64,000 nucleotides of DNA from Sinohyriopsis cumingii (taxonomy: Eukaryota; Mollusca; Bivalvia; Unionida; Unionidae): positions 20,269,308 through 20,333,307 of the forward strand of contig CM068841.1 of assembly GCA_028554795.2 (NCBI GenBank), written 5' to 3'. Of this stretch, positions 1 to 64,000 are shown in pieces; position 1 is the stretch's first letter, and each line of letters begins with the position of its first letter. The position numbers were made by a program, and so were the translations under genes. The notes beneath the pieces were generated by a model. The model saw nothing but the letters and a program-made list of their open reading frames with translations, did not search any database and had not been told where the DNA came from.

Positions 1-719
1 AATTTAGCAATAATCTTTTTAAGTGCCAACTTTAACTCGCATCACAATCGTTTTTGAAAACGATGGATACATTGGGTGTTGTACAGTGTTTTTTGCAAAC
101 AGAAATTAAGTGACAATCGAGTATGGGATACAGAGCCTGCTACCGAACTAGACTGTAAGCATTACAAGGCCACACAAAACTTCATGTTTGAATGTAAAAA
201 TAAACAACAACAACAAAAAAGAACTAAAGTCTTACAAATAAACTCGCCAACATTAAAATATGACGTTTAAAGATTTTACACTCCAAAGTCCGTCAGATAC
301 ACCCGCTTCGGTAAAGTTTCTACATTAGACCTACCCCACCTCAACAGTACCAATTCGGTCATGAAATGCATTAACGAAGATAAAAAGAATATGTTAATTT
401 TCAATACATATATTACTTTTACAAAATACACAATCTAATGCATATTGTATTAACATTAAATTTGAAAAATGTCGCTGCCCCAAAATTATTGTACATTTAG
501 GAGCATATTTTTATCGATGTAGTAATGCAGATGTTATTTGCATTAGTACAGTACGGAAACTGTCCATACAAATCAACTGATTTTGCCTTCATACAAATTA
601 AAGTAACACTAAAATCTACGTTTTTGATGAGATATACTGAAATATTTGTTCTGAAATGAAAATAATATTTTGTACTGTGGCTCGTGGCTTCGGCACTTGG
701 GACAATATAACGTCGCCAG

Positions 720-788
720 TTCACTCGTGAAATATTTCAGTAAATGTTTCCACTTCACTCGTGAAATATTTCAGTAAATGTTTCCACT
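720..788. repeat. 34-base direct duplication
   Basis: A segment beginning TTCACTCGTGAAATATTTCA is repeated immediately, giving two nearly identical copies of about 34 bases. The near identity suggests a recent tandem duplication. Confidence 0.8.
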
Positions 789-959
789 TCATGAGTAAAC
801 TATTTTCGCATATGTTCTAAAAAAAAGCCCAGATGTTCGTTGTTTTCATCTTGTTCATTGATTTAATGCTTCGCATTTGCAATCTGAACGCTAACGAATA
901 TGATCGGAAACTAAACCGTACATTTTGTGTGATGAATATTAATTGAATCCCACGCAGAT

Positions 960-1150
960 ATGCTCAGTGTCACATGATTAGATTTATCCCACTCAAAAGT
1001 CTTATGTCACATGATTAGATCAGCCCAAAACATGCCCTATGTCACGTGATTAGATCAAGCCCCACGCAAACATGTTCTATGTCACATGATTAGATCAATC
1101 CCACACAAGCATGCTCTGTGTCACATGATTACATCAATACCACGCAAACA
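960..1150. repeat. Tandem repeat with TCACATGATTAGATCA core, about 5 copies
   Basis: A unit of roughly 40-46 bases carrying the core TGTCACATGATTAGATCA recurs about five times with moderate divergence. The conserved core contains CACATG, or CACGTG in one copy, which is an E-box-like palindrome. No function is claimed. Confidence 0.75.
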
Positions 1151-1810
1151 AACTATGTATCAATACATTTTAGCGATACAACACAAAAATCACAGCTTAT
1201 ACTAACAGTAACAAATAATCATGACACCTCGCATTCTCTAATTTCAATTTCGTTGTTTACCATGTGTTATAATGTACCAAGAATCCGTCTTGGGCGTGTT
1301 GTACTCGCTAAACCTTGCGTATGCTGCCACGTTATAAAATCAGATCAATCAATCGATCGATCAACCACTCAATAATAGAACTGATTTCGAAAGTACCGTT
1401 ATTGAAGGTGAAAGGGAGCTAACTTGTTTAAGATTTAGTCCAATGATCGGAACATAACTCTCGATGACCGTGAACGGAAAGGAGAATACAGTTGATAAAT
1501 AAGTACCTAACTACCATGAACTTTCTTTCAATAGGCTTTGTTGGTTTTTCTTTAATTATTCAGAAAGTGTGCGCATTTTGCAAATTACTCTCTGAATAAT
1601 GATAAACTTTACATCCATGTATAATTCTTTACATTTTCTTGATAATTTTATAAACACTTTAATTAATTTATAACGACTTTATTTTTTCTTTTGTTAGTAA
1701 CATAACTATGAAAATATTATTTTAATACACTACATTTATTTATTTTTACAAAATGATTTTACTCGGTTTTCTTTTGAATTGCACCATGTCGAGTTTTCTT
1801 TCCCGTCCAG

Positions 1811-1949
1811 AAAAGCTTTGCGGGCGACGTTTGTCTTGGTGCCTCTGTTCGGAATCCACCAGTTTTGTCTCATATATTTGCCATCTTCAGACAACCAGCC
1901 TGCCTTCGATGTCTACCAGATAGCCAGTGCAATAATTAATAACTCACAG
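1811..1949 (+). CDS. Class B1 (secretin-family) GPCR, exon with ICL3 end, TM6 and start of TM7
   Basis: This internal exon is bounded by a pyrimidine-rich acceptor (TTTCTTTCCCGTCCAG) and a donor (CAG|GTATGT). The translation begins KALRATFVLVPLFGIHQF and continues to a segment ending IINNSQ. The pattern K-A-x-R-A-T-hydrophobic-PL-x-GI is the intracellular end of ICL3 and TM6 of secretin-family receptors, which respond to peptide hormones and signal through heterotrimeric G proteins at the plasma membrane. The exon is 139 bases, enters in phase 2 and leaves in phase 0. It continues into the TM7 exon at 2887. TM1-TM5 and the hormone-binding domain are not in the window. I cannot say whether it is a PDF, calcitonin/DH31 or other subtype; the family call is firm. 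Confidence 0.85.
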
Positions 1950-2886
1950 GTATGTCATATTGTTATTGTTTCTTTTCTCCGAAATCATGTTTTAATTTTA
2001 TTAGGAACAACACGTAGTGTATTCAACAAGGCACCAGAATTTAAACAGAATTAAGTAAACAGAGTATCTTATAAATATTTTCTTTACTTAAAAGGCTTAG
2101 TATAAAATGGCACTCACGAATGCATCTTAAATTTAATACAATTAATCAGAACGAATGCCTATCGAAAACCATTGAAAAAATAATGATATTTTGAGCATGT
2201 AACGTGTACACTTTACGATCATTTGTAATTAAATGATCACCATACAGCAAACGTAGCTGATGCATACAATTTTCAAATTTTCTTTTAAATCCTGCACCTA
2301 CAGATATTTTTCACAAAATTAACTTTAATTTTAAATAAACATATTCTTAAATCATTTAAGTTCCGTATCCTGATGGTGTTATTTATAGAACCGTAAACCA
2401 ACTTTTATCTGCATCTCCTTTATTTCTGTGGAATTCGCGAGGAGATGTTTCTATAAAATAGAAACCGGTTGCTTGTCTTTTTTATTTGTTATCAACTAAG
2501 AATATTTTTAAGTGTTAGGTTAACTCCAGTCCTGCAACACCACTGGACTTATCAACCATAGGGAACCAATGTAGTTAGTTAACGTTACAATTTGTTGCGG
2601 CTGGCTACAATCACGACCTATAGATTGATGTGTTCCCATATATGCGTGTGTTAATAAACAACACCTGTTGATTTAACCTCCTTCATTTCTCAAACAAAGG
2701 ATTTGATTTCAATTTTGTGGAGAAAGATAAGAAAGAAAGGAAAATAAGGGCAAAATTAATTGACGATACAATGAAATCTGTATTTCGACTTAAATTAATG
2801 CAAGTGAGATAGTTTACTTTTTAAAAATTGTTTAGTGCTTCACTATTGCAGATTAAGAAACATGCGCTTTGCCTTTTCTATTTCAG
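1950..2886 (+). other. Intron of class B GPCR
   Basis: AT-rich intron between the TM6 and TM7 exons, with a GT donor at 1950 and an AG acceptor at 2885-2886. I see no further structure in it. Confidence 0.75.
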
Positions 2887-2928
2887 GGAATAGTAATTCC
2901 CCTAATATTTTGCTATTTTAATGGAGAG
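2887..2928 (+). CDS. Class B1 GPCR, 42-base TM7 exon
   Basis: A tiny exon of exactly 42 bases lies between the acceptor TTTCAG and the donor GTGAGT. It encodes GIVIPLIFCYFNGE, the second half of TM7. The FCYFNGE end corresponds to the highly conserved F-x-N-x-E motif at the TM7/helix 8 junction of secretin-family receptors. A 42-base exon at this place is a hallmark of class B1 GPCR genes. Both boundaries are phase 0 and join in frame to the exons at 1811-1949 and 4770-4988. It is far too short for ORF finders and was recognised by its position and motif. Confidence 0.88.
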
Positions 2929-4344
2929 GTGAGTATCATAAGAAATGGAGTGAGTTGGGGTTGCGTGCTAATCTGTTCTTAATCACTCAGATGCACGTGT
3001 ATTGCTTGGGATAACTGAAATAGGAATCAAACGCGTATACGTTTAAATATATGGTATTAAATTTCGCTGATGGTCGATCAATATTACCAATTAACAAGGT
3101 GACTATTTGAGATGTCACAGACCCAACGTTTCTGTAAATTTGGGGTAATTTTATCGATGATGCATATACAATACTCTTACATTACTGGATTCTTTTAAAA
3201 ATCGCATGTTGTTATTTTTATTCCATATATCTTCCCTTTAGCTCGCCCATTTTTAAAGCTTCTATATTCGTATTTACTTATGGTGTTGATTCAATATGCC
3301 AGATTTTATTTTAATGTGATTTCAATTGTTTTTTACTTTTGCAATTCCATGAATGGAAATTACCTGCGAAACCTGCTTGCCGCCAAGCAGAACTTGTTCC
3401 TTTTGTTTTAAACAAATGATTCGAGAGCTAGAGTTACAAAAATAAGTAGACGCCAGCAAGTCACTTGGGGATATCGAGAATTTAGCATCCTGGAAATAAA
3501 ATAGGTTTACAGCGCATTTTTGTTTATTGGATAAACGCTCGAGTTCACGTTCATTATCTTTGTCTCTTTCATCATCGATCATACTCTCTCTATCAGAAAA
3601 ATGTTTTGGAAGTAACCAGTTTTTTTTAAGAAGTCTTAGCGCTTGCAAAATGCTAGTACAAGTATATTTAGTCTACAAGCTATATAAAAAAAAAACATGT
3701 CTCATCTGTGTATGCGTGCTTTTGTTCGTGGGCGAGTTGTAGGTGCTTGGGTATTTGATTGGTGAGACCAAGAACACAATTGATTTTACTACATATTCTG
3801 TACATTTGTTTCTCAGTAATGAAATTTCCACTGAGTGACAATCAATACAAATCATATGTTAATCTAAAATACATTCAAAGATGACTTCACGGTGAAGTTC
3901 TTGTCATAGGTTCGTCGGCCGATTCTTTGAGAGGCTGGACTGTAAACAAGCCAGCGTGCAATGGAACACATGTTTCACTTCCGGATCATCACCAAGTCTT
4001 ATTACTCCCTGTAAACTGAAGCCGAAAAACACAGAGACAACCACACCATAAGCTCATATCTTAAAGTATAAACTATTACCTTTAAATTCATATCAAGAAT
4101 ACCTAAATCTAACTCATGTATCGCCACCAAAGGGAGACAACCAAAAAGTGCTCTAAAAGTAGACTGGGACATATTCGTGGGTACTACTAATTGTGATATG
4201 TTTCTGTATCTAACTACTGAAATGAGACTTATGAATAATCGTGTTCAAGCGTCTGTCTGGGTGTTGTAGCTGATAATAAGATAGCAAAATAAATCACATG
4301 CAAACCTTAGACACACTTTCTACACATGCGCGCGCACACACACA

Positions 4345-4420
<76 letters not shown>

Positions 4421-4769
4421 AGGTTAGCACTTTTTGTACCTATTCCTTGTTCACCTCATATTACGATTATATGTGAGAATTTTAGTGTTATATTGCAAAG
4501 CTTAACGCATTTGTTATTTATTAGTATCAGTGCAATTTATTTCTTTGTTTATGTCACCTTTACGGCAGATTTGAATTTCATCTATTCCGTATAAGATGCA
4601 AGACGTTCAAGATTTCCTGTATCACGCAGTATCATTGTTGACTTCAAATAGTATTTTCAGCAGATTTCACTCGGTAAAATTTTTAAGCTATTGGGGTGTA
4701 TTTGGCAGAATTTTTTATCTTGTCTATTTCTTATTTCTTTTCTAAAACTATTTATTGTTGTCGTTTTAG
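2929..4769 (+). other. Intron of class B GPCR
   Basis: Intron between the TM7 exon and the terminal exon. It carries a compound (CG)(CA)(TA) microsatellite near 4327-4418. Otherwise it is AT-rich sequence with no exon seen. Confidence 0.7.
4327..4418. repeat. Compound GC/CA/TA microsatellite
   Basis: A short run of GCGCGC passes into (CA)n and then about 36 TA units. It lies inside the GPCR intron. Confidence 0.95.
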
Positions 4770-4988
4770 GTGCAATCTCATTTGAAATCCAGTTGGATAT
4801 ATTACTGTGAGCGCATGAAGGATATAGATGGCGCTAGAAAATTTTCTTGGACCAGCGCCACCTCGCGGCGGACTTCTTTAAATAGTTTGAATCCAGAAGC
4901 TGGAGGCCTTTCAATGACAAATCTAAACCCGACTGGCACAAATGGCACGGTCAATCTAGGTTTTGAAGACACGGCCAGGGCTTCATAA
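4770..4988 (+). CDS. Class B1 GPCR, terminal exon (helix 8 and cytoplasmic tail)
   Basis: The acceptor TTGTCGTTTTAG precedes an open frame starting VQSHLKSSWIYYCER. After splicing it follows NGE from the TM7 exon, giving the typical secretin-receptor helix 8 pattern NGE-V-x(5-6)-K-x-x-W. The tail is about 72 residues, rich in Ser, Thr and Asn, and ends with FEDTARAS before TAA. Ser/Thr-rich tails of this kind are phosphorylated during desensitisation in this family (known for the family, inferred here). An AATAAA lies 26 bases after the stop. The phase-0 junctions of all three exons agree. Confidence 0.87.
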   Translation: MQSHLKSSWIYYCERMKDIDGARKFSWTSATSRRTSLNSLNPEAGGLSMTNLNPTGTNGTVNLGFEDTARAS

Positions 4989-5013
4989 ACTGGCTAAGAT
5001 GTGTCTGTGTGTA

Positions 5014-5019
5014 AATAAA
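5014..5019 (+). terminator. Poly(A) signal AATAAA of the GPCR gene
   Basis: A canonical AATAAA lies 26 bases past the TAA stop of the terminal GPCR exon and is followed by T/G-rich sequence. Confidence 0.75.
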
Positions 5020-5040
5020 GGGGACTGATCTGCCTCCTCG

Positions 5041-6793
5041 TCTTTTATAAATCATTTTTCACTAACGAGTTTTATGTGTGTCATAAAGGAAAATGCTTAA
5101 TGATTCTAGTGCCCTCGAAACGAATGTTCCAGGAATTTAAGGTTAACCACTTATATAGTGTTATTAGAAGATTTAGACAGTATTGGTTTATTAAATTAAA
5201 AAAAAGCGATCTAAAATGTCATAATATGTGCGGCATAAAATGACACATTTTAATTAAGTTTTATAGTGCAGGGGCAACCACATAATCGGGGTTGGGGTGG
5301 CAAACATGTACTGGTCTGCTATTAAGTTTTACGGACATAAGCCAAAACATGTTTAGAAGGGAATGCGGGCCCCCATCTAGTGATATAACAAAGGCCGTTT
5401 TATTTATATTGATGTAATTTCATCATATGAACAATTTCTCTGAGTATCTTCAAAAACGTGTACCTTTTTCTATCAGTATCGTGTTCTAGTTATGATTGAA
5501 GTATTCGCACTCGCTTCAAATTTCCATATATTTTGCAAATTTACAAATATCAGCGTCACATTTTTCTCAAAAACTATACACACCAACTCAAAATATATTC
5601 GGGCATACAGATGAACACACACATAGGAATATAATGAAAGGATTCAATTAAACAATTGAATGCTAAAGTTTATATGAAGGGAAAAGACATGACATAATGC
5701 CTATCTAAATATAGGCATACATATATGGATACTGGAAGATAGGTTGTTTTGAGTTTAGCGTCATTTCTCAGCGCAAAATAGGCTAATACAAGGCGGTCAG
5801 GATAACTGGTGGAGGAAGAAACCTGGAAATCACCGTAAGAACTACTGACCCACGGGAAGCAACTAAAAGTCAGACAAACAAATGGAGAAACTGAAGGACG
5901 GACAAAAATAGATAGGAAAGAAAAATGGAGTTCTTAGGCCTATCAGGAGGCAAAGATAATGACAAACGAACATATGAAATGCATAGCTGTTTCTGGCTTA
6001 TTGTATTGCCTTGTTCCTAGCACAAGCTTTTTCATTCATCTTCTCCCTATCTAATGACAGGAAATACTGTAACAAAGCCAACCAATGTTGGATTTCAGTA
6101 TGTTTAATTGAGACAGATATTCAAGGATTTTGAGATGCTTACATACAGTGATTAGATTCACAATGTTCATCCAGGGCAATTAACAATTAACGATTAAACC
6201 TTTCTCATCTAAGACAATGGTTGATTAATAATTGAACCTATCTCATCCAAGACAGTTGACAAATCAGATATCATCACAGATAATTTATTTAAAAAAAGAT
6301 CTTAATATTTTAAAACTGTTCAAATGCTTCTCGCGGATTTATTGAGAGAAATGTGAGTGAGACTTATTTTTTGGGGGGTATTTATATCTGACAAAGCCTC
6401 AAATCCTTCTTTCAATAAAAATAGTAATTATAGCATAAATAATGAAAGTGAATTATGAACTCATCTTTAGAAATCATTGTCTTACTCACAACAAAGCAAT
6501 GTTAATATAAAGTATATATCGTATGGGGAGGGGGGAGTAAACGTCTTGTAAACGTGTTCTCCATAACGTAATCAGATAAAATGAATTGCCAATGCATATC
6601 CTTGTTGCATCAATTAAAGATTAATTTGAAATTTCCAAACAGTTGTGACGCATAAGCAGATAAATAACTTATAAGCCAAACCGATTTTTAAATAAAGTTT
6701 GGTACATATATGTTAGCAATAAGGCTACCGTATATTGCATGTAAATAAAATGGTAACCAAATTGCTAATGGCAACCAATAAAATATCATTCAC
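5041..6793. other. Intergenic DNA or 3' part of the SRCR gene
   Basis: Between the convergent GPCR (+) and SRCR (-) genes. The last SRCR exon found ends at a donor, so at least one more exon of that gene should lie to the left. I could not identify it here. Around 6130-6260 there are two diverged copies of a segment containing CTCATCYAAGACA. Confidence 0.4.
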
Positions 6794-7108
6794 ATTCTAT
6801 GAAAACTACATTACGACCAGGACAACCGTCATATTTCCAACCGTCATTTTTGCAAGTATCCAGCCTCGATTCATTTCCACTGCATGCTACGTTCATCAAC
6901 CAAAGAACACCAACAAAATCATCATCTGTCTCCTTTCTAAAGGAATTTGCGTTTTGGAATCCAAGTTGACGACACACAACTTCCGTTTCCTTTGTCCCAA
7001 AGCCCTCTGCGCATACCGGAAGCCACTGATTATTATGGTATATCTCCACCATTCCAGAATTTCGGTTCGTCTCTTCACTTTCTGGAGGCACTAGCCTAAC
7101 CATGTGAT
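6794..7108 (-). CDS. SRCR domain exon (group A-like), part of coiled-coil/SRCR gene
   Basis: This exon of 315 bases (105 codons) encodes one complete scavenger receptor cysteine-rich domain. The usual landmarks are seen: VRLV start, GMVEIYHNNQWLPVCAEGF, VVCRQLGF, VACSGNESRLDTC, GCPG and IEC. Six cysteines fit the group A pattern. The acceptor on the - strand is a long polypyrimidine tract ending TTTGTAG. The best donor is GTGAAT just after the first base of the last Cys codon. Both ends are phase 1, the classic symmetrical SRCR exon. SRCR domains in extracellular proteins bind polyanionic or microbial ligands, and invertebrate genomes often have expanded sets. The same-strand, phase-1 exons at 23026-23322 and 33238-34996 make a single gene likely. 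The donor choice is the weakest point. Confidence 0.85.
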
Positions 7109-8397
7109 CTACAAAAAAAAAAGAAGGAAAAATGGAAAATGATTATTGAGTTTTATAACTAGTAAATCATAGACTGGGCAATTGAATGGCATATATATCA
7201 AAATGTATCTAAATTTTCATGCTTCCTCTCATTTGGCATCATTTATCAATAAAGTCGCCTTATACATGTTTGAATCTTGAATAACTCTAACAACCAATAT
7301 ACCACTAACCGGGAATATAACACAAATATGTTGACTGACTTCAACAAAGACAAACAATGTTTGCAGGGTGGAATATGGACCAAGTACGATGAGAAAAGGA
7401 TGAAATAAATAGTAAAAGCGAGAATTTTGCAAGGTCAACAGTGTCTTTCAAAACAGATAATTAGCCTCTGTCGATTTAATAATCTCGAAAAGTCAGCATC
7501 AAATCCTATCACATGAACATGTTTACTTTAGCCACTTATATAACCGACTAAAATTATTTTTCCCAGCATATATCTATAGAAAACGTCATATAGGTCACGT
7601 ATTCCCATATACTCATCTTAAATAAAATATAAATTATTGTTTCAAAATGCAATGCTAATTTTTTTTAACCGAAATCTATTCAATCACGATTATTGTATGT
7701 TGTGCACATTAACTGTCATCAAATAACTTCCAAAAATAATAATCGATTACTATGGACTTTTACAATGGTAGCCATGTAGTAAACCGGATCAATAAAAAGA
7801 ACACGTCGAGTCAAATAGTCACAGTACAGGGTAGTACGGATTTGTTTTCAACATGCGTAGCATTCACTGTGACATCACGGGGTGCGAGATGGTTCTGGAT
7901 CACACCTGTAGGTTGATCTCGTCCAAAAATGTCAACGTACTTATTAATATTGATTTTGTCTTAGGTTCTTGTCGGGGCGTGTAAATAATGACCTTCCAAA
8001 GGAATATGGATGTATGAGGATCCAAATAAAGTGAATAATTACATTTCAAGATAATGTATAATCCAGTTCTAAAGACAATGATAGCCATTACTGAATTAAT
8101 CGATGTTGAACGCATACGTGACCTGTACTGAGTATGACCTTTTCTAGAACGGTTGTTGGGGGGACTATGATTAACTTGCACTGTCTTAGCTACAACAGTC
8201 TTCATCGTTAGCATCTGCTAATTCTCAGCAAACTCGTGATTAAATAATTGCCTCAAATACAGATAGAAGCAGGCATTGGTATAAAAGATATAAAATAGCT
8301 GGCACACCATTTCTCCATTAGATAATGCAACATATGCAGATTATTTCATTCGTTAATATGGGACAATCTGTTGAGTTGATTAAAAGTAATGGTTATG

Positions 8398-8429
8398 ACG
8401 ACGACGACGACGACGACGATGATGATGAC
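8398..8429. repeat. (GAC)n/(GAT)n trinucleotide repeat
   Basis: A run of GAC units passing into GAT. An open frame across it would encode poly-Asp, but the surrounding frame shows no domain and I do not call a gene. Confidence 0.85.
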
Positions 8430-9501
8430 AATATTACTCCTACTATTCCTACTACTAATACTGAACTCGGGAAATGCAAAAAGGTTCATTTAGAATTACA
8501 GGATGGTTTTTTCTCTTTTATTGTTTTACAAAAAGACCACTTGTTTCTAACTACTTGCAGACGGACTCTAAATAATTTAACCAGGACGGTAATTCCATCT
8601 TTTAAACTTAATTATGACTCTAAACAACGCAACATGTTCTTCGCTACACGATGTGTAGACAGTAGCTATTCAGGGTTTAGGCTGACTCTGGCAAGAAGTT
8701 ACACAATCATTTCTACCATTTTTGTTACCCTATAAGCATTCTGACCGACCAAATGTCTGACAAGTTTACCTAAAACAATATCCTAAACAACTAGGCTGTA
8801 AAGATTTGTCATTCTGACACATGTTGACAAAAGTGTGCCCCGCTAGAGCAAATGTGTATCCCTTCGCTAACCGAAGAGCCTCTGGAGTGGGGATGGGGTG
8901 GGGCACTATAAGGAACACAGTACTTGAGTAGCTTCCCGATAAAAGCACCGGGCAATATATAATAAATGTTTCATTCAGTTCGACAGTCTTGTTGAATAGC
9001 CAACATTTTCAGCCTGTCCTAAACAAAGCCAATTTCTGTTTTCGTTTTCCTATTTTCTTTTTTTTTTTTTTTATTCGACAGCTTGCTAGTTCTGATACGA
9101 AAACTTTCTGTTTGGGCGTGGACTCAATTATACTTTAATAAGCATGCTATCTTTTTCATGAAGGACATAAACTATAAATTGGCGAGAAATAAAAGAAAAA
9201 TGTCAGTGTACTGTGCAAGTATAAAAATTATTTGAAAAAAATAGAATTAAGCATTGGATTAAATTTTAGCTGCAGTGTTCAAAGTTATTGTTTGTTGATT
9301 CGTATAATATGATTTTGAGGTCAATTCATTCAAATGGAGTTTGATAAAGCAAACCGAGGTTAGAATAAAGACCATTTTGGACTTCTTTGATAGTAAAAGC
9401 GAGGATTTGGGGGCTTCCTACAGAGCTCTGTTTTCTGTATATAAATGTTTTTCTCAAAAATGTCAATAAAACATTATTTTACAAACCATAGTGTCACTAT
9501 C

Positions 9502-9862
9502 ACTTACCCCAGAGGTGGGCAAACTTTACAGTGCAAGTACCGTATACACAAGTTTACACCTTGTCGCGGGCCGCATTGTTCATTAAGTAAAATAATTAAT
9601 ATTTGAAATAGCAAAAACAAAAGGTTTTTCTAAATAGCATCATAATTAATTTTCAGTTGTTAATATGTTGTTAATATTTGAAAACTTAAACTTAAACTTC
9701 AAAAGAAGCACATTTATTTGATAAACAGAGTAACATAAGCAGAGTTAGTGCGAATGATGACTTGTTCCTAGGCCGCATGAAAACCCTTGGCGGGCCGCAT
9801 GAAAGCCCTTGGCGGGCCGCATGAGGCCCGCGGGTCGTAGTTTGCCCACCCCTGACTTACCC
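9502..9862. mobile_element. Non-autonomous hAT element (MITE) with perfect 8-base target duplication
   Basis: The element runs from 9510 to 9854 (345 bases). Its ends are CAGAGGTGGGCAAACT and AGTTTGCCCACCCCTG, imperfect inverted repeats of about 16 bases of the CAGxGGTGGGCAAACT type seen in animal hAT transposons. It is flanked by identical 8-base duplications ACTTACCC at 9502-9509 and 9855-9862, the size hAT transposases make. Inside, near the right end, CCGCATGAAAxCCCTTGGCGGG is partly repeated. There is no transposase frame. It sits inside the first unit of the 49-base minisatellite. Confidence 0.9.
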
Positions 9863-10460
9863 TCTCACAGTCACTACCACCGAAACCACCGTGTGCCACT
9901 ATTATTTCCCCTGTCACAATCACTAACACCGACACCACCCTGTGCCACTATCATTTCCCGTCACAATCACTACCACCGACACCACCGTGTGCCACTATCA
10001 TTTCCCTGTCACAATCACTACCACCGACATCACCGTGTGCCACTATCATTTCCCCTGTCACAATCACTACCACCGACACCACCCTGTGCCACTATCATTT
10101 CCCCTGTCACAATCACTACCACCGACATCACCGTGTGCCACTATCATTTCCCCTGTCACAATCACTACCACCGACACCACCGTGTGCCACTATCATTTCC
10201 CCTGTCACAATCACTACCACCGACACCACCCTGTGCCACTATCATTTCCCCTGTCACAATCACTACCACCGACATCACCGTGTGCCACTATCATTTCCCC
10301 TGTCACAATCACTACCACCGACACCACCGTGTGCCACTATCATTTCCCCTGTCACAATCACTAACACCGACACCACCCTGTGCCACTATCATTTCCCCTG
10401 TCACAATCACTACCACCGACATCATCGTGTGCAACTATCATTTCCCCTGTCACCACCGTA
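9863..10460. repeat. 49-base minisatellite, about 12 copies
   Basis: The unit contains CCACTATCATTTCCCCTGTC followed by ACAATCACTACCACCGACAC and CACCGTGTG, 49 bases in all. Copies differ by a few bases (GACACCACC versus GACATCACC; GTGTGCC versus CTGTGCC), and the GTG/CTG and ACC/ATC variants alternate in blocks. Since 49 is not a multiple of 3 and the unit lacks stops, all three + frames stay open and rotate through the same peptide. These long frames are repeat artefacts, not genes. Confidence 0.93.
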
Positions 10461-11299
10461 AAAACTCTCTTGCACTAAATCAGTCTCTACTGCATTTCTT
10501 CAACAGCAATATCAGATTAAAAAGTCTTTGGATGGAGATTCTGAACTTCAGCAATATTTTTAAAAATCGCAAGATATGTTTCACGACTGAATGACCATAA
10601 CCATGCAAATTGGTATCTTTACTGGTCATCCACATCAGACGGTTGTACTAATGATCATTTCTTTGACCACTTATCAATATACTCAACCATTATTTCAATC
10701 TTTCGTTTTCAGAAGCGACCAATCACAAACTAGCCTAAGAGAGTAGATGAATATTGTAATTCTGAAGAAAAGTAATTTTGAACTTATCTTAATCGATAGT
10801 CACCGATTACATAGATTTTAAATCAAAGTCAGCCACATACAGAAGCAGACTTAGAGGTTTACATTATTTTTGTTACATATTTTTAAAAGCAGAAAATGTG
10901 GATCTGAGTGGATATTCCATATTGTGTCAATGAAGATAACTCATTAAGGTATAAGCGGTATCACTACATCGATAAAAGGAAGTTCCCACATTTTTCAGAA
11001 TGTAACGCTTGTAAACTAATGATTTAATTAATAATACATTTTATATTAAGCTGGTTCTGCTTATTTATTTTATTATCTCTGTATTCAGTCGTGAATCTGT
11101 AGGTTGACAAGGTTGCAGTCGAATTCGGCTACAGACGCTTCTTCCACCAAAAATGTCTCCATTGTTTTTAATATTGTTTTTAAATATTATCATGTGTATG
11201 ACGAGAATTTTAATAATTTAAGTAACTAAGTTGCAGTAGCATATTATGGCCTTAAACTAATTAAAAGAAAAGAGCAAAATCCAACATGTTTTTTTAAAA

Positions 11300-11970
11300 A
11301 TCAACAAATACTGTATTTCCCTACAAAACAAATTTAAAATTTAAGATGAAATTACAGTATTGCGAATTAAACCCCATATAGTCCAAAATGTTCTGTCAAC
11401 AGTCCTAATGAATAAAGTTCCAAATAAATTCCAGTGGTGTTCGAAATATCATCAAGCCTCAAGGTGTTGTGATGTGCCTGTAATCTTGAATGTACTAATG
11501 TACCAGTGGCCTGAAGCATGATGATGCTAACAGTGCCCCAATTTATCACATAATATAATCCAACATGTCCTTCTCTGAATATACTATATTTCCAAATTAA
11601 TGTTTCGGTCCAAGAATATTATTTAGAACAACAATAGTATTGATTCTAATTCTGATGTTATTGGAGAATGAGTCATTCTGAAGAAAACAAGATAATAAAA
11701 CTCTCTAATATATCTAGGTCGCAATTACCGTTTTCTGGAAGCAATATGTTCCTTAATGGACCTTTCCATTCTAGAACATTCTAGGCTGCCAACAAGATAC
11801 AATCCGTTACTAAAATTATGCTAAAAAAATGTGGTACACATCAGGTAGACCAGGCTATTATATGAGAGAACTCCAATGTCCCAAACTCAGACTAAGATTT
11901 ACATTAACAAGAATCTGTATACTTAATCCACAAACATAGGAAAATATTAGTTACGCATTCTGTTATCCAC
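11300..11970. repeat. Diverged dispersed repeat, copy 1
   Basis: This stretch is recognisably related to 14150-14860: both carry TATTTCCCTA, AAATTTAAAATxxAAGATGAAA, ACAGTATTGxGAA, GTTCTGTCA, a CAGTGGTGTTC-like segment and TAATCCAAxATGT in the same order and orientation. It is probably an old copy of an unidentified interspersed element. No coding capacity is visible. Confidence 0.5.
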
Positions 11971-12369
11971 AAAACATGTGTTACTGGTCAGAGACAACAT
12001 GAATTTGGACAAGGTCAAGTCCAAAATGCGATTATGCATGACATCTAATCAAGGAAAAAGCACTAACAAGCAGTACAAATTACATGTACATCCAATTAAG
12101 TTTATCTACAGCTTTGCCCATAAACCTTTACCGTATATCGTAGTGCGTGGGTTACACTGAATATCTCAGATGAAAACAGGTCCCGACAAGTTCTGTCAGG
12201 GACAATTTACACATTTTATGTGGAAGGCTATTAAATAGATACATTAAATCCACTTGTGTTGTTTTGATGTTTGTTTTAAAGCACCTTGTCGACTGCATAC
12301 TCCTCAACCCACCCACATCCCACCCACCGCTTACAACAGCTTACTGTTCTGAGGTGTATTATTTATAAT

Positions 12370-12370
<1 letters not shown>

Positions 12371-12409
<39 letters not shown>

Positions 12410-12423
12410 GGGAGAGAGAGAGA
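12371..12423. repeat. (GA)n microsatellite
   Basis: Nearly pure GA run with a few interruptions (GACAGACAGAGG). Confidence 0.95.
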
Positions 12424-14149
12424 GGAATTAATTATGGAAATATATCATATCAGAAAACATACATATTTCCTAAGCCGGAAAACGAAATACTTTGAATTTC
12501 AGTACCAACCTCGCTTGCAAAGCTACCATGACGAAAGGAGTTTTTCTCACACTGATACATTGTAATATCTCATTATGATGTACTTAATAACATGTGGTTT
12601 GTTCGGTACGAGGGCGGAATAATGCGTGACATAATGCGGAAACATACTAGAACGCGCTTCCGAAAACGAAGAAAACTGTTCAAGTGACATACTCGTCGCA
12701 CAGGGACTACTGCAACTGAGAAAAGCTAACGTTTTTTATATATAAAAAACACAACGTAAAACAAGTGTACTAAGTGGTCGGCTCTCATAGTAACGTGGTC
12801 ACAATATTTTAACTCAGACAAAAATATTTCAAGATATCAGTTTTCTCTTGATTAAAAATGAAAAGAAAAATAACCAAATTTTCAACATTAGCTTTTCATA
12901 TTTCCAAATATGTACCAACATCAAAACATTAAAAGCAGTTTATAATGTTGGAAAACCATTCTGGAGTTAGATAACTCTAACACGAGAAAAGATCTTGTAT
13001 GTTATATTTTGTATACAATCTCTCCCCTTTGTAATAATTTTGGTGAAAACCGACACTATGTTTCACCAGTCTTTTTCAGAAAACCATTCTTTGAGAAAAT
13101 TAGTTCAGTGGGCTTTAGTTTCGATGTCTTAGTCATACATAAAATGGAAAGAAAAGCACTTTAACATCAAGGACACAGTCAGTGCTTTGTAAAGACCATA
13201 CGATGTTTCGATTTGTGAGCAACTTTTGTGCAGATATGGGAAGAGAAAAGTACGATATCGCCTTGTGTAATTCTTGAGAACAATACAACTTCCTTTCGTC
13301 GTTGAGCATCTGATTAAATTTAATCACGATATAAAAATTCGTTGAAATGTTGGGTTTTATATAAACGCTTCCTGGTGATTATTGATAAAATCATAATTTT
13401 CCTTGATTTTTTAAATGAGCTGTCACATGACTTTAAGAGCTAGATTAGTTAAAAGACTGAGAATATCAAAAATTCTTTATTTTTGTCTGGTTAGAACTTA
13501 TTACCCATGATCCAGATCACCGTGTGTAGCTTTATTGATACAATGCCACGCCAGAGTAAAGACGCCAGCAGGTATTTGTGCATGTATGTACTTCTTTTAC
13601 TCAAGAAAAATCTCAGTAACTTGCATTTAAAAGTAGAATTCCAACACTCGAGATTTCCACGACGTTTCTACTAAATGAAATCATTTTCGGCCAAGCCTCT
13701 ATTCAGAAGAGTAGCATACAGTGCCATTAAAATGATTGACCAAAAGAATTGGAAAATATGTTGGTCATTGCCCTAATTACTTTTGGACCAGTCAGCTGTT
13801 GTCTCGATTTTCTCTGCTTTATAAATAGATTACTACATCATACATTGTGTGGAAACTGATGGAATTCGCTTAAAATAATCATTGCGAATGTAAGTTGGCA
13901 ACAATTTTCTTGTAAAAAGCAATTACATGCTTATATAAATATATGCTGGCATCTTTCCGTAACATGACAATGTATCAATAAAGATTAAGTCTTGAAAATG
14001 CCGATGACCTGGCACAAATGTAGTATTGCCTTATCAGATGAAAACATTTTAAGATTCTCTTTCTCCTAGAATATAATAGTTCTGACTCCTGCAGATTTGT
14101 CACAGCCTTGATATTATTCTGTTGTCTTTAAGCGATAACCAGTTTTGTG

Positions 14150-14860
14150 AAATTGAACAAAAAATTTATTTCCCTAGAATACAAAAGTGAAAATTTAAAA
14201 TGAAAGTACAGTATTGTGAAATAAATCCTAATCAGCAACAAACGTTCTGTCACAAGTTCAAATGTAGAAAGTATTTTGAATACATTCAAGTGGTGTTCCG
14301 AAGGAATTTCAATCTTGAAAGATCGAATGTACCAATAGACTGGAATATTGTTGATGTGAAAAGAATCTTGATTACAAAGATATAATCCAAAATGTGTCTA
14401 AATTAATTAATAATAATCCCAAAATAGTGACTTAGTCCCAAAGTTTTCTTAAGCACTTTGTAATTCGTTTGAATATTTTAAATAAATCCTGCCAAACTAA
14501 AATTGAACAAAGATAACAGTTTGATTCCACTTTGGATGTAAAGACAAGAATGAGCAATTCTAAAATGAACAACCCTAATATAAAAACTTAGGACACAGTT
14601 AGAAGACCAGGATGAGGATCACCTTAATGGAAATATTCATCAATGAGTAGACAATATTCTTTTCTAGAATCTTCTATGGTTAGAATCAGTGATATATCTA
14701 GAACTCAAAGCCATGTAAACATATTTAATTACAAATATTAATAATCTTAAAATATAATCTATTATAACAGAAAAAGTTATGTAATATATTGCTTAACTAA
14801 AATATTAGTCAGGTAGATCAAAACTCCTATCATCTATATTGGACAAAGGTCAATCACACA
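14150..14860. repeat. Diverged dispersed repeat, copy 2
   Basis: Partner of the repeat at 11300-11970, with shared blocks in the same order. It runs directly into the TA microsatellite at 14869, which could be a tail of the element. Confidence 0.5.
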
Positions 14861-14864
14861 ATAC

Positions 14865-14989
<125 letters not shown>

Positions 14990-15858
14990 CACCACCCCTC
15001 ATAAAAAGGAAAAATGTATGCAATACAGCATTCATTTTCTTTATCATATTAGTCAAATGAACATAAGAAACCATAACAATTAAAATTACATTGGTAGATG
15101 TCTTATGAATGACAACAAATTGACATAAAACAATGTTGTACTTCTATACACGTGAACGTGCACTTGCGATTAGATTAGATATCTTTATACTTGATGTGCC
15201 TAATGTCAATGTTATACTTCTGTGACATCAAACTCCACCCTAATCTCTGATTTACTTTTTATTTTGTTAATGAAAACAAGAGGGTTGTGATCACTGAATA
15301 CAAATATCGGATAAGGAACTGAACTAATATGCAATTCACTATTATAAATCTCCCGTATTAAGCATCAATTTCTTTAGCCTGTGCTCAAAAACTTAAAATC
15401 GTATCTCCTTGTATAAACTGGCAATAGGTTTTTATTCATTAAAGATTAGAAAAGTTCTGATTATCAAAAGATGCCAATTGCCTATTTAGACTCCAGTTCA
15501 TCTGACGACGTTGAGTCATCATTTTGCTTTTATTTACTTTATTCTGCACAAGTCGACACCTGCAAATGGAAGCCCTTCATTGTTGGCATGTTTTACAATT
15601 CTGCTTGTGTGTGCGTGCATGTGTGTTAAATTACACGATAATCTACAAAAGCAGAATTATATAACAATTATACATATGCCGACCTATACAATACGAAATA
15701 TACCTGACATAGCAAATTCTAAACTGGATCTGTCAGTTCTTGGCTTGCACGTTGAGTGTGTACGTAAGCACATTTATGGCTCATTTCATTCTAGGGCGAT
15801 GTACTTCATGGCATAATGTTCCACATTCCTGCCGTAACTTACTAAGAGATTTTTACAG

Positions 15859-15934
15859 GCGCCTGCGAGAACGACTGGATCCGGACAAGTATATGACAAG
15901 CCGTTTTGGACTTAATTTTCTCATATATAAGAAG
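15859..15934 (+). CDS. Possible small internal exon, function unknown
   Basis: A 76-base segment sits between a plausible acceptor (GAGATTTTTACAG) and a donor (AAG|GTAATT). In one frame it encodes RLRERLDPDKYMTSRFGLNF and LIYKK. The composition is markedly more protein-like than its surroundings, with a charged start and few Leu/Ile/Phe-only stretches. It would lie inside an intron of the SRCR gene on the opposite strand. I recognise no domain and no neighbouring exon, so this is only a candidate. Confidence 0.25.
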
Positions 15935-17149
15935 GTAATTTTCAAACAATTATTCATTTTAATGTATTAAAATATTGTCTAATATGGATCATCGTCGCAA
16001 ACAACCGGCTAAAATCTGTCACGCTCTTATGTCAACTGAGGCTGCTTGGGATTAAATTTTCCCGTCATAAATCAATATCCATAAACCTGATTAACCAATA
16101 GTTGCAACCCAGAGTGAAATTTTCACGGAGAGTTGATCCAACAATACCTATGTTTCTGACTGTATTAGCCAATTACATTTTCTCATCCAAACACAGTCAT
16201 TTATGGATCGATAAAAGAGCATCTTTTTTACTGTGTAAGTTCATTGTGTTGTTGACTTAGTTTGGTTAACTCGTACATATTAATGAGAAACGAGAAAATC
16301 TTGTAGACGATTTTCGTCCTTGGCTTGCGACGATGAATATAGATATATTCATGAAAATTGATGTTCACAATTGTAACTACCACAGATAAGTGTCGATCGG
16401 AGCAACATACATGTAGTTTGTCGCTCCATTAAATAATTATTTCCCTTTGTTGTCATATCCATGTGGCGCAGTATTCTACAGACTGTTACATTCATGGTAA
16501 CGAAACTTGACGTGCTAATTAACGTTAGCACTCATAAACGCAAATGGGGGTTGTAATGACTTACCTTTCTTGCTAAGTTTTCTGCTAGTTCATTCTTAGC
16601 AGAGACATGATGACTATTTTGATTAGTCATAAGCTTGAAAGAAGAGAAACATGTTCAATTTAACATGGAAGTCCCCTAGTCCCTAGAGTGTCCCTATTCA
16701 CTACTCATGTTCAATTTGAATTGCTTGTATGGATGGGAAACACGGTAACTGTTTTACGCAGTTCAACTCATTCATGTTTATTTACGGTACTTTTCTAAAG
16801 CACCAATGTTATTAGATACAGGGCATCCTTCTTAGTCGATTGGTCAACAGGTTATTCAATAATGGAATCTACGTATTAAGTGAGCAATCATTGTATGTGA
16901 GCTTCGACGAGTCTTGCCATCGGTATGTGGCACTGATTTTCTAATATTAGATAATGTTGTTTTTTCATATTTAGTAAATTATTTTCTAAAAAATAAGTTA
17001 GTGATCTTCTAACATAAGAAATCGTCTTATTTTATAGAAAATGTGAACTTTCTGATAGAAAATTAGAATTGTTTTCTAATATTCAAATATAACATTTTTT
17101 CATATCTTAGAAAATAAACGATTGTTCTCCACAAGAGTCTGCTTTCTAA

Positions 17150-17610
17150 GAGACAGTTTACATCAGTGGGAGCAATGTCGCCATAGGAGGCAAAGTTACT
17201 GGTGTGACGACGCAAGATCAAAGAGAAGGTTGGCTCCATATCTTCAGCAGTTTGGGCAATTTCGCCAGCGTGACAAGGCACGTTTAAAGGGATCATAGGC
17301 TCCATAATTTCAATACTGTAGAGGTCGCAATACCTCCGGAGTGAAGACGCAAGCTTAAGGGGAAGATTGGCTAAAAGTTTAGTACTGTGGAGCATTGTGA
17401 CCCGGATGAGGAGGATACGTTTAAAAAGAAGAGTGGCTCCATCAATACAGCATTGGGGGAGGGGGAAGGCAATGTCGCCCGTGTAAAGACAGCATAGAAG
17501 GCAATGCCATTAAAGTGAAATGATGTGTTTTAAGAGAAGATAAGCCTCCTTAATTTCAGCACTGGATGCAATATCGCCGGTGTGAGGACATATCATAAAA
17601 AGATACACGT
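17150..17610. repeat. Degenerate tandem repeat of about 75 bases, ~6 copies
   Basis: Recurring blocks are GTGAAGACGCAAG, TTAAAGxGAAGATTGGCTCC, ATAATTTCAGTACTGTGGAG and GCAATGTCGCC. The copies are strongly diverged and differ in length. The array is richer in GC than its surroundings. An open - strand frame across part of it (17063-17395) is not convincing as a gene. Confidence 0.6.
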
Positions 17611-17971
17611 ATAACGACATCTAACACCATTATTACGAAGAGAAACGCGAAATGGGATGGTTCCAAAACTAATGTATTGAATCCCGCGATCTGATTGGCC
17701 GACATTTTATTCTAGCTTGTTACTGACCAGTCAAGGGTCTTAAGTTTAGAAGCAACTTTAAGACTTGGGTTTGTGAACTGTTATGATGACGAGAGAATAT
17801 AGCATATCTTGTACACGCCATGACGAGATGGATAAAGAGGAACTGTGGATAATTAAGTGGGTAGATCATCGCCCTCGTACCCGACGAATCACTGATTTGA
17901 GCCACGTGAATATGGAGAATATAAAACTTTAGGCCAAATATATGCAGTATGATATAAAGGTCTAGGTACAT

Positions 17972-18080
<109 letters not shown>

Positions 18081-19204
18081 CAAGCCTCACTTTGGTCGTT
18101 TGTTATGTTTGCCCAAAGAGAACGTCGAAGAGAAATTAAATTTAAGAATAATTTTCAAAAAAGATTTCATTTTTCTTTTCTAGGAAGAAACCATCTCTCT
18201 AGAAAGCCTATACCTTACTTACTAATAACTATTTGCTGCACAACACATAATACTGTTTTCCAGGCAAAGATATGTGACGGGTAGGGAGAACTGTATGTAA
18301 GTCTTCAGGCTCATTTTTCTATTTCTCGAAAGATCATTACATACACAACGTATCTGACGGACGGTACAGATTTGGGAATGTAATGTAGAAAAAACAATCA
18401 AATGGTGCCTGAAACTCGTGATAGAAATTTGTCTGTTTTGGAAGCATTAAAACTTCAGACGCTTTGTCAGTCATTTATAATGGCATCTTCAACATTGGGT
18501 GAGTTATACATATATATATCGCACGTTGGGTGAGGCGCAAAATGGACGGAAAGAATATCTCAAGTACAGGTTTTACATTATTATTACACGGCTTGAAACT
18601 TAGCACAAAGACTGCTGAAAGAACATATGATCAAGAAAGTAACAAAAAGATAATAATTTGGTCTTTAAAATGAGCAATTTAAAACTGTTTTCCTATTTTT
18701 CAAAAAATAGATGCATTTTGGACATTTTTTTGAAAAGGAAATTGTTGACGTTAACTAATCGGATGAATTTGTAAGCAAAATTGTCGTGCATTGATATAAC
18801 ATGATGTGGCATAAATCAACTGTTTAATTCCGCACTTAACAAATCAGATGCTAATTTCCTTAATGATGCATCTAGTACCGGACTGTAAACACAATGAAAC
18901 TGCATAATTAGAACATTTTCTCTATTTTCAATTATAAATCGGATAAACCCTCAAAATATTTGTTTACTAAATTTTTATTTTTCATTATCAACCAACCATA
19001 GCCCCCCAAACCTCGATTTATATACAACCATCCAAGACGAGGTTCCATTGTTCCATAAATGATTACCGTGAGTCATGTAATTAAGATAAATGGTAAGAGG
19101 TTATCGGATATCAGTGGACATAAACTCGTGCATAAACAGTAATATAAAAAGCGGAGATCTGTAGTGCAGCTGTTGGCGTTGTACTTTTTTGAGTTAACTT
19201 TGTC

Positions 19205-19400
19205 TGCCCGTTAGCATGTAAGGTAGATGCATGTTGTTGCGCATACTAGCTGCTCTGGGCCACTGTGGCATGAGGCACTGACTCTGGTGCAACATATCTT
19301 TAGATTCGATCCTCGGCGACAGAAATTCTGTGTCCTTTCCTGTTACCCTCGTACAATTACACTTTACTCTCCCCCAAACCTATTCATCCAGAGACTGCAT
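19205..19400 (+). mobile_element. Possible SINE fragment
   Basis: It contains a B-box-like AGATTCGATCCTC after a GGCATGAGGCACTGACTCTGGTGC segment, in the style of tRNA-derived invertebrate SINE heads. No clear tail or target duplication was found. Confidence 0.3.
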
Positions 19401-19679
19401 CGTATATAGAAAATTATTATAAAGACGGCAAGTACAATTGCACTGTTTACATTTTCCTATAGTATAACTGGGCTTCAAGTACGGTGTATAGTTCTAAAAC
19501 GATATTATACAAGGTGCCCTTTTTGGTAGGTTTCTCCGGGTGCAAGCACCATCTCAAATATGCACAGAAAAATAATCATAAACATCCTTGCTGCGTATAC
19601 CAATCAGCTCCCACCCCCAAGCTCATAATAAAATTCCTTTCATGCGGATGTGTTAGTATTAAGCGCACCTGATCTGATC

Positions 19680-21030
19680 AAAGGACTTAGGAAAGATGAA
19701 TAGAAACACCCAAGGGGTTATTGCAAGATATAGGACTACAAGAGTAAAAACATCGATAGAGCTGTGGCAAAGACCAGTGTTCTAGATACATAAAAGAAAA
19801 CTACAAAAGAACCACCCTGATGCACCAAATGCAAAACATATACTCTGGACGCACTAGCATAACATCAAATCTTCCGAACTGTTTAAAAGACATATTTAAA
19901 GAAATGTTGATGGTTAAGACTTAAGAATCTTCAAGATCACCTGGTACCAACTAAGATCATTTTAAACAAGATCAGCGAGACTGTTATATATAACTGCAAA
20001 GACAAACAATGTCTACTTCTACTATGAAAACATAAAAATAGTAAACACCGTTAAACCGCACGAACGTCAGCGTCAATCAAAACCTGGGATGTAATAGCAG
20101 AAATATTTTGTTATCTTCTGACTGGTCAAACCTTTGCTGTTCAATATGTTGACTAGACTTATAACCTCAGAAAGAGGAAAAAGAACCACCCGAAAAACAT
20201 TCCTAATAAACTCGACACATACCTCGTTAACCATTACGAACCAGCCGGGCGTTATATCGAACCCATTGAGACGCTGCCAATAAAGTATAACACAAGATGG
20301 ACTTTGTCAGAACGCATATGAAATGAAAAATGTTAGATTCACCAGCTAAAACAACACGTTAAATTTGTCCTAAACCTAAATAATCATTCCTGAGCCGCAG
20401 GGTAGAGCAAACGTGCAAAAGAAAATGTTTTGGTGAAGGGGTAGTGCCGAAAATGCTTCGTATCTTGTCTGCCACAAAAATCGCAATTTCGGGGGTTCAA
20501 ATTCGTTCAACCCCGACCAGAAGAACAATTATTCCAACCCCAAAGCCTATAAAACAGTAGACTCTTGGGATCGACGAAACTTAAAAGAACCACCCCTTCT
20601 GACAGCGGCGGAGCACAAAATAAGTTGCCACACAGATTCTACTCGAGAATACCTTCCAAAACATCATTGTTTCTGACATCTGCAAACATGAATACTTGGA
20701 GGACCATGGCAAGCGCACACCCCTGCCTGCACTCTAAGGGAGTTTCATATTTTGTCGCTTGCATCTTCGTCTTTGGCTTTTTGCATCCCAAAGACGTGGT
20801 TCACAGCAAAGGGCGCGTCTCCTGTACTATATGGGATGACGGGGTGGTCAAACGGTTGAAGGCCAGATCTAATAGCGCTTCGCAAATGTTTGGGCGAAAG
20901 CCACATGGCACATCACGCGGCAACATGGGGACCAACATCGGGTATATCGTGAGCTAACAAACATACGACGAAGGAGCAATCCTGGTAACCCTCAGCAAAA
21001 TAGAACTGATACCGAAGCCAGGGATATTCT
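19680..21030. other. Unidentified segment of different composition
   Basis: This stretch is visibly less AT-rich than its surroundings and lies directly before the 21.1-kb satellite. A + strand frame of 130 codons (20565-20957) is open, but I recognise no domain, signal or splice context. It may be an old transposon body; no motif proves it. Confidence 0.3.
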
Positions 21031-21079
21031 TGAGGGCTTGTTTGTTGTGCAACCTCCCGTCAAACAGTGGAAAAACCTT

Positions 21080-22048
21080 GCCAAGGAGCTACAATGTGCT
21101 AGCCAAAAGGTCACAGGGGGACATCCAGCTGCATCGTATACTAAGAACACTACTGTTTGCTAGCCAAATGGCTACATGGGGACAGCTGCATCGTATACTA
21201 AAACAGCTACAGTTTGCTAGCCAAAAGGACACTGGGGGACAGCCAGCTGCATCGTATACTAAGACCGCTACAGTTTGCTAGCCAAATAGCTACAGGGGGA
21301 CAGCTGCGTCGTATACTAAAATAGCTACAGATTGCTAGCCAAAAGTACACTGGGGGACAGTCAACTGCATCGTATACTAAGACCATTAAAGTTTGCTAGT
21401 CAAAAGGACACTGGGGGACAGCCACCTGCATCGTATACTAAGACCGCTACAGTTTGCTAGCCAAATAGCCACAGGGGGACAGCCAGTTGCATCTTATGCT
21501 AAGACTGCTACAGTTTGCTAGCCAAAAGGACACTGGGGGACAGTCACCTGCATCGTTCACTAAGACCGCTACAGTTTGCTAGCCAAATGGCTACAGGGGG
21601 GCAGCTGCATTGTATACTAAAACAGCTACAGTTTGCTAGCCAAAAGGACACTGGGGGACAGCCACCTGCATTGTATACTAAGACCGGTACAGTTTGCTAG
21701 CCAAATGGCTACAGGAGGCAGCTGCATTGTATACTAAAACAGCTACAGTTTGCTAGCCAAAAGGACACTGGGCGACAGCCAGCTGCATCGTATATTAAGA
21801 CCGCTACAGTTTGCTAGCCAAAAGGACACTGGGGGACAGCCACCTGCATCGCATACTAAGACCGCTACAGTTTCCTAGCCAAATGGCTACAGGGGGGCAG
21901 CTGCATTGTATACTAAAACAGCTACAGTTTTCTAGCCAAAAGGACACTGGGGGACAGCCAGCTACATCGTATACTAAGACCGCTACATTTTGCTCGCCAA
22001 ATGGCTACAAAGGGACAGCTGCATCGTACACTACAATATTTCCTACTT
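21080..22048. repeat. Two-subunit minisatellite (about 57- and 61-base units)
   Basis: Every unit carries GCTACAGTTTGCTAGCCAAA and ends near TGCATCGTATACTAA. Two subtypes mix: one with AGGACACTGGGGGACAGCCA (about 61 bases) and one with TGGCTACAGGGGGGCAGCTG (about 57 bases). They often alternate, giving a higher-order period near 118 bases. About 16 units are present. Several frames stay open for 60-80 codons by chance. Confidence 0.9.
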
Positions 22049-22933
22049 TATCTAAAAAATAGAACACAAACAATATGAAGTAATAGGCATTCGCAACATG
22101 CACAAGGAAGAGAGCAATGGCATATTTATTTCCTTCTTTCATGTACTGTGTCTGAAAGTTGTGGTATTAGGGAAACCAAGTCATGTCTACAGCAGACAGT
22201 TGATCGAAACGACTGCTTTCATGTGCTCGAGACACGAACTTTAACAAGTCCAGAGTAAAGTAGCTTCAGCAGTTATTCATATTTGGAACATTTGCTAGAG
22301 TAGACAATACTACATTTTACAAGTGTGCATTAGATGAATAACATAAATTTAAAAAGCCTAAAAAGTATCGGTTTTATTTCACAAGACGAGGAAGTGAAAA
22401 TGACTATTCCAAGCGAGCAGTATTTTGAGAAATTCCAGGGACGGATGGGTAGGGTCCAGGGTGTCAGCCACCCCCATTCCGACTAAAAACAACAACAAAA
22501 AACGTGCACACAAAACTGTACAGTCAGTTATCACTTGAAACTAGACGATCGTTTTATTCTTGCGCACATTTTTGATGTATTATATATGCTTTGAGTAAAT
22601 AGACACATAGACTTTTGCTTTGGTGCCCTTTCGATGAAACTCAGTGCCCTTTTGAAATTTTGTAAGACCCTAAACCCCCAACACTGGCCTGATCAGGCCC
22701 GGGAGATACACGTCTAAAGTATTTCTAAGCCGTACACGCTATGTCTCAAACATCCTCCATCAATCGTGTACCAAAATAAAAAGAAATTAAAGGACGTTAT
22801 TTAACAAGTACATACGTTATACAGATTAATTTTAATAGCCAGGTTTACAAGTGAGAAAAATCTGGAAAATTCGTTTACTTTCAAAAATACACCCTGTGCA
22901 ACGTAAATAACTATAGAGCGGAGACGAATATGA

Positions 22934-23025
22934 TCATGCAAACTTAGATAAAATAATCACTCCTCCATCCCCACCCCATCCCAGATTCCATCCTGTAAAA
23001 AGTAAGCAAGGTGTAGCGTACTCAC
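22934..23025 (-). other. Start of intron after SRCR exon
   Basis: The open frame continues past the donor GTGAGT at 23025-23020, but the residues after it are no longer SRCR-like. I treat this part as intron. Confidence 0.7.
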
Positions 23026-23322
23026 CACAGATGACTGCAAAATCTTTTTTATGATCGCACTTGTTCTGCTCAATTTCTGGTTCAACAACGTCACACCAAC
23101 GTGTCTGCAGGCATGTGACATTTATTTTCCAAAATAGATCTTTTCCTGCTCCAAAATGACCATTCCCAGCAGCCACTCCTCCGACGTAACCAAGACTACG
23201 GCATATGTATGCCGCTTCGCCGTGACCCAAGTCATCGCATATGGTTCCCCAGCGACCTTTGTAGTAAATCTCTACTCTCCCCTCTCTATCTGTCTTTCCG
23301 TCAACCAGAGCGATGTATGGTT
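23026..23322 (-). CDS. SRCR domain exon (group A-like), part of coiled-coil/SRCR gene
   Basis: This exon of 297 bases (99 codons) encodes one SRCR domain: EPYIALVDG start, GRVEIYYKGRWGTICDDLG, YICRSLGY, VTC, a second Cys four residues on (RWC), NKCDHKKDFAVIC. Six cysteines are present, as in group A. The C-terminal half is atypical: VTCLQTRWCDVVEPEIEQNKC replaces the usual CxGxExxLxxC. The acceptor is TTTTCCTTCCAG and the donor GTGAGT; both junctions are phase 1. It matches the phase-1 end of the coiled-coil exon at 33238, whose last residues GEPG would run directly into this domain, and the phase-1 start of the SRCR exon at 7108. Confidence 0.88.
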
Positions 23323-23477
23323 CTGGAAGGAAAACAGTTTTGAATATTTTGCTCTTCAGAAACATTAAATATCGGCTAGAAAACATGTGTTCCTTAAAAA
23401 TGAGCTAAATAAAACAGAATTGTGTAAATAAATGGTGTGTAAATCTGTTCTAGTTTGTGGAAGTATAATAGACATGA

Positions 23478-23600
23478 TCATGGGCGTCCGCAAGAGGGGG
23501 AGTAATTGCCCCCTCCTTCACCCTGGATATTTTACATATCCATTGTGCAGTATAAAGCTTTTTGGCTTTGCACCCTGCACTCCATAATGACTTTGGCTTT
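23478..23600. mobile_element. Possible DNA-transposon fragment
   Basis: ATGGGCGTCCGCAAGAGGGG followed by AGTAATTGCCCCCTCC resembles a sequence type that recurs in invertebrate genomes around small DNA transposons. No inverted repeats or duplication were defined, so this is weak. Confidence 0.25.
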
Positions 23601-24834
23601 CCAATTCCTGCGAGAAGTTATGAGTGGGATTATAAAAGAAAGTATTCGTAAAAGCTAAATTTGGATTGCAAACTGAGTATTATATCGAAGATGCAATTTC
23701 ATTGTTGTCTTGGTTGCCATCGGTCAATACCGTCAGCTGTGTGTAATACAGGTTACTTAAACTGAAGACATTTCATTAATGCTCTTTATATCGATTTGCA
23801 TCGGTTTGGACTTTTTTAAAGGGGGCAGGAGATCCTCATCAAATTTCATCGTTTAACTTTTAAGATTCTTTCACGTGTAAATTACAAGACGGAACGTGAA
23901 AAAGGATTGTTCTGTGCTATAGTTATGTAATTACTATCTATCAATAAAGTATAGTGGCGTAATTCGACATTCGCACAGACACAAGTGCCTATAGTAGAAA
24001 AAAGTACCATGTTTTGACGTTTGATGCCCCCACCCACCCATTACAGCCTAAGACGCTAACCGTAAAAGTGGTTATTATTTCCGTATAATGTAAAGCACTC
24101 TTCTACGAATGAATATAACGATCATAATGATATTATGACACCACTAATGGCAACATGATGTTCAAACAGGTATCTTCAGTTTTTACATTGGATGTGTACT
24201 TTTGATTGTAACAAGTCCATGCGAAAAGATACAAAAAGCATTATCCGTCAAGAATTAAACGACCTGCAGACAGATTTATTGAGACATATAATTCATACAA
24301 CCCTTTGATACTTAAATCGAAATGGATGTTACGGTTCGCGGATTGATGCAAATGTGATCCAAAGCTGACATTTTTTAGCAGCTATTTACACCTGAAAAAG
24401 AAATGCCTGTAAGATATCGGTTTAGGCACCGAAATTTGATCAAAGGAACAAACCATATGCTGAGTAAAACATTTTTGAACTGAATTTTCAATGGTCAATT
24501 GTCGCAGTTTTGCAGTTCGTATTATGTGAAATGTAACACGATTATGAATTTGTTCTTCTTAAATATTTTAATAGCTTCTCTAGTAACTTAGAATGGCTCA
24601 TTGTCATTTTATCTGCAAGGTCGTGTACATTCAAGATAATGGAAAATACATTTGATTTGTGAAGGACGAGACCTTTTCGGACTAATTTGTAACACTTAAT
24701 GATCATCCATTTTTAATTGAGTGTAACAGATGTTTGCGCAAATAACTCAAACATGCGTGAAATCATATGGCTTAATATTGGAATGATCCGGGAAGACGAA
24801 AAAAAATCAGCATAAAAAACATAGACTAATTATG

Positions 24835-25065
24835 TTTCTTAAGAGTGCAATGGTAATACTAGCTTCGCATTCGTGTGGCATCGGGTTCGATCCTCAATAC
24901 TGCAACCGGAAATATGCTGCTGGTCGTACTTGCAAGATTTGTGGTTTTCTCTGGGTTCTTCGGTTTCCTCCATGTTGGACTGAGTTTTACTCACCAGTGG
25001 GCAGTCGAGAGTGTACACAAACATTTACAGATGGCCCCTGCTCTTATTCTATACAAGTAAACTTA
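24835..25065 (+). mobile_element. tRNA-derived SINE fragment
   Basis: A TGGTAATACTAGC A-box-like segment is followed by a clear B box GGGTTCGATCCTC. Next comes GGTTTTCTCTGGGTTCTTCGGTTTCCTCC, a body sequence common in invertebrate SINEs. No clean tail is visible. Confidence 0.5.
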
Positions 25066-25599
25066 ACCAGTGCACATAACACGATTCAACACTACCATAT
25101 TCACCAGCAGAACTTCAAAGGTAAACATGTGTTCTTCAGACTCGCCATTAACACGCCATGTGTTAGAGAGGTTAAGTGATGTAGAGAAAGATTTATCCGG
25201 ACTATTGGTTATTTTCTTACGAAAAGTAGGGCATTGAGGTGGTTCATCTCATTTTTAGGTCATTATTCTATTTTCCTTAGTTAAGGTTATTGTACATCAG
25301 TTCTTTGAAATATGCCAATTACACAAATATGTAAACATCCATCTAACAGGAATCTCAAAATCTCAAAAGTACTTTCCAGTGAAGCAACAGTGGAGAGAAT
25401 CCAAGAAAAATTTAAAATACGAAAATGCAGCAAGGGACAGGTCCCGAGTAACTGCTCATGTTAGGGGATAAAAACTAGAGCACCAATCTCATCAAATGAA
25501 AACCAAGAATACGCTAAGTAACTGGAGAATGAAAGATCAGTAAAGAGTCAATGAAGTTATTCAAAATTACACAGCAGGAAAATCAGGCACAAAATAAAC

Positions 25600-26023
25600 G
25601 AAAGTAATGAAAGAGGAAACACACCAAAATTGACGGGAAAAGCCCCAAGCAGGAGAAATGTTACAAACCATAGAGTGGTCCAAACTCAGGAGAAGAAAAA
25701 TAAAGGAGAAGAAAAATAAAATTAAAAGGACCAATGGAAGGAGCAAAAAGATTTTTAAAAAACACAGCAAGAAACCCAAGCAGTAAAAAAAAGAATTAAA
25801 ATAAGACCAGAAAAGAAGAAACACCTCAACTGACGGACAAATCCCATGGCGGAATTTTAGCCAGAACCACCAGGAGTGAGACACCCCGAAATAGAAAAGG
25901 CACGAAAAAAGGAAGGAAACAGCCAAAGACAACAATTAAGAAACACCTTGAGAAAAGAAAATTTTCCAAATACATCGGGGAAAATCATAATTTTCTGTTT
26001 GCGACGAAGAGGAAAGCTATATA

Positions 26024-26103
<80 letters not shown>

Positions 26104-26390
26104 TGAAACATAAAAGAAGGAGAAGAAAAAAAATCACCCACGCAAGCAGGATACATTATAACATGTTTGGTTTTTTTTTCATACAACTCGACAAAAAGTG
26201 GATGTAATCAAGCACAAAATTAGATGAGTAACAAAATCAATTGGATATTTAAAATGGGACAAGAGAAAACAAATACGGACCTGAAAGAAAGACCGTAAGG
26301 GGGGTAGAAACCCAAAACCCTTAATCTCTGGAACACTTGGAAACAAGAAAGAAAACAACCACAACAAAAATAGAAAAATCTCATTAAAAA
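25600..26390. repeat. Purine-rich tract with degenerate repeats and a TA run
   Basis: The + strand is almost all purine for hundreds of bases, with loosely repeated AGAAGAAACACC..TGACGG blocks (25611 and 25816). A (TA)n run occupies 26019-26100. Open - strand frames here read Phe/Leu/Ser-rich because of composition and are not called. Confidence 0.6.
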
Positions 26391-27523
26391 TTCTTTTTTT
26401 TCAAAATTCTAAATATGAAAGAGTTTGTATTCGAGCAATTCATGAGGAGTCACCTTTAAAGCTCAAACCAGCTACATATGCTGGGACTGACGGGGAGATG
26501 TTTACAAATAACAATGTATATGTCAACACGCATGTTCTTTCTTTTTATATTTTATTTTATGCACCCATAATTTGTGATGCCTGTCATTGTGTCTATCACT
26601 TTTCACTCTTCTCCTGGCAAATGTTTAGCAAATGACCAGTCTGTGCCCAGGACTGGCAAGATGAAAGATAGGGCATTTTTGGACGTTAGTATGGACGTTC
26701 CCGCGGTTTCGTATTTTAGGACAGGGTTATATTTTATGAACCAACATATGGGATCTGGGATCCTGTTGTTGTTTTCTTTTTGTTTTTGGTTTGTTTATTT
26801 TTATTTCTTTGTTTCTGTCATGGGATATTAACTTTATCAACCAAACGACAAATCTTTTATAAATGCAAACATTTGCTTGTCTTAGGAATGACACTCTTTG
26901 CGTTACGGTGCTAATTTACAAAGAGCATTTAAAAAGGATGCATACCAATGGGTGCTGGAACCGATTTGGAACTAGATAATAGATCAGAATCTCACAATAT
27001 TCACATGTCTATGCATCTACTTGAATTCATGTATCTATATGCATGTCTGTGTCGGTCGACCTTTCTACCTTTACCTTGTTATTATATACAAACATATTTA
27101 CCTATGTGCTCGCACGACTGGTCGTCTGTTGTGAGATAATCATTTGTTTTAAGCAACCGTATTTATGTCTAATTGTTAAGAGTTTACTATCACATCTCCA
27201 GCGTTAATAACATCTGTTGTAGCATGTAGGCAGTGGAGTGAATCATTGATATAATCAAATTATGTAAGCAGCAATGGCGTAGCTAGGATATTTGGGCCTC
27301 TATGCGGCCCCCTATGCAAAGCTTACCCATAGGCCCCTGCCTAATCTATATTGCAAATAAAATCAATCGCGGGCCCCGATGTTGTGCACTGTTGCCATAT
27401 GCAGATACGCCCCGGGGAGTACAAACCTCACGTCATAGCCACCGAAATTAAAAAAAGAAACGACATGGTCGATATGTCTTGGAATAATTTGTCGTAATCT
27501 CAGATATTTATAAAAATGGCAAA

Positions 27524-27526
<3 letters not shown>

Positions 27527-27556
<30 letters not shown>
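27527..27556. repeat. (CT)n microsatellite
   Basis: Uninterrupted run of about 15 CT units. Confidence 0.95.
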
Positions 27557-27560
<4 letters not shown>

Positions 27561-30555
27561 AAATGTTTATAAATAATGTAGCATATTGAGTAAGTAAGAA
27601 TATGACAGTATTAAAGTAATCTAGTATATTCTGTATTTTTCTGCCGCCTAATAGTTCTCCGCACTTGCTCAAGCTGTTATGTACGAGAACTGACTGATGC
27701 CAACTCCAAGTCTCTTCTCCTTGATTTAAAATTATCTCCTTTGTTCACAATATAAAAGTAAATCTAATTTGCTGTTTTATTAAAGGACAGAAGTCGTGTA
27801 CTGAACGCCTTTGAATAATGTAACCGTAATTTATTAGCAGCATTACAAAAAAATATTTACATCCACTTGAACGTCTTTCGCATGATCAACATCTTTCCGG
27901 TGACTCCAGTTCCTGTATTTTTATTAAAAAGATATATCACTACTCGCATAGGATATTTGTTCTCGAGTCTGCACTCACCCACCTCTGCAACGTTTATAAT
28001 CACTTTAACTGTGAACTGGATGAAGCACTTTCTGCAAATGCAGTTTTTTCTCTGAGATCATTGAATGTATCAAAACCTTGCGCCGATATGTCACTTTCTT
28101 TCATAAGTCGGCACGTTAGGACCATAAAGCGTTTTATTTCTTGAATATGAAAGTGTTTTGGTTGGTATTTTACTCGTGAAATGCCCCCAAACGTAACCGA
28201 TGCTAAAGGATACGAAGAAATATTACATAGCACATGATGTGCCATCAAGTGATACATCATTTCTTATCAGAATCGTATACAAATGATGACTATTCCGTGA
28301 TGTGGGTTTTCATCGGATGGCACAACACCACGTGATATATGGCATTTCTTCACGTTACATAGCTGTAACGTCATAAAGTTCATTTCACTGCATCATGTAG
28401 TTGAAAGGCATTTTGTGCAATCTAAATCAAATTAAATGGTAACTTTCTTAGAAATAAAGTAATAAAATAATTTTAGACCTTTGTTTCGACGAACATAAAA
28501 TTTGTAAGAAATCGGAAAGTGAATAAACTCGTGAGATATTCATGATAACCGAAGTGGCATAATCTCATAGCCTTCTTTTATTCATTTCCTTTCTTCAATA
28601 TTTAGTAACGTTTTGTGAGAATTAGTAAGATTTCATAAATTATATAAGTGGGAGAAAGAATAAGGGCAAGATCGTATTCTACTCCTTGTTTTCCTGAACG
28701 ATTATTGATAGCGCTAGAAGGAGAACTGAATTACATGAATTGTAAAGGACTAACGAGGGATCGCAGTCAGTAGCGTCCCTTAAATTTGATAGGTGGCAGC
28801 ACGAAAGAAAGTGGTCCAAAATTACTTCCGATTACTTCCTGCCTTACCAAAGTACAAAACATCCGTAGTATCTTTATTTTGCTTTAAAAATATATCAGTT
28901 TTACGAATCATAAATAAACCTTATCGTCACTTATATAGGAACAAAAAAATAAACAAATTTTGAAACAAACAGGAGCTGAGTTCTCTGGGCGAAACAAAGA
29001 GTCAATCGATCGGTAAGCAAATCTGCATAAAAATGGAACACGCGTTTATTTCTTTTTCATTTTTTTCCTCAGCTACCTTTGTGGTTTGTTTTATTATTAT
29101 TTTTTAACAGATTCATCTCCCTAAAATTATATATGTACCATTACACCATTTGCTTTAAAATATTTATTTTAGTTATTTAGTGAGTGGGGTACTATTGCTT
29201 TATATTATGGTTAGGATGCAGTAGTGAGTACATGCAAATGCAGTGAATTAGTACAGTGGAACAAAACTACGAACCAAACTTCATTCTTAACTGTTAAATT
29301 TCGTCCAAAATGCCTTAACGCAAAATCAGATTTAGCAGTTAGCTACAGGCCAAGGAATGCTTAAATTATAGTCAATCATTATATACTGCTTTAATCTGAC
29401 TAGCAGGTAATTGCTTAGTTCTGGCAAGAAACCTGTCTACGAAATATGATTACAAGCGTAGGTGTTTGAAGAAAATTTTGGTACGAAACTGTTAACATTA
29501 TGTGTTGTGGTCGCGATCCGAGATTATACTTCAATAGTTCATGTAGAAAACTAAGTTATATATGCAACAACGACAACGAATATGTCGACGATAAAAGATG
29601 ATGATGATGATGATGATGGCAAGCGTACAGCAGGTCTCCAGCAGCCTTAGAAGAGCTGTGATGCTAGATGTATTGGAATTGTTTGATTTGTAAATGGTAA
29701 TAGTTCTTAAGAAAGTAACACAACCAGCAATATTTATAAGGATTTGAGTTGTGTAATATTGATGGTGCGTTTGTGGCTTCCTACATTTTAGTTGTAGGAA
29801 ATAATTGGTGTTTCGCTAAACATTGTGAATAAGCAAATATAGTCAAGCCTGCTTTAGCCAACACCTCTATAAAAATACACATATATTTAACGAACAGCGT
29901 ATGCTGGTCCAGTTTTGTTAATTTTCATGCCATTTTTATCTATTTATAATGGACGCCTGTGCATGAGAGCCATCTTGATGGTTCCTTGAATATTTTTCAT
30001 TGACAGGTTACACTGTAAATATATATTACTCACTAATGATGGAGGCTGTAATCACAGTTATACCGAATGTACATAATTTGATAATAGTTTTATGCTTGGA
30101 AATGAATAATCTGGCAAATGCGATTAGTCCTAATCCCGTACTCTAGACACGCGAACCCGCATTTCGTATTTCGCATACGCACACCCCAAGAAAATTATTA
30201 AGCCGAGGGTAGTACAAGTAAGACTTTCGGTACGTTTGATGCCACAATTATCATTTTAAATAAAGGTGATGGTAAAGGTGCGCTCATATTGTGCTGCAGT
30301 ACCAAATAATGATGATCACGATAATGGTAAAGATAGATCGGTGGAGCGATTAAGAAAGGGACCATAGAGTCATTTCACATTGCTCTACAGAACGGGACAA
30401 TATGTCCTTTCACACTGTTCTGAGCATGCGCTGATCCATCGAGATCATGCGAGACAAGCAAATGAGAGGGTAGTCGACTCGCTGTTGTTGACTATCTGCA
30501 TCGGTAAACATGTGAAGTCAAAACTACAGAATTATATATTATACAGGTTGAATAA

Positions 30556-30690
30556 AATGGGCCGACACGATCATTGTGCAGCGTACGGGTGTAGCCACAG
30601 AAGTTATTAACACTAATTGACTTATCAATTTCCTAAACAGAACCATTACAAACAGTACATATTATTCGCCAAGTGTAAAGCTACCCTAGA
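30556..30690 (+). pseudogene. THAP-type zinc finger remnant
   Basis: ATG is followed by GRHDHCAAYGCSHRSY, which fits the start of a THAP C2CH finger (C-x2-4-C with YGC). Two in-frame stops follow, then YQFPKQNHYKQYILFAKCK, which fits the H/x-FPK segment of the same domain. THAP domains are DNA-binding modules of P-element-like transposases and host factors. The stops make it non-functional. A + strand frame downstream (30739-30936) could be its decayed continuation. Confidence 0.4.
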
Positions 30691-31020
30691 TACATGTATG
30701 TTTTGTGAAAAAGCAAAAAAGGTCGAACAAGCACAAAGTTGAGCGACTGGTCAGGAGTTATTGATAATGACGAGAGAGACAACTGTGCATCAGCTTCTGT
30801 ACCAAAAAGAAGCCATGGAATGTTAAGCTTTTGTAAGGTATCATATTTTGGCAATGAAATAGAAATATGCCTTGATCTTATTTTAAGTATAATTTTGTTA
30901 TACTGCCCTACAGGCATGCATTTTGTTATTATCTAATACAGGATTCTTATACACAGTTCATCTACGTAAGGTAACCTGCCCTGACTTTACGAAAGTAAAT
31001 AATACGTTGCCTCGCTGATA

Positions 31021-31031
31021 TCACACACACA

Positions 31032-31066
<35 letters not shown>
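31021..31066. repeat. (CA)n microsatellite
   Basis: CA run of about 22 units with one interruption (AAAC). Confidence 0.95.
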
Positions 31067-31068
<2 letters not shown>

Positions 31069-33237
31069 TACTGCAGCAATAACATCTACAGGGATGCAGA
31101 AACCTTAATTCATTTGTTGATAACTAAAAGGTATTTTTGAAGTGGCACATTTTAAAAAATCCAATAAGATGATCATATATCTGTGTGCAAACATTAGGTT
31201 TTGAGAGTGTGTAACACATTAAGCTAATAGTCGGCTGGTTTCCAATAAATAAATGTTGTTTGCGAGGATTAAAGATACATTTCTGAGATTTAATAATGCA
31301 TCGTTATTAATAGTTTTGCACTATTAAATAAAGTCTTAAACATAGCTCAGAGAAAATGCCAAAATTCAATCGAGTAGATTAGTTGGATAAAACAGTTTAT
31401 TCTAGGAAATATGTTATCGTACTGGCTCAAAACATAAGTACAATTTTATCGGACGAAATAGAGAAGCAATTTCATCAGAAAAACTTTTTTTGTTCCATTT
31501 ATGTATTTCTGTTATAAAGTCAGTGTTAATCCATATAGTTAGATGAACATGGTTATCTCGTTTTTATAGCATTGCTATTTGTGCCACTGCAAGGGACAAA
31601 ATAGAACGACAAAAATAAAAAAATTTTAATTGCAAATAAAGTAAATATGAACGTTTATTTATAAAAATAATACTCACTGAACCGGACAAGGTATTTATGC
31701 ATATGGGATCTCTGAGTTACATATTTCAGATTTGATTCCATTTGCCTGTACATGTATATTAGATATGTACATGTATATCAGATATGTTGTCCGAAAATGA
31801 TATGTTGATCAGAGTTGAAAACTTACCTGAATTTTTTTTAAAGTTTGGAGTTGGGTGTTTCTCTTATAGAAGTATATTAGTACTCTTTAAGTGAACGAAA
31901 ATATGCATTCCCTATAAGGATGGTTCCAAGGTCAGCAGAGATTGAATTACATATTAATTACACGATAATTATCATATAACATACTCCTTAAGACTGTAGT
32001 AAAGGTGATCAAATTGAAACACTGTACTTGTAAATAAATCAATTTGTCATTATTTGTCTTTAAGTTGATGAAATTGTATTAATTCAGTTTGTCATTGGGT
32101 TTCTGCTATAAAACGAATATTGTTATACTTAATATATTATCCCACAGAAGTCATGGCAGGTAGAACAAATTTCATATTTAACCGTTGGTACACAATTTAG
32201 TGTATGTCAACGCATCGAGGCATAACATTAAGGTGGCGCTCTACAGTTCCGTATTTTGCATAGAATTTTAAAGAAAAAGAATTTCCCCGGCTTTCCTCAC
32301 TGGTTATACTGGCTATTTAAAAAGACCTTGTATATCTTAAGTATAATTCAAAGAACCTTTAATTCCCTTTATTTTGGTGTATGATTGATGGGTGTAATAT
32401 GGGTTACAGAGTATACAGCTTGGCCTTACTCCAGATGTGCACCTTTCAAAAAAGTGCTAGCTCCACTTGGTCATTTTCACTTCCTGAACTTCAGAGGTAA
32501 ATTATATAAAAAAGAGCCGATAACTTTTTTACCTTTTAAATATTTGGTAATTCATTCATTGCACTTTCAGAAGCTGGTATTGTCTAGTCTGGCAAAATTA
32601 ATTTTCCCTATTTTAATAGCTGCTATGGATAGTGTACTTTAGACTAATTCAGGCTGATTTTTTAACATAAGAGAGCAGTCATTTTAGTTAGCAGTATGCT
32701 TAAATCATGTACAATTTCCAAAAGTACAATAGCCAAAGAAATATCAATCATATTACATTAATGTAGCATAGAGGTATACGAACATTCTCTCCATTGTGCA
32801 CGTTTTAAATGCAAACAACTTCACCTTACATACGTCACTCTCTTAAAAGTACATAATAACTGGTGAGCGCCCCCAAAGTAGCTTGCCCCCTCAATTGCAG
32901 CTATAGACTATTTCACTCTTTAGTAATTGAAGAGCAGTAAGGGGAACTAATAATGTGCCAGGACTCTATTTCGCTGGTGAAAAACGTAATATATGTACCA
33001 AAAAAATTATAAAAGTGGACAAAAAGTATGCGGATCATGAGAGAACGTAGCTTCAATGCAAAATTCTTAAAGAATCGCTTAAAAATAATATTATGGGAAT
33101 CTGAATTGGTTTCATGATAATTCGCTTCTTTGTTATCTTTGGAAAGTGTTTAACATAAAACTCACCAAACACAGAGTCAAAATCTCGTTATTGGGATAAA
33201 GCTGCGATTTGACAACATTTCTTGAATAATGACGTAC

Positions 33238-34996
33238 CTGGTTCTCCCAGCAACAGTGTCAAAGCAGGAAGTAACCGTCTAATCTTAACATTGGTTTCGT
33301 AAACAAACCCCAACATTTCATTACAACTGGATGTCGAGTTGAAGCTCTCCCCAAAAGTGACGTTCGATGGAAATTCCGCTGAATCAGTTTTAGGTGGTGC
33401 GGTTGATGTTGGTTTTATAACATGGTTTTGGAAGCTCCTGTCTGGTTTGTTTAGTATAGTTTTTGTAATTGGAATAGGACTGGTAAAAGGTACAGAGGGA
33501 TCGTTATCCTTCTGCTTCAAAATTGTTTCAAGCATTTTCTCCGTAGTTTGAAGATTGTGTGCCGAGGTCCGTAATGTTTTATTAACCTGACTCTCTACAA
33601 AACGCATGGTATGAAACATATATGGAATCCATCCCGTATTAGAAGCAATGGCTTCACTCAGTATGTAGATCCATTCTGTTCTGTTTTTGATATCATTCAG
33701 TGCATTCCTGTCAACTAGTTCATCGATTTCCATCCGCAACGATTCGGCTTTGTTGTTGAAATAATTATTGCTTGCCCTTCTGTTTTCTTGTACTTCGTTA
33801 AGCCTCGTAATTTCTCGGTTCAGTTCTTTCAACGAGACTTGTATAGAAGAAGAACTAATGGTGGCAAGATCGGTCAAGATCTCAACAAGATGAGTTCCAT
33901 TTCTCGTCATCGTCCTCAGATCCTCTAGAATGCCCTTAGATGAAATGCTGCCAATGTCCTTTTCACTCGGTGACTTTGTCTGATTCATCAGATACAGTGT
34001 GCTGTTCATGAAGATTTCCTCAAGATCCTCCCTAATTTGTACCTGTTCTTCACGTATTGCCTCTGTGTTGCCCACCATTCTTTCCACGAGATCCCCTGTA
34101 TGACGGTAATAGCTAATAGACTGCAAGACATTGCCATTAACCTGGGCAAGAGCACGAAGCAAGGTCCCACTCTCGTTTCGGAATTCCTCCAAATTATCTA
34201 TAGAAACCGATGCGTTCAGAGTATGGTTGCGTCGTGCATTTGCACACGGTTCAAATTTTGATTCCAAGTATTCCAGAACTCTTTCACAAGTGAAGCTCAT
34301 TCTGGTTTCCGAAACCGTCATTTCTCGATAATTTCCCAAATCTTCCACGTCCCCGCTGCCAGAAACAACAGATTCTGACAGATTTGTTGCAAGTTCAGTG
34401 ATCATATTTTGAAGCATCTCTGTCTTATTTTTCATAACCCTTGCTTCGCCTCGCAAGTTATCAACTTGTGACCATAATCTGAGGGTTGCATTTTTTAAGC
34501 TTCCCACTGTCACTGTGTTGCTCTCGATATATTTACCAAACTCGTTGAAGTTGGCATTCATATTGTCTTGAAAGTGTACTAGACTTTTCTCCATAGCTTC
34601 AAACATCCCCGTATTAAAGGACTGTAAATCTTCCACTCCCTTGTGTACTGACGCAACGGACCTCTCTATATCTTGGTGCCTTGAGTTGCCATCCATGACC
34701 TCTGCATGCAGCCCGTGCAGAAGTGAGTCTAGGGTATGTAGATGTGTATTGACCACCCGGAATGAGCGTACATTATAATATTGCAGGTTACTTATCCCCC
34801 TCTCCAGTATGGAAATTCGCTCACTTAGTGTATTGAATTTTTCGTCCACTATTTTCAACATTGAGTCTAAGAGAAATGTGTCGATCGGATTCAGACTTTT
34901 CGTTTCCGTCTCATTTTCACTTCTTTTTATTCTTAAGCAAATAGATGTCTTAACATTTAAAACGAATGTCAAAACTATGAAAATCGTTCCTTTCAT
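33238..34996 (-). CDS. Secreted coiled-coil stalk, 5' exon of SRCR gene
   Basis: This large exon encodes about 587 residues before the donor. Residues 1-20 (MKGTIFIVLTFVLNVKTSIC) are a signal peptide. The rest is a long heptad-rich stalk with few cysteines and about a dozen N-x-S/T sequons, including NETE, NATL, NKTE, NLSE, NHTL, NSTL, NQTK, NGTH and NRTE, so an extracellular glycosylated coiled coil is inferred. A Pro/Thr/Ser-rich hinge lies near residues 505-555. The exon closes with a C-containing helix and LLLGEPG. At GEPG the donor CAG|GTACGT leaves in phase 1, matching SRCR exons at 23026-23322 and 6794-7108. Stalk plus SRCR recalls macrophage scavenger receptors and MARCO, but there is no N-terminal TM anchor or collagen segment; this is more likely secreted or anchored later. 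Innate recognition is an inference. Confidence 0.82.
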
Positions 34997-35100
34997 GCTG
35001 ACACGGGAATTTTATGTTGCCTATGACTGGTCTGTCTCAACCGAATTCTAGTCAGAGAAATGTGCCATTTGAAGAATATCATACGAATATATATTTCTGT
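34997..35100 (-). promoter_or_regulatory. 5' UTR region of the coiled-coil/SRCR gene
   Basis: The start codon sits in the context GTCAGCATGA. Upstream frames are closed. No strong TATA box was recognised; the transcription start is unknown. Confidence 0.35.
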
Positions 35101-35924
35101 TTGCGTGATCCCCAATGCAATACACCCAGCACTCCGCTACATTAATACTCCATGGACCGAATTTTATCTTGAGAAATGTCCAGAATTTGTTCTCCGCAAA
35201 ATCATGAACATTCAAAGAATATTGTTTTCCTCTATTTAATCCATGATCTGGTTACCACTATTATTTACTCATTAACACTGTTGAATATAAATAAAGTCTA
35301 CCACGTGTGTATAATATGTCTACAAGCTCTGCCTGGAGGTACTTATCAATTATGAGGATAGATAGTACATTTGTTAACGATGAGAGGAAGCGGCTCAGCG
35401 CGTGCCCCTGAGTCAGTGTGCTAGGCCTTATAATTCTCACTCGGCGGGAGAAGCCGACGAATATGATTGAAACAGCTGATCACTGGTAGTCAATGCATTA
35501 AAGCCCATGTAAACAACAAAGTGTCATATTTCAAGCTGCTAAAATCTTAATCCTGAGTATGCAGGGCCGAGTTGCATCGTAGTGTATTTTTACCGGTGAA
35601 CGGAAACCTGTATCGCTATAACGAGTGCTTTTACGCTGTCTATCTTCTCATTTATGAAACATTCTCGTTACTTTAACTCTTATCTCGGCTGCGAAAACAA
35701 ATACATGTATACATCTCAAATGACTGTTAATCTTTGGGGCCACCAAATGAATTCCTAATTTCCTCTTTATGCCGAAAAGTGATAATTTAATTAGATGGTG
35801 GGGTTTGCGTAGGTATCTATGAGATGTGCACAAGTGAACTTTTGGTACAGGCAAAGTATAAAGGGTTATCACTTGTGAATTCGGGACCCTATTAGCAATT
35901 ATTACTCTTAATTACATATTGAAA

Positions 35925-35927
<3 letters not shown>

Positions 35928-35993
<66 letters not shown>

Positions 35994-36004
35994 TATAGTA
36001 TATA

Positions 36005-36037
<33 letters not shown>

Positions 36038-36045
36038 ATGTATAT
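35928..36045. repeat. (TA)n/(TATG)n microsatellite
   Basis: A TA run of about 60 bases, then a short break, then TATG units. Confidence 0.95.
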
Positions 36046-36309
36046 CAGAATGCGAAAATTAAATCCTTAGTTTTTCTTTTTCTATCAAGTGAAACATGAT
36101 ATATTGACACGCATAATTTCAATGCAAGTTTTTACCTTTTTATTTACAGTCGAAGCTTCGCATTGCGTTTCAACGAACACTGCGAATGTCCGAAATATAT
36201 TTCTAAACCAAAAATCACATTATTTTCAGTTGTATGTACTGAAAAAGATCTATACGTATTTATGTATCTAGGGTTACCGGCACGTCAGCATGTGACTATC
36301 TAGTCAAAA

Positions 36310-36480
36310 ACATCCACAAGCTGTGGGTTGTGGGTTCTAATCATACCATGCCAGCGCGAGTCGGTCCCTGTGGTGGATCAAAAGCACTTTACTACCATTG
36401 TCACTGAAAGAAATAGCCTTTCGTGTGCTGACGGCGTAAGCCAGGAATGACGTAATTTATCCCCCAGCATTTAGTTTCTG
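36310..36480 (+). mobile_element. Possible SINE fragment
   Basis: GTGGGTTCTAATCATACC resembles a decayed B box and is followed by GC-richer sequence with a tRNA-SINE flavour. No ends were defined. Confidence 0.28.
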
Positions 36481-36898
36481 TTTGCTGTCTTTCATAACAG
36501 TTAATGATTGTGGCGAATTAGCAATTAGATCACGAGGCTGTGTTTTCTTGTTAGACTGGCTCATATTAACATGACATGATACACACATACTTACACAATA
36601 GATGCAGTCTAACAAGTAAAGAATTGTATTACAAACTATTCTTTCTCAAAGACATGCATCTGATCTTTTCCGTTAATTCTGTAAATAAGAGTTTTATTTA
36701 CAGCTTTGCTGTTATGATTAATTTAAAAAATGGACTGTATCAAAATATTTTAATATAGTAAGTGTATTGATAATGACAGTGCACTAAAAACGTTTGGCTC
36801 TGCTTTTGTAGAAATTTATTTTCCGGGTGAAGGGTTTAAAAGTTAGGAACATATTTATTTGGAATTATGATTTCTTAATCCAGAATAGTAAATTTAAA

Positions 36899-37235
<337 letters not shown>

Positions 37236-37245
37236 TCATACGAAA

Positions 37246-37445
37246 AGGGTATGATAAAAAAGAAGGGATGAAATCACACAAATATACTACCTAACACACC
37301 ACCTATAAGATCCTACACCCCAAACACAGTATCCGAAACGCCTTGTGTAGTGTCTAAAATCAAAACACCTACTTCTAGACCAAAAGCGTATGATGTAAAG
37401 AAGGCGATGAAATCACACAAACATACTATCCAACACTCCACCAAT
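37246..37445. repeat. Direct repeat pair of about 60 bases
   Basis: AAGGGATGAAATCACACAAA at 37260 recurs as AAGGCGATGAAATCACACAAA at 37400, each preceded by a GTATGAT segment and followed by CACCACC/CTCCACC. Spacing is about 138 bases. Confidence 0.65.
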
Positions 37446-38820
37446 ACCATCCAAATCCCGACACGTACTATCCAACAGACCATTTTTATCAGTTAAACTG
37501 TTTGATTATCTTATCCGCAACACAAGTTATTGATCGTGACATAGTGCATGTTATGACTCCAGTCTCAGAATCAGATTCTATGTTAGTAGTGATTGGCCAC
37601 AAGATTAATCTCAGCATTCTGGATAGTTGATACCAGAAACTGTCAATAAGTTCGGTTCTGTTTATTTATCTTCCCATGGCTAACTGAGCCTGAACTAGTT
37701 CATGCCCTTGGATTTGGCACAAATGTTCAATTAATTAAAATCCCTTGTCTCTAACTATTATAAATACAAGAGCAGGGGCAGGCAGTTGTGTAGCTGGGCT
37801 TGGTACTGTAAGAAACACTGGTTTAGGTTTTTGTGAAGATTTTAGCCTTATTTTACATAAAGGTTTAGGACCTTCACTTGGTGTTTGTGTGTCCTTGGAA
37901 CCCGAATATAATAGTGCAATTACTTTTTCTTTTGAATATTCTCGCGAAATGGGAATCATAATTAAATTTATTAAACCCAACAAATGTCTTTCTTCGTATT
38001 GTCTTTCTTTTTTATTGGATTGTTCCTTTTCTTCTGAACTTATTTACTGGAAAGTGTTTTTCTTCTATTGCTGCTAATAAATGCTCATTGTCTTTGTTTC
38101 TTTCTGTTTTAGAGCGACACCCCCGAAGGCAGTGTCTTTATTCCTGACAATGATAACGGGTATCATTAATTACCCTTGTCTATCATTTCTCCTGTCTTAG
38201 AGCTTCTTTTTCATTCAAGATGTGGACATATAAGAACCAAATAACCTTTTCTTCTTGACAGCTATGGCAGATAATCTTGACCTGTTTCTTGCGAGGAGTT
38301 GTCAGAGGTCTTGCTGGAAGTATAATTTCGAGTAACTCTCTGTATATGCCTGAACAGAAGTGCTATCTGTTGTAACTCTTCCAGCTTCACAGGTTGGAAA
38401 CTGAATGAGTGTATTCTCTTGCGAAACAAAGAAATAAATTAAAGAAAATAAATTGTAACCATCGTGTGTCATACAATGATTACAGATTTCCACAAGATAA
38501 CCGACAACGACGTTACCTGTCACCCAACACGCACCAAGAAGTGTTGGCAGAAGTTCACGCTAGCGAAATATCTAAATTCAGTACCATTTACCTCCACTGG
38601 ACAGAGATATCCAAGATCAGCCAGGAACAAAAGTCGTTCTGTAGCTACTGAAGATGTTTTCGAGTTATAGCTCCCGACAAAAAGTGACTTCCAGAAAATT
38701 TAGAATGACGGTTTATATTTACACTGCTAAATTTAAACATTTCAAGTCCCAGTGGTTGTCGTGTCTTTCTAAGTACAGCTCATAAAGCTGCAACAAAAAT
38801 ATTTTGGTATACGAAAGCTA

Positions 38821-38829
38821 ACACACACA

Positions 38830-38860
<31 letters not shown>

Positions 38861-38873
38861 GCGCGCGCGCGCC
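38821..38873. repeat. (AC)n(GC)n alternating purine-pyrimidine tract
   Basis: About 13 AC units pass into about 13 GC units without interruption. Such a tract can adopt Z-DNA. Consecutive CpGs are unusual in this AT-rich, CpG-poor setting. Confidence 0.95.
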
Positions 38874-40379
38874 ATGACGTCCATAATTCAAAGGAATCTT
38901 CTTGTCTTGGGGAATCAATTCTTTTGAAAATACACTAAGACTTGAACAGTGTCAATGACTTTCTCCACGGAATTTGGTGCGACATTGAAGAGATACGAAC
39001 TCGTGACATGGCAAATGTTATAATGTCTCCGCAGTTGATCAGTGCAAGACCATTTGACATTTTAAAACTAATCAGTCTTCTTACGGTATTAAGATACCAA
39101 TGAGTCAAATGTCCATGTCGTTTCGGATGTAAATTGTTGTTTGCATTTAACTTGAACTTGTATAAAATAGCTGTAAATGCATCCTCGCAGTTCATGAGGT
39201 AGATTATAGATGTGTTCCTCCAAACAGTCTTTCCACAGGAATTTCATTGGACCATTTGAACATCAGTATTTGTTTATATCATTCAGATACCAATGTTTAA
39301 AACATCTCGGTCGTAAGGGATGCATTGTTCTCTTTTGTAAACAGTAAAGTTGCAAACTTCACAAAGGTGAAACTTTTTCGTTATTAGTACAAACATGTCA
39401 CGCAGAAGTTCTAATATAGGATTGTCCTACTATCCAATGATTTTCTCAATGAAAACAATTATGAAAATAAACATTCAGTGTCCGATTTGCATAGTATTAA
39501 TTATAAACCTAGTAAATTTGCATCACTGCTAGTTGTAATAGCCTAGAGGAATTGTAGGTGAAGGAAAGTTATAAAACGAATGGACAATGGAAAAATCTAA
39601 TCCACAGAAATTTGCGAAAATCCTCATTCCAGTAAGTAGCTGATATATAAGAATTCTAGACCATTACTAATTTAAAAGATGTAAATTTATCATTGACGTT
39701 ATCATTTTAATTTGGGTCTTACTATGACCTTTAATATGAAATATAGCGTTAAAAGTAACATTAAAAGTATCCATATGTTTAATTGTATCGGCCCCCTAAC
39801 TGAACATTTAATGTTAAAACTACACTTACTAAATAATATGGCGTTTCTACTGACCAACACTCAGATATATACTTTCCAACACGCAGGTATCTACTATCAA
39901 AAATCTATATTATGCCATCAAGGTGCGTTCGAATTGACCATCATGTATATAGTTAAATATTATTCAACATTCACACTATATCACAAACACGCCGCTGGAC
40001 CGACCCATTCCCATATTTACTGTCCAATACGCTGTTACAGCAACAAATATCAAGTTACATAATATCCAACATCACCACATTTACTAGCCAACAAATTGGG
40101 ATGGGAATATATACAAGTTAATCTTATAATCAAACAAATATGATAACACTCAAGAGGCTAGGATGTTAAAGAATAGGAATACAATTGCACACACACAGAC
40201 ACTCAACCAATGGCAAGAATACTTATAAACAATGTCTACAACAAAACACATATATACCATGAGAAGAAACGTAATGGTGGTTAAAAAAACTTTGTGCTTT
40301 TTTTTGTTTGCCAGCCCTGAGAGTGTCGACCAGTTTGGATTAAGAAAGTTTGTAAAGCTCTCTAACTTGTGCGAGAAAA

Positions 40380-41400
40380 ATTTGTGTTTCTCACATTTCA
40401 AATTCTTTTTCTACATTTACATTCTCAATTTTGAATTTCAAAACGTGTTTTTAAAATTTTCCTTTTCACATCTACCTTTTAAATTAACGATTTTTAAATT
40501 TCATTTTTTAAATTATCCTTCCCATTCTTCCGTTTCAAATTTCGTTTTTTGAAATAATTAAATTGTTTTATTTTCAGTTTCATTTTTCATATACAATATT
40601 TTTCATTTTCAATTTCCATTTTGAAATATGTTTTTCGAAATGCATTTCTTTAAGTTTCATTTTTTAATTTTCATTTCTTATTTTCATTTTCAATATTGAT
40701 TTCTATTTGTTTTTTAAACTTTCTTTTATACTTTTTTATTTTCAATTTGTTAAAATTTTTAATTCTCTTTTTCAATTTTCACTTTCAAATTTATGCTACC
40801 AACTTTTCATTTTCATTGTTTTCAGCTTTGAAAATTTTTTTCAATGTTATTTTCCAGTTCTTGTTTTCAATATTTTATTTTTGATTTTTATTAAAAGAAT
40901 TATTTTACAAATTTAATTTTGAAAATCTTAGATTTCAACTTTTTCCATTTCAACTTTTATTTAAATATCTCATTTTACAAAAATATATTTGTACCTTTTC
41001 ATTTTCGGTTTTGATTTGCACATTTGGTTTCTCAATATTCATATATTTAAATATTTATTTCAAATTGTATTTTCAACTTTTATTTTTTAAAGTTTAGTAC
41101 ATTCCAGATTTCACGTGACAAATTTCATTTTACTCTTCCTTTATATATTTAATTTTTCTAAGTTTTCATTTGAAATTATTTTCTTTTCAACTCTCACATT
41201 CAAATTTGATTTGTTAATTGTCATATTGTTAGTTTTAATTAAAATTTATCATTGTTTTTTAATCTGCATTTCCAGATTTAATTTATAAATTCCATTTTCA
41301 ATATCAATTTTCAATTTACTCTTTTGCATTTCCATTTCCAAATTTTGCTGTGCTTTTCATAAATTCTGTCTCCAAATTTTGTTTTTTATATAAACAAATT
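40380..41400. repeat. T-rich low-complexity tract
   Basis: About 1 kb built of short degenerate blocks such as TTTTCATTTTCAATTT and TTTCAAATT. The + strand is almost lacking in G. Open frames here read Phe/Leu/Ile/Ser and are compositional. Confidence 0.75.
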
Positions 41401-41559
41401 TGTTGTGCCAAAGCAATGACTGTCTGAGAAAACACAAATTTTGTGTTCAAGATTGAAAACGGCAAAAACTTAAGTAAGATAATCTTTCATAGATACTGAA
41501 CATGATGGTAATGAAAGATTTAAGAAGACAAAAGTTTAAATACCTGGGATTTGGTTCAC

Positions 41560-41692
41560 ATAGTTCAAACTATACTAAAACTTGGAAGATATGGATGAAG
41601 AACTGTTAAAATAAACTCAGTTACAGTGATTGACTTAGAAGACGACGAAGTTTCAAAATTTAGATTGTGGCTTCACAAGTCATCAATTATAT
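41560..41692 (+). pseudogene. Integrase C-terminal (chromodomain) remnant
   Basis: GTGGCTTCACAAGTCATCAA at about 41667 reads VASQVINY in one frame and matches the end of the chromodomain in the integrase at 63165 (DASQVIDY). It lies just upstream of the two-TM remnant, as in the other copy. Little more is recognisable. Confidence 0.45.
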
Positions 41693-41713
41693 ATACACAC
41701 AGTAGAGACCGCC

Positions 41714-42080
41714 ATGCCGTTGAACATAGCAGCTACCTCTCCTTCCCACAGCTTCTCTTTTCAAGAACACCAAAACAGCAACAACAATAACCGCTGTGGG
41801 TGTGTTGTAGAGAACGTTTCCCACAAAACTGAATCCTGTTTTCTCAATTATTTTTGGTATATTGTGTCATTGGAGCAACCATTGGAAATCTGAGTTTGCA
41901 AGAAGGAGATAAAAAATTGCGGACCATTTTTACTCGTAGATTATATTGGCCATCTTCTTCCCAGTCAAACAGTAACAACAATAGTCGTGTTTTGGCCAAA
42001 TTCAGTCAAAAATAAAACATCTCTTGCAGTCACAGTAGCAGCCATCTTCTAGAACCCTTTTTGGAAACAATTCCTCTTTG
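41714..42080 (+). pseudogene. Two-TM membrane protein remnant
   Basis: The ATG at 41714 opens a Ser/Thr-rich start similar to the gene at 62746-63159. After it, segments reading YCVIGATIGNLSLQEGDKKL occur in a shifted frame, matching the first membrane segment and the loop. Frameshifts disrupt it. Confidence 0.65.
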
Positions 42081-42082
42081 AC

Positions 42083-42682
42083 AATGAGTTCCGCTTCAGA
42101 GACCGGAACCATCGAAATATGAACAATCACTTTTAATGAAAATTACCCAGAGGCAGTTCTAGCGATGTGTCCAAGCAACACATCATGTTACATCAGAGTC
42201 ACACTATCTGAAGCCATACAATTTGAAGCGCCTTGGGAAGTAACATATGGTATAAATGATAAGTCCAACCAAAATCAATAATGTGCTTGGAGATGAAACC
42301 ACTTTCCTCGTCGAAGTAAGTTCAACAACACGTGGACATACATGATTTACTAATCCAAAACACCATTACAAGCAGATCCTCAACTGAATTTCTATTCATA
42401 GAGCATTCCAACAAGATTTAATTGTAATGCTCAACATCTCCTTGAAACGATTTCGGATATTTTCAAGGATCAATTTGGCAAAGCAATGGAGAAAACTAAA
42501 TGAAGTGTACTGATAGGGTACCACAAAATAATTCAAGGTCTTAAATATATGTCAGTAAATCTTATTTTGACGGTGTGAATATTAAAATCGCCAAAGACCG
42601 TTGAAAAAATATTCTATTCTGAAAAGGAAGAATCACGGCGAAACGAAATTTTCGAAAACAAATATCTAGTGATTTGTAAAAA
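42083..42682 (+). pseudogene. Penton-like minor capsid protein remnant
   Basis: Matches to the protein at 61819-62749 include a CPSNTSCY region with a following WEV at about 42170-42240 and QHLLETISDIFKDQFGKAM at about 42432-42490. Stops and frameshifts interrupt the frame. Confidence 0.6.
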
Positions 42683-43062
42683 ATACCGAAGAACCGTTCG
42701 ACTACTAGGACATGGTTTAGGAGACATATTAAAAATCAGCGTATCGTACGGTGTTGCCCATCTTACAACCTATGATGACTCGAGGACTGCATGCATTCCT
42801 TGAACGCAGAGAAAATTTTTTACCCCAAATCTACTATCAATCAACAAAGGAATAACGGATCTTTGACTTAAGCTGATTGATTCAAACAAGAAAAGACATT
42901 TTGGATCGCCAAGACGATCCTATACATTCACGCCACGCTTCTGGCGAAGGCAATACTTCCAAGTGTATTCTAAAACAAGGACAAAGGCAGAAAGAGATGT
43001 TGAAATCCCATCAGATCGCATACGTTCAGAGGAAGGATACGAAAAGAAGAGGAACATGAGCT
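42683..43062 (+). pseudogene. Core-like basic protein remnant
   Basis: GHGLGDILK at about 42710 and MMTRGLHAF at about 42772 match the core-like protein at 61399-61815. The ILDRQDDPIHSRHAS region (frame 42877-43059) matches its central part, and its Lys/Arg-rich end is kept as KDTKRRGT. Frame changes separate these pieces. Confidence 0.7.
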
Positions 43063-43154
43063 GTGAAAGAATTAAACGTCCTTGATTACTAATTAGAAAT
43101 ATTGTGCACCTAGATTTGTGAGCATTATCCAAATTAGGACTAGATTTGTTTGCC

Positions 43155-43500
43155 ATGTCGTCGAAAACGATGACGATGAAAGAAATCCAATGTTTAGAAC
43201 TATATCATGTGTTGGCTTTGGCTACCTCAGCCCATGTCGAATTTGAAATCAAAGGACATTGATCTGAAAAACAGTCACTTGTACATGAAAATCAAATTCT
43301 CGAAGTGAACAATAACAATGCACAGCCTTTATTGCACGATGTTGGATTTAACAACCGTTGAAAGAAAGTCAAAAACGGGCACAGTTTATAACTGATGGAT
43401 CGTTTATGTTTGGACATGTGGCTGCAAGACGGGTGGAATGAAAACCTTCACCAATGCCTCTAGACCACGATCTAAGATCTGGGACTTTCATTACCATCTG
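43155..43500 (+). pseudogene. Major capsid-like protein remnant, internally deleted
   Basis: It begins at an ATG at 43156 followed by sequence reading TMKEIQ and later HVEFEIKG, then IDLKNSHLYMKIKF in another frame, matching the N terminus of the capsid-like protein at 60073-61385. DRLCLDMWLQ at about 43400 matches its middle. Most of the gene is missing. Confidence 0.7.
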
Positions 43501-43519
43501 ACACACAGTTCGCATGCGT

Positions 43520-43883
43520 TTCTTGAAATCCCGTAGTGTGTGCTAAATATGAACTTCCTCATCGCAAACTAAAGAAATTAAAGCATATGCCGTCAGTGAA
43601 GACGACAGTCATTTACCACGAACCCAATGGGTAGCTGTCGACTTTCCCAGTTATTACAGGATGGTGTGGGTTGTTTATTTTATCACCTCTTTGTGAAGAC
43701 TTTATATTTGACTTTATGAGGAGAAATGCATTATCGACTCGATTTAATAATGTAAGAATTCAAAGATTCTATAGTGTGTGTGTGTATTTTCTTTATCAAC
43801 GCATTATTGTATTTCCTTTAGAAAATGTAATAACTTGTTCTGATCGTGAGTACTCAAGAACTAATGATAAATTATTAAGATAG
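43520..43883 (+). pseudogene. Adenain-like protease remnant with lost catalytic residues
   Basis: VVCAKYELPHRK (about 43530), DDSHLPRTQWVAVDFP (43601-43648) and FDFMRRNALSTRFNNVRIQ (about 43707) match the protease at 58992-59552. The catalytic His of T-H-W is Gln here (CAA at 43625-43627). The segment with the catalytic Cys (SLVCGQYC in the other copy) is shortened. The gene is dead. Confidence 0.82.
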
Positions 43884-44034
43884 CTTTGTGAACATGTGTC
43901 TGATTTGGATGTGTGTGATTTGGATATATTTTGTGTGTATCTTAAAGCCTTTGTGTGCAGAGACATTGTCAGAGATCATTGGGGGTCGAGTTTGGCTCCA
44001 CAGCCTGTTCAACCTTGTAAATGTGTTCATGTTT

Positions 44035-44040
44035 AATAAA
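44035..44040 (+). terminator. Poly(A) signal AATAAA after the protease remnant
   Basis: AATAAA about 150 bases after the protease remnant, mirroring the AATAAA after the protease gene of the other copy (58867-58872). Confidence 0.5.
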
Positions 44041-44119
44041 GTTGATTTAAAACAGAAATGGTGTTTCTTTTTATCTTATTAATTGAAATCATAAAATGAC
44101 CCCAATATACTCTTTCCCA

Positions 44120-44180
44120 TCTCTTTTTCATGTCCATGCTCTAGGAATATAAAACAACGAGTTCGCCAGTCTGAAGCCTA
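44120..44180 (+). promoter_or_regulatory. Decayed small-gene promoter (TATA + CCAGTCTG)
   Basis: TTTTTCATGTCCATGCT is followed by TATAAAA at 44148-44154 and CCAGTCTG with its C at 44167 (19 bases from the TATA start). The first block matches TTCACGTCCGTGCT of the preserved promoters with each CpG replaced by TpG or CpA. Confidence 0.6.
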
Positions 44181-44189
44181 ATTTGATCC

Positions 44190-46600
44190 TTTACGTATCG
44201 CCGTCTAAATTTACCCAGTGGAATGATATATATTGCGTGATACGAAAATAATTATGAGCCAGAATGATTGGATTAATTTTGGAAATTGATATACGCGTCG
44301 TACACGAAATTCAAAGTTGAAGGAATCAATAAGGAATAAAAAAGAAATTATTGACCATAATTAGCCTAATTGCACAGGTGCCTTACACATTATGGGAAAC
44401 AAAACCTTTCAGCCAGCAGCTTGATAGGTTAATATCCAGTATCAATTCAGCGGGCAGCAACTGCTAGCATTGTCCACACCAGAAACACTACACCATGTCT
44501 TCAATGAATGCACGAAATATAATACACTTTAGCAAAACATTCCAGGAAAAAGAGATATATCTAAAAGCCAATTTAAAACCTAATTAGAAGTCCTTCAACC
44601 AGGAACTAACATATCAGCATGATATACAAGAGTATCGTGGGTTACTTATCTGTGATTGGAAAAAGAGGAAAATATAAACCCCAGCTAAATAAAAAAAGAC
44701 CTCTTATCTATACTGGAAAAGAAAAACATAGGATACAATTAAGTGGACACAAGCTATCTTGGGAAGGAGAGAATGGACTCCACCAGGGGTGGAGGGTAGA
44801 AGACCAGGTCTATTAGAGACCGAGTATCTCTGGCGTGCTAATCCCGACCCTCGTAGCAGAAAAAACTCCACGCCCATAGAAATAAAAAAAAAAACAAGAA
44901 ACAATCAATATTATCACAGTAAAATCATAAAATTAACAAATATTAAATAAATGCCAAAAATATTAGATATTACGCATATAACTCATATAACAAACCTCAA
45001 ATATGCATATTAACCACTATACTCTATTATTTTTATCCTACTAGAGGAATAATACCCTCTAAAATAAGTCCTTCTTCTGTCTTCGTTAGCAGGAAGTAGT
45101 ATCTGATAATTGCCAGGAAAATAATCCAAAGAGCTTTCACCTTACATATGATTTACACCATATAAAGTGTTTCTCTGTCCAGATCATAAGGCACCGCTTC
45201 TCAAGGTGGCAAAAACTGGTTTACTCAAAACGAATCAAACTTATGACCAGCTAAGCTGACCTCTGAAACTGAATGATTTGAGGTGGTCCTAAGTCCATAT
45301 CATCAGACCCCTTCCACATAAGGTGGCAATATTTGGTTAACTTAAAGGGAAATAACCAATGGACATGAACATTTGACCCCAAATATAAGGTGGTCAAAAG
45401 TCCGTTATCACCTGAGCCAATTGCACAATGCGATACTGGATTGCTAACAGTTCCCAGAAAATATAAGTAAGAAATAGTACCCAAAAATATGAATGACTAA
45501 ACTACCCCAAAAATTAGTGTAAGGTGGTCATAAACTCAAACCACCAGACCCAGTCACACAAGGTGGCACTGATTGAACCACCTTAAAATCTACACTATAA
45601 CTCAAGATACAGGATGCAAATGTTTACGAAAATTGGGAATATGCTTTAATCTTAGACAGGCCCCAAATTTTCAAAGTTACCCTTCCTGTCTTAAGCCATA
45701 CTTTACTAACCCAACCGCCAAAAACGCAGACTATTTGTATTTAAAATTCCGGTGCAAGATGTCAGCTTTTGGAAACGTTTAAATATGAAACAAATCGAGT
45801 CATCCCGTGACATGGGAGCACAACCCTCTCCGACCCTTCCACTACTTTCTCCGCTTCAGGGCATGCAAATTAAAAAGAATGCGGTGCATACATTAAAGTC
45901 TCGATGGGCATTAAAATAGACGGGAACTTAAGTAGTAGACGGGTCTACATTAATCAGTCGCACATGGCCAAATGGCCGCATGCGACTATCACCAAAAATA
46001 GGCAGACTGACAGTCTGACTCGGCAAGAACTACAAATGAGCAAAATTATAAGACTGGATGAGGCCATGGTGCGCATACATCGTGTCGAACATACATGATT
46101 TAGACGAGCAATATCTTCTTAAAAATGGTGCAAGATTTAGGCGAAGATGTCTGGTGCGATGAAAACATGGAGATATTAGGAAGAGAGATGGGGAACCATA
46201 AAAGGAGGCAACAACAACAGAGAAAGTAGAGGCCACAGCTGCATGAAGGAGGAGAAGCAGAATGCAGAATGGAGACAAAGTAATCCTCTTTTTGAAAGTG
46301 TAGGCCTCATGCTGTAATGCAGCTGCGGTGAGAAAAAGATAAAGCCCAGGACAACTCACCAAACAAAGCGGTCTTTTTCAGGGCCACACTCATCTCTAGA
46401 AAAAAAGAGATACTAATCTTAATTTTCATTTGTGTTTTATGTTTTGTGTTCTTGTATGTCTTTTCCTTTCCCACGAAAAAATTCCTTCTCATGCAGTATG
46501 TGTTTGTATGTAGGGTTTTAGATGTGTATCTATGAACACTCCGTTATTCTTATACTATACTTTTCTCATTCTCCTTGATAGTAGAGATTGATGTTAAAAA
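44190..46600. other. Spacer in decayed Polinton with a degenerate repeat
   Basis: At 45150-45590 a degenerate tandem repeat of about 130 bases carries the recurring block AAGGTGGTCATAA/AAGGTGGCA with CACCAGACCC. The rest shows no recognisable gene. The original small gene that should follow the promoter at 44120 could not be read. Confidence 0.45.
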
Positions 46601-46614
46601 GTGTAAGGTATGTT

Positions 46615-46722
46615 TACCTTCATTTCCATGTTTCAGGCATATAAAGCGATGTGTTCACCAGTCTGGCTTCAGTCTTGTACTAACAGAGTAGTGAGCAGGA
46701 CGTATCAGTAAAATAGTCAAAC
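46615..46722 (+). promoter_or_regulatory. Small-gene promoter (TATA + CCAGTCTG)
   Basis: TTCATTTCCATGTTTCAG is followed by TATAAA at 46640-46645 and CCAGTCTGG with its C at 46659, 19 bases from the TATA start. It precedes the ATG at 46723. It has the same architecture as 44120-44180 and as the three promoters of the - strand element. Confidence 0.6.
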
Positions 46723-47321
46723 ATGGAAGTATTGAATCCCGCCCAGGTCATGAACGCGATCAAAAGATTCGGTCCTAATATCGCTTCAGGGTGGAGCCTA
46801 AGGACTCAAGCAAGTCGAATCACCTTGCAGCTAATCTGGGAGGATAGTACTAACAAGAATAGCTGGAGAAGCAGCCTGGAGAGAAAACCGGAACAGGGAG
46901 GTCAAATTCAGCGACAATGGAGAGAACGAACAACACAAACTGGTCATCACTTCGTATTGCAGCTGCAGAAACCCAGACTTCAAGAACTCCACGTCCAAGT
47001 GCAACAACACCTCCAGCTTCAACTTTTAAAGTTGAGAAACGGACTCTATTGCCATTGATAACACCAACGAGTTCAATTCTAAAGGTGCCAGGAAAGGGGG
47101 CGAGCAGGGAAGAAATAAACAACAGCAGCAAAATCGAAAAGATAAAGAGACTGAAGAACCTACAAAAGAAGAAAGAGAAGGAAAAAGCGCAATCTACACG
47201 AGCAACAGAAACATCAATTGTATCAATACTAGACAATACTAGCAATTGTAACAACATCAACAATGTTAACAGCCCAACCAGGAAACAAGCCCAAGGGACC
47301 TCCGTCAGCACAAGCAGATAA
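46723..47321 (+). pseudogene. Small Polinton-associated gene, copy 1 (frame-broken), function unknown
   Basis: From the ATG the first ~50 residues read cleanly (NPAQVMNAIKRFGPNIASGW, then SLRTQASRITLQLIWED). After about 46870 a more natural reading lies in another frame: a Thr/Pro/Ser-rich stretch with TPRPSATTPPAST, then a Lys/Glu-rich coiled-coil-like region (KIEKIKRLKNLQKKKEKEK) up to a stop at 47321. One frameshift thus probably separates an N-terminal globular part from a disordered charged tail. A second, more decayed copy lies at 48147. I do not recognise the family. Its position downstream of the protease and its promoter tie it to the Polinton. Confidence 0.5.
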
Positions 47322-48146
47322 GAAAGCGGTGACAAAGATAGAAAACCAAAAACGACGGTGGTATCAAAAAGGTAAGCTGTGAGAGCGTATGTTTTTTCTA
47401 TCTGGCGAATAGCAGATCAAAAGAGTACAGCAAACCAGGAGAGAACGCCTATGAAAAGGTGAAAAGAAGTTTCCTGGGATTGCAGCACACAGAACAAATA
47501 CAGCTGATCAGTCTGCCAAATGACCTTTCAGGAAATGTTCTTTTAAATCATATTTTGACCGGTTTTGAGCCATCGTGTAAATACAGCCATATATCCATGC
47601 ATTTAACTGCGTGATACCAAAATTAAAAGGAGTAATTGTTACTCTCTGAATGGTTATATGTCTTGGGAAATTGATTTACACTGTATACACATTATTCTAT
47701 CATGAATGTTATTAATTAAATTTGCAACTTGCGTGGTTATCTTAATTAAATACATGGCTAAGCATTTGTCGTTATGTATCGCCCGATTAAGTTAAAACTG
47801 ATAAAAATTAGAATGTTAGTACATGTACAGGGTTTCGGCGAGGTTCTCTTGACATTTGAGGCCTCCAGCCAGACTGCTCCTCTTTTTCTGCGCCCAGATA
47901 CATCATTTAAGTAGCATGATGTGCACACTGTAGTGTGTCGAATAGATCTTTATTACCCATTGGACTAGTAATTAAGTAGTGCGTGGTGCGCACAATTAAT
48001 CTCTGAACAGCGTGCATGGCACAATTTGAGATAAAGACGTGCATGGCGAAATAGCCGATAAATGTCTATAATTCATATCAGTCAGTCAAGCTGGCCATAG
48101 CCCTTAGCCAAGACAGCAACGGACAGAACGTATTAAGAAGATAGCT

Positions 48147-48560
48147 AGAGATGGAAATAATGATAAATACCCAAGCCCTGAATGCTATCAAATGCGTAGA
48201 CCTTAGTATTGCATCAGTGTGGAGTCTAAGGGTCAAATCTAAAAGGACAGCGCTTCTGCTCATTTGGGAGGATGAATCCAACTACACAAGAAGCAGCCCC
48301 CAAAAATGACCGCAACACAATAACGGGAACGTAGCACGCAGACTGGACCGATTCCGAGCTCCCCTTCCGTCGAACTTCGGGCAACTATTTCTCCACCTCC
48401 AACAACAACAACAGCAACAACATTTTCAGTTTAAAACATTGAAACTATGAAGAAATCTCACCGCCAACAATAACAGTGAGATCAACTCAACATTGGGCAA
48501 GGCATTGAAGAGGAGGAGAGGCACATAAAAAAAACGAAAGAAAGTAAAATAAGCCTATGA
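48147..48560 (+). pseudogene. Small Polinton-associated gene, copy 2 (decayed)
   Basis: The start at 48147 reads a protein aligned to copy 1: QALNAIK..LSIASVWSLRV and TALLLIWEDESN, then a stop. In another frame TQTGPIPSSPSVELRATISP with a following PPPTTTTATTFSV matches the Thr/Pro-rich part of copy 1. Further stops follow, so this is a dead tandem duplicate about 1.4 kb downstream. Confidence 0.5.
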
Positions 48561-48857
48561 GATAAGCAGAAATGAAGAGGCCGAAAGGAGAAAGAGCTAG
48601 TCACCATGTGTAGCATCAGCGTTGTAACCGGTGAATACAACTAAAGGAACACTGCAACACAAACGCAAACAAGAGCGGCAGCGAAAATGAAATTGTGTCT
48701 AAACAGTTTCCCTGACCATGCCCAAACAACTATTGGCTAGATATCCACTAGACCTAATAGCAGAAAATTGGCTAGGAGAGCCGATAAAAGATCCGGAAGC
48801 AGCAAGACGCCACTCAGATTACTTATGAATGGCCTCAGGACCCTCTAAGAGATTCAG

Positions 48858-49121
48858 ATGCGAGTTATGACTCGATCGACTCTTGAAATCCAGTTAACGG
48901 AGAATATCAGAGCCCTGGGAGTAAAATATAATGGCTGTCAAATCCTTCTAGTGAGACAATCCCAGCCCATCACAGTTTGGCCTCCATTGAATAACATCGT
49001 GGCAGCAGACCTGATCAATCGAAACAGTTCCAAGGGATGGATTAAACGCAACTCTGATCCGCACGAGCACCCATTGCCGTATCTGCTCCCATCACCAGAG
49101 GTTTCACCTCATCCCTTGTAA
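48858..49121 (+). other. Open frame of unknown meaning near the end of the decayed Polinton
   Basis: An 87-codon frame from ATG with mixed composition and a proline-rich end (LPYLLPSPEVSPHPL). I see no domain, homologue or promoter. It may be a fragment of another element gene. Confidence 0.2.
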
Positions 49122-49905
49122 GGGCTAGAACAATCTGCCTCAAATGCCTAAGGGTTCTCATTTTCGCATTAAAACAATTTCGAAGAATAAAAACCTAATT
49201 TAATATATAAATACGATCCGTTCGCTCACCGCTCTAAAAGATTACTCGAATATTACGTCATTAAGACCACAAAAATTACTGTGTCACAATAACATGGGAT
49301 TGTTTTATTTCTTCTCGGAAAAGTTAATTTACACAACGTACTGTAAATTCTAAAACAGTGCAAAGTATGAACATGTTAAAACTGGTTATCGTGATTCTGA
49401 TTGCAATAAGTGATTTACACACAATTGCTTGCATGGTTGCATGGAGCAGCCCGAATTAGACAAATGGGTCGAATTATGATCGATAGAACATCCATGGCTT
49501 TTTAGACGCATTCCGCTTAAACTCCGAGACGCAAGCTGGACTTCTGTTTTCATCCGACTTGCCAATTAAGTAGTGTACTTTTGCAAATATTCTGTCTATT
49601 GTTTCTCTATATCTATGTTGTTGATAAACCAATCTCCTGTACCCCTTCTTTTGTGATGTTGTGTGTAAGGGTATAGTAGTGTGTCTATAAACACTAACAT
49701 TACCATTCTTCTTTGTCCCTATTAATTGTCGACTTTTTTGTCATTTTAGCACTACCCTTTCTGTTGGTCCCCATAAACACTTTTGGCCATATCATACCAT
49801 TCCCGTGTTAAAGCTATGGGCATATTTAACATATGATTTCCCGTTTGTCTCCTAATATTCATATACAACAACTAGCCTATCATGTGTAGAAAAATGTTGT
49901 TAAAC

Positions 49906-50005
<100 letters not shown>

Positions 50006-50435
50006 GGGGGGGGGGGCTAAGTGTTTTTTTTTCCACACGATTCCTGAGCTGTTAAAGATAATGAGCATATTGAATGGGCCCTTTTTCACTACTGAATTTG
50101 AAACAACCAACAGGGTTTTTTGATGAACAGCCTTCATCAAAATCATTTTCCTAGCTTCCAATATTTATTGTAGAATAATTTTGACGAAAATTTAACAAGA
50201 AAAATTAAACAATCGCTAGAAACTCTTTAAGACGCACGGTCCATGCATACGATTGTGGGTTTAAATCGTGAACCGTTAAACAACCTATGCGTTTGTGAGG
50301 TTGGTTTCAAAAACAAATGTTTTTCGGGAAATTTATTGTAAGTATCCACAATTTCTCATCCACTTCTTGAATGATACAGTATTTCAAATGTTTGATCTCT
50401 TGACCAAACATAACCCATAATTGCTTCATATATAT

Positions 50436-50436
<1 letters not shown>

Positions 50437-50468
<32 letters not shown>
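50437..50468. repeat. (CT)n microsatellite
   Basis: Run of about 15 CT units. Confidence 0.95.
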
Positions 50469-50471
<3 letters not shown>

Positions 50472-51542
50472 AAATATATTATCAACATTAATAGTCTTGC
50501 CATAATGGTGCATATTGTGTTACACAGAATAGTATCACTTAAAAAGCTCTTAAATAATATTTTCAACAACCCATTGCACTTGGAATATCAACAATGATGT
50601 TCGGAAATTTAAGATTGACCTTTCACTTAACAAAGGGTATATCGGAAGGAAATCTTAAAGTCTAATTGTACGCACTGATCTTGTCACATTTCGTGATCTT
50701 TTAATAATTTTTAATATCTTGAGATGAAAGATAAATATTGACATTATACTGATCTTTTTTTCAGCTATTAATAGTACTTTAGGAAGGATATAGTACAGAT
50801 CTTCGAAGCTCCACCCTATCAATTGCCTTTTTCTTGCAACGCCCAAGGAGTTTAGTTAATTTCCTTCTATTAAGTAAAGTTTGCGGTACGTAACGTTCTT
50901 TCAAACAGTTCACTCGGTGCACTGATTTTCCTTTTTAAAATGTTATTTAATGACAACTAAACAATTGTGCTTCCTGCTGACGAAAGTAGTGTATGTAAGT
51001 GTATATAAGTTCTAAACATACATTGGCACGAGCTTACATAAATGCAAAAAATGTGGATTGCCAGAGAATGTGCTAAGTTTGCAGCGTTGACTATCAACAT
51101 TGTTTTACTTAGATCATGGGTCGTTCGTATTCGCGACCCTTCAGTGGTCGTTAGGGAAGTGTTTCGACCAAAGAGGCATTTCGTTTCAGATATCGTGATT
51201 TTGATTTAGTGACGAGTGCTAATTATTATTCATCGTATACCAAGAACACTTTGATTCATTAACAATGACTTTACAAAATCAGAGCTGGAGTAACCTTCTT
51301 TGATTTCCTTTAGGTTATGAGATACGTCCAAGAATAACACTGGTATTATCAACAAGTACCAAGGGAGTTCGCGAGGAAAATTACATGAAAGAGTGTTGTT
51401 ACTTTGTTTCCATTCCATGGATTCAATCCAAATTAGAGTTGTTTCGTTTCATTCAGGCTTTCAATTGATACAAATCAGAAGGTCTGGGCCAATAATCAAC
51501 AGGAATTTGTGCATAATGCTAAGTATCGCTTGCTTCATCTGT

Positions 51543-51843
51543 AGACCATCCGGTGGCCTAAAGGTTAGAGCGTCCGCCTCGGATGCGGATGGTCGTAGGT
51601 TTGATCCCCGGCCGAGTCATACCAAAAACTTTTAAAAAATGGTACTAACAGATGGCGTTCAGCATTAAGAGGTTAGTGTTAGGACTGGTCAGCCTGGTGT
51701 CAGGATAATGTGACTGGGTGGGACATCTTGCTACATATCTGCGGCATGATGCCCCAGTGCTAGACATCACTAAAAAACTGTCACACTGCAGACATTGTAG
51801 TGATATGACTGAGATTTTTTAAAAGTTACGTTACAAATCCAAA

Positions 51844-51893
<50 letters not shown>
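51543..51893 (+). mobile_element. Full-length-looking tRNA-derived SINE with (CA)n tail
   Basis: The head is tRNA-like: A box TGGCCTAAAGG, an anticodon-arm-like segment TCCGCCTCGGATGCGGA and B box GGTTTGATCCC. A body of about 200 bases follows, including GGCATGATGCCCCAGTG. The 3' part GATATGACTGAGATTTTTTA and ACGTTACAAATCC resembles the conserved ATATGACTGAAAAATT..ACGTTAAACCC tail of molluscan SINEs. It ends in (CA)n at 51846-51893. Clean target duplications were not identified. Confidence 0.75.
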
Positions 51894-51895
<2 letters not shown>

Positions 51896-54600
51896 CATTT
51901 GTACATAATCTAACAACTTAGCAAAGCCAATTTAAAGAAGGGAAGTATGCCATTACAACCTCATTACGTTTTATACATGCTAACGTAAGTAACAGTGGCG
52001 ATTCACATTTCAGATTTCATGGTCATGCATGCAGCTGTATACTGGGAACTGGGCTAGATGTAAACGTTCCACCACCAGCACCACCCTCCCAACATAAAAC
52101 AGACGCTCTAAAATTCTCTAACAATAGGGTAAGATGATAAAAACACGCTGAATTATTAATGGGGTTGGTATAATAAAATGGCGAAAGGGAATCAAGATTT
52201 CAAATCGGGATTCTGACCTGGAGTTTATAAAAGCAATGCGACTTCAGCTAGTCTTGATATCGGTTAAGAACGCTTGGGAAAATAATGGATAGGTGAACGT
52301 CCCTGGACACAAGTATTGTACTAGTTATCATAAAGAAATTTATGCATTAAGCAAATCATAAAGTTTATTAACAAAATTCGTTCCTACCTGGAAGTAAAAC
52401 ATAAAGAGTTTGAAATAGAAATAAAATTATTTTGGGTATGGTTGGATCAAAGCTATTTTAGGGCATAAACAGAACAATATATAGGGTTACTAAATATCTG
52501 TCAAAACAGGCTCGTTTGTTTAAAAATTAAAACATAAATTGTGCCAATTTAACATGTATAGACTCATCTTGCTGATACATGTTTCCTTTTTGCCCAGTTT
52601 TGAACATATTTCGTGGTGTTAAACAATTTGTCTCAGATTTGTCCTTTTTTTTTTTCTTTTTTTTTTCTTAAGAATTTGTTATGGTAATAAGTAGGCAGAG
52701 CAGGGTGGATGAGTCGATTTCTCTGGCATGGGGTGGTCAGACGGGTTTAATTTTTGTTGATATGGTGATAAATAAGGGGCTCAGGGTGTATATGTCGTTT
52801 TGCCTCGCAAGAGGTGGTCGGACGGGTGAAGTCTTTGTCGATATGGTAATAAATCAGCTTTATTTTTGGACTCCTTGCAGACTCCCAGCTATATTAGCTG
52901 TTGAGTCTTTGAGAAGACCCCCCATGAGTCCGAAATTTGTAATGGATTTTATATCTTTACGTATCCCCCTCAGATCTGCAGTGTTGTATTTTTATTACAA
53001 GAATTTAGTGACAAAAATGTATTCAAATTGTATTTTAGAATTTGGGCTTAAACTCCCTAACTAATTTGTTGGTACTTGACAAAGTTCCCGGGTTGGTACA
53101 TCGACGTTCCCAATAAAGAGATTATGGGGGTAATACTTCCTTCCTAAGACACAAATCTAACTTCCTTCCTTAGACACAATTCTAAGGGCGGTTCCTCCCA
53201 CCCCCGTCATATAGTAATCTTTTGCCAGAAGATTTCCCTACTGCCCCGTATTTGCTATGTGTTTTATGTTATATTGTGCGTGTGTTTGTGTTAGGGCAGG
53301 CATCTGGTTCACATCTATTGAGTTTTCTAGTTCCCAATACATTTATTGATATAATATCCTTTAAAAAACGGAGAAAAGGAAGGGGAAGTAATTACTTTAT
53401 ATAACGTCCATTTGTTGTTATTAGATATTTCTAGATTAAATTTCCATCTATTTCCTGGAGAGACATTTGTGTGTGCATAAGGAAAAAAAAATAACTCGGA
53501 AAGCAGAACCTTTCTACTGTATTTTGTGTTATGTCTTGTGTGTATTCTGTCTATACTTTGTCCTGCTCAGCTCTCACCCTCATGGATTGGATTTATATTT
53601 TTATTATCCCCATGCGGCTTGACCTGTTTTGGTTGTCTTTTTATTTGTTGTTTTTCATAGGTTTTATTCAATATGTACATAGATCACAAATGTATCACAA
53701 ATATCAACGAGTTTTGGCGTGCACTCATTACATATAATACAATATGCAAAGAAAATACAGGGTTATATGAGGGAATTAATGAATTACACAGACTTTAATT
53801 ATGCAACGAAAGCGATATGATGTTTCAAAGCTGTAAATGAAAGGTATACAATACAATCATGGCATGCGATCATGACATAAAATGTGATACGTACAGTATG
53901 ATATATTCTCTAACATGCGACTGAAATAACGAATCAAAAGGAAGTGTTTCGTCGCCAACTGGAATATAGGTTTTAATATATATTTTTTAGAGTTCAATAT
54001 AGGTGTTATAGCACGTGCTGTACTAAATAAGGATATGGTCAAGAGGTATAAATGTTATAATTTGATGATTAAGCTATTAGATGCATAGTAAATAAATATT
54101 CATTAATGTTGTTACATCGAAAATATTGACATCATAGTGTTTTTTACATCAGAAACTGTGGATAAATACATAAATACTTACGTCTGAGAAATACCTTCAC
54201 TCTTTTTCATTGAAGGAAAGAAGTAAAAATACATAAAAAATTACATCAAGGGAATTCCCCCAAAGCTAAGAAAGGAAACAAGAACGTATATATCAAGGAG
54301 TCGTCTCATTCCTATTAAATGCAAGAACGGTAAAGAAATATTTACATAAATACACGGAATCCCCACCAATATACCCTTTTCTCAACTAAAGATATTTGTG
54401 GGAAAAAAGGAAGGAAGGATACATACATGTTTGCATACGATTACTGGAATCCCATGTAAACTATATTGAATGCCGCGTCCTATGATATTCCTACTAAAAG
54501 CGCCGCCTATTGGAAAAGGTGTGAACTATCTCCCCTTTTTTATTATAAAAGAGTCTGCTATTGTATCGCGATCAATATTAAAATAAGTTAGTATTTTATT
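51894..54600. other. Intergenic DNA with a short duplicated segment
   Basis: At 52681-52860 a segment of about 87 bases with GGTGGTCAGACGGGT / GGTGGTCGGACGGGT and GATATGGTGATAAAT / GATATGGTAATAAAT is duplicated in tandem. The open frame across it (52681-53064) is probably chance. Nothing else was recognised. Confidence 0.45.
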
Positions 54601-54859
54601 TAAGATGGCTTGGGCCAAATGATTTTCAGTGTGACCTTAAATTGTTGTGCTGATAACTGGGAGACTGTTAAACCATTTACTGTCTATATACATTGTGCCA
54701 ATCTACGTTCTTTGTTGCCATATTACTTCAATAATAAACAAGATTATTTCATTAGGGACTTATTGAAATTATGGTCTTTTCTTTGTTGAAATGATTTCTT
54801 TTTATGGTATGTAATTTTATTATACTTCACATCACGTGTAGCTTGTACGACTTTAATTA

Positions 54860-55800
54860 TCACTCTGTTATTGCATTCTGAATATCTTTAAGTCATTTCA
54901 TTCCATTCTACGTCTTTTGGAATCTGAATTCATCATTCCGTTTTCTATTTTTATACTTATTTTATTTAATACCACGTCCATTGGAATCTGAATTCATCAT
55001 TCCATTGAGTTCTTCAAATAATTTCTTTTTGAATACCACGTAATTTGGCATCTGCATTCATCATTCTGTTTTGTTCTTTAAAGCATTTCTTTTCGTTCTA
55101 TGCCATTTTGAATGTGAATTCGTCATTCTGTTTGGGGTCATCCATTAATTATGTCAACAGAATAGAGGGGAGGGGTTTTTAAGAAGTTTTACAATTGTTG
55201 ACATGGGGGAGGGGGAACAAGATAAATTGACGTCAACAATGTTATTTTTTACAATAAATTTAATAAATCAAAAAATAGGAAATTAGTCGGTGCGTTGGTA
55301 TGGCACACACACACTCGCTCGCCCGTCAACAGCCCACCAGTTTAATCCTAAACCGGTTGAGCTCTTGCCAAGGAAGTCATAGTCTTGCATCATCATATTT
55401 TGTTTTTATTCAATGTAGATTGTAGACTGTAGACAGATTAACTACATATGGTTTTAATTTCCATAATTCTATTTTTAGCATAAAAGCCAGCCGTATAAAT
55501 TATTGTTATTTTAAGGGGGGGGTGCAAAAAAAATTTGACATAATTTTATTGGGGGGGGGGGGTCACTGAAAGTTTGACAGTTGTTGACAAGGTGGGGGAG
55601 GGGGGTAAAAAATTGCCTAAAAAATGTTGATATAATTAATCATTTCACGCTACGTAATATCTTTGAATACCCCGTTATTTTGAATCTTAAGTTATCATTC
55701 CGTTTTATTCATTATATCAATTTATTTAATGCGTCATTTAAAATCTAAATTCATCATAATTTGCTGGGTTAAATCATTTCATTTCATACTACTTCATTGG
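54860..55800. repeat. Degenerate tandem repeat (~65-base unit) split by a MITE
   Basis: Units carry TACCACGT..TTGGAATCTGAATTCATCATTCCGTTTT with moderate divergence. About four units lie left of 55133. At least two more lie right of about 55645. The MITE between them shows that the array existed before the insertion. Confidence 0.65.
55133..55644. mobile_element. Non-autonomous DNA transposon (MITE-like)
   Basis: The left end GGGTCATCCATTAATTATGT plus CAACA and the right end TGTTGATATAATTAAT are inverted repeats; the outermost bases of the right end appear lost. Subterminal blocks GTTGACATGGGGGAGGGGG and GTTGACAAGGTGGGGGAGGG flank the core. GGGTCATCCATxAAxTA ends are known from widespread animal DNA transposons, but I do not assign a superfamily. 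Confidence 0.5.
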
Positions 55801-55882
55801 ATTAATGTGATTTTGGCGGTGACGGCTGCCCATGCTTCCTCATTGGACTAATGCAACTTTGGCGGCGACAGCTGCCCATACA
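55795..55882. repeat. Two-copy 45-base tandem repeat
   Basis: CATTGGATTAATGTGATTTT and CATTGGACTAATGCAACTTT each continue with GGCGGYGACRGCTGCCCAT. Two imperfect copies. Confidence 0.8.
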
Positions 55883-56059
55883 ACTCTCACTATTAGACAC
55901 ATATTACCAAAAAGTAGATGAGGTAACTGATTTTGTGTCAAAAGAGAACAGCCCACGTGTTAGATTTATGTGAAGCATTTCTAAGTATAGATGCACAAAA
56001 TAATGAGCTCAGTATAGACTGAAATTGAAAAAAAAAAAGAAACAATAGAAACTATTGAT

Positions 56060-56064
<5 letters not shown>

Positions 56065-56141
<77 letters not shown>
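56065..56141. repeat. (TA)n microsatellite
   Basis: Uninterrupted TA run left of the preserved Polinton. Confidence 0.97.
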
Positions 56142-56143
<2 letters not shown>

Positions 56144-56259
56144 CGGTCAGATTTCCTATCAACAAAGAAAAGATTTTGATCAGTCAGTCAGTCAGTTTAA
56201 GTCAATATGGATCCAAATCAGTTTTACCTCATCAGAATCAATGCTGATAGTAGTGAAGT

Positions 56260-56480
56260 GGGGCACTAGAGCGACAATGGGAATTAGCATTACAGACCCC
56301 CCCCCCCGGGCAAATATAGCGACAAGGGAAATTTAACATGGAGAAAAATCGTGGGCAAATATAGCGACAAGGGAAATTTAACATGGAGAAAAAAATCGTG
56401 GGCAAATATAGCGACAAGGGGAATTGAACATGGGAGGAATAAAGTGTGGGTCTATCTAGGGACAAGGGGGAATTGAACAT
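56260..56480. repeat. 45-48-base tandem repeat beside the first stem-loop, ~5 copies
   Basis: The unit contains GGGCAAATATAGCGACAAGG and GAAATTTAACATGGAGAAAA. Three copies are nearly identical; the outer ones are diverged. The array begins about 60 bases beyond the histone-type stem-loop at 56569 and may mark the end region of the element. Confidence 0.85.
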
Positions 56481-56541
56481 GGGATTTTTTTTTATCTTTT
56501 TTTTAAATTTTTTTTTAAAAAAAAGGGGTAGGCAATGGAAA

Positions 56542-56561
56542 GTCATTCTCTTTTCGAGAAA
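56542..56561 (-). promoter_or_regulatory. Histone-downstream-element-like purine stretch, gene 1
   Basis: On the - strand TTTCTCGAAAAGAGAATGAC follows the stem-loop at 56569-56584 after about 7 bases. In metazoan histone genes a purine-rich element (GAAAGA/AAAGAGAG type) at this place pairs with U7 snRNA. The identification is by position and composition. Confidence 0.55.
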
Positions 56562-56568
56562 TATGGGT

Positions 56569-56584
56569 GGCCCTGAAAAGGGCC
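56569..56584 (-). terminator. Histone-type 3' stem-loop, small gene 1
   Basis: On the - strand GGCCCTTTTCAGGGCC forms a perfect 6-bp stem with TTTC loop, preceded by CCAAA and followed by ACCCA. This is the full consensus of replication-dependent histone mRNA 3' ends (AAAGGCYCTTTTCAGRGCCACCCA). It begins 25 bases after the stop of the gene at 56610-56984, the usual histone distance. No AATAAA lies between stop and stem-loop. Confidence 0.88.
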
Positions 56585-56609
56585 TTTGGTTTTTCTTCTT
56601 CTTTTGCTT

Positions 56610-56984
56610 CTAATTTCTTCTTTTTCTCCACCAACTTCTTATTTTCTCTCCTACACTCTTTCTCTTCTTTTTTTTCTCCTCCTCTTCTTTCTTCTCCTCC
56701 TCTTCTTTCTTCCTCTTCTCATTTTCTTCTTCTTTTTCAATTTTTTCGTTCCATGCTCTTATCCTTATCCTTTCCTCTTCATCCTCCTTCTCCTCCTTTA
56801 TTTCTTTCATCACACCACTTATCATGTCCTTTACTTTTCTTAAGTTGTTAATCTCCATTTTTACTCTATGCGGACTATAAGAATAGTGGTCTTCATTTAG
56901 TCTCACTAGCATTTGTTCCATCATGCCCAAATTGTCAATGACGTCTTGCAATGTTTGCAATTTATCGAGGTGGTTTGAAGCCAT
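56610..56984 (-). CDS. Polinton small gene 1: charged coiled-coil protein, 124 aa
   Basis: The ATG at 56984 opens MASNHLDKLQTLQDVIDNLG, an amphipathic helical N-terminal half of about 60 residues. A very long Glu/Lys-rich coiled-coil-like stretch follows (about residues 62-108), ending in a basic-aromatic tail SWWRKRRN. I recognise no family. It has its own TATA promoter (57025-57064) and a histone-type stem-loop 25 bases after its stop, shared with the two following small genes. The helical, highly charged make-up suggests a protein-protein or nucleic-acid binding accessory role; this is inference. The purine-rich coding strand makes the opposite strand open too (Ser/Leu/Phe), which I reject. 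Confidence 0.65.
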   Translation of the reverse strand: MASNHLDKLQTLQDVIDNLGMMEQMLVRLNEDHYSYSPHRVKMEINNLRKVKDMISGVMKEIKEEKEDEEERIRIRAWNEKIEKEEENEKRKKEEEEKKEEEEKKKKRKSVGEKIRSWWRKRRN

Positions 56985-57010
56985 CTTCTCTGTAGAATGG
57001 TTTGAACGAC

Positions 57011-57064
57011 GAATACTGTGGGTTCTTATACGAAAAGCGCGGACGTGATGGAAAACATCCCCCT
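57011..57064 (-). promoter_or_regulatory. Promoter of small gene 1 (upstream element + TATA)
   Basis: On the - strand the element AGGGGGATGTTTTCCATCAC plus GTCCGCGC (57037-57064) is followed by TATAAG (57030-57025). A CAGT lies at 57018, closer to the TATA than in promoters 2 and 3. The ATG follows at 56984. Confidence 0.7.
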
Positions 57065-57072
57065 AAGACATA

Positions 57073-57134
57073 AAAATTGATCTTACCTAGATCATGACCA
57101 AACAACGCGCGGACGTGAAGGAAAAACATCCCCC
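57073..57134 (-). promoter_or_regulatory. Second upstream element and GATCT/AGATC palindrome, promoter 1
   Basis: A second copy of the element (57107-57134, - strand GGGGATGTTTTTCCTTCACG TCCGCGC) lies about 70 bases upstream of the first. Between them GATCTTACCTAGATC (about 57079-57093) is a palindrome with GATCT/AGATC arms and a 5-base spacer. The same pair of element and palindrome recurs upstream of gene 2 (57799-57895). Confidence 0.6.
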
Positions 57135-57349
57135 TACTTTTTCATTTCATATAATAAAACCCAAACTATACTTTCTTATTTCATATAATAAAACCCAAAC
57201 TATACTCTCCACATACGCTAAGAAACCCATAATCTACTATTCACACAAACATACCTGAGCTCTTACAAACACTAACACACAAACACATACCCTCACACTA
57301 TGAAAAGAAGAGTCAGTGTTTATATGCACACATTGGCAAATTGATGGTT

Positions 57350-57363
57350 ATTTCTTTTCTAGA
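57350..57363 (-). promoter_or_regulatory. Histone-downstream-element-like stretch, gene 2
   Basis: The - strand TCTAGAAAAGAAAT follows the stem-loop at 57373-57388 after about 10 bases. It is identical to the stretch after the gene 3 stem-loop. Confidence 0.5.
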
Positions 57364-57372
57364 GTATTGGGT

Positions 57373-57388
57373 AGCCCTGAAAAGGGCT
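57373..57388 (-). terminator. Histone-type 3' stem-loop, small gene 2
   Basis: The - strand AGCCCTTTTCAGGGCT forms a 6-bp stem with TTTC loop, followed by ACCCA. It begins 35 bases after the stop of the gene at 57424. The stem pairs perfectly; its outer pair is A-T rather than G-C as in gene 1. Confidence 0.85.
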
Positions 57389-57423
57389 GCTGGTTTTTTT
57401 TTTTTAACTCCAGATGCACCTAT

Positions 57424-57699
57424 CTAATGATGGCACCTTCCTGGCCTGGCGCCACACACGCATCTTCTTCCCCAGTCTCCTTTCACCTTTGTTCTTGGGA
57501 GTGCAGAGGCGGGATATGTGGCTTCAGAATCCCAATTTTCTGTCTCTGGGATTCTGAAATTTCCTCTCTCCTCTTCTTTGTTTCTTCTCTCCTCCTCTTC
57601 TTTTCTTCTTCTTTCCTCCTCCTCTTTCATCCTTGCTTCTTCGACAATGGCCTCCGCGGCCAGTTCATTTAGTATGCGCCTGGCATATTCCAGGTGCAT
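57424..57699 (-). CDS. Polinton small gene 2: charged helical protein, about 91 aa
   Basis: The first ATG in this frame is at 57699 (MHLEYARRILNELAAEAIVE). Residues 1-25 look helical, then a Glu/Arg/Lys-rich coiled coil runs to about residue 48. The tail has Trp, Pro and three Cys (GRRCVCGARPGRCHH). An upstream ATG at 57738 in another frame opens only a short peptide, so either leaky scanning or a frame break near the start is possible. It shares promoter element, spacer and 3' stem-loop with genes 1 and 3, which makes the three a repeated cassette. Function unknown. Confidence 0.5.
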   Translation of the reverse strand: MHLEYARRILNELAAEAIVEEARMKEEEERRRKEEEERRNKEEERGNFRIPETENWDSEATYPASALPRTKVKGDWGRRCVCGARPGRCHH

Positions 57700-57762
57700 C
57701 TGGAGTTCTAGCAGTTTCACAATTCTTGGTATTCATTGTTTTGTCAACGAATGAACAGGGTA

Positions 57763-57826
57763 GCTAGACTGTCCAGCGAGTTTCAATTTATAGTGAAAGC
57801 ACGGACGTGAAGGAAAACATCCCCCT
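57763..57826 (-). promoter_or_regulatory. Promoter of small gene 2 (element + TATAAA + CAGTCT)
   Basis: - strand order: AGGGGGATGTTTTCCTTCAC plus GTCCGTGC (57799-57826), TATAAA (57792-57787), CAGTCTAGC starting at 57771, 21 bases from the TATA start. A partial second copy of the element lies near 57873-57895, with the GATCT/AGATC palindrome between. Confidence 0.72.
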
Positions 57827-58197
57827 AAAAACATAAAATTGATCTTACCTAGATCATGACCAAAGAAACAACGCGCGGACCTAAAAGAAACACTCACTCA
57901 CTTTTTTATGCTACCCATTCCTATTCTAAAAATTTTTTTCATTAATCACTTCAATAGACTATCCACATACGCAAAGCAATCCAATCCAACCCCAAATCTA
58001 CTCTCCCCACACCTCAAACAGCCTAAAAAAAAAACAAAACAAACATCATATTAATCTACTATCCACACCAACGTACGTGAGCACTTACAAACACACAATC
58101 TTATACACAAACACATACACTCACATTTTTTAAAAAAGAGTTAGTGTTTATATTCACACTACTCTACCTACATACACATTGGGCAAATTGATGGTTA

Positions 58198-58211
58198 TTT
58201 CTTTTCTAGAG
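58198..58211 (-). promoter_or_regulatory. Histone-downstream-element-like stretch, gene 3
   Basis: The - strand TCTAGAAAAGAAAT follows the stem-loop at 58221-58236, with the same spacing and sequence as in gene 2. Confidence 0.5.
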
Positions 58212-58220
58212 TATTGGGGT

Positions 58221-58236
58221 AGTCCTGAAAAGGGCT
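58221..58236 (-). terminator. Histone-type 3' stem-loop, small gene 3 (one mismatch)
   Basis: The - strand AGCCCTTTTCAGGACT has the TTTC loop and flanking ACCCC but one C-A mismatch in the stem. It begins 46 bases after the stop at 58283. The flanking sequence is nearly identical to that of gene 2, so the two 3' ends are duplicates, one slightly decayed. Confidence 0.75.
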
Positions 58237-58282
58237 GTTTTTTTGTTTTTGTTTTTTTTTTTGTTTGCTATGGCAATCTTTT

Positions 58283-58645
58283 TTAGTTTCTAAGAATGCA
58301 ATGTCCTCTGAGGATAGACTTTCTGGCGATAGGTCTGCTTCTTCGGAAAGAGAAGAAGAACTCTTTGGTGTCGATACGACAATCGACAAAGCCTCTGTCA
58401 GGTTCAGGTTGCTGCTGCTGTTGTTGTTGTTGTTGTTGCTGTTGCTGCTGTCTCTGAAGTCTGTACTTCTCTGTCCATTCTTCTTTCTCCCTGTTCACTT
58501 CTTCTCTGAAGAGCTCTTCTATCAGGTCTTCAGTGACTTTTAACATTCTCACATTCTCTATTTCTTCTGGCTTCGGTATCAGACTGTGTCTGACCCTATG
58601 CAAATTCACGTAGGATTCGTTTAGCTTAGCTAGTTTGGAGCACAT
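58283..58645 (-). CDS. Polinton small gene 3: polyglutamine coiled-coil protein, about 120 aa
   Basis: The frame stays open from 58765, but its first 40 codons run through the promoter element and TATA-like box, so I place the start at the ATG at 58645 (MCSKLAKLNESYVNLHRVRH). A helical, charged segment (residues 20-70) leads into a run of about 15 Gln and a basic C terminus. After the Gln run another frame (to 58195) reads a Ser/Glu-rich stretch (STPKSSSSLSEEADLSPESL) that looks more protein-like, so a frame change in or near the repeat is possible; that frame would read through the stem-loop. No known family. It is the first gene after the protease and has its own promoter. Confidence 0.5.
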   Translation of the reverse strand: MCSKLAKLNESYVNLHRVRHSLIPKPEEIENVRMLKVTEDLIEELFREEVNREKEEWTEKYRLQRQQQQQQQQQQQQQQPEPDRGFVDCRIDTKEFFFSFRRSRPIARKSILRGHCILRN

Positions 58646-58674
58646 CTTCGTAGGAGGATGAGTCGACAATGGAT

Positions 58675-58738
58675 GGTTAGACTGGAAACAACCCCGGTTC
58701 TTAAAGTCAAAGCGCGGACGTGAAGGAAAACATCCCCC
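58675..58738 (-). promoter_or_regulatory. Promoter of small gene 3 (element + TTTAAG + CCAGTCT)
   Basis: - strand order: GGGGGATGTTTTCCTTCACG plus TCCGCGC (58712-58738), TTTAAG (58705-58700, a weak TATA), CAGTCTAACC starting at 58684, 21 bases from the TATA start. Only one copy of the element is seen here. Confidence 0.68.
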
Positions 58739-58866
58739 ACACGGATTTCGAGTCGCAACATTCAATGAGTGTCATGAGAGGGATAGTAAGAAGTCAAAGA
58801 GCATCAATCAAACATTCTTATAGCTAAACAAAAGGCAAAGGCATTTTGTTTCAAAATACAACATTT

Positions 58867-58872
58867 TTTATT
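58867..58872 (-). terminator. Poly(A) signal AATAAA after the protease gene
   Basis: AATAAA on the - strand 119 bases after the protease stop. It is the only canonical signal I see after the compact structural block, so it probably serves the whole block. Confidence 0.6.
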
Positions 58873-58991
58873 CAATAATCACTTAACACTAACCAACAAC
58901 TTTAACATATTTTAAACAATAATCCAACATTATAACATCAAATATTTTTTTTCTTCAAAAAAATGACAAACATTTTTTCTCAATTCACACT

Positions 58992-59552
58992 CTACTTTAA
59001 ACAGGGCTGACAACGTTGTGAATGAAATTGTGATTTCCACTGTTGGAAATCATTAGGCCGTTGATGGACACTACGTTTCCTAGCTTGAGACAAAAGATAA
59101 GCATAATGGTCACAAAACCATCGATCTACTTTCACATCGTTTCTATTAGAAGAACGAGGATCAAAATGCGACACTAAATGTTCTAAGGAATAGCCCAGGC
59201 TGCGATGATGCAGAAAATACACACAGTACTGTCCACACACCAAGGAATCTGTGCCTTGTAATTTCACATTATTGAATCGGGTGGTTTGAGCATTTCTTCT
59301 CATAAAGTCGATGATATCGTCTTCCAAAGGGGGCAATCCGTACGAATCGAAATATTCCACACATCCTTCTTGAGGAAAGTAGACGGCTACCCAGTGGGTT
59401 CCTGGGAGATGACTGTCGTCCGTGTTGATCACGTAAGCTAGATGGTCTTGAGGTTTGCGATGAGGAAGTTCATTTTTAGCACAGACGAGAGGATTCCAAG
59501 AAGCCGTATACGAACTGTGGTTCAAAAGGTAATAAAGTTCCCAGGTATCCAT
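58992..59552 (-). CDS. Adenain-like cysteine protease, about 186 aa
   Basis: Polintons, like adenoviruses, encode a C5-type cysteine protease that matures virion proteins. Counting from the ATG at 59552 (MDTWELYYLL), the catalytic His is in GTHWVAVYF (H53), the acid in EYFDSYG (D69), and the oxyanion Gln and nucleophile in LQGTDSLVCGQYC (Q99, C106). The spacing Q-x6-C equals that of adenain. Length is close to the ~200 residues of the family. The frame is open 10 codons further upstream with a GTG, but homology within the window (the + strand remnant) gives no support for a longer start. It follows the 161-aa gene by 26 bases and precedes an AATAAA. All active-site residues are present and the frame is intact. 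Confidence 0.92.
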   Translation of the reverse strand: MDTWELYYLLNHSSYTASWNPLVCAKNELPHRKPQDHLAYVINTDDSHLPGTHWVAVYFPQEGCVEYFDSYGLPPLEDDIIDFMRRNAQTTRFNNVKLQGTDSLVCGQYCVYFLHHRSLGYSLEHLVSHFDPRSSNRNDVKVDRWFCDHYAYLLSQARKRSVHQRPNDFQQWKSQFHSQRCQPCLK

Positions 59553-59578
59553 TTGTGTGTTGTTTTTTTGTTTCTTCT

Positions 59579-60064
59579 TCACAGGTAATAATACGTTGTC
59601 AATTCGATCCTGACTTTTTGCTTGAAAATGTCTGACGAATAACCGTTTCTTCGTTTCGTCTCCTCACTCTGATTCAGGAGAGCTTCGATACGATGGATCT
59701 CTTGAGTGGTTAATGGTGGACAAGAATGCTCACGCAAGTCTTTATACCACTGGTGCCACACGTCTTCGTCTGAGATGAGACTCCAAGCATCGTCCAGATA
59801 TTCGTCCAATTTTTCTTCTTGACTTAACATCAGGCATTTATCGTGTTGAATTTGACTGGGATGATCGTTTTGACATCCATAGCAATTTTTCTTGATCAAT
59901 TCCGTCATTTTTTCCGCCAAGTGTTTAGCAAAACAGCAGACTAAATGGGCTTCTTGTTCTGGCCATCTCGACTTCATCATGATCACTTCTTCTTCTTTCA
60001 CAGTCTCCTCACATTTCATGTCCAAAGTTTCTCCACTAGGTAAAGAGGGATAACAGTCTTCCAT
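59579..60064 (-). CDS. Conserved-looking Polinton protein of unknown function, 161 aa
   Basis: It starts at the ATG at 60064, 5 bases after the capsid-like stop, and ends 26 bases before the protease ATG. The N terminus is acidic. A Cys/His cluster lies around residues 44-78: CC, then NCYGCQNDHPSQIQHDKC, which could bind zinc (C-x2-C, H, H, C). An acidic helical part with Trp follows (LDDAWSLISDEDVWHQW), and the end is LTTYYYL. I believe related proteins accompany capsid genes in other invertebrate elements of this type but cannot name a function. No P-loop is present, so it is not the packaging ATPase. No counterpart was found in the decayed + strand element. Confidence 0.75.
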   Translation of the reverse strand: MEDCYPSLPSGETLDMKCEETVKEEEVIMMKSRWPEQEAHLVCCFAKHLAEKMTELIKKNCYGCQNDHPSQIQHDKCLMLSQEEKLDEYLDDAWSLISDEDVWHQWYKDLREHSCPPLTTQEIHRIEALLNQSEETKRRNGYSSDIFKQKVRIELTTYYYL

Positions 60065-60072
60065 GACTTCTA

Positions 60073-61385
60073 GTAATCTAGAATGACTTCTCTCAAACTG
60101 TTGATTTCTATGGTATTATCGAATTCTGCATACAGGATGACGTTCACCGTTACATCAGGGTCTCGGTTTGCAAACTGAAGTTCCACACGAATCTGGCCAG
60201 ATTTTATAGGGTGGAAATGTCCCTCGTCGCTGCCTTGGTCTGGAGTGAAATCGAAAGCCCACAAAGCATAGCCTTTCGCATAATCGTCGTACGTAATGCC
60301 GTGACTGGTGTTGGTTCCTAACTGTCCGGTGGCTTCGTACAGGGACAAGTACGATCTCAAGTAATTCTTCTTCTGAAAGTCAGGCTCAAAGGGTCGGGTA
60401 CACAAGGTCTTGCCATCGCGACTGACTTCGATCTTGGACACGCCAAAGTGTTGAAAGTAGAAAGGTTTTTAGCCAAAGCTCCGTTGAAGGCTTCATTTTC
60501 GACGATACCAACGATCAAACGTTTGGGTAGCTGTTCTTGGAACAGATGATCTTCGATCATGAATCGCTGTCCCTTGGGAATGGTGAAGGTTTTCACTTCC
60601 ACGCGTCGGATCGGATACTTAGCGGTCGTTCTGCTCAACGTCTGACTGATGTCGTTACCCACTTTAGGTAACACTTCCACGCGTCGTACGTAGAGCCTGG
60701 CTTCCTCGATGACAGTTTTGCAAGCGGTAGTACCTATCAAATGGAAAGCGGCACTGCTACGATTCAGTCTCAGGCGAACATTCACCCCGTTCAGCAAATA
60801 TTTCTCTTGCAACCACATGTCCAAATGCAAACGATCCATTAGTTCTAAACTTGTGTTGGCTTCTATGATTCTGTTTCTTCGTTCTACAAATCCGTCATTG
60901 CTTGGTGTTTTGCTTGCATTAGTTTCGAAATTTTCAAACTGATCTGCTTCGTCAGCTTCCCATAGCACACAGGCATTGAGATGAGTGTTCTTGACGTCTA
61001 TTCCGTACGTCAAGAGATTTTCCAGGTACGCTCGATAAGGGTAAGTATCCATTCTGCTGCTGACCAGTTTGTTGTTCAAGTACAAGTCCACTCCGCTAAA
61101 CAAGGAATGCATGAAATTGTTGACGGGAGCTATTACCTCATCGACATCTAGGGTCGAATTGTCCTCATCGACAACTTTGACTTTCAAGTACAAGTAACTG
61201 CTATTCAGATCGATGTAATCTTCGGGCTGTCCTTTGATTTCAAACTCGATGGGAGCTGAGGCTGTCAATGAGGAGACGGGGTGAAATTCCACCCACTGGG
61301 ATTCTTTTATCGTCATCATGGTGGGGGGCATGGCAAACAGATCCAGTTCCGACTTGGAACAAGCGCAAGATTCTCGGTGCATCAT
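60073..61385 (-). CDS. Major capsid-like protein (double jelly roll type), one frame break
   Basis: It begins at the ATG at 61385, 13 bases after the core-like stop. The N-terminal part has ESQWVEFHPVSSLTASAPIE and a region with YIDLNSSYLYLKVKV, then PVNNFMHSLFSGVDLYLNNK and DTYPYRAYLENLLTYG. This pattern belongs to the large invertebrate family usually annotated as F54H12.2-like, which I take to be the Polinton/adintovirus major capsid (hexon) protein; the assignment rests on memory of the family. About 306 residues read in the first frame. Near 60465 the reading shifts by one base beside a run of five A (- strand), and the last ~130 residues continue in the second frame to 60070. Total is about 436 aa, a plausible full length. 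Confidence 0.82.
60455..60470 (-). other. Frame break in capsid-like gene at an A run
   Basis: The two frames meet at GCTAAAAACCTTT (- strand). A one-base deletion at the five-A run would explain it. The heptamer does not fit the canonical X-XXY-YYZ slippery pattern, so programmed frameshifting is less likely. Confidence 0.6.
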
Positions 61386-61398
61386 TTTTTTCTGTGTT

Positions 61399-61815
61399 TC
61401 AATAATCGAAAACGTCTAAGTCTCGAACGGTTCTTCTTTTCTTGGCCTTTCTAGCTTGAAGTCTGGTGAAAGGGTATTTTCTTCGTCGTCTCTTTCTGCC
61501 TTGTCGTTGCTGAATGCTTGACTCGGTAGCGTGCAGGGCATTTATAGGTGTGTCTCGTCGGCCCAAAATGTCTTTGCCCGTTTGCAGCAAGACATTTTTG
61601 CCTGCCCTCATGAAGGCTTCTTTAGGGTTTTGTTTGTCGATGATGACATTTTGGAGAAATTGTTTGCCTTGCGTCAGTGCCGCATCTTTCAAGGCGTGCA
61701 ATCCGCGTGTCACCATCGGTTTCAAGACTGGGGCCACCGAACGAAAGGCCGATTTCAACATATCTCCTAAACCGTGTCCTCGCTGTCGAGCAACCCCTCG
61801 GTACACTGGATACAT
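61399..61815 (-). CDS. Small basic core-like protein, 138 aa
   Basis: It starts at the ATG at 61815, 3 bases after the penton-like stop. Near the N terminus is RQRGHGLGDMLKSAFRSVAP, an amphipathic hydrophobic segment after a Gly-rich turn. The C-terminal third is strongly basic (GRKRRRRKYPF, then RKAKKRR). Position between penton-like and capsid-like genes, a Gly-Leu-Gly motif and a basic tail recall small adenovirus virion proteins such as pX/pVI; DNA condensation or membrane activity is possible. This analogy is inference. The same motifs are seen in the + strand remnant at 42683-43062, so the protein is conserved between two separate elements. Confidence 0.75.
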   Translation of the reverse strand: MYPVYRGVARQRGHGLGDMLKSAFRSVAPVLKPMVTRGLHALKDAALTQGKQFLQNVIIDKQNPKEAFMRAGKNVLLQTGKDILGRRDTPINALHATESSIQQRQGRKRRRRKYPFTRLQARKAKKRRTVRDLDVFDY

Positions 61816-61818
61816 GAC

Positions 61819-62749
61819 TTACGAATCATGAGAGAACCGTTTCCGAAAATGGAGTTTCACCGTAACTTTTCCTTTGGTGAATGGAATATTTTGTCCCAAA
61901 TCTCCTTTTATAGCAATGTTGACAGTGTCCAAATAAGACTTACTGACAAGCAAATAGTGAGGATGTACAAATTCGCGGTGGACGTGATAAGTGTTTCCAC
62001 CTTCCTCGTCAGCGCTCGTGGCAGAATCCACTTTGAAAGGAATGACACGCAGTAACGGTACGGAGGTGTGTCCCACCACGTTGTACTCCACCACATCGGA
62101 GTACACAAACATCAAATTCAGTCCTTGGTTCAGTTCTACCGGGGCACGAAATAACTTGCTAAAAGACTCGTTGTCGTAAACGATGGGTAATTCGTTTTTC
62201 TTCATCATGGTCATTCTCATGTCCATGTCTCCGCCCAACATGTCAAACAATTCAGGACAAAATAAAATGGACACGATTTTACTCCCGTCAAATTTCATCA
62301 AGAAGCGACGAGCTGCTTTGTGGTATTCCATGGTGACACTTTTTTTTGGCATCCTCCAAAGCTTTCAGAAACACGACATTAAACCTGGAGGCTATGGTGC
62401 TCACCAAATGTTGACCACTAAAATAATAGCCTGGGGGAATGAACAAGTGATAGGTGGTGTACTTTTGATTTTGTAAACGGGTTTTCTTGTCATATTTGCC
62501 ATAGGTATCCAAGTACTGTTGCACTCGCTCGTCATAAACTTCCACATCAAATTTATTTTGATTGGGAAGGACATTGAGGACTTGGGTCGGGTGAATGATT
62601 TCCATTAAAGCCACTTCCCAATGGGCTTCGTGATCTAAGGGGATAGCATGAGGTAATTTGGCCGTGTAACAGCACAACGTGTTGTTGGGAAACACCTCCA
62701 TGGAACTGTCACTGGGTAAGGTTAAGTAAAATTGGTTTTCGTGACTCAT
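61819..62749 (-). CDS. Penton-like minor capsid protein, one frame break
   Basis: The start ATG at 62749 overlaps the stop of the two-TM gene (ATGA). The N-terminal pattern HENQFYLTLPSDSSMEVFPN and the region WEVALMEI are typical of the Polinton penton-homologue (single jelly roll) family, as I know it. The first frame reads to about residue 136; at a run of eight A (- strand, 62340-62347) the reading moves to the frame that ends with TAA at 61819. An extra A is the simplest cause. Together the two parts give roughly 310 residues. In the second part VYDNESFSKLFRAPVELNQG and NVVGHTSVPLLRVIPF are seen. Membrane, entry or host roles are not asserted. Confidence 0.78.
62340..62347 (-). other. Frame break in penton-like gene at an eight-A run
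   Basis: The two overlapping frames (62288-62749 and 61819-62352) cross at this homopolymer. An indel of one base explains it. A +1 shift at a long A run is conceivable but less likely than a sequencing or replication slip. Confidence 0.65.
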
Positions 62750-63159
62750 AATTCCAGAGTTCTGTGGCTGTCCGAGGGGTTACTGGACGTCAGAGGCGTG
62801 ACTCCGCCCAAAATGGGGTTCTGGTTGTGGTTGTTGTTGGAGTGGTGATTGGCACTGGCACTGGACACAAGGTTTCCGTGGTTCCCGTTCGAGGAAAATT
62901 TCAGGGAGGGATTGGGAAGCAGGTAACCGATGCAACTGCTCAATAAAATGGTCCACAATTGTTTGTCTCCTTGTTGCAAACTCAAATTGGCAATGGCTGC
63001 CCCGATGACACAATACACAACGAAGATTTGGCAGAAAAAGATTTGCGTTTTAGGCACACGTTCTCCACACCACACCCACAAAGGTTGTTTTTGTAAATCT
63101 TGCACAGAAGAACTAGGTGAAGGTGTGGTCGACGTAGTTGCGTCTGTGTGAAAGGGCAT
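62746..63159 (-). CDS. Small two-TM membrane protein of Polinton, 137 aa
   Basis: The first ATG is at 63159 (MPFHTDATTSTTPSPSSS), 5 bases after the integrase stop; an in-frame GTG at 63168 is not needed. A Ser/Thr-rich N terminus is followed by VPKTQIFFCQIFVVYCVIGA (membrane segment 1), a short loop with a QQGDKQ stretch, a second hydrophobic segment LWTILLSSCIGYLLPNPSL, and a long Asn/His/Ser-rich tail. The VPK..QIFF..GYLLPNP pattern recurs in the + strand remnant at 41714. A membrane-associated virion or egress role is possible but unproven. The frame is intact, and its stop overlaps the penton-like start by four bases. Confidence 0.75.
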   Translation of the reverse strand: MPFHTDATTSTTPSPSSSVQDLQKQPLWVWCGERVPKTQIFFCQIFVVYCVIGAAIANLSLQQGDKQLWTILLSSCIGYLLPNPSLKFSSNGNHGNLVSSASANHHSNNNHNQNPILGGVTPLTSSNPSDSHRTLEL

Positions 63160-63164
63160 GATGG

Positions 63165-64000
63165 TCACTTCTTTTTATAGTCGATGACTTGAGAAGCGTC
63201 GATCCAAGAATCAAAACTGGGTGGATATCCTTTCCAACGTACTTTGACTTCTTTGACACGTCGTTTGCCTACTTTACTGGTTCTGCGTTCGAGAATGCTT
63301 TCGATGTCGTACACGTCGTCTTCTTTTTTGGTGACACGTTGTAACTCGGGCAAATAAAACGTTCCTTTGAGCACTTCTCCGTTCATGTCTTCCAATTTAT
63401 AGACGGCAGGATGACGACCATGCACTCGTCCAGTGACACGAAACAATTCGGTCGACCAGTTAGGTAAGTAACCTTTGTCAAAAGTGCGTTTGGTTTTGCC
63501 AATGCGCACCCAATCTCCTACGGTCAACTCTCCACTTTTCTTGGGGACAGCCCTCGTCGGGGACGTACCAAACAGGCGCTCAAACACCAGCACTTCGTTG
63601 TCGGGAGTCTCTTCTTGCGGGGCACGTCCGATGCTTCGATGGTAAGATTGGTTGTACGCTTGCACCAGGTGTGGTAAGATGTCGATGTACTTCAGAGTGT
63701 GGTGATGCGTAAAATATTTCCACATGCGTTCTTTCAATGTGCGTTGAAAACGTTCCACGATGCTGGCTTTGGTTTCGGGATTCTCGGTGGTAAAAAATGA
63801 ATGTTACGTTTCTTTAATTCTTTTTGGAAAGCTTGGTTCAGAAATTCGGTGCCTTTGTCCGTTTGCCATCGAAGAGGGTGACGACCGCTTTGTTTCAACA
63901 CCCGTTGCAGGGCTCGCACTAACTCGCTGCTCGATTTGGAAGTCAAGGGCACGACCCAGGCAAATTTGGAAAAGATGTCGATGACACAAAACAAATATTT
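63165..64000 (-). CDS. Retroviral-type integrase with chromodomain, partial, one frame break
   Basis: The N-terminal part lies beyond the right edge. In the window the DDE core reads VIDIFSKFAWVVPL (first Asp), WQTDKGTEFLNQAF (second Asp) and, in the second frame, VERFQRTLKERMW (catalytic Glu). Then come the QAYNQSYHRSIG region and an SH3-like part (VGDWVRIG). The C terminus is a chromodomain (YDIESILERR, VKVRWKGYPPSFDSWIDASQ). Polinton integrases belong to this class and insert the element with 6-base duplications. The frames 63734-64000 and 63165-63758 join near 63795 beside a run of six T (- strand); one lost T would explain it. The break separates the second Asp from the Glu, so as written the enzyme would be inactive. 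Confidence 0.9.
63790..63800 (-). other. Frame break in integrase at a T run
   Basis: CATTTTTTACCACC on the - strand is the crossing point between the two integrase frames. A one-base loss in the T run is the simplest cause. Confidence 0.6.

Follow-up and report, generated by a model that had tools for sequence, protein, structure and literature searches.

The analysed window, a 64,000-nt stretch of the Sinohyriopsis cumingii genome (GCA_028554795.2, contig CM068841.1, positions 20,269,308 to 20,333,307), contains one end of a Polinton/Maverick element of 20,004 bp (~20.0 kb; G000:C18:20325556-20345559), the rest of which extends past the window edge. The element was assigned to this group on the basis of an rve integrase, an A32-type ATPase, terminal inverted repeats (TIRs) and a 6-bp target duplication. 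A polymerase-like frame of 1356 aa sits at the expected position, and its size, place and motifs make it a putative protein-primed DNA polymerase B. The names capsid-like, protease-like and polymerase-like are likewise assumed from the usual Polinton layout. A Pfam search of the capsid-like and protease-like ORFs at their expected places gave no match, and their sole PHROG match was to phrog_9180 (weak, E 0.0017, function unknown). The features of the window are as follows.

43518-44018, plus strand: relic protease of a diverged Polinton (35% identity)
46370-46389, plus strand: decayed stem-loop and ACAC, then CTAGAAAAAAAGAGATA, 3' of an older, diverged Polinton relic
56243-56248: 6-bp target-site duplication, GCTGAT (partner copy at L011 260-265; element edges read)
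56249-56593: left TIR of the Polinton (matches L010/L011 on the minus strand over 68 bp at 100% and over 259 bp at 96.5%)
56545-56550, minus strand: AAAAGA of g3 (+14 nt from the stem), presumed to form the core of a histone downstream element
56565-56584, minus strand: g3 stem-loop, GGCCCTTTTCAGGGCC and ACCC, within the TIR (Rfam Histone3 40.8 bits, 56544-56589)
56610-56984, minus strand: g3, K/E-rich coiled-coil-like ORF of 124 aa (ORF list; locus comparison)
57037-57060, minus strand: repeated promoter box 5' of g3, then TATAAG at 57030-57025
57349-57354, minus strand: AAAAGA of g2, +14 nt
57369-57388, minus strand: g2 stem-loop, AGCCCTTTTCAGGGCT and ACCC, outside the TIR (Rfam Histone3 28.7 bits, 57348-57393)
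57424-57699, minus strand: g2, 91-aa ORF (ORF list)
57799-57822, minus strand: repeated promoter box 5' of g2, then TATAAA
58196-58201, minus strand: AAAAGA of g1, +15 nt
58217-58236, minus strand: g1 stem-loop, AGCCCTTTTCAGGACT and ACCC, outside the TIR (Rfam Histone3 19.6 bits, 58197-58241)
58283-58645, minus strand: g1, 120-aa ORF beginning MCSKLAKLNESY (ORF list)
58712-58735, minus strand: repeated promoter box 5' of g1, with TTTAAGAACC at the TATA position
58867-58872, minus strand: AATAAA of the protease gene
58992-59552, minus strand: presumed protease gene (PRO, named from the Polinton layout; no Pfam match), which by contrast has an ordinary poly(A) signal
63165-63725, minus strand: C-terminal part of the integrase with chromodomain (rve core at L009 7542-7946)

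The initial annotation had described histone-type stem-loops 25, 35 and 46 nt from the stops of three genes, with TTTC loops and ACCC flanks, and all were found where it placed them. The arrangement is larger than it described. At the right end of the Polinton, past the window, there are two more stem-loop genes (stem-loops at L010 8776, minus strand, and 9842, plus strand), which with the three at the left end make five per element. The TIR holds the outermost stem-loop at either end, the inner edge of the left TIR lying just 5' of the g3 stem-loop. The other three (those of g1, g2 and X) lie outside the TIR, each 3' of its gene's stop and on the gene's own strand. When the window was searched with the stem-loop pattern, allowing up to three mismatches, four places matched, as against none in 100 shuffles. 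Under the Rfam Histone3 model (RF00032, gathering score 34), the g3 copy scores above the gathering score and the g2 and g1 window copies below it; the g1 stem has a single non-pair (C.A). The fourth matching place, the decayed stem-loop 3' of the older relic, scored 19.0 bits (E 0.46), which is weak on its own.

The stem-loop genes are non-histone, and the loci read are without core histone genes. A Pfam scan returned no family above cut-off for them, the only matches below it being Casc1_N to g2 and AIP3 to X. Members of the g2 family in other elements begin with MNTRLAKLLELH or a similar sequence; the window copy seems disrupted in its N-terminal part.

A host histone H4 gene provided a direct comparison. 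Its 3' end scores 37.7 bits and has a GGCCCT/AGGGCC stem and CTAGAAAAGA with AAAAGA at +14, together with a second AAAAGA at +3. The H4 loop is TTTT with the 3' flank ACAAA, as compared with TTTC and ACCC in the Polinton. In sequence terms the Polinton genes do carry the histone signal set: a stem with a TTTC loop lies between an A-rich 5' flank and ACCC, and the purine element keeps a constant offset, the one found in host H4.

The position of the outermost stem-loops within the TIR, at its inner edge and at both ends of the element, means that they could be kept for DNA reasons, the palindrome serving as a TIR signal in replication, packaging or integration and resembling a histone RNA signal only incidentally. 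This is very improbable as an account of the whole set, given that three stem-loops per element lie outside the TIR, after a stop and on the gene strand, and a pure TIR function was rejected on that ground. The motif is also asymmetric, with its TTTC loop, ACCC on one side and AAAAGA at +14 on one side, and the host H4 gene shows an almost identical arrangement.

Genome-wide, 75 Histone3 matches were scored (34.5-45.6 bits) out of 589,472 first-look candidates. All 35 of those read, a non-random sample comprising rows 1-20, row 27 and rows 62-75, were in Polintons, and none was near H2A, H2B, H3 or H4. The exact stem-loop with AAAAGA matched 31,745 times in the genome and the reversed-pattern control not once; with zero matches in shuffles and for reversed patterns, a chance origin was rejected. 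Among 90 gene copies of six families (g1, g2, g3, X, MDVE182 and MWTT77) at five positions, 84 are followed by a stem-loop (72 defect-free, 12 with one defect); four of the six failing copies keep a stem-loop with at least two defects. Absence from related elements, which the initial annotation had named as a possible refutation, is thus not seen within this genome. One MWTT77 place is truncated by the locus end. The gene copies are related, and the counts are therefore not independent. Because the 35 loci were picked by GGCC-class stem-loops, four families (g3, MDVE182, X and MWTT77) have counts and conservation values that lean high. Neither g1 nor g2 was used for picking loci, and their values are free of this lean; 25 of their 29 copies have the stem-loop.

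The 87 copies left after removal of three without a stem-loop passing the cut showed the signal in detail. In 77 of them AAAAGA lies at +14 nt from the stem and in four at +15/16, while six lack it; shuffled flanks contain it in 3%. ACCC directly follows the stem-loop in 74/87, and AAA or AAC directly precedes it in 86/87. The TTTC loop, found in 87/87, is partly so by construction because the cut and the copy score reward the TTTTC letter run. Stem pair 1 is G-C in 56/87 and A-T in 26/87, and the downstream letters take the CTAG form in g1 and g2 and mostly CTCG or TTG in g3, X and MWTT77. In a viral contig collection, which may omit records very near this genome, the histone pattern had no matches, and protease and ATPase searches gave one and five pattern-matching stretches, respectively, none of them confirmed.

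Across the four gene families having enough intact copies, dN/dS is 0.13-0.43 (0.15 for g3, six copies; 0.40 for g1, nine copies). When compared with surrounding 16-nt windows, the g2 stem-loop was equalled in conservation by 0/257 and that of g1 by 8/239. The corresponding figures were 0/235 for g3, 0/237 for MDVE182 and 0/245 for MWTT77, loci chosen by stem-loop and hence leaning high. The X stem-loop was no better conserved than its surroundings (30/249 windows equal) despite the favourable locus choice. These data bear on the idea that the stem-loops were captured along with the end of a host histone gene and are functionless in the element. The GGCCCT/AGGGCC stem and CTAGAAAAGA do occur in the host H4 gene too, but such a capture is hardly credible in view of the two flank classes with their G-C/A-T switch at pair 1, the presence of the stem-loop after six gene families, and g1 and g2 stem-loops more conserved than most of their surroundings. 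By eye, the Polinton flanks bore no likeness, past the signal, to the histone 3' end that was inspected, that of a single H4 gene. Histone gene capture, which the initial annotation had named as a possible refutation, was rejected, the loci read being without a core histone gene.

The stem-loop genes also form a promoter class distinct from that of the protease gene: TATA[AT] stands ahead of 59 of 69 stem-loop gene starts versus 0 of 9 protease starts, although only 2/11 g1 starts have it. An AATAAA or ATTAAA lies 98-122 nt past the protease stop in 11/11 copies. In a sequence scan of the 250 nt after the stop, either hexamer was seen in only 1/14 copies of g1 and 1/15 of g2, AATAAA alone being present in 0/14 and 1/15, respectively. 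For the other four families together the figure was 21/61, made up of 9/23 for X (AATAAA, in some copies directly 5' of the stem-loop) and 12/38 for g3 (2/7), MDVE182 (4/8) and MWTT77 (6/23).

Taken together, these signals suggest that the element borrows the cell's DNA-replication-linked mRNA machinery. Our main reading, to which we assign a probability of about 80%, is that the five small intronless genes at the Polinton's two ends use host SLBP/U7 histone-type 3' processing while the protease gene uses poly(A). Host SLBP would bind the stem-loop of the pre-mRNA and U7 snRNP the AAAAGA element, the cut would fall between the two, and the mRNA would end without poly(A). An ordinary poly(A) signal would serve the protease gene and perhaps other structural genes, giving the element two 3'-end classes. 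A host U7 was sought in several ways: Rfam returned one match, under the gathering score; pattern searches gave 11 candidates versus 3 in the control and 16 versus 24, identifying no U7; and none of nine candidates inspected (L047; L049-L054; L055-L056) was judged convincing. Duplexes of the downstream element with the Rfam U7 consensus were only modestly better than shuffles.

Since histone-type mRNAs are produced, translated and retained mainly in S phase, expression of the five genes is probably limited to periods of cellular DNA replication, a timing that would suit an element carrying its own polymerase. Of the earlier proposal that a virus-like transposon limits these genes to S phase through the histone pathway, the signal set stands on the sequence, at five positions, three of them outside the TIR; the S-phase restriction is a step that we infer. 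The signals may instead function mainly in poly(A)-independent end formation or in SLBP-aided translation or stability, with no true S-phase restriction and with poly(A) isoforms possible. The hexamers near the stops of X, MWTT77, MDVE182 and g3 point in this direction, as does the AATAAA 3' of the stem-loop in the host H4 flank, and dual 3' processing is described for H2A.X (PMC7807067). We consider this alternative rather unlikely, considering the near-absence of AATAAA after g1 and g2. SLBP-dependent mRNAs in animals, moreover, are S-phase-bound.

With moderate confidence, the main reading can be extended: Polintons of this host would have a viral version of the histone regulon. Five small genes unrelated to one another, the majority under TATA promoters of their own, would yield mRNAs via the histone pathway, and thus present only during DNA replication, while structural genes would form a poly(A) class. 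To our knowledge, histone-type 3' ends are considered almost private to replication-dependent histone genes. If the reading is correct, a DNA transposon or virus with such ends on five of its own genes shows a route for timing expression to host S phase, and its copies, with tens of thousands of SLBP/U7 sites, offer a natural test set. With more than 31,000 exact signal copies versus ~110 H4 genes, transcribed copies could compete with host histone mRNAs for SLBP and U7, raising the question of whether such elements burden the host histone pathway. Histone3 scans of such genomes should also be read with caution, as they return mostly transposons.

Among the literature matches listed, there was no report of histone-type 3' ends in Polintons, Mavericks or adintoviruses. 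A set of polinton-like viruses and virophages (PMC12220804) lists Histone 3'UTR stem-loop matches (n = 6); in the excerpted text of that paper this is a mere list entry, with none in its own cryptophyte elements and no discussion of genes or mechanism. The element studied here resembles Polintons/Mavericks and adintoviruses in its polymerase-like frame, rve integrase with chromodomain, A32-type ATPase, TIRs, 6-bp duplication and ~20 kb length, and in having protease-like and capsid-like genes, so named by us, in the usual layout. With animal replication-dependent histone 3' ends (RF00032; SLBP, U7 snRNP) it shares the 6-bp stem, 4-nt loop, A-rich 5' flank, purine element at constant offset, short 3' UTR and uninterrupted ORF, and with host H4 the stem itself and the AAAAGA at +14. 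It differs from them in that the genes are non-histone and are carried by a transposon or virus.

The initial annotation had described three small - strand genes in a Polinton, each followed by a stem-loop of the type found on replication-dependent histone mRNAs. All three genes and stem-loops lie where it had placed them, and the loops, flanks and distances from the stop codons are as it had described. When the Rfam covariance model for this structure (Histone3) was run on the three stem-loops, scores of 40.8, 28.7 and 19.6 bits were obtained, so that only the first passes the gathering score of 34. The stem-loop pattern had no match in 100 shuffled windows.

The Polinton that carries these genes spans 20,004 bp, from window position 56249 to C18:20345559 (the window being G000:C18:20269308-20333307, in a genome of 2.9 Gb that is presumably an animal's), and is flanked on both sides by GCTGAT. 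Its coding content includes an integrase with an rve core and a chromodomain, an A32-type ATPase and two ORFs in L010, a locus covering part of the element beyond the window:

L010 3152-3835, - strand: ORF with a BIR (inhibitor of apoptosis) domain, Pfam 83.6 bits
L010 7970-8566, + strand: right-end gene for a CCHC zinc-knuckle protein, opposite in orientation to the polymerase frame and converging with gene X

A 1356-aa frame occupies the pPolB place and, by its size, position and motifs, is a putative pPolB. The genes that we take to encode capsid and protease had no Pfam match and one weak PHROGs match, of unknown function. One ATPase relative (68% identity over 65% of the query) belongs to a bin that bears the name of a symbiont, presumably an inhabitant of lucinid clams, which hints at a bivalve host.

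Stem-loop genes are present at both ends. The left end carries g1, g2 and g3, while at the right end X points inward and MWTT77, a 77-aa gene with two protein relatives in metagenome records (78 and 79% identity), points outward. Of the five stem-loops of the window's element, two (g3 and MWTT77) are inside the terminal inverted repeat (TIR) and three (g1, g2 and X) are outside it. Across elements (loci L012-L046), the g3 place is taken by either of two seemingly unrelated families, a K/E-rich coil or a 182-204-aa protein (MDVE182, also seen starting MFEP), so that the gene is swapped and the terminal stem-loop kept.

In the genome-wide search, 75 of 589,472 first-look candidates were scored with the Rfam model, which makes it a capped sample. 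Of these 75 places, 35 were inspected along with ~3.5 kb of flank per side. A Polinton protein besides the stem-loop genes was matched by 32 of the 35 loci, the remaining three (L016, L027, L031) matching stem-loop genes and the TIR; a TIR match of >60 bp was seen in 34, and a core histone match in none. Counting these loci together with the window and L010, and taking G-U as a pair, a perfect stem-loop followed 72 of 90 gene copies and a one-off stem-loop 12, with 6 worse or missing.

Stem-loops and poly(A) signals after the stem-loop genes. Columns: gene; perfect + one-off stem-loops of copies; AATAAA or ATTAAA within 250 nt; AATAAA alone within 250 nt.
g1; 10+2 of 14; 1/14; 0
g2; 11+2 of 15; 1/15; 1
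g3 (coil); 6+1 of 7; 2/7; 1
MDVE182; 7+0 of 8; 4/8; 1
MWTT77; 21+2 of 23; 6/23; 3
X; 17+5 of 23; 9/23; 9

Genome-wide, AGCCCTTTTCAGGGCTACCC-N6-12-AAAAGA occurred 18,607 times and GGCCCTTTTCAGGGCCACCC-N6-12-AAAAGA 13,138 times, and the reversed patterns not at all. The first figure would correspond to at least ~9,300 Polinton left ends, if each holds no more than two AGCCCTTTTCAGGGCTACCC-type signals. Together, the 31,745 exact signals, counted wherever they lie in the genome, imply thousands of copies of this family, versus 109 full-length H4 genes found.

The form of the signal was examined in 87 stem-loops. The loop was TTTC in all of them (partly by construction), pair 2 was G-C in 86, and pair 1 was G-C in 56, A-T in 26, A-C in 3, C-C in 1 and G-T in 1. 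ACCC followed directly in 74. AAAAGA, presumably the core of the histone downstream element bound by U7 snRNP, lay at +14 from the stem in 77; four had it at +15 or +16, and six lacked it. It occurred in 3% of shuffled flanks. A study in mouse gives AAAGAG as the purine core of this element (PMC7026596). This hexamer was present in 7/7 g3, 8/8 MDVE182, 17/23 MWTT77 and 12/22 X copies, and in none of 13 g1 and 14 g2 copies, most of which have AAAAGAAAT there instead.

The protease gene had AATAAA or ATTAAA 98-122 nt past it in all 11 copies (one with a second, nearer signal), whereas g1 and g2 each had either hexamer within 250 nt in a single copy, which points to two 3'-end classes. The zinc-knuckle gene, which lacks its own stem-loop, had a poly(A) signal in 9 of 22 copies, so it is chiefly the protease gene, compared with g1 and g2, that carries the 3'-end contrast. 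Upstream, TATA[AT] was found 20-120 nt before the ATG in 24/24 MWTT77 (all at -52), 13/14 X, 10/10 g2, 8/8 g3 and 2/2 MFEP copies, and in just 2/11 g1 and 0/9 protease copies. Within 250 nt, 24/24 MWTT77 and 14/14 X copies had a CCAAT box on one strand or the other, as against 2/11 for g1, 4/10 for g2, 0/8 for g3, 0/2 for MFEP and 1/9 for protease.

Between intact copies, dN/dS was 0.13 for MWTT77 (n=23), 0.15 for g3 (n=6), 0.40 for g1 (n=9) and 0.43 for X (n=9), g2 (1 intact copy) and MFEP (2) having too few for inclusion. Windows of 16 nt outside the signal were as conserved as the stem-loop in 8/239 cases for g1 and 0/257 for g2; the corresponding values of 0/245 for MWTT77, 0/237 for MDVE182 and 0/235 for g3 come from loci picked by that stem-loop. 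For X, 30/249 outside windows were as conserved, giving no excess. Taken together, the sequence data argue strongly that the stem-loop genes bear working histone-type 3' ends. The S-phase-limited expression proposed by the initial annotation would be a further step, by analogy with the known histone pathway.

A Polinton of a second lineage, in an advanced state of decay, occupies window 38517-44018 (+) and 46370-48309; its protease is 35% and its capsid-like fragments 42-53% identical to those of the first. Downstream of it, on the same strand, a decayed stem-loop at 46370 is followed by CTAGAAAAAAAGAGATA. At 19.0 bits (E 0.46) this stem-loop is a weak Rfam match, and so a hint, not proof, of an older origin. 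Two related ORFs (46723, MEVLNPAQ...; 48151, MEIMINTQ...) are also found downstream, and a tRNA-like match at 51547-51619 (+; 26.6 bits, Rfam threshold 29) is perhaps a tRNA-derived SINE.

No description of histone stem-loops on Polintons, Mavericks or adintoviruses was found among the matches listed from a search of PMC full texts that reached few subscription journals or preprints. The nearest precedent among them is a set of polinton-like viruses and virophages for which one section of a paper lists six histone 3'UTR stem-loops and does not discuss them there (PMC12220804).

The comparison with the host's own histones covers a single 3' end, that of one H4 gene. The H4 query found 113 genome places: 109 are identical and full length, most of these in arrays of ~8.3 kb, three are partial and one is decayed. 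The host H4 stem-loop scores 37.7 bits, below 69 of the 75 Polinton-rich matches and above the last six; the absence of histone genes among the loci read thus mainly reflects their being outnumbered by Polinton signals. In this host 3' end, GGCCCT TTTT AGGGCC is followed by ACAAAAAGAA and CTAGAAAAGA, and AAAAGA lies at +14, with a second copy at +3.
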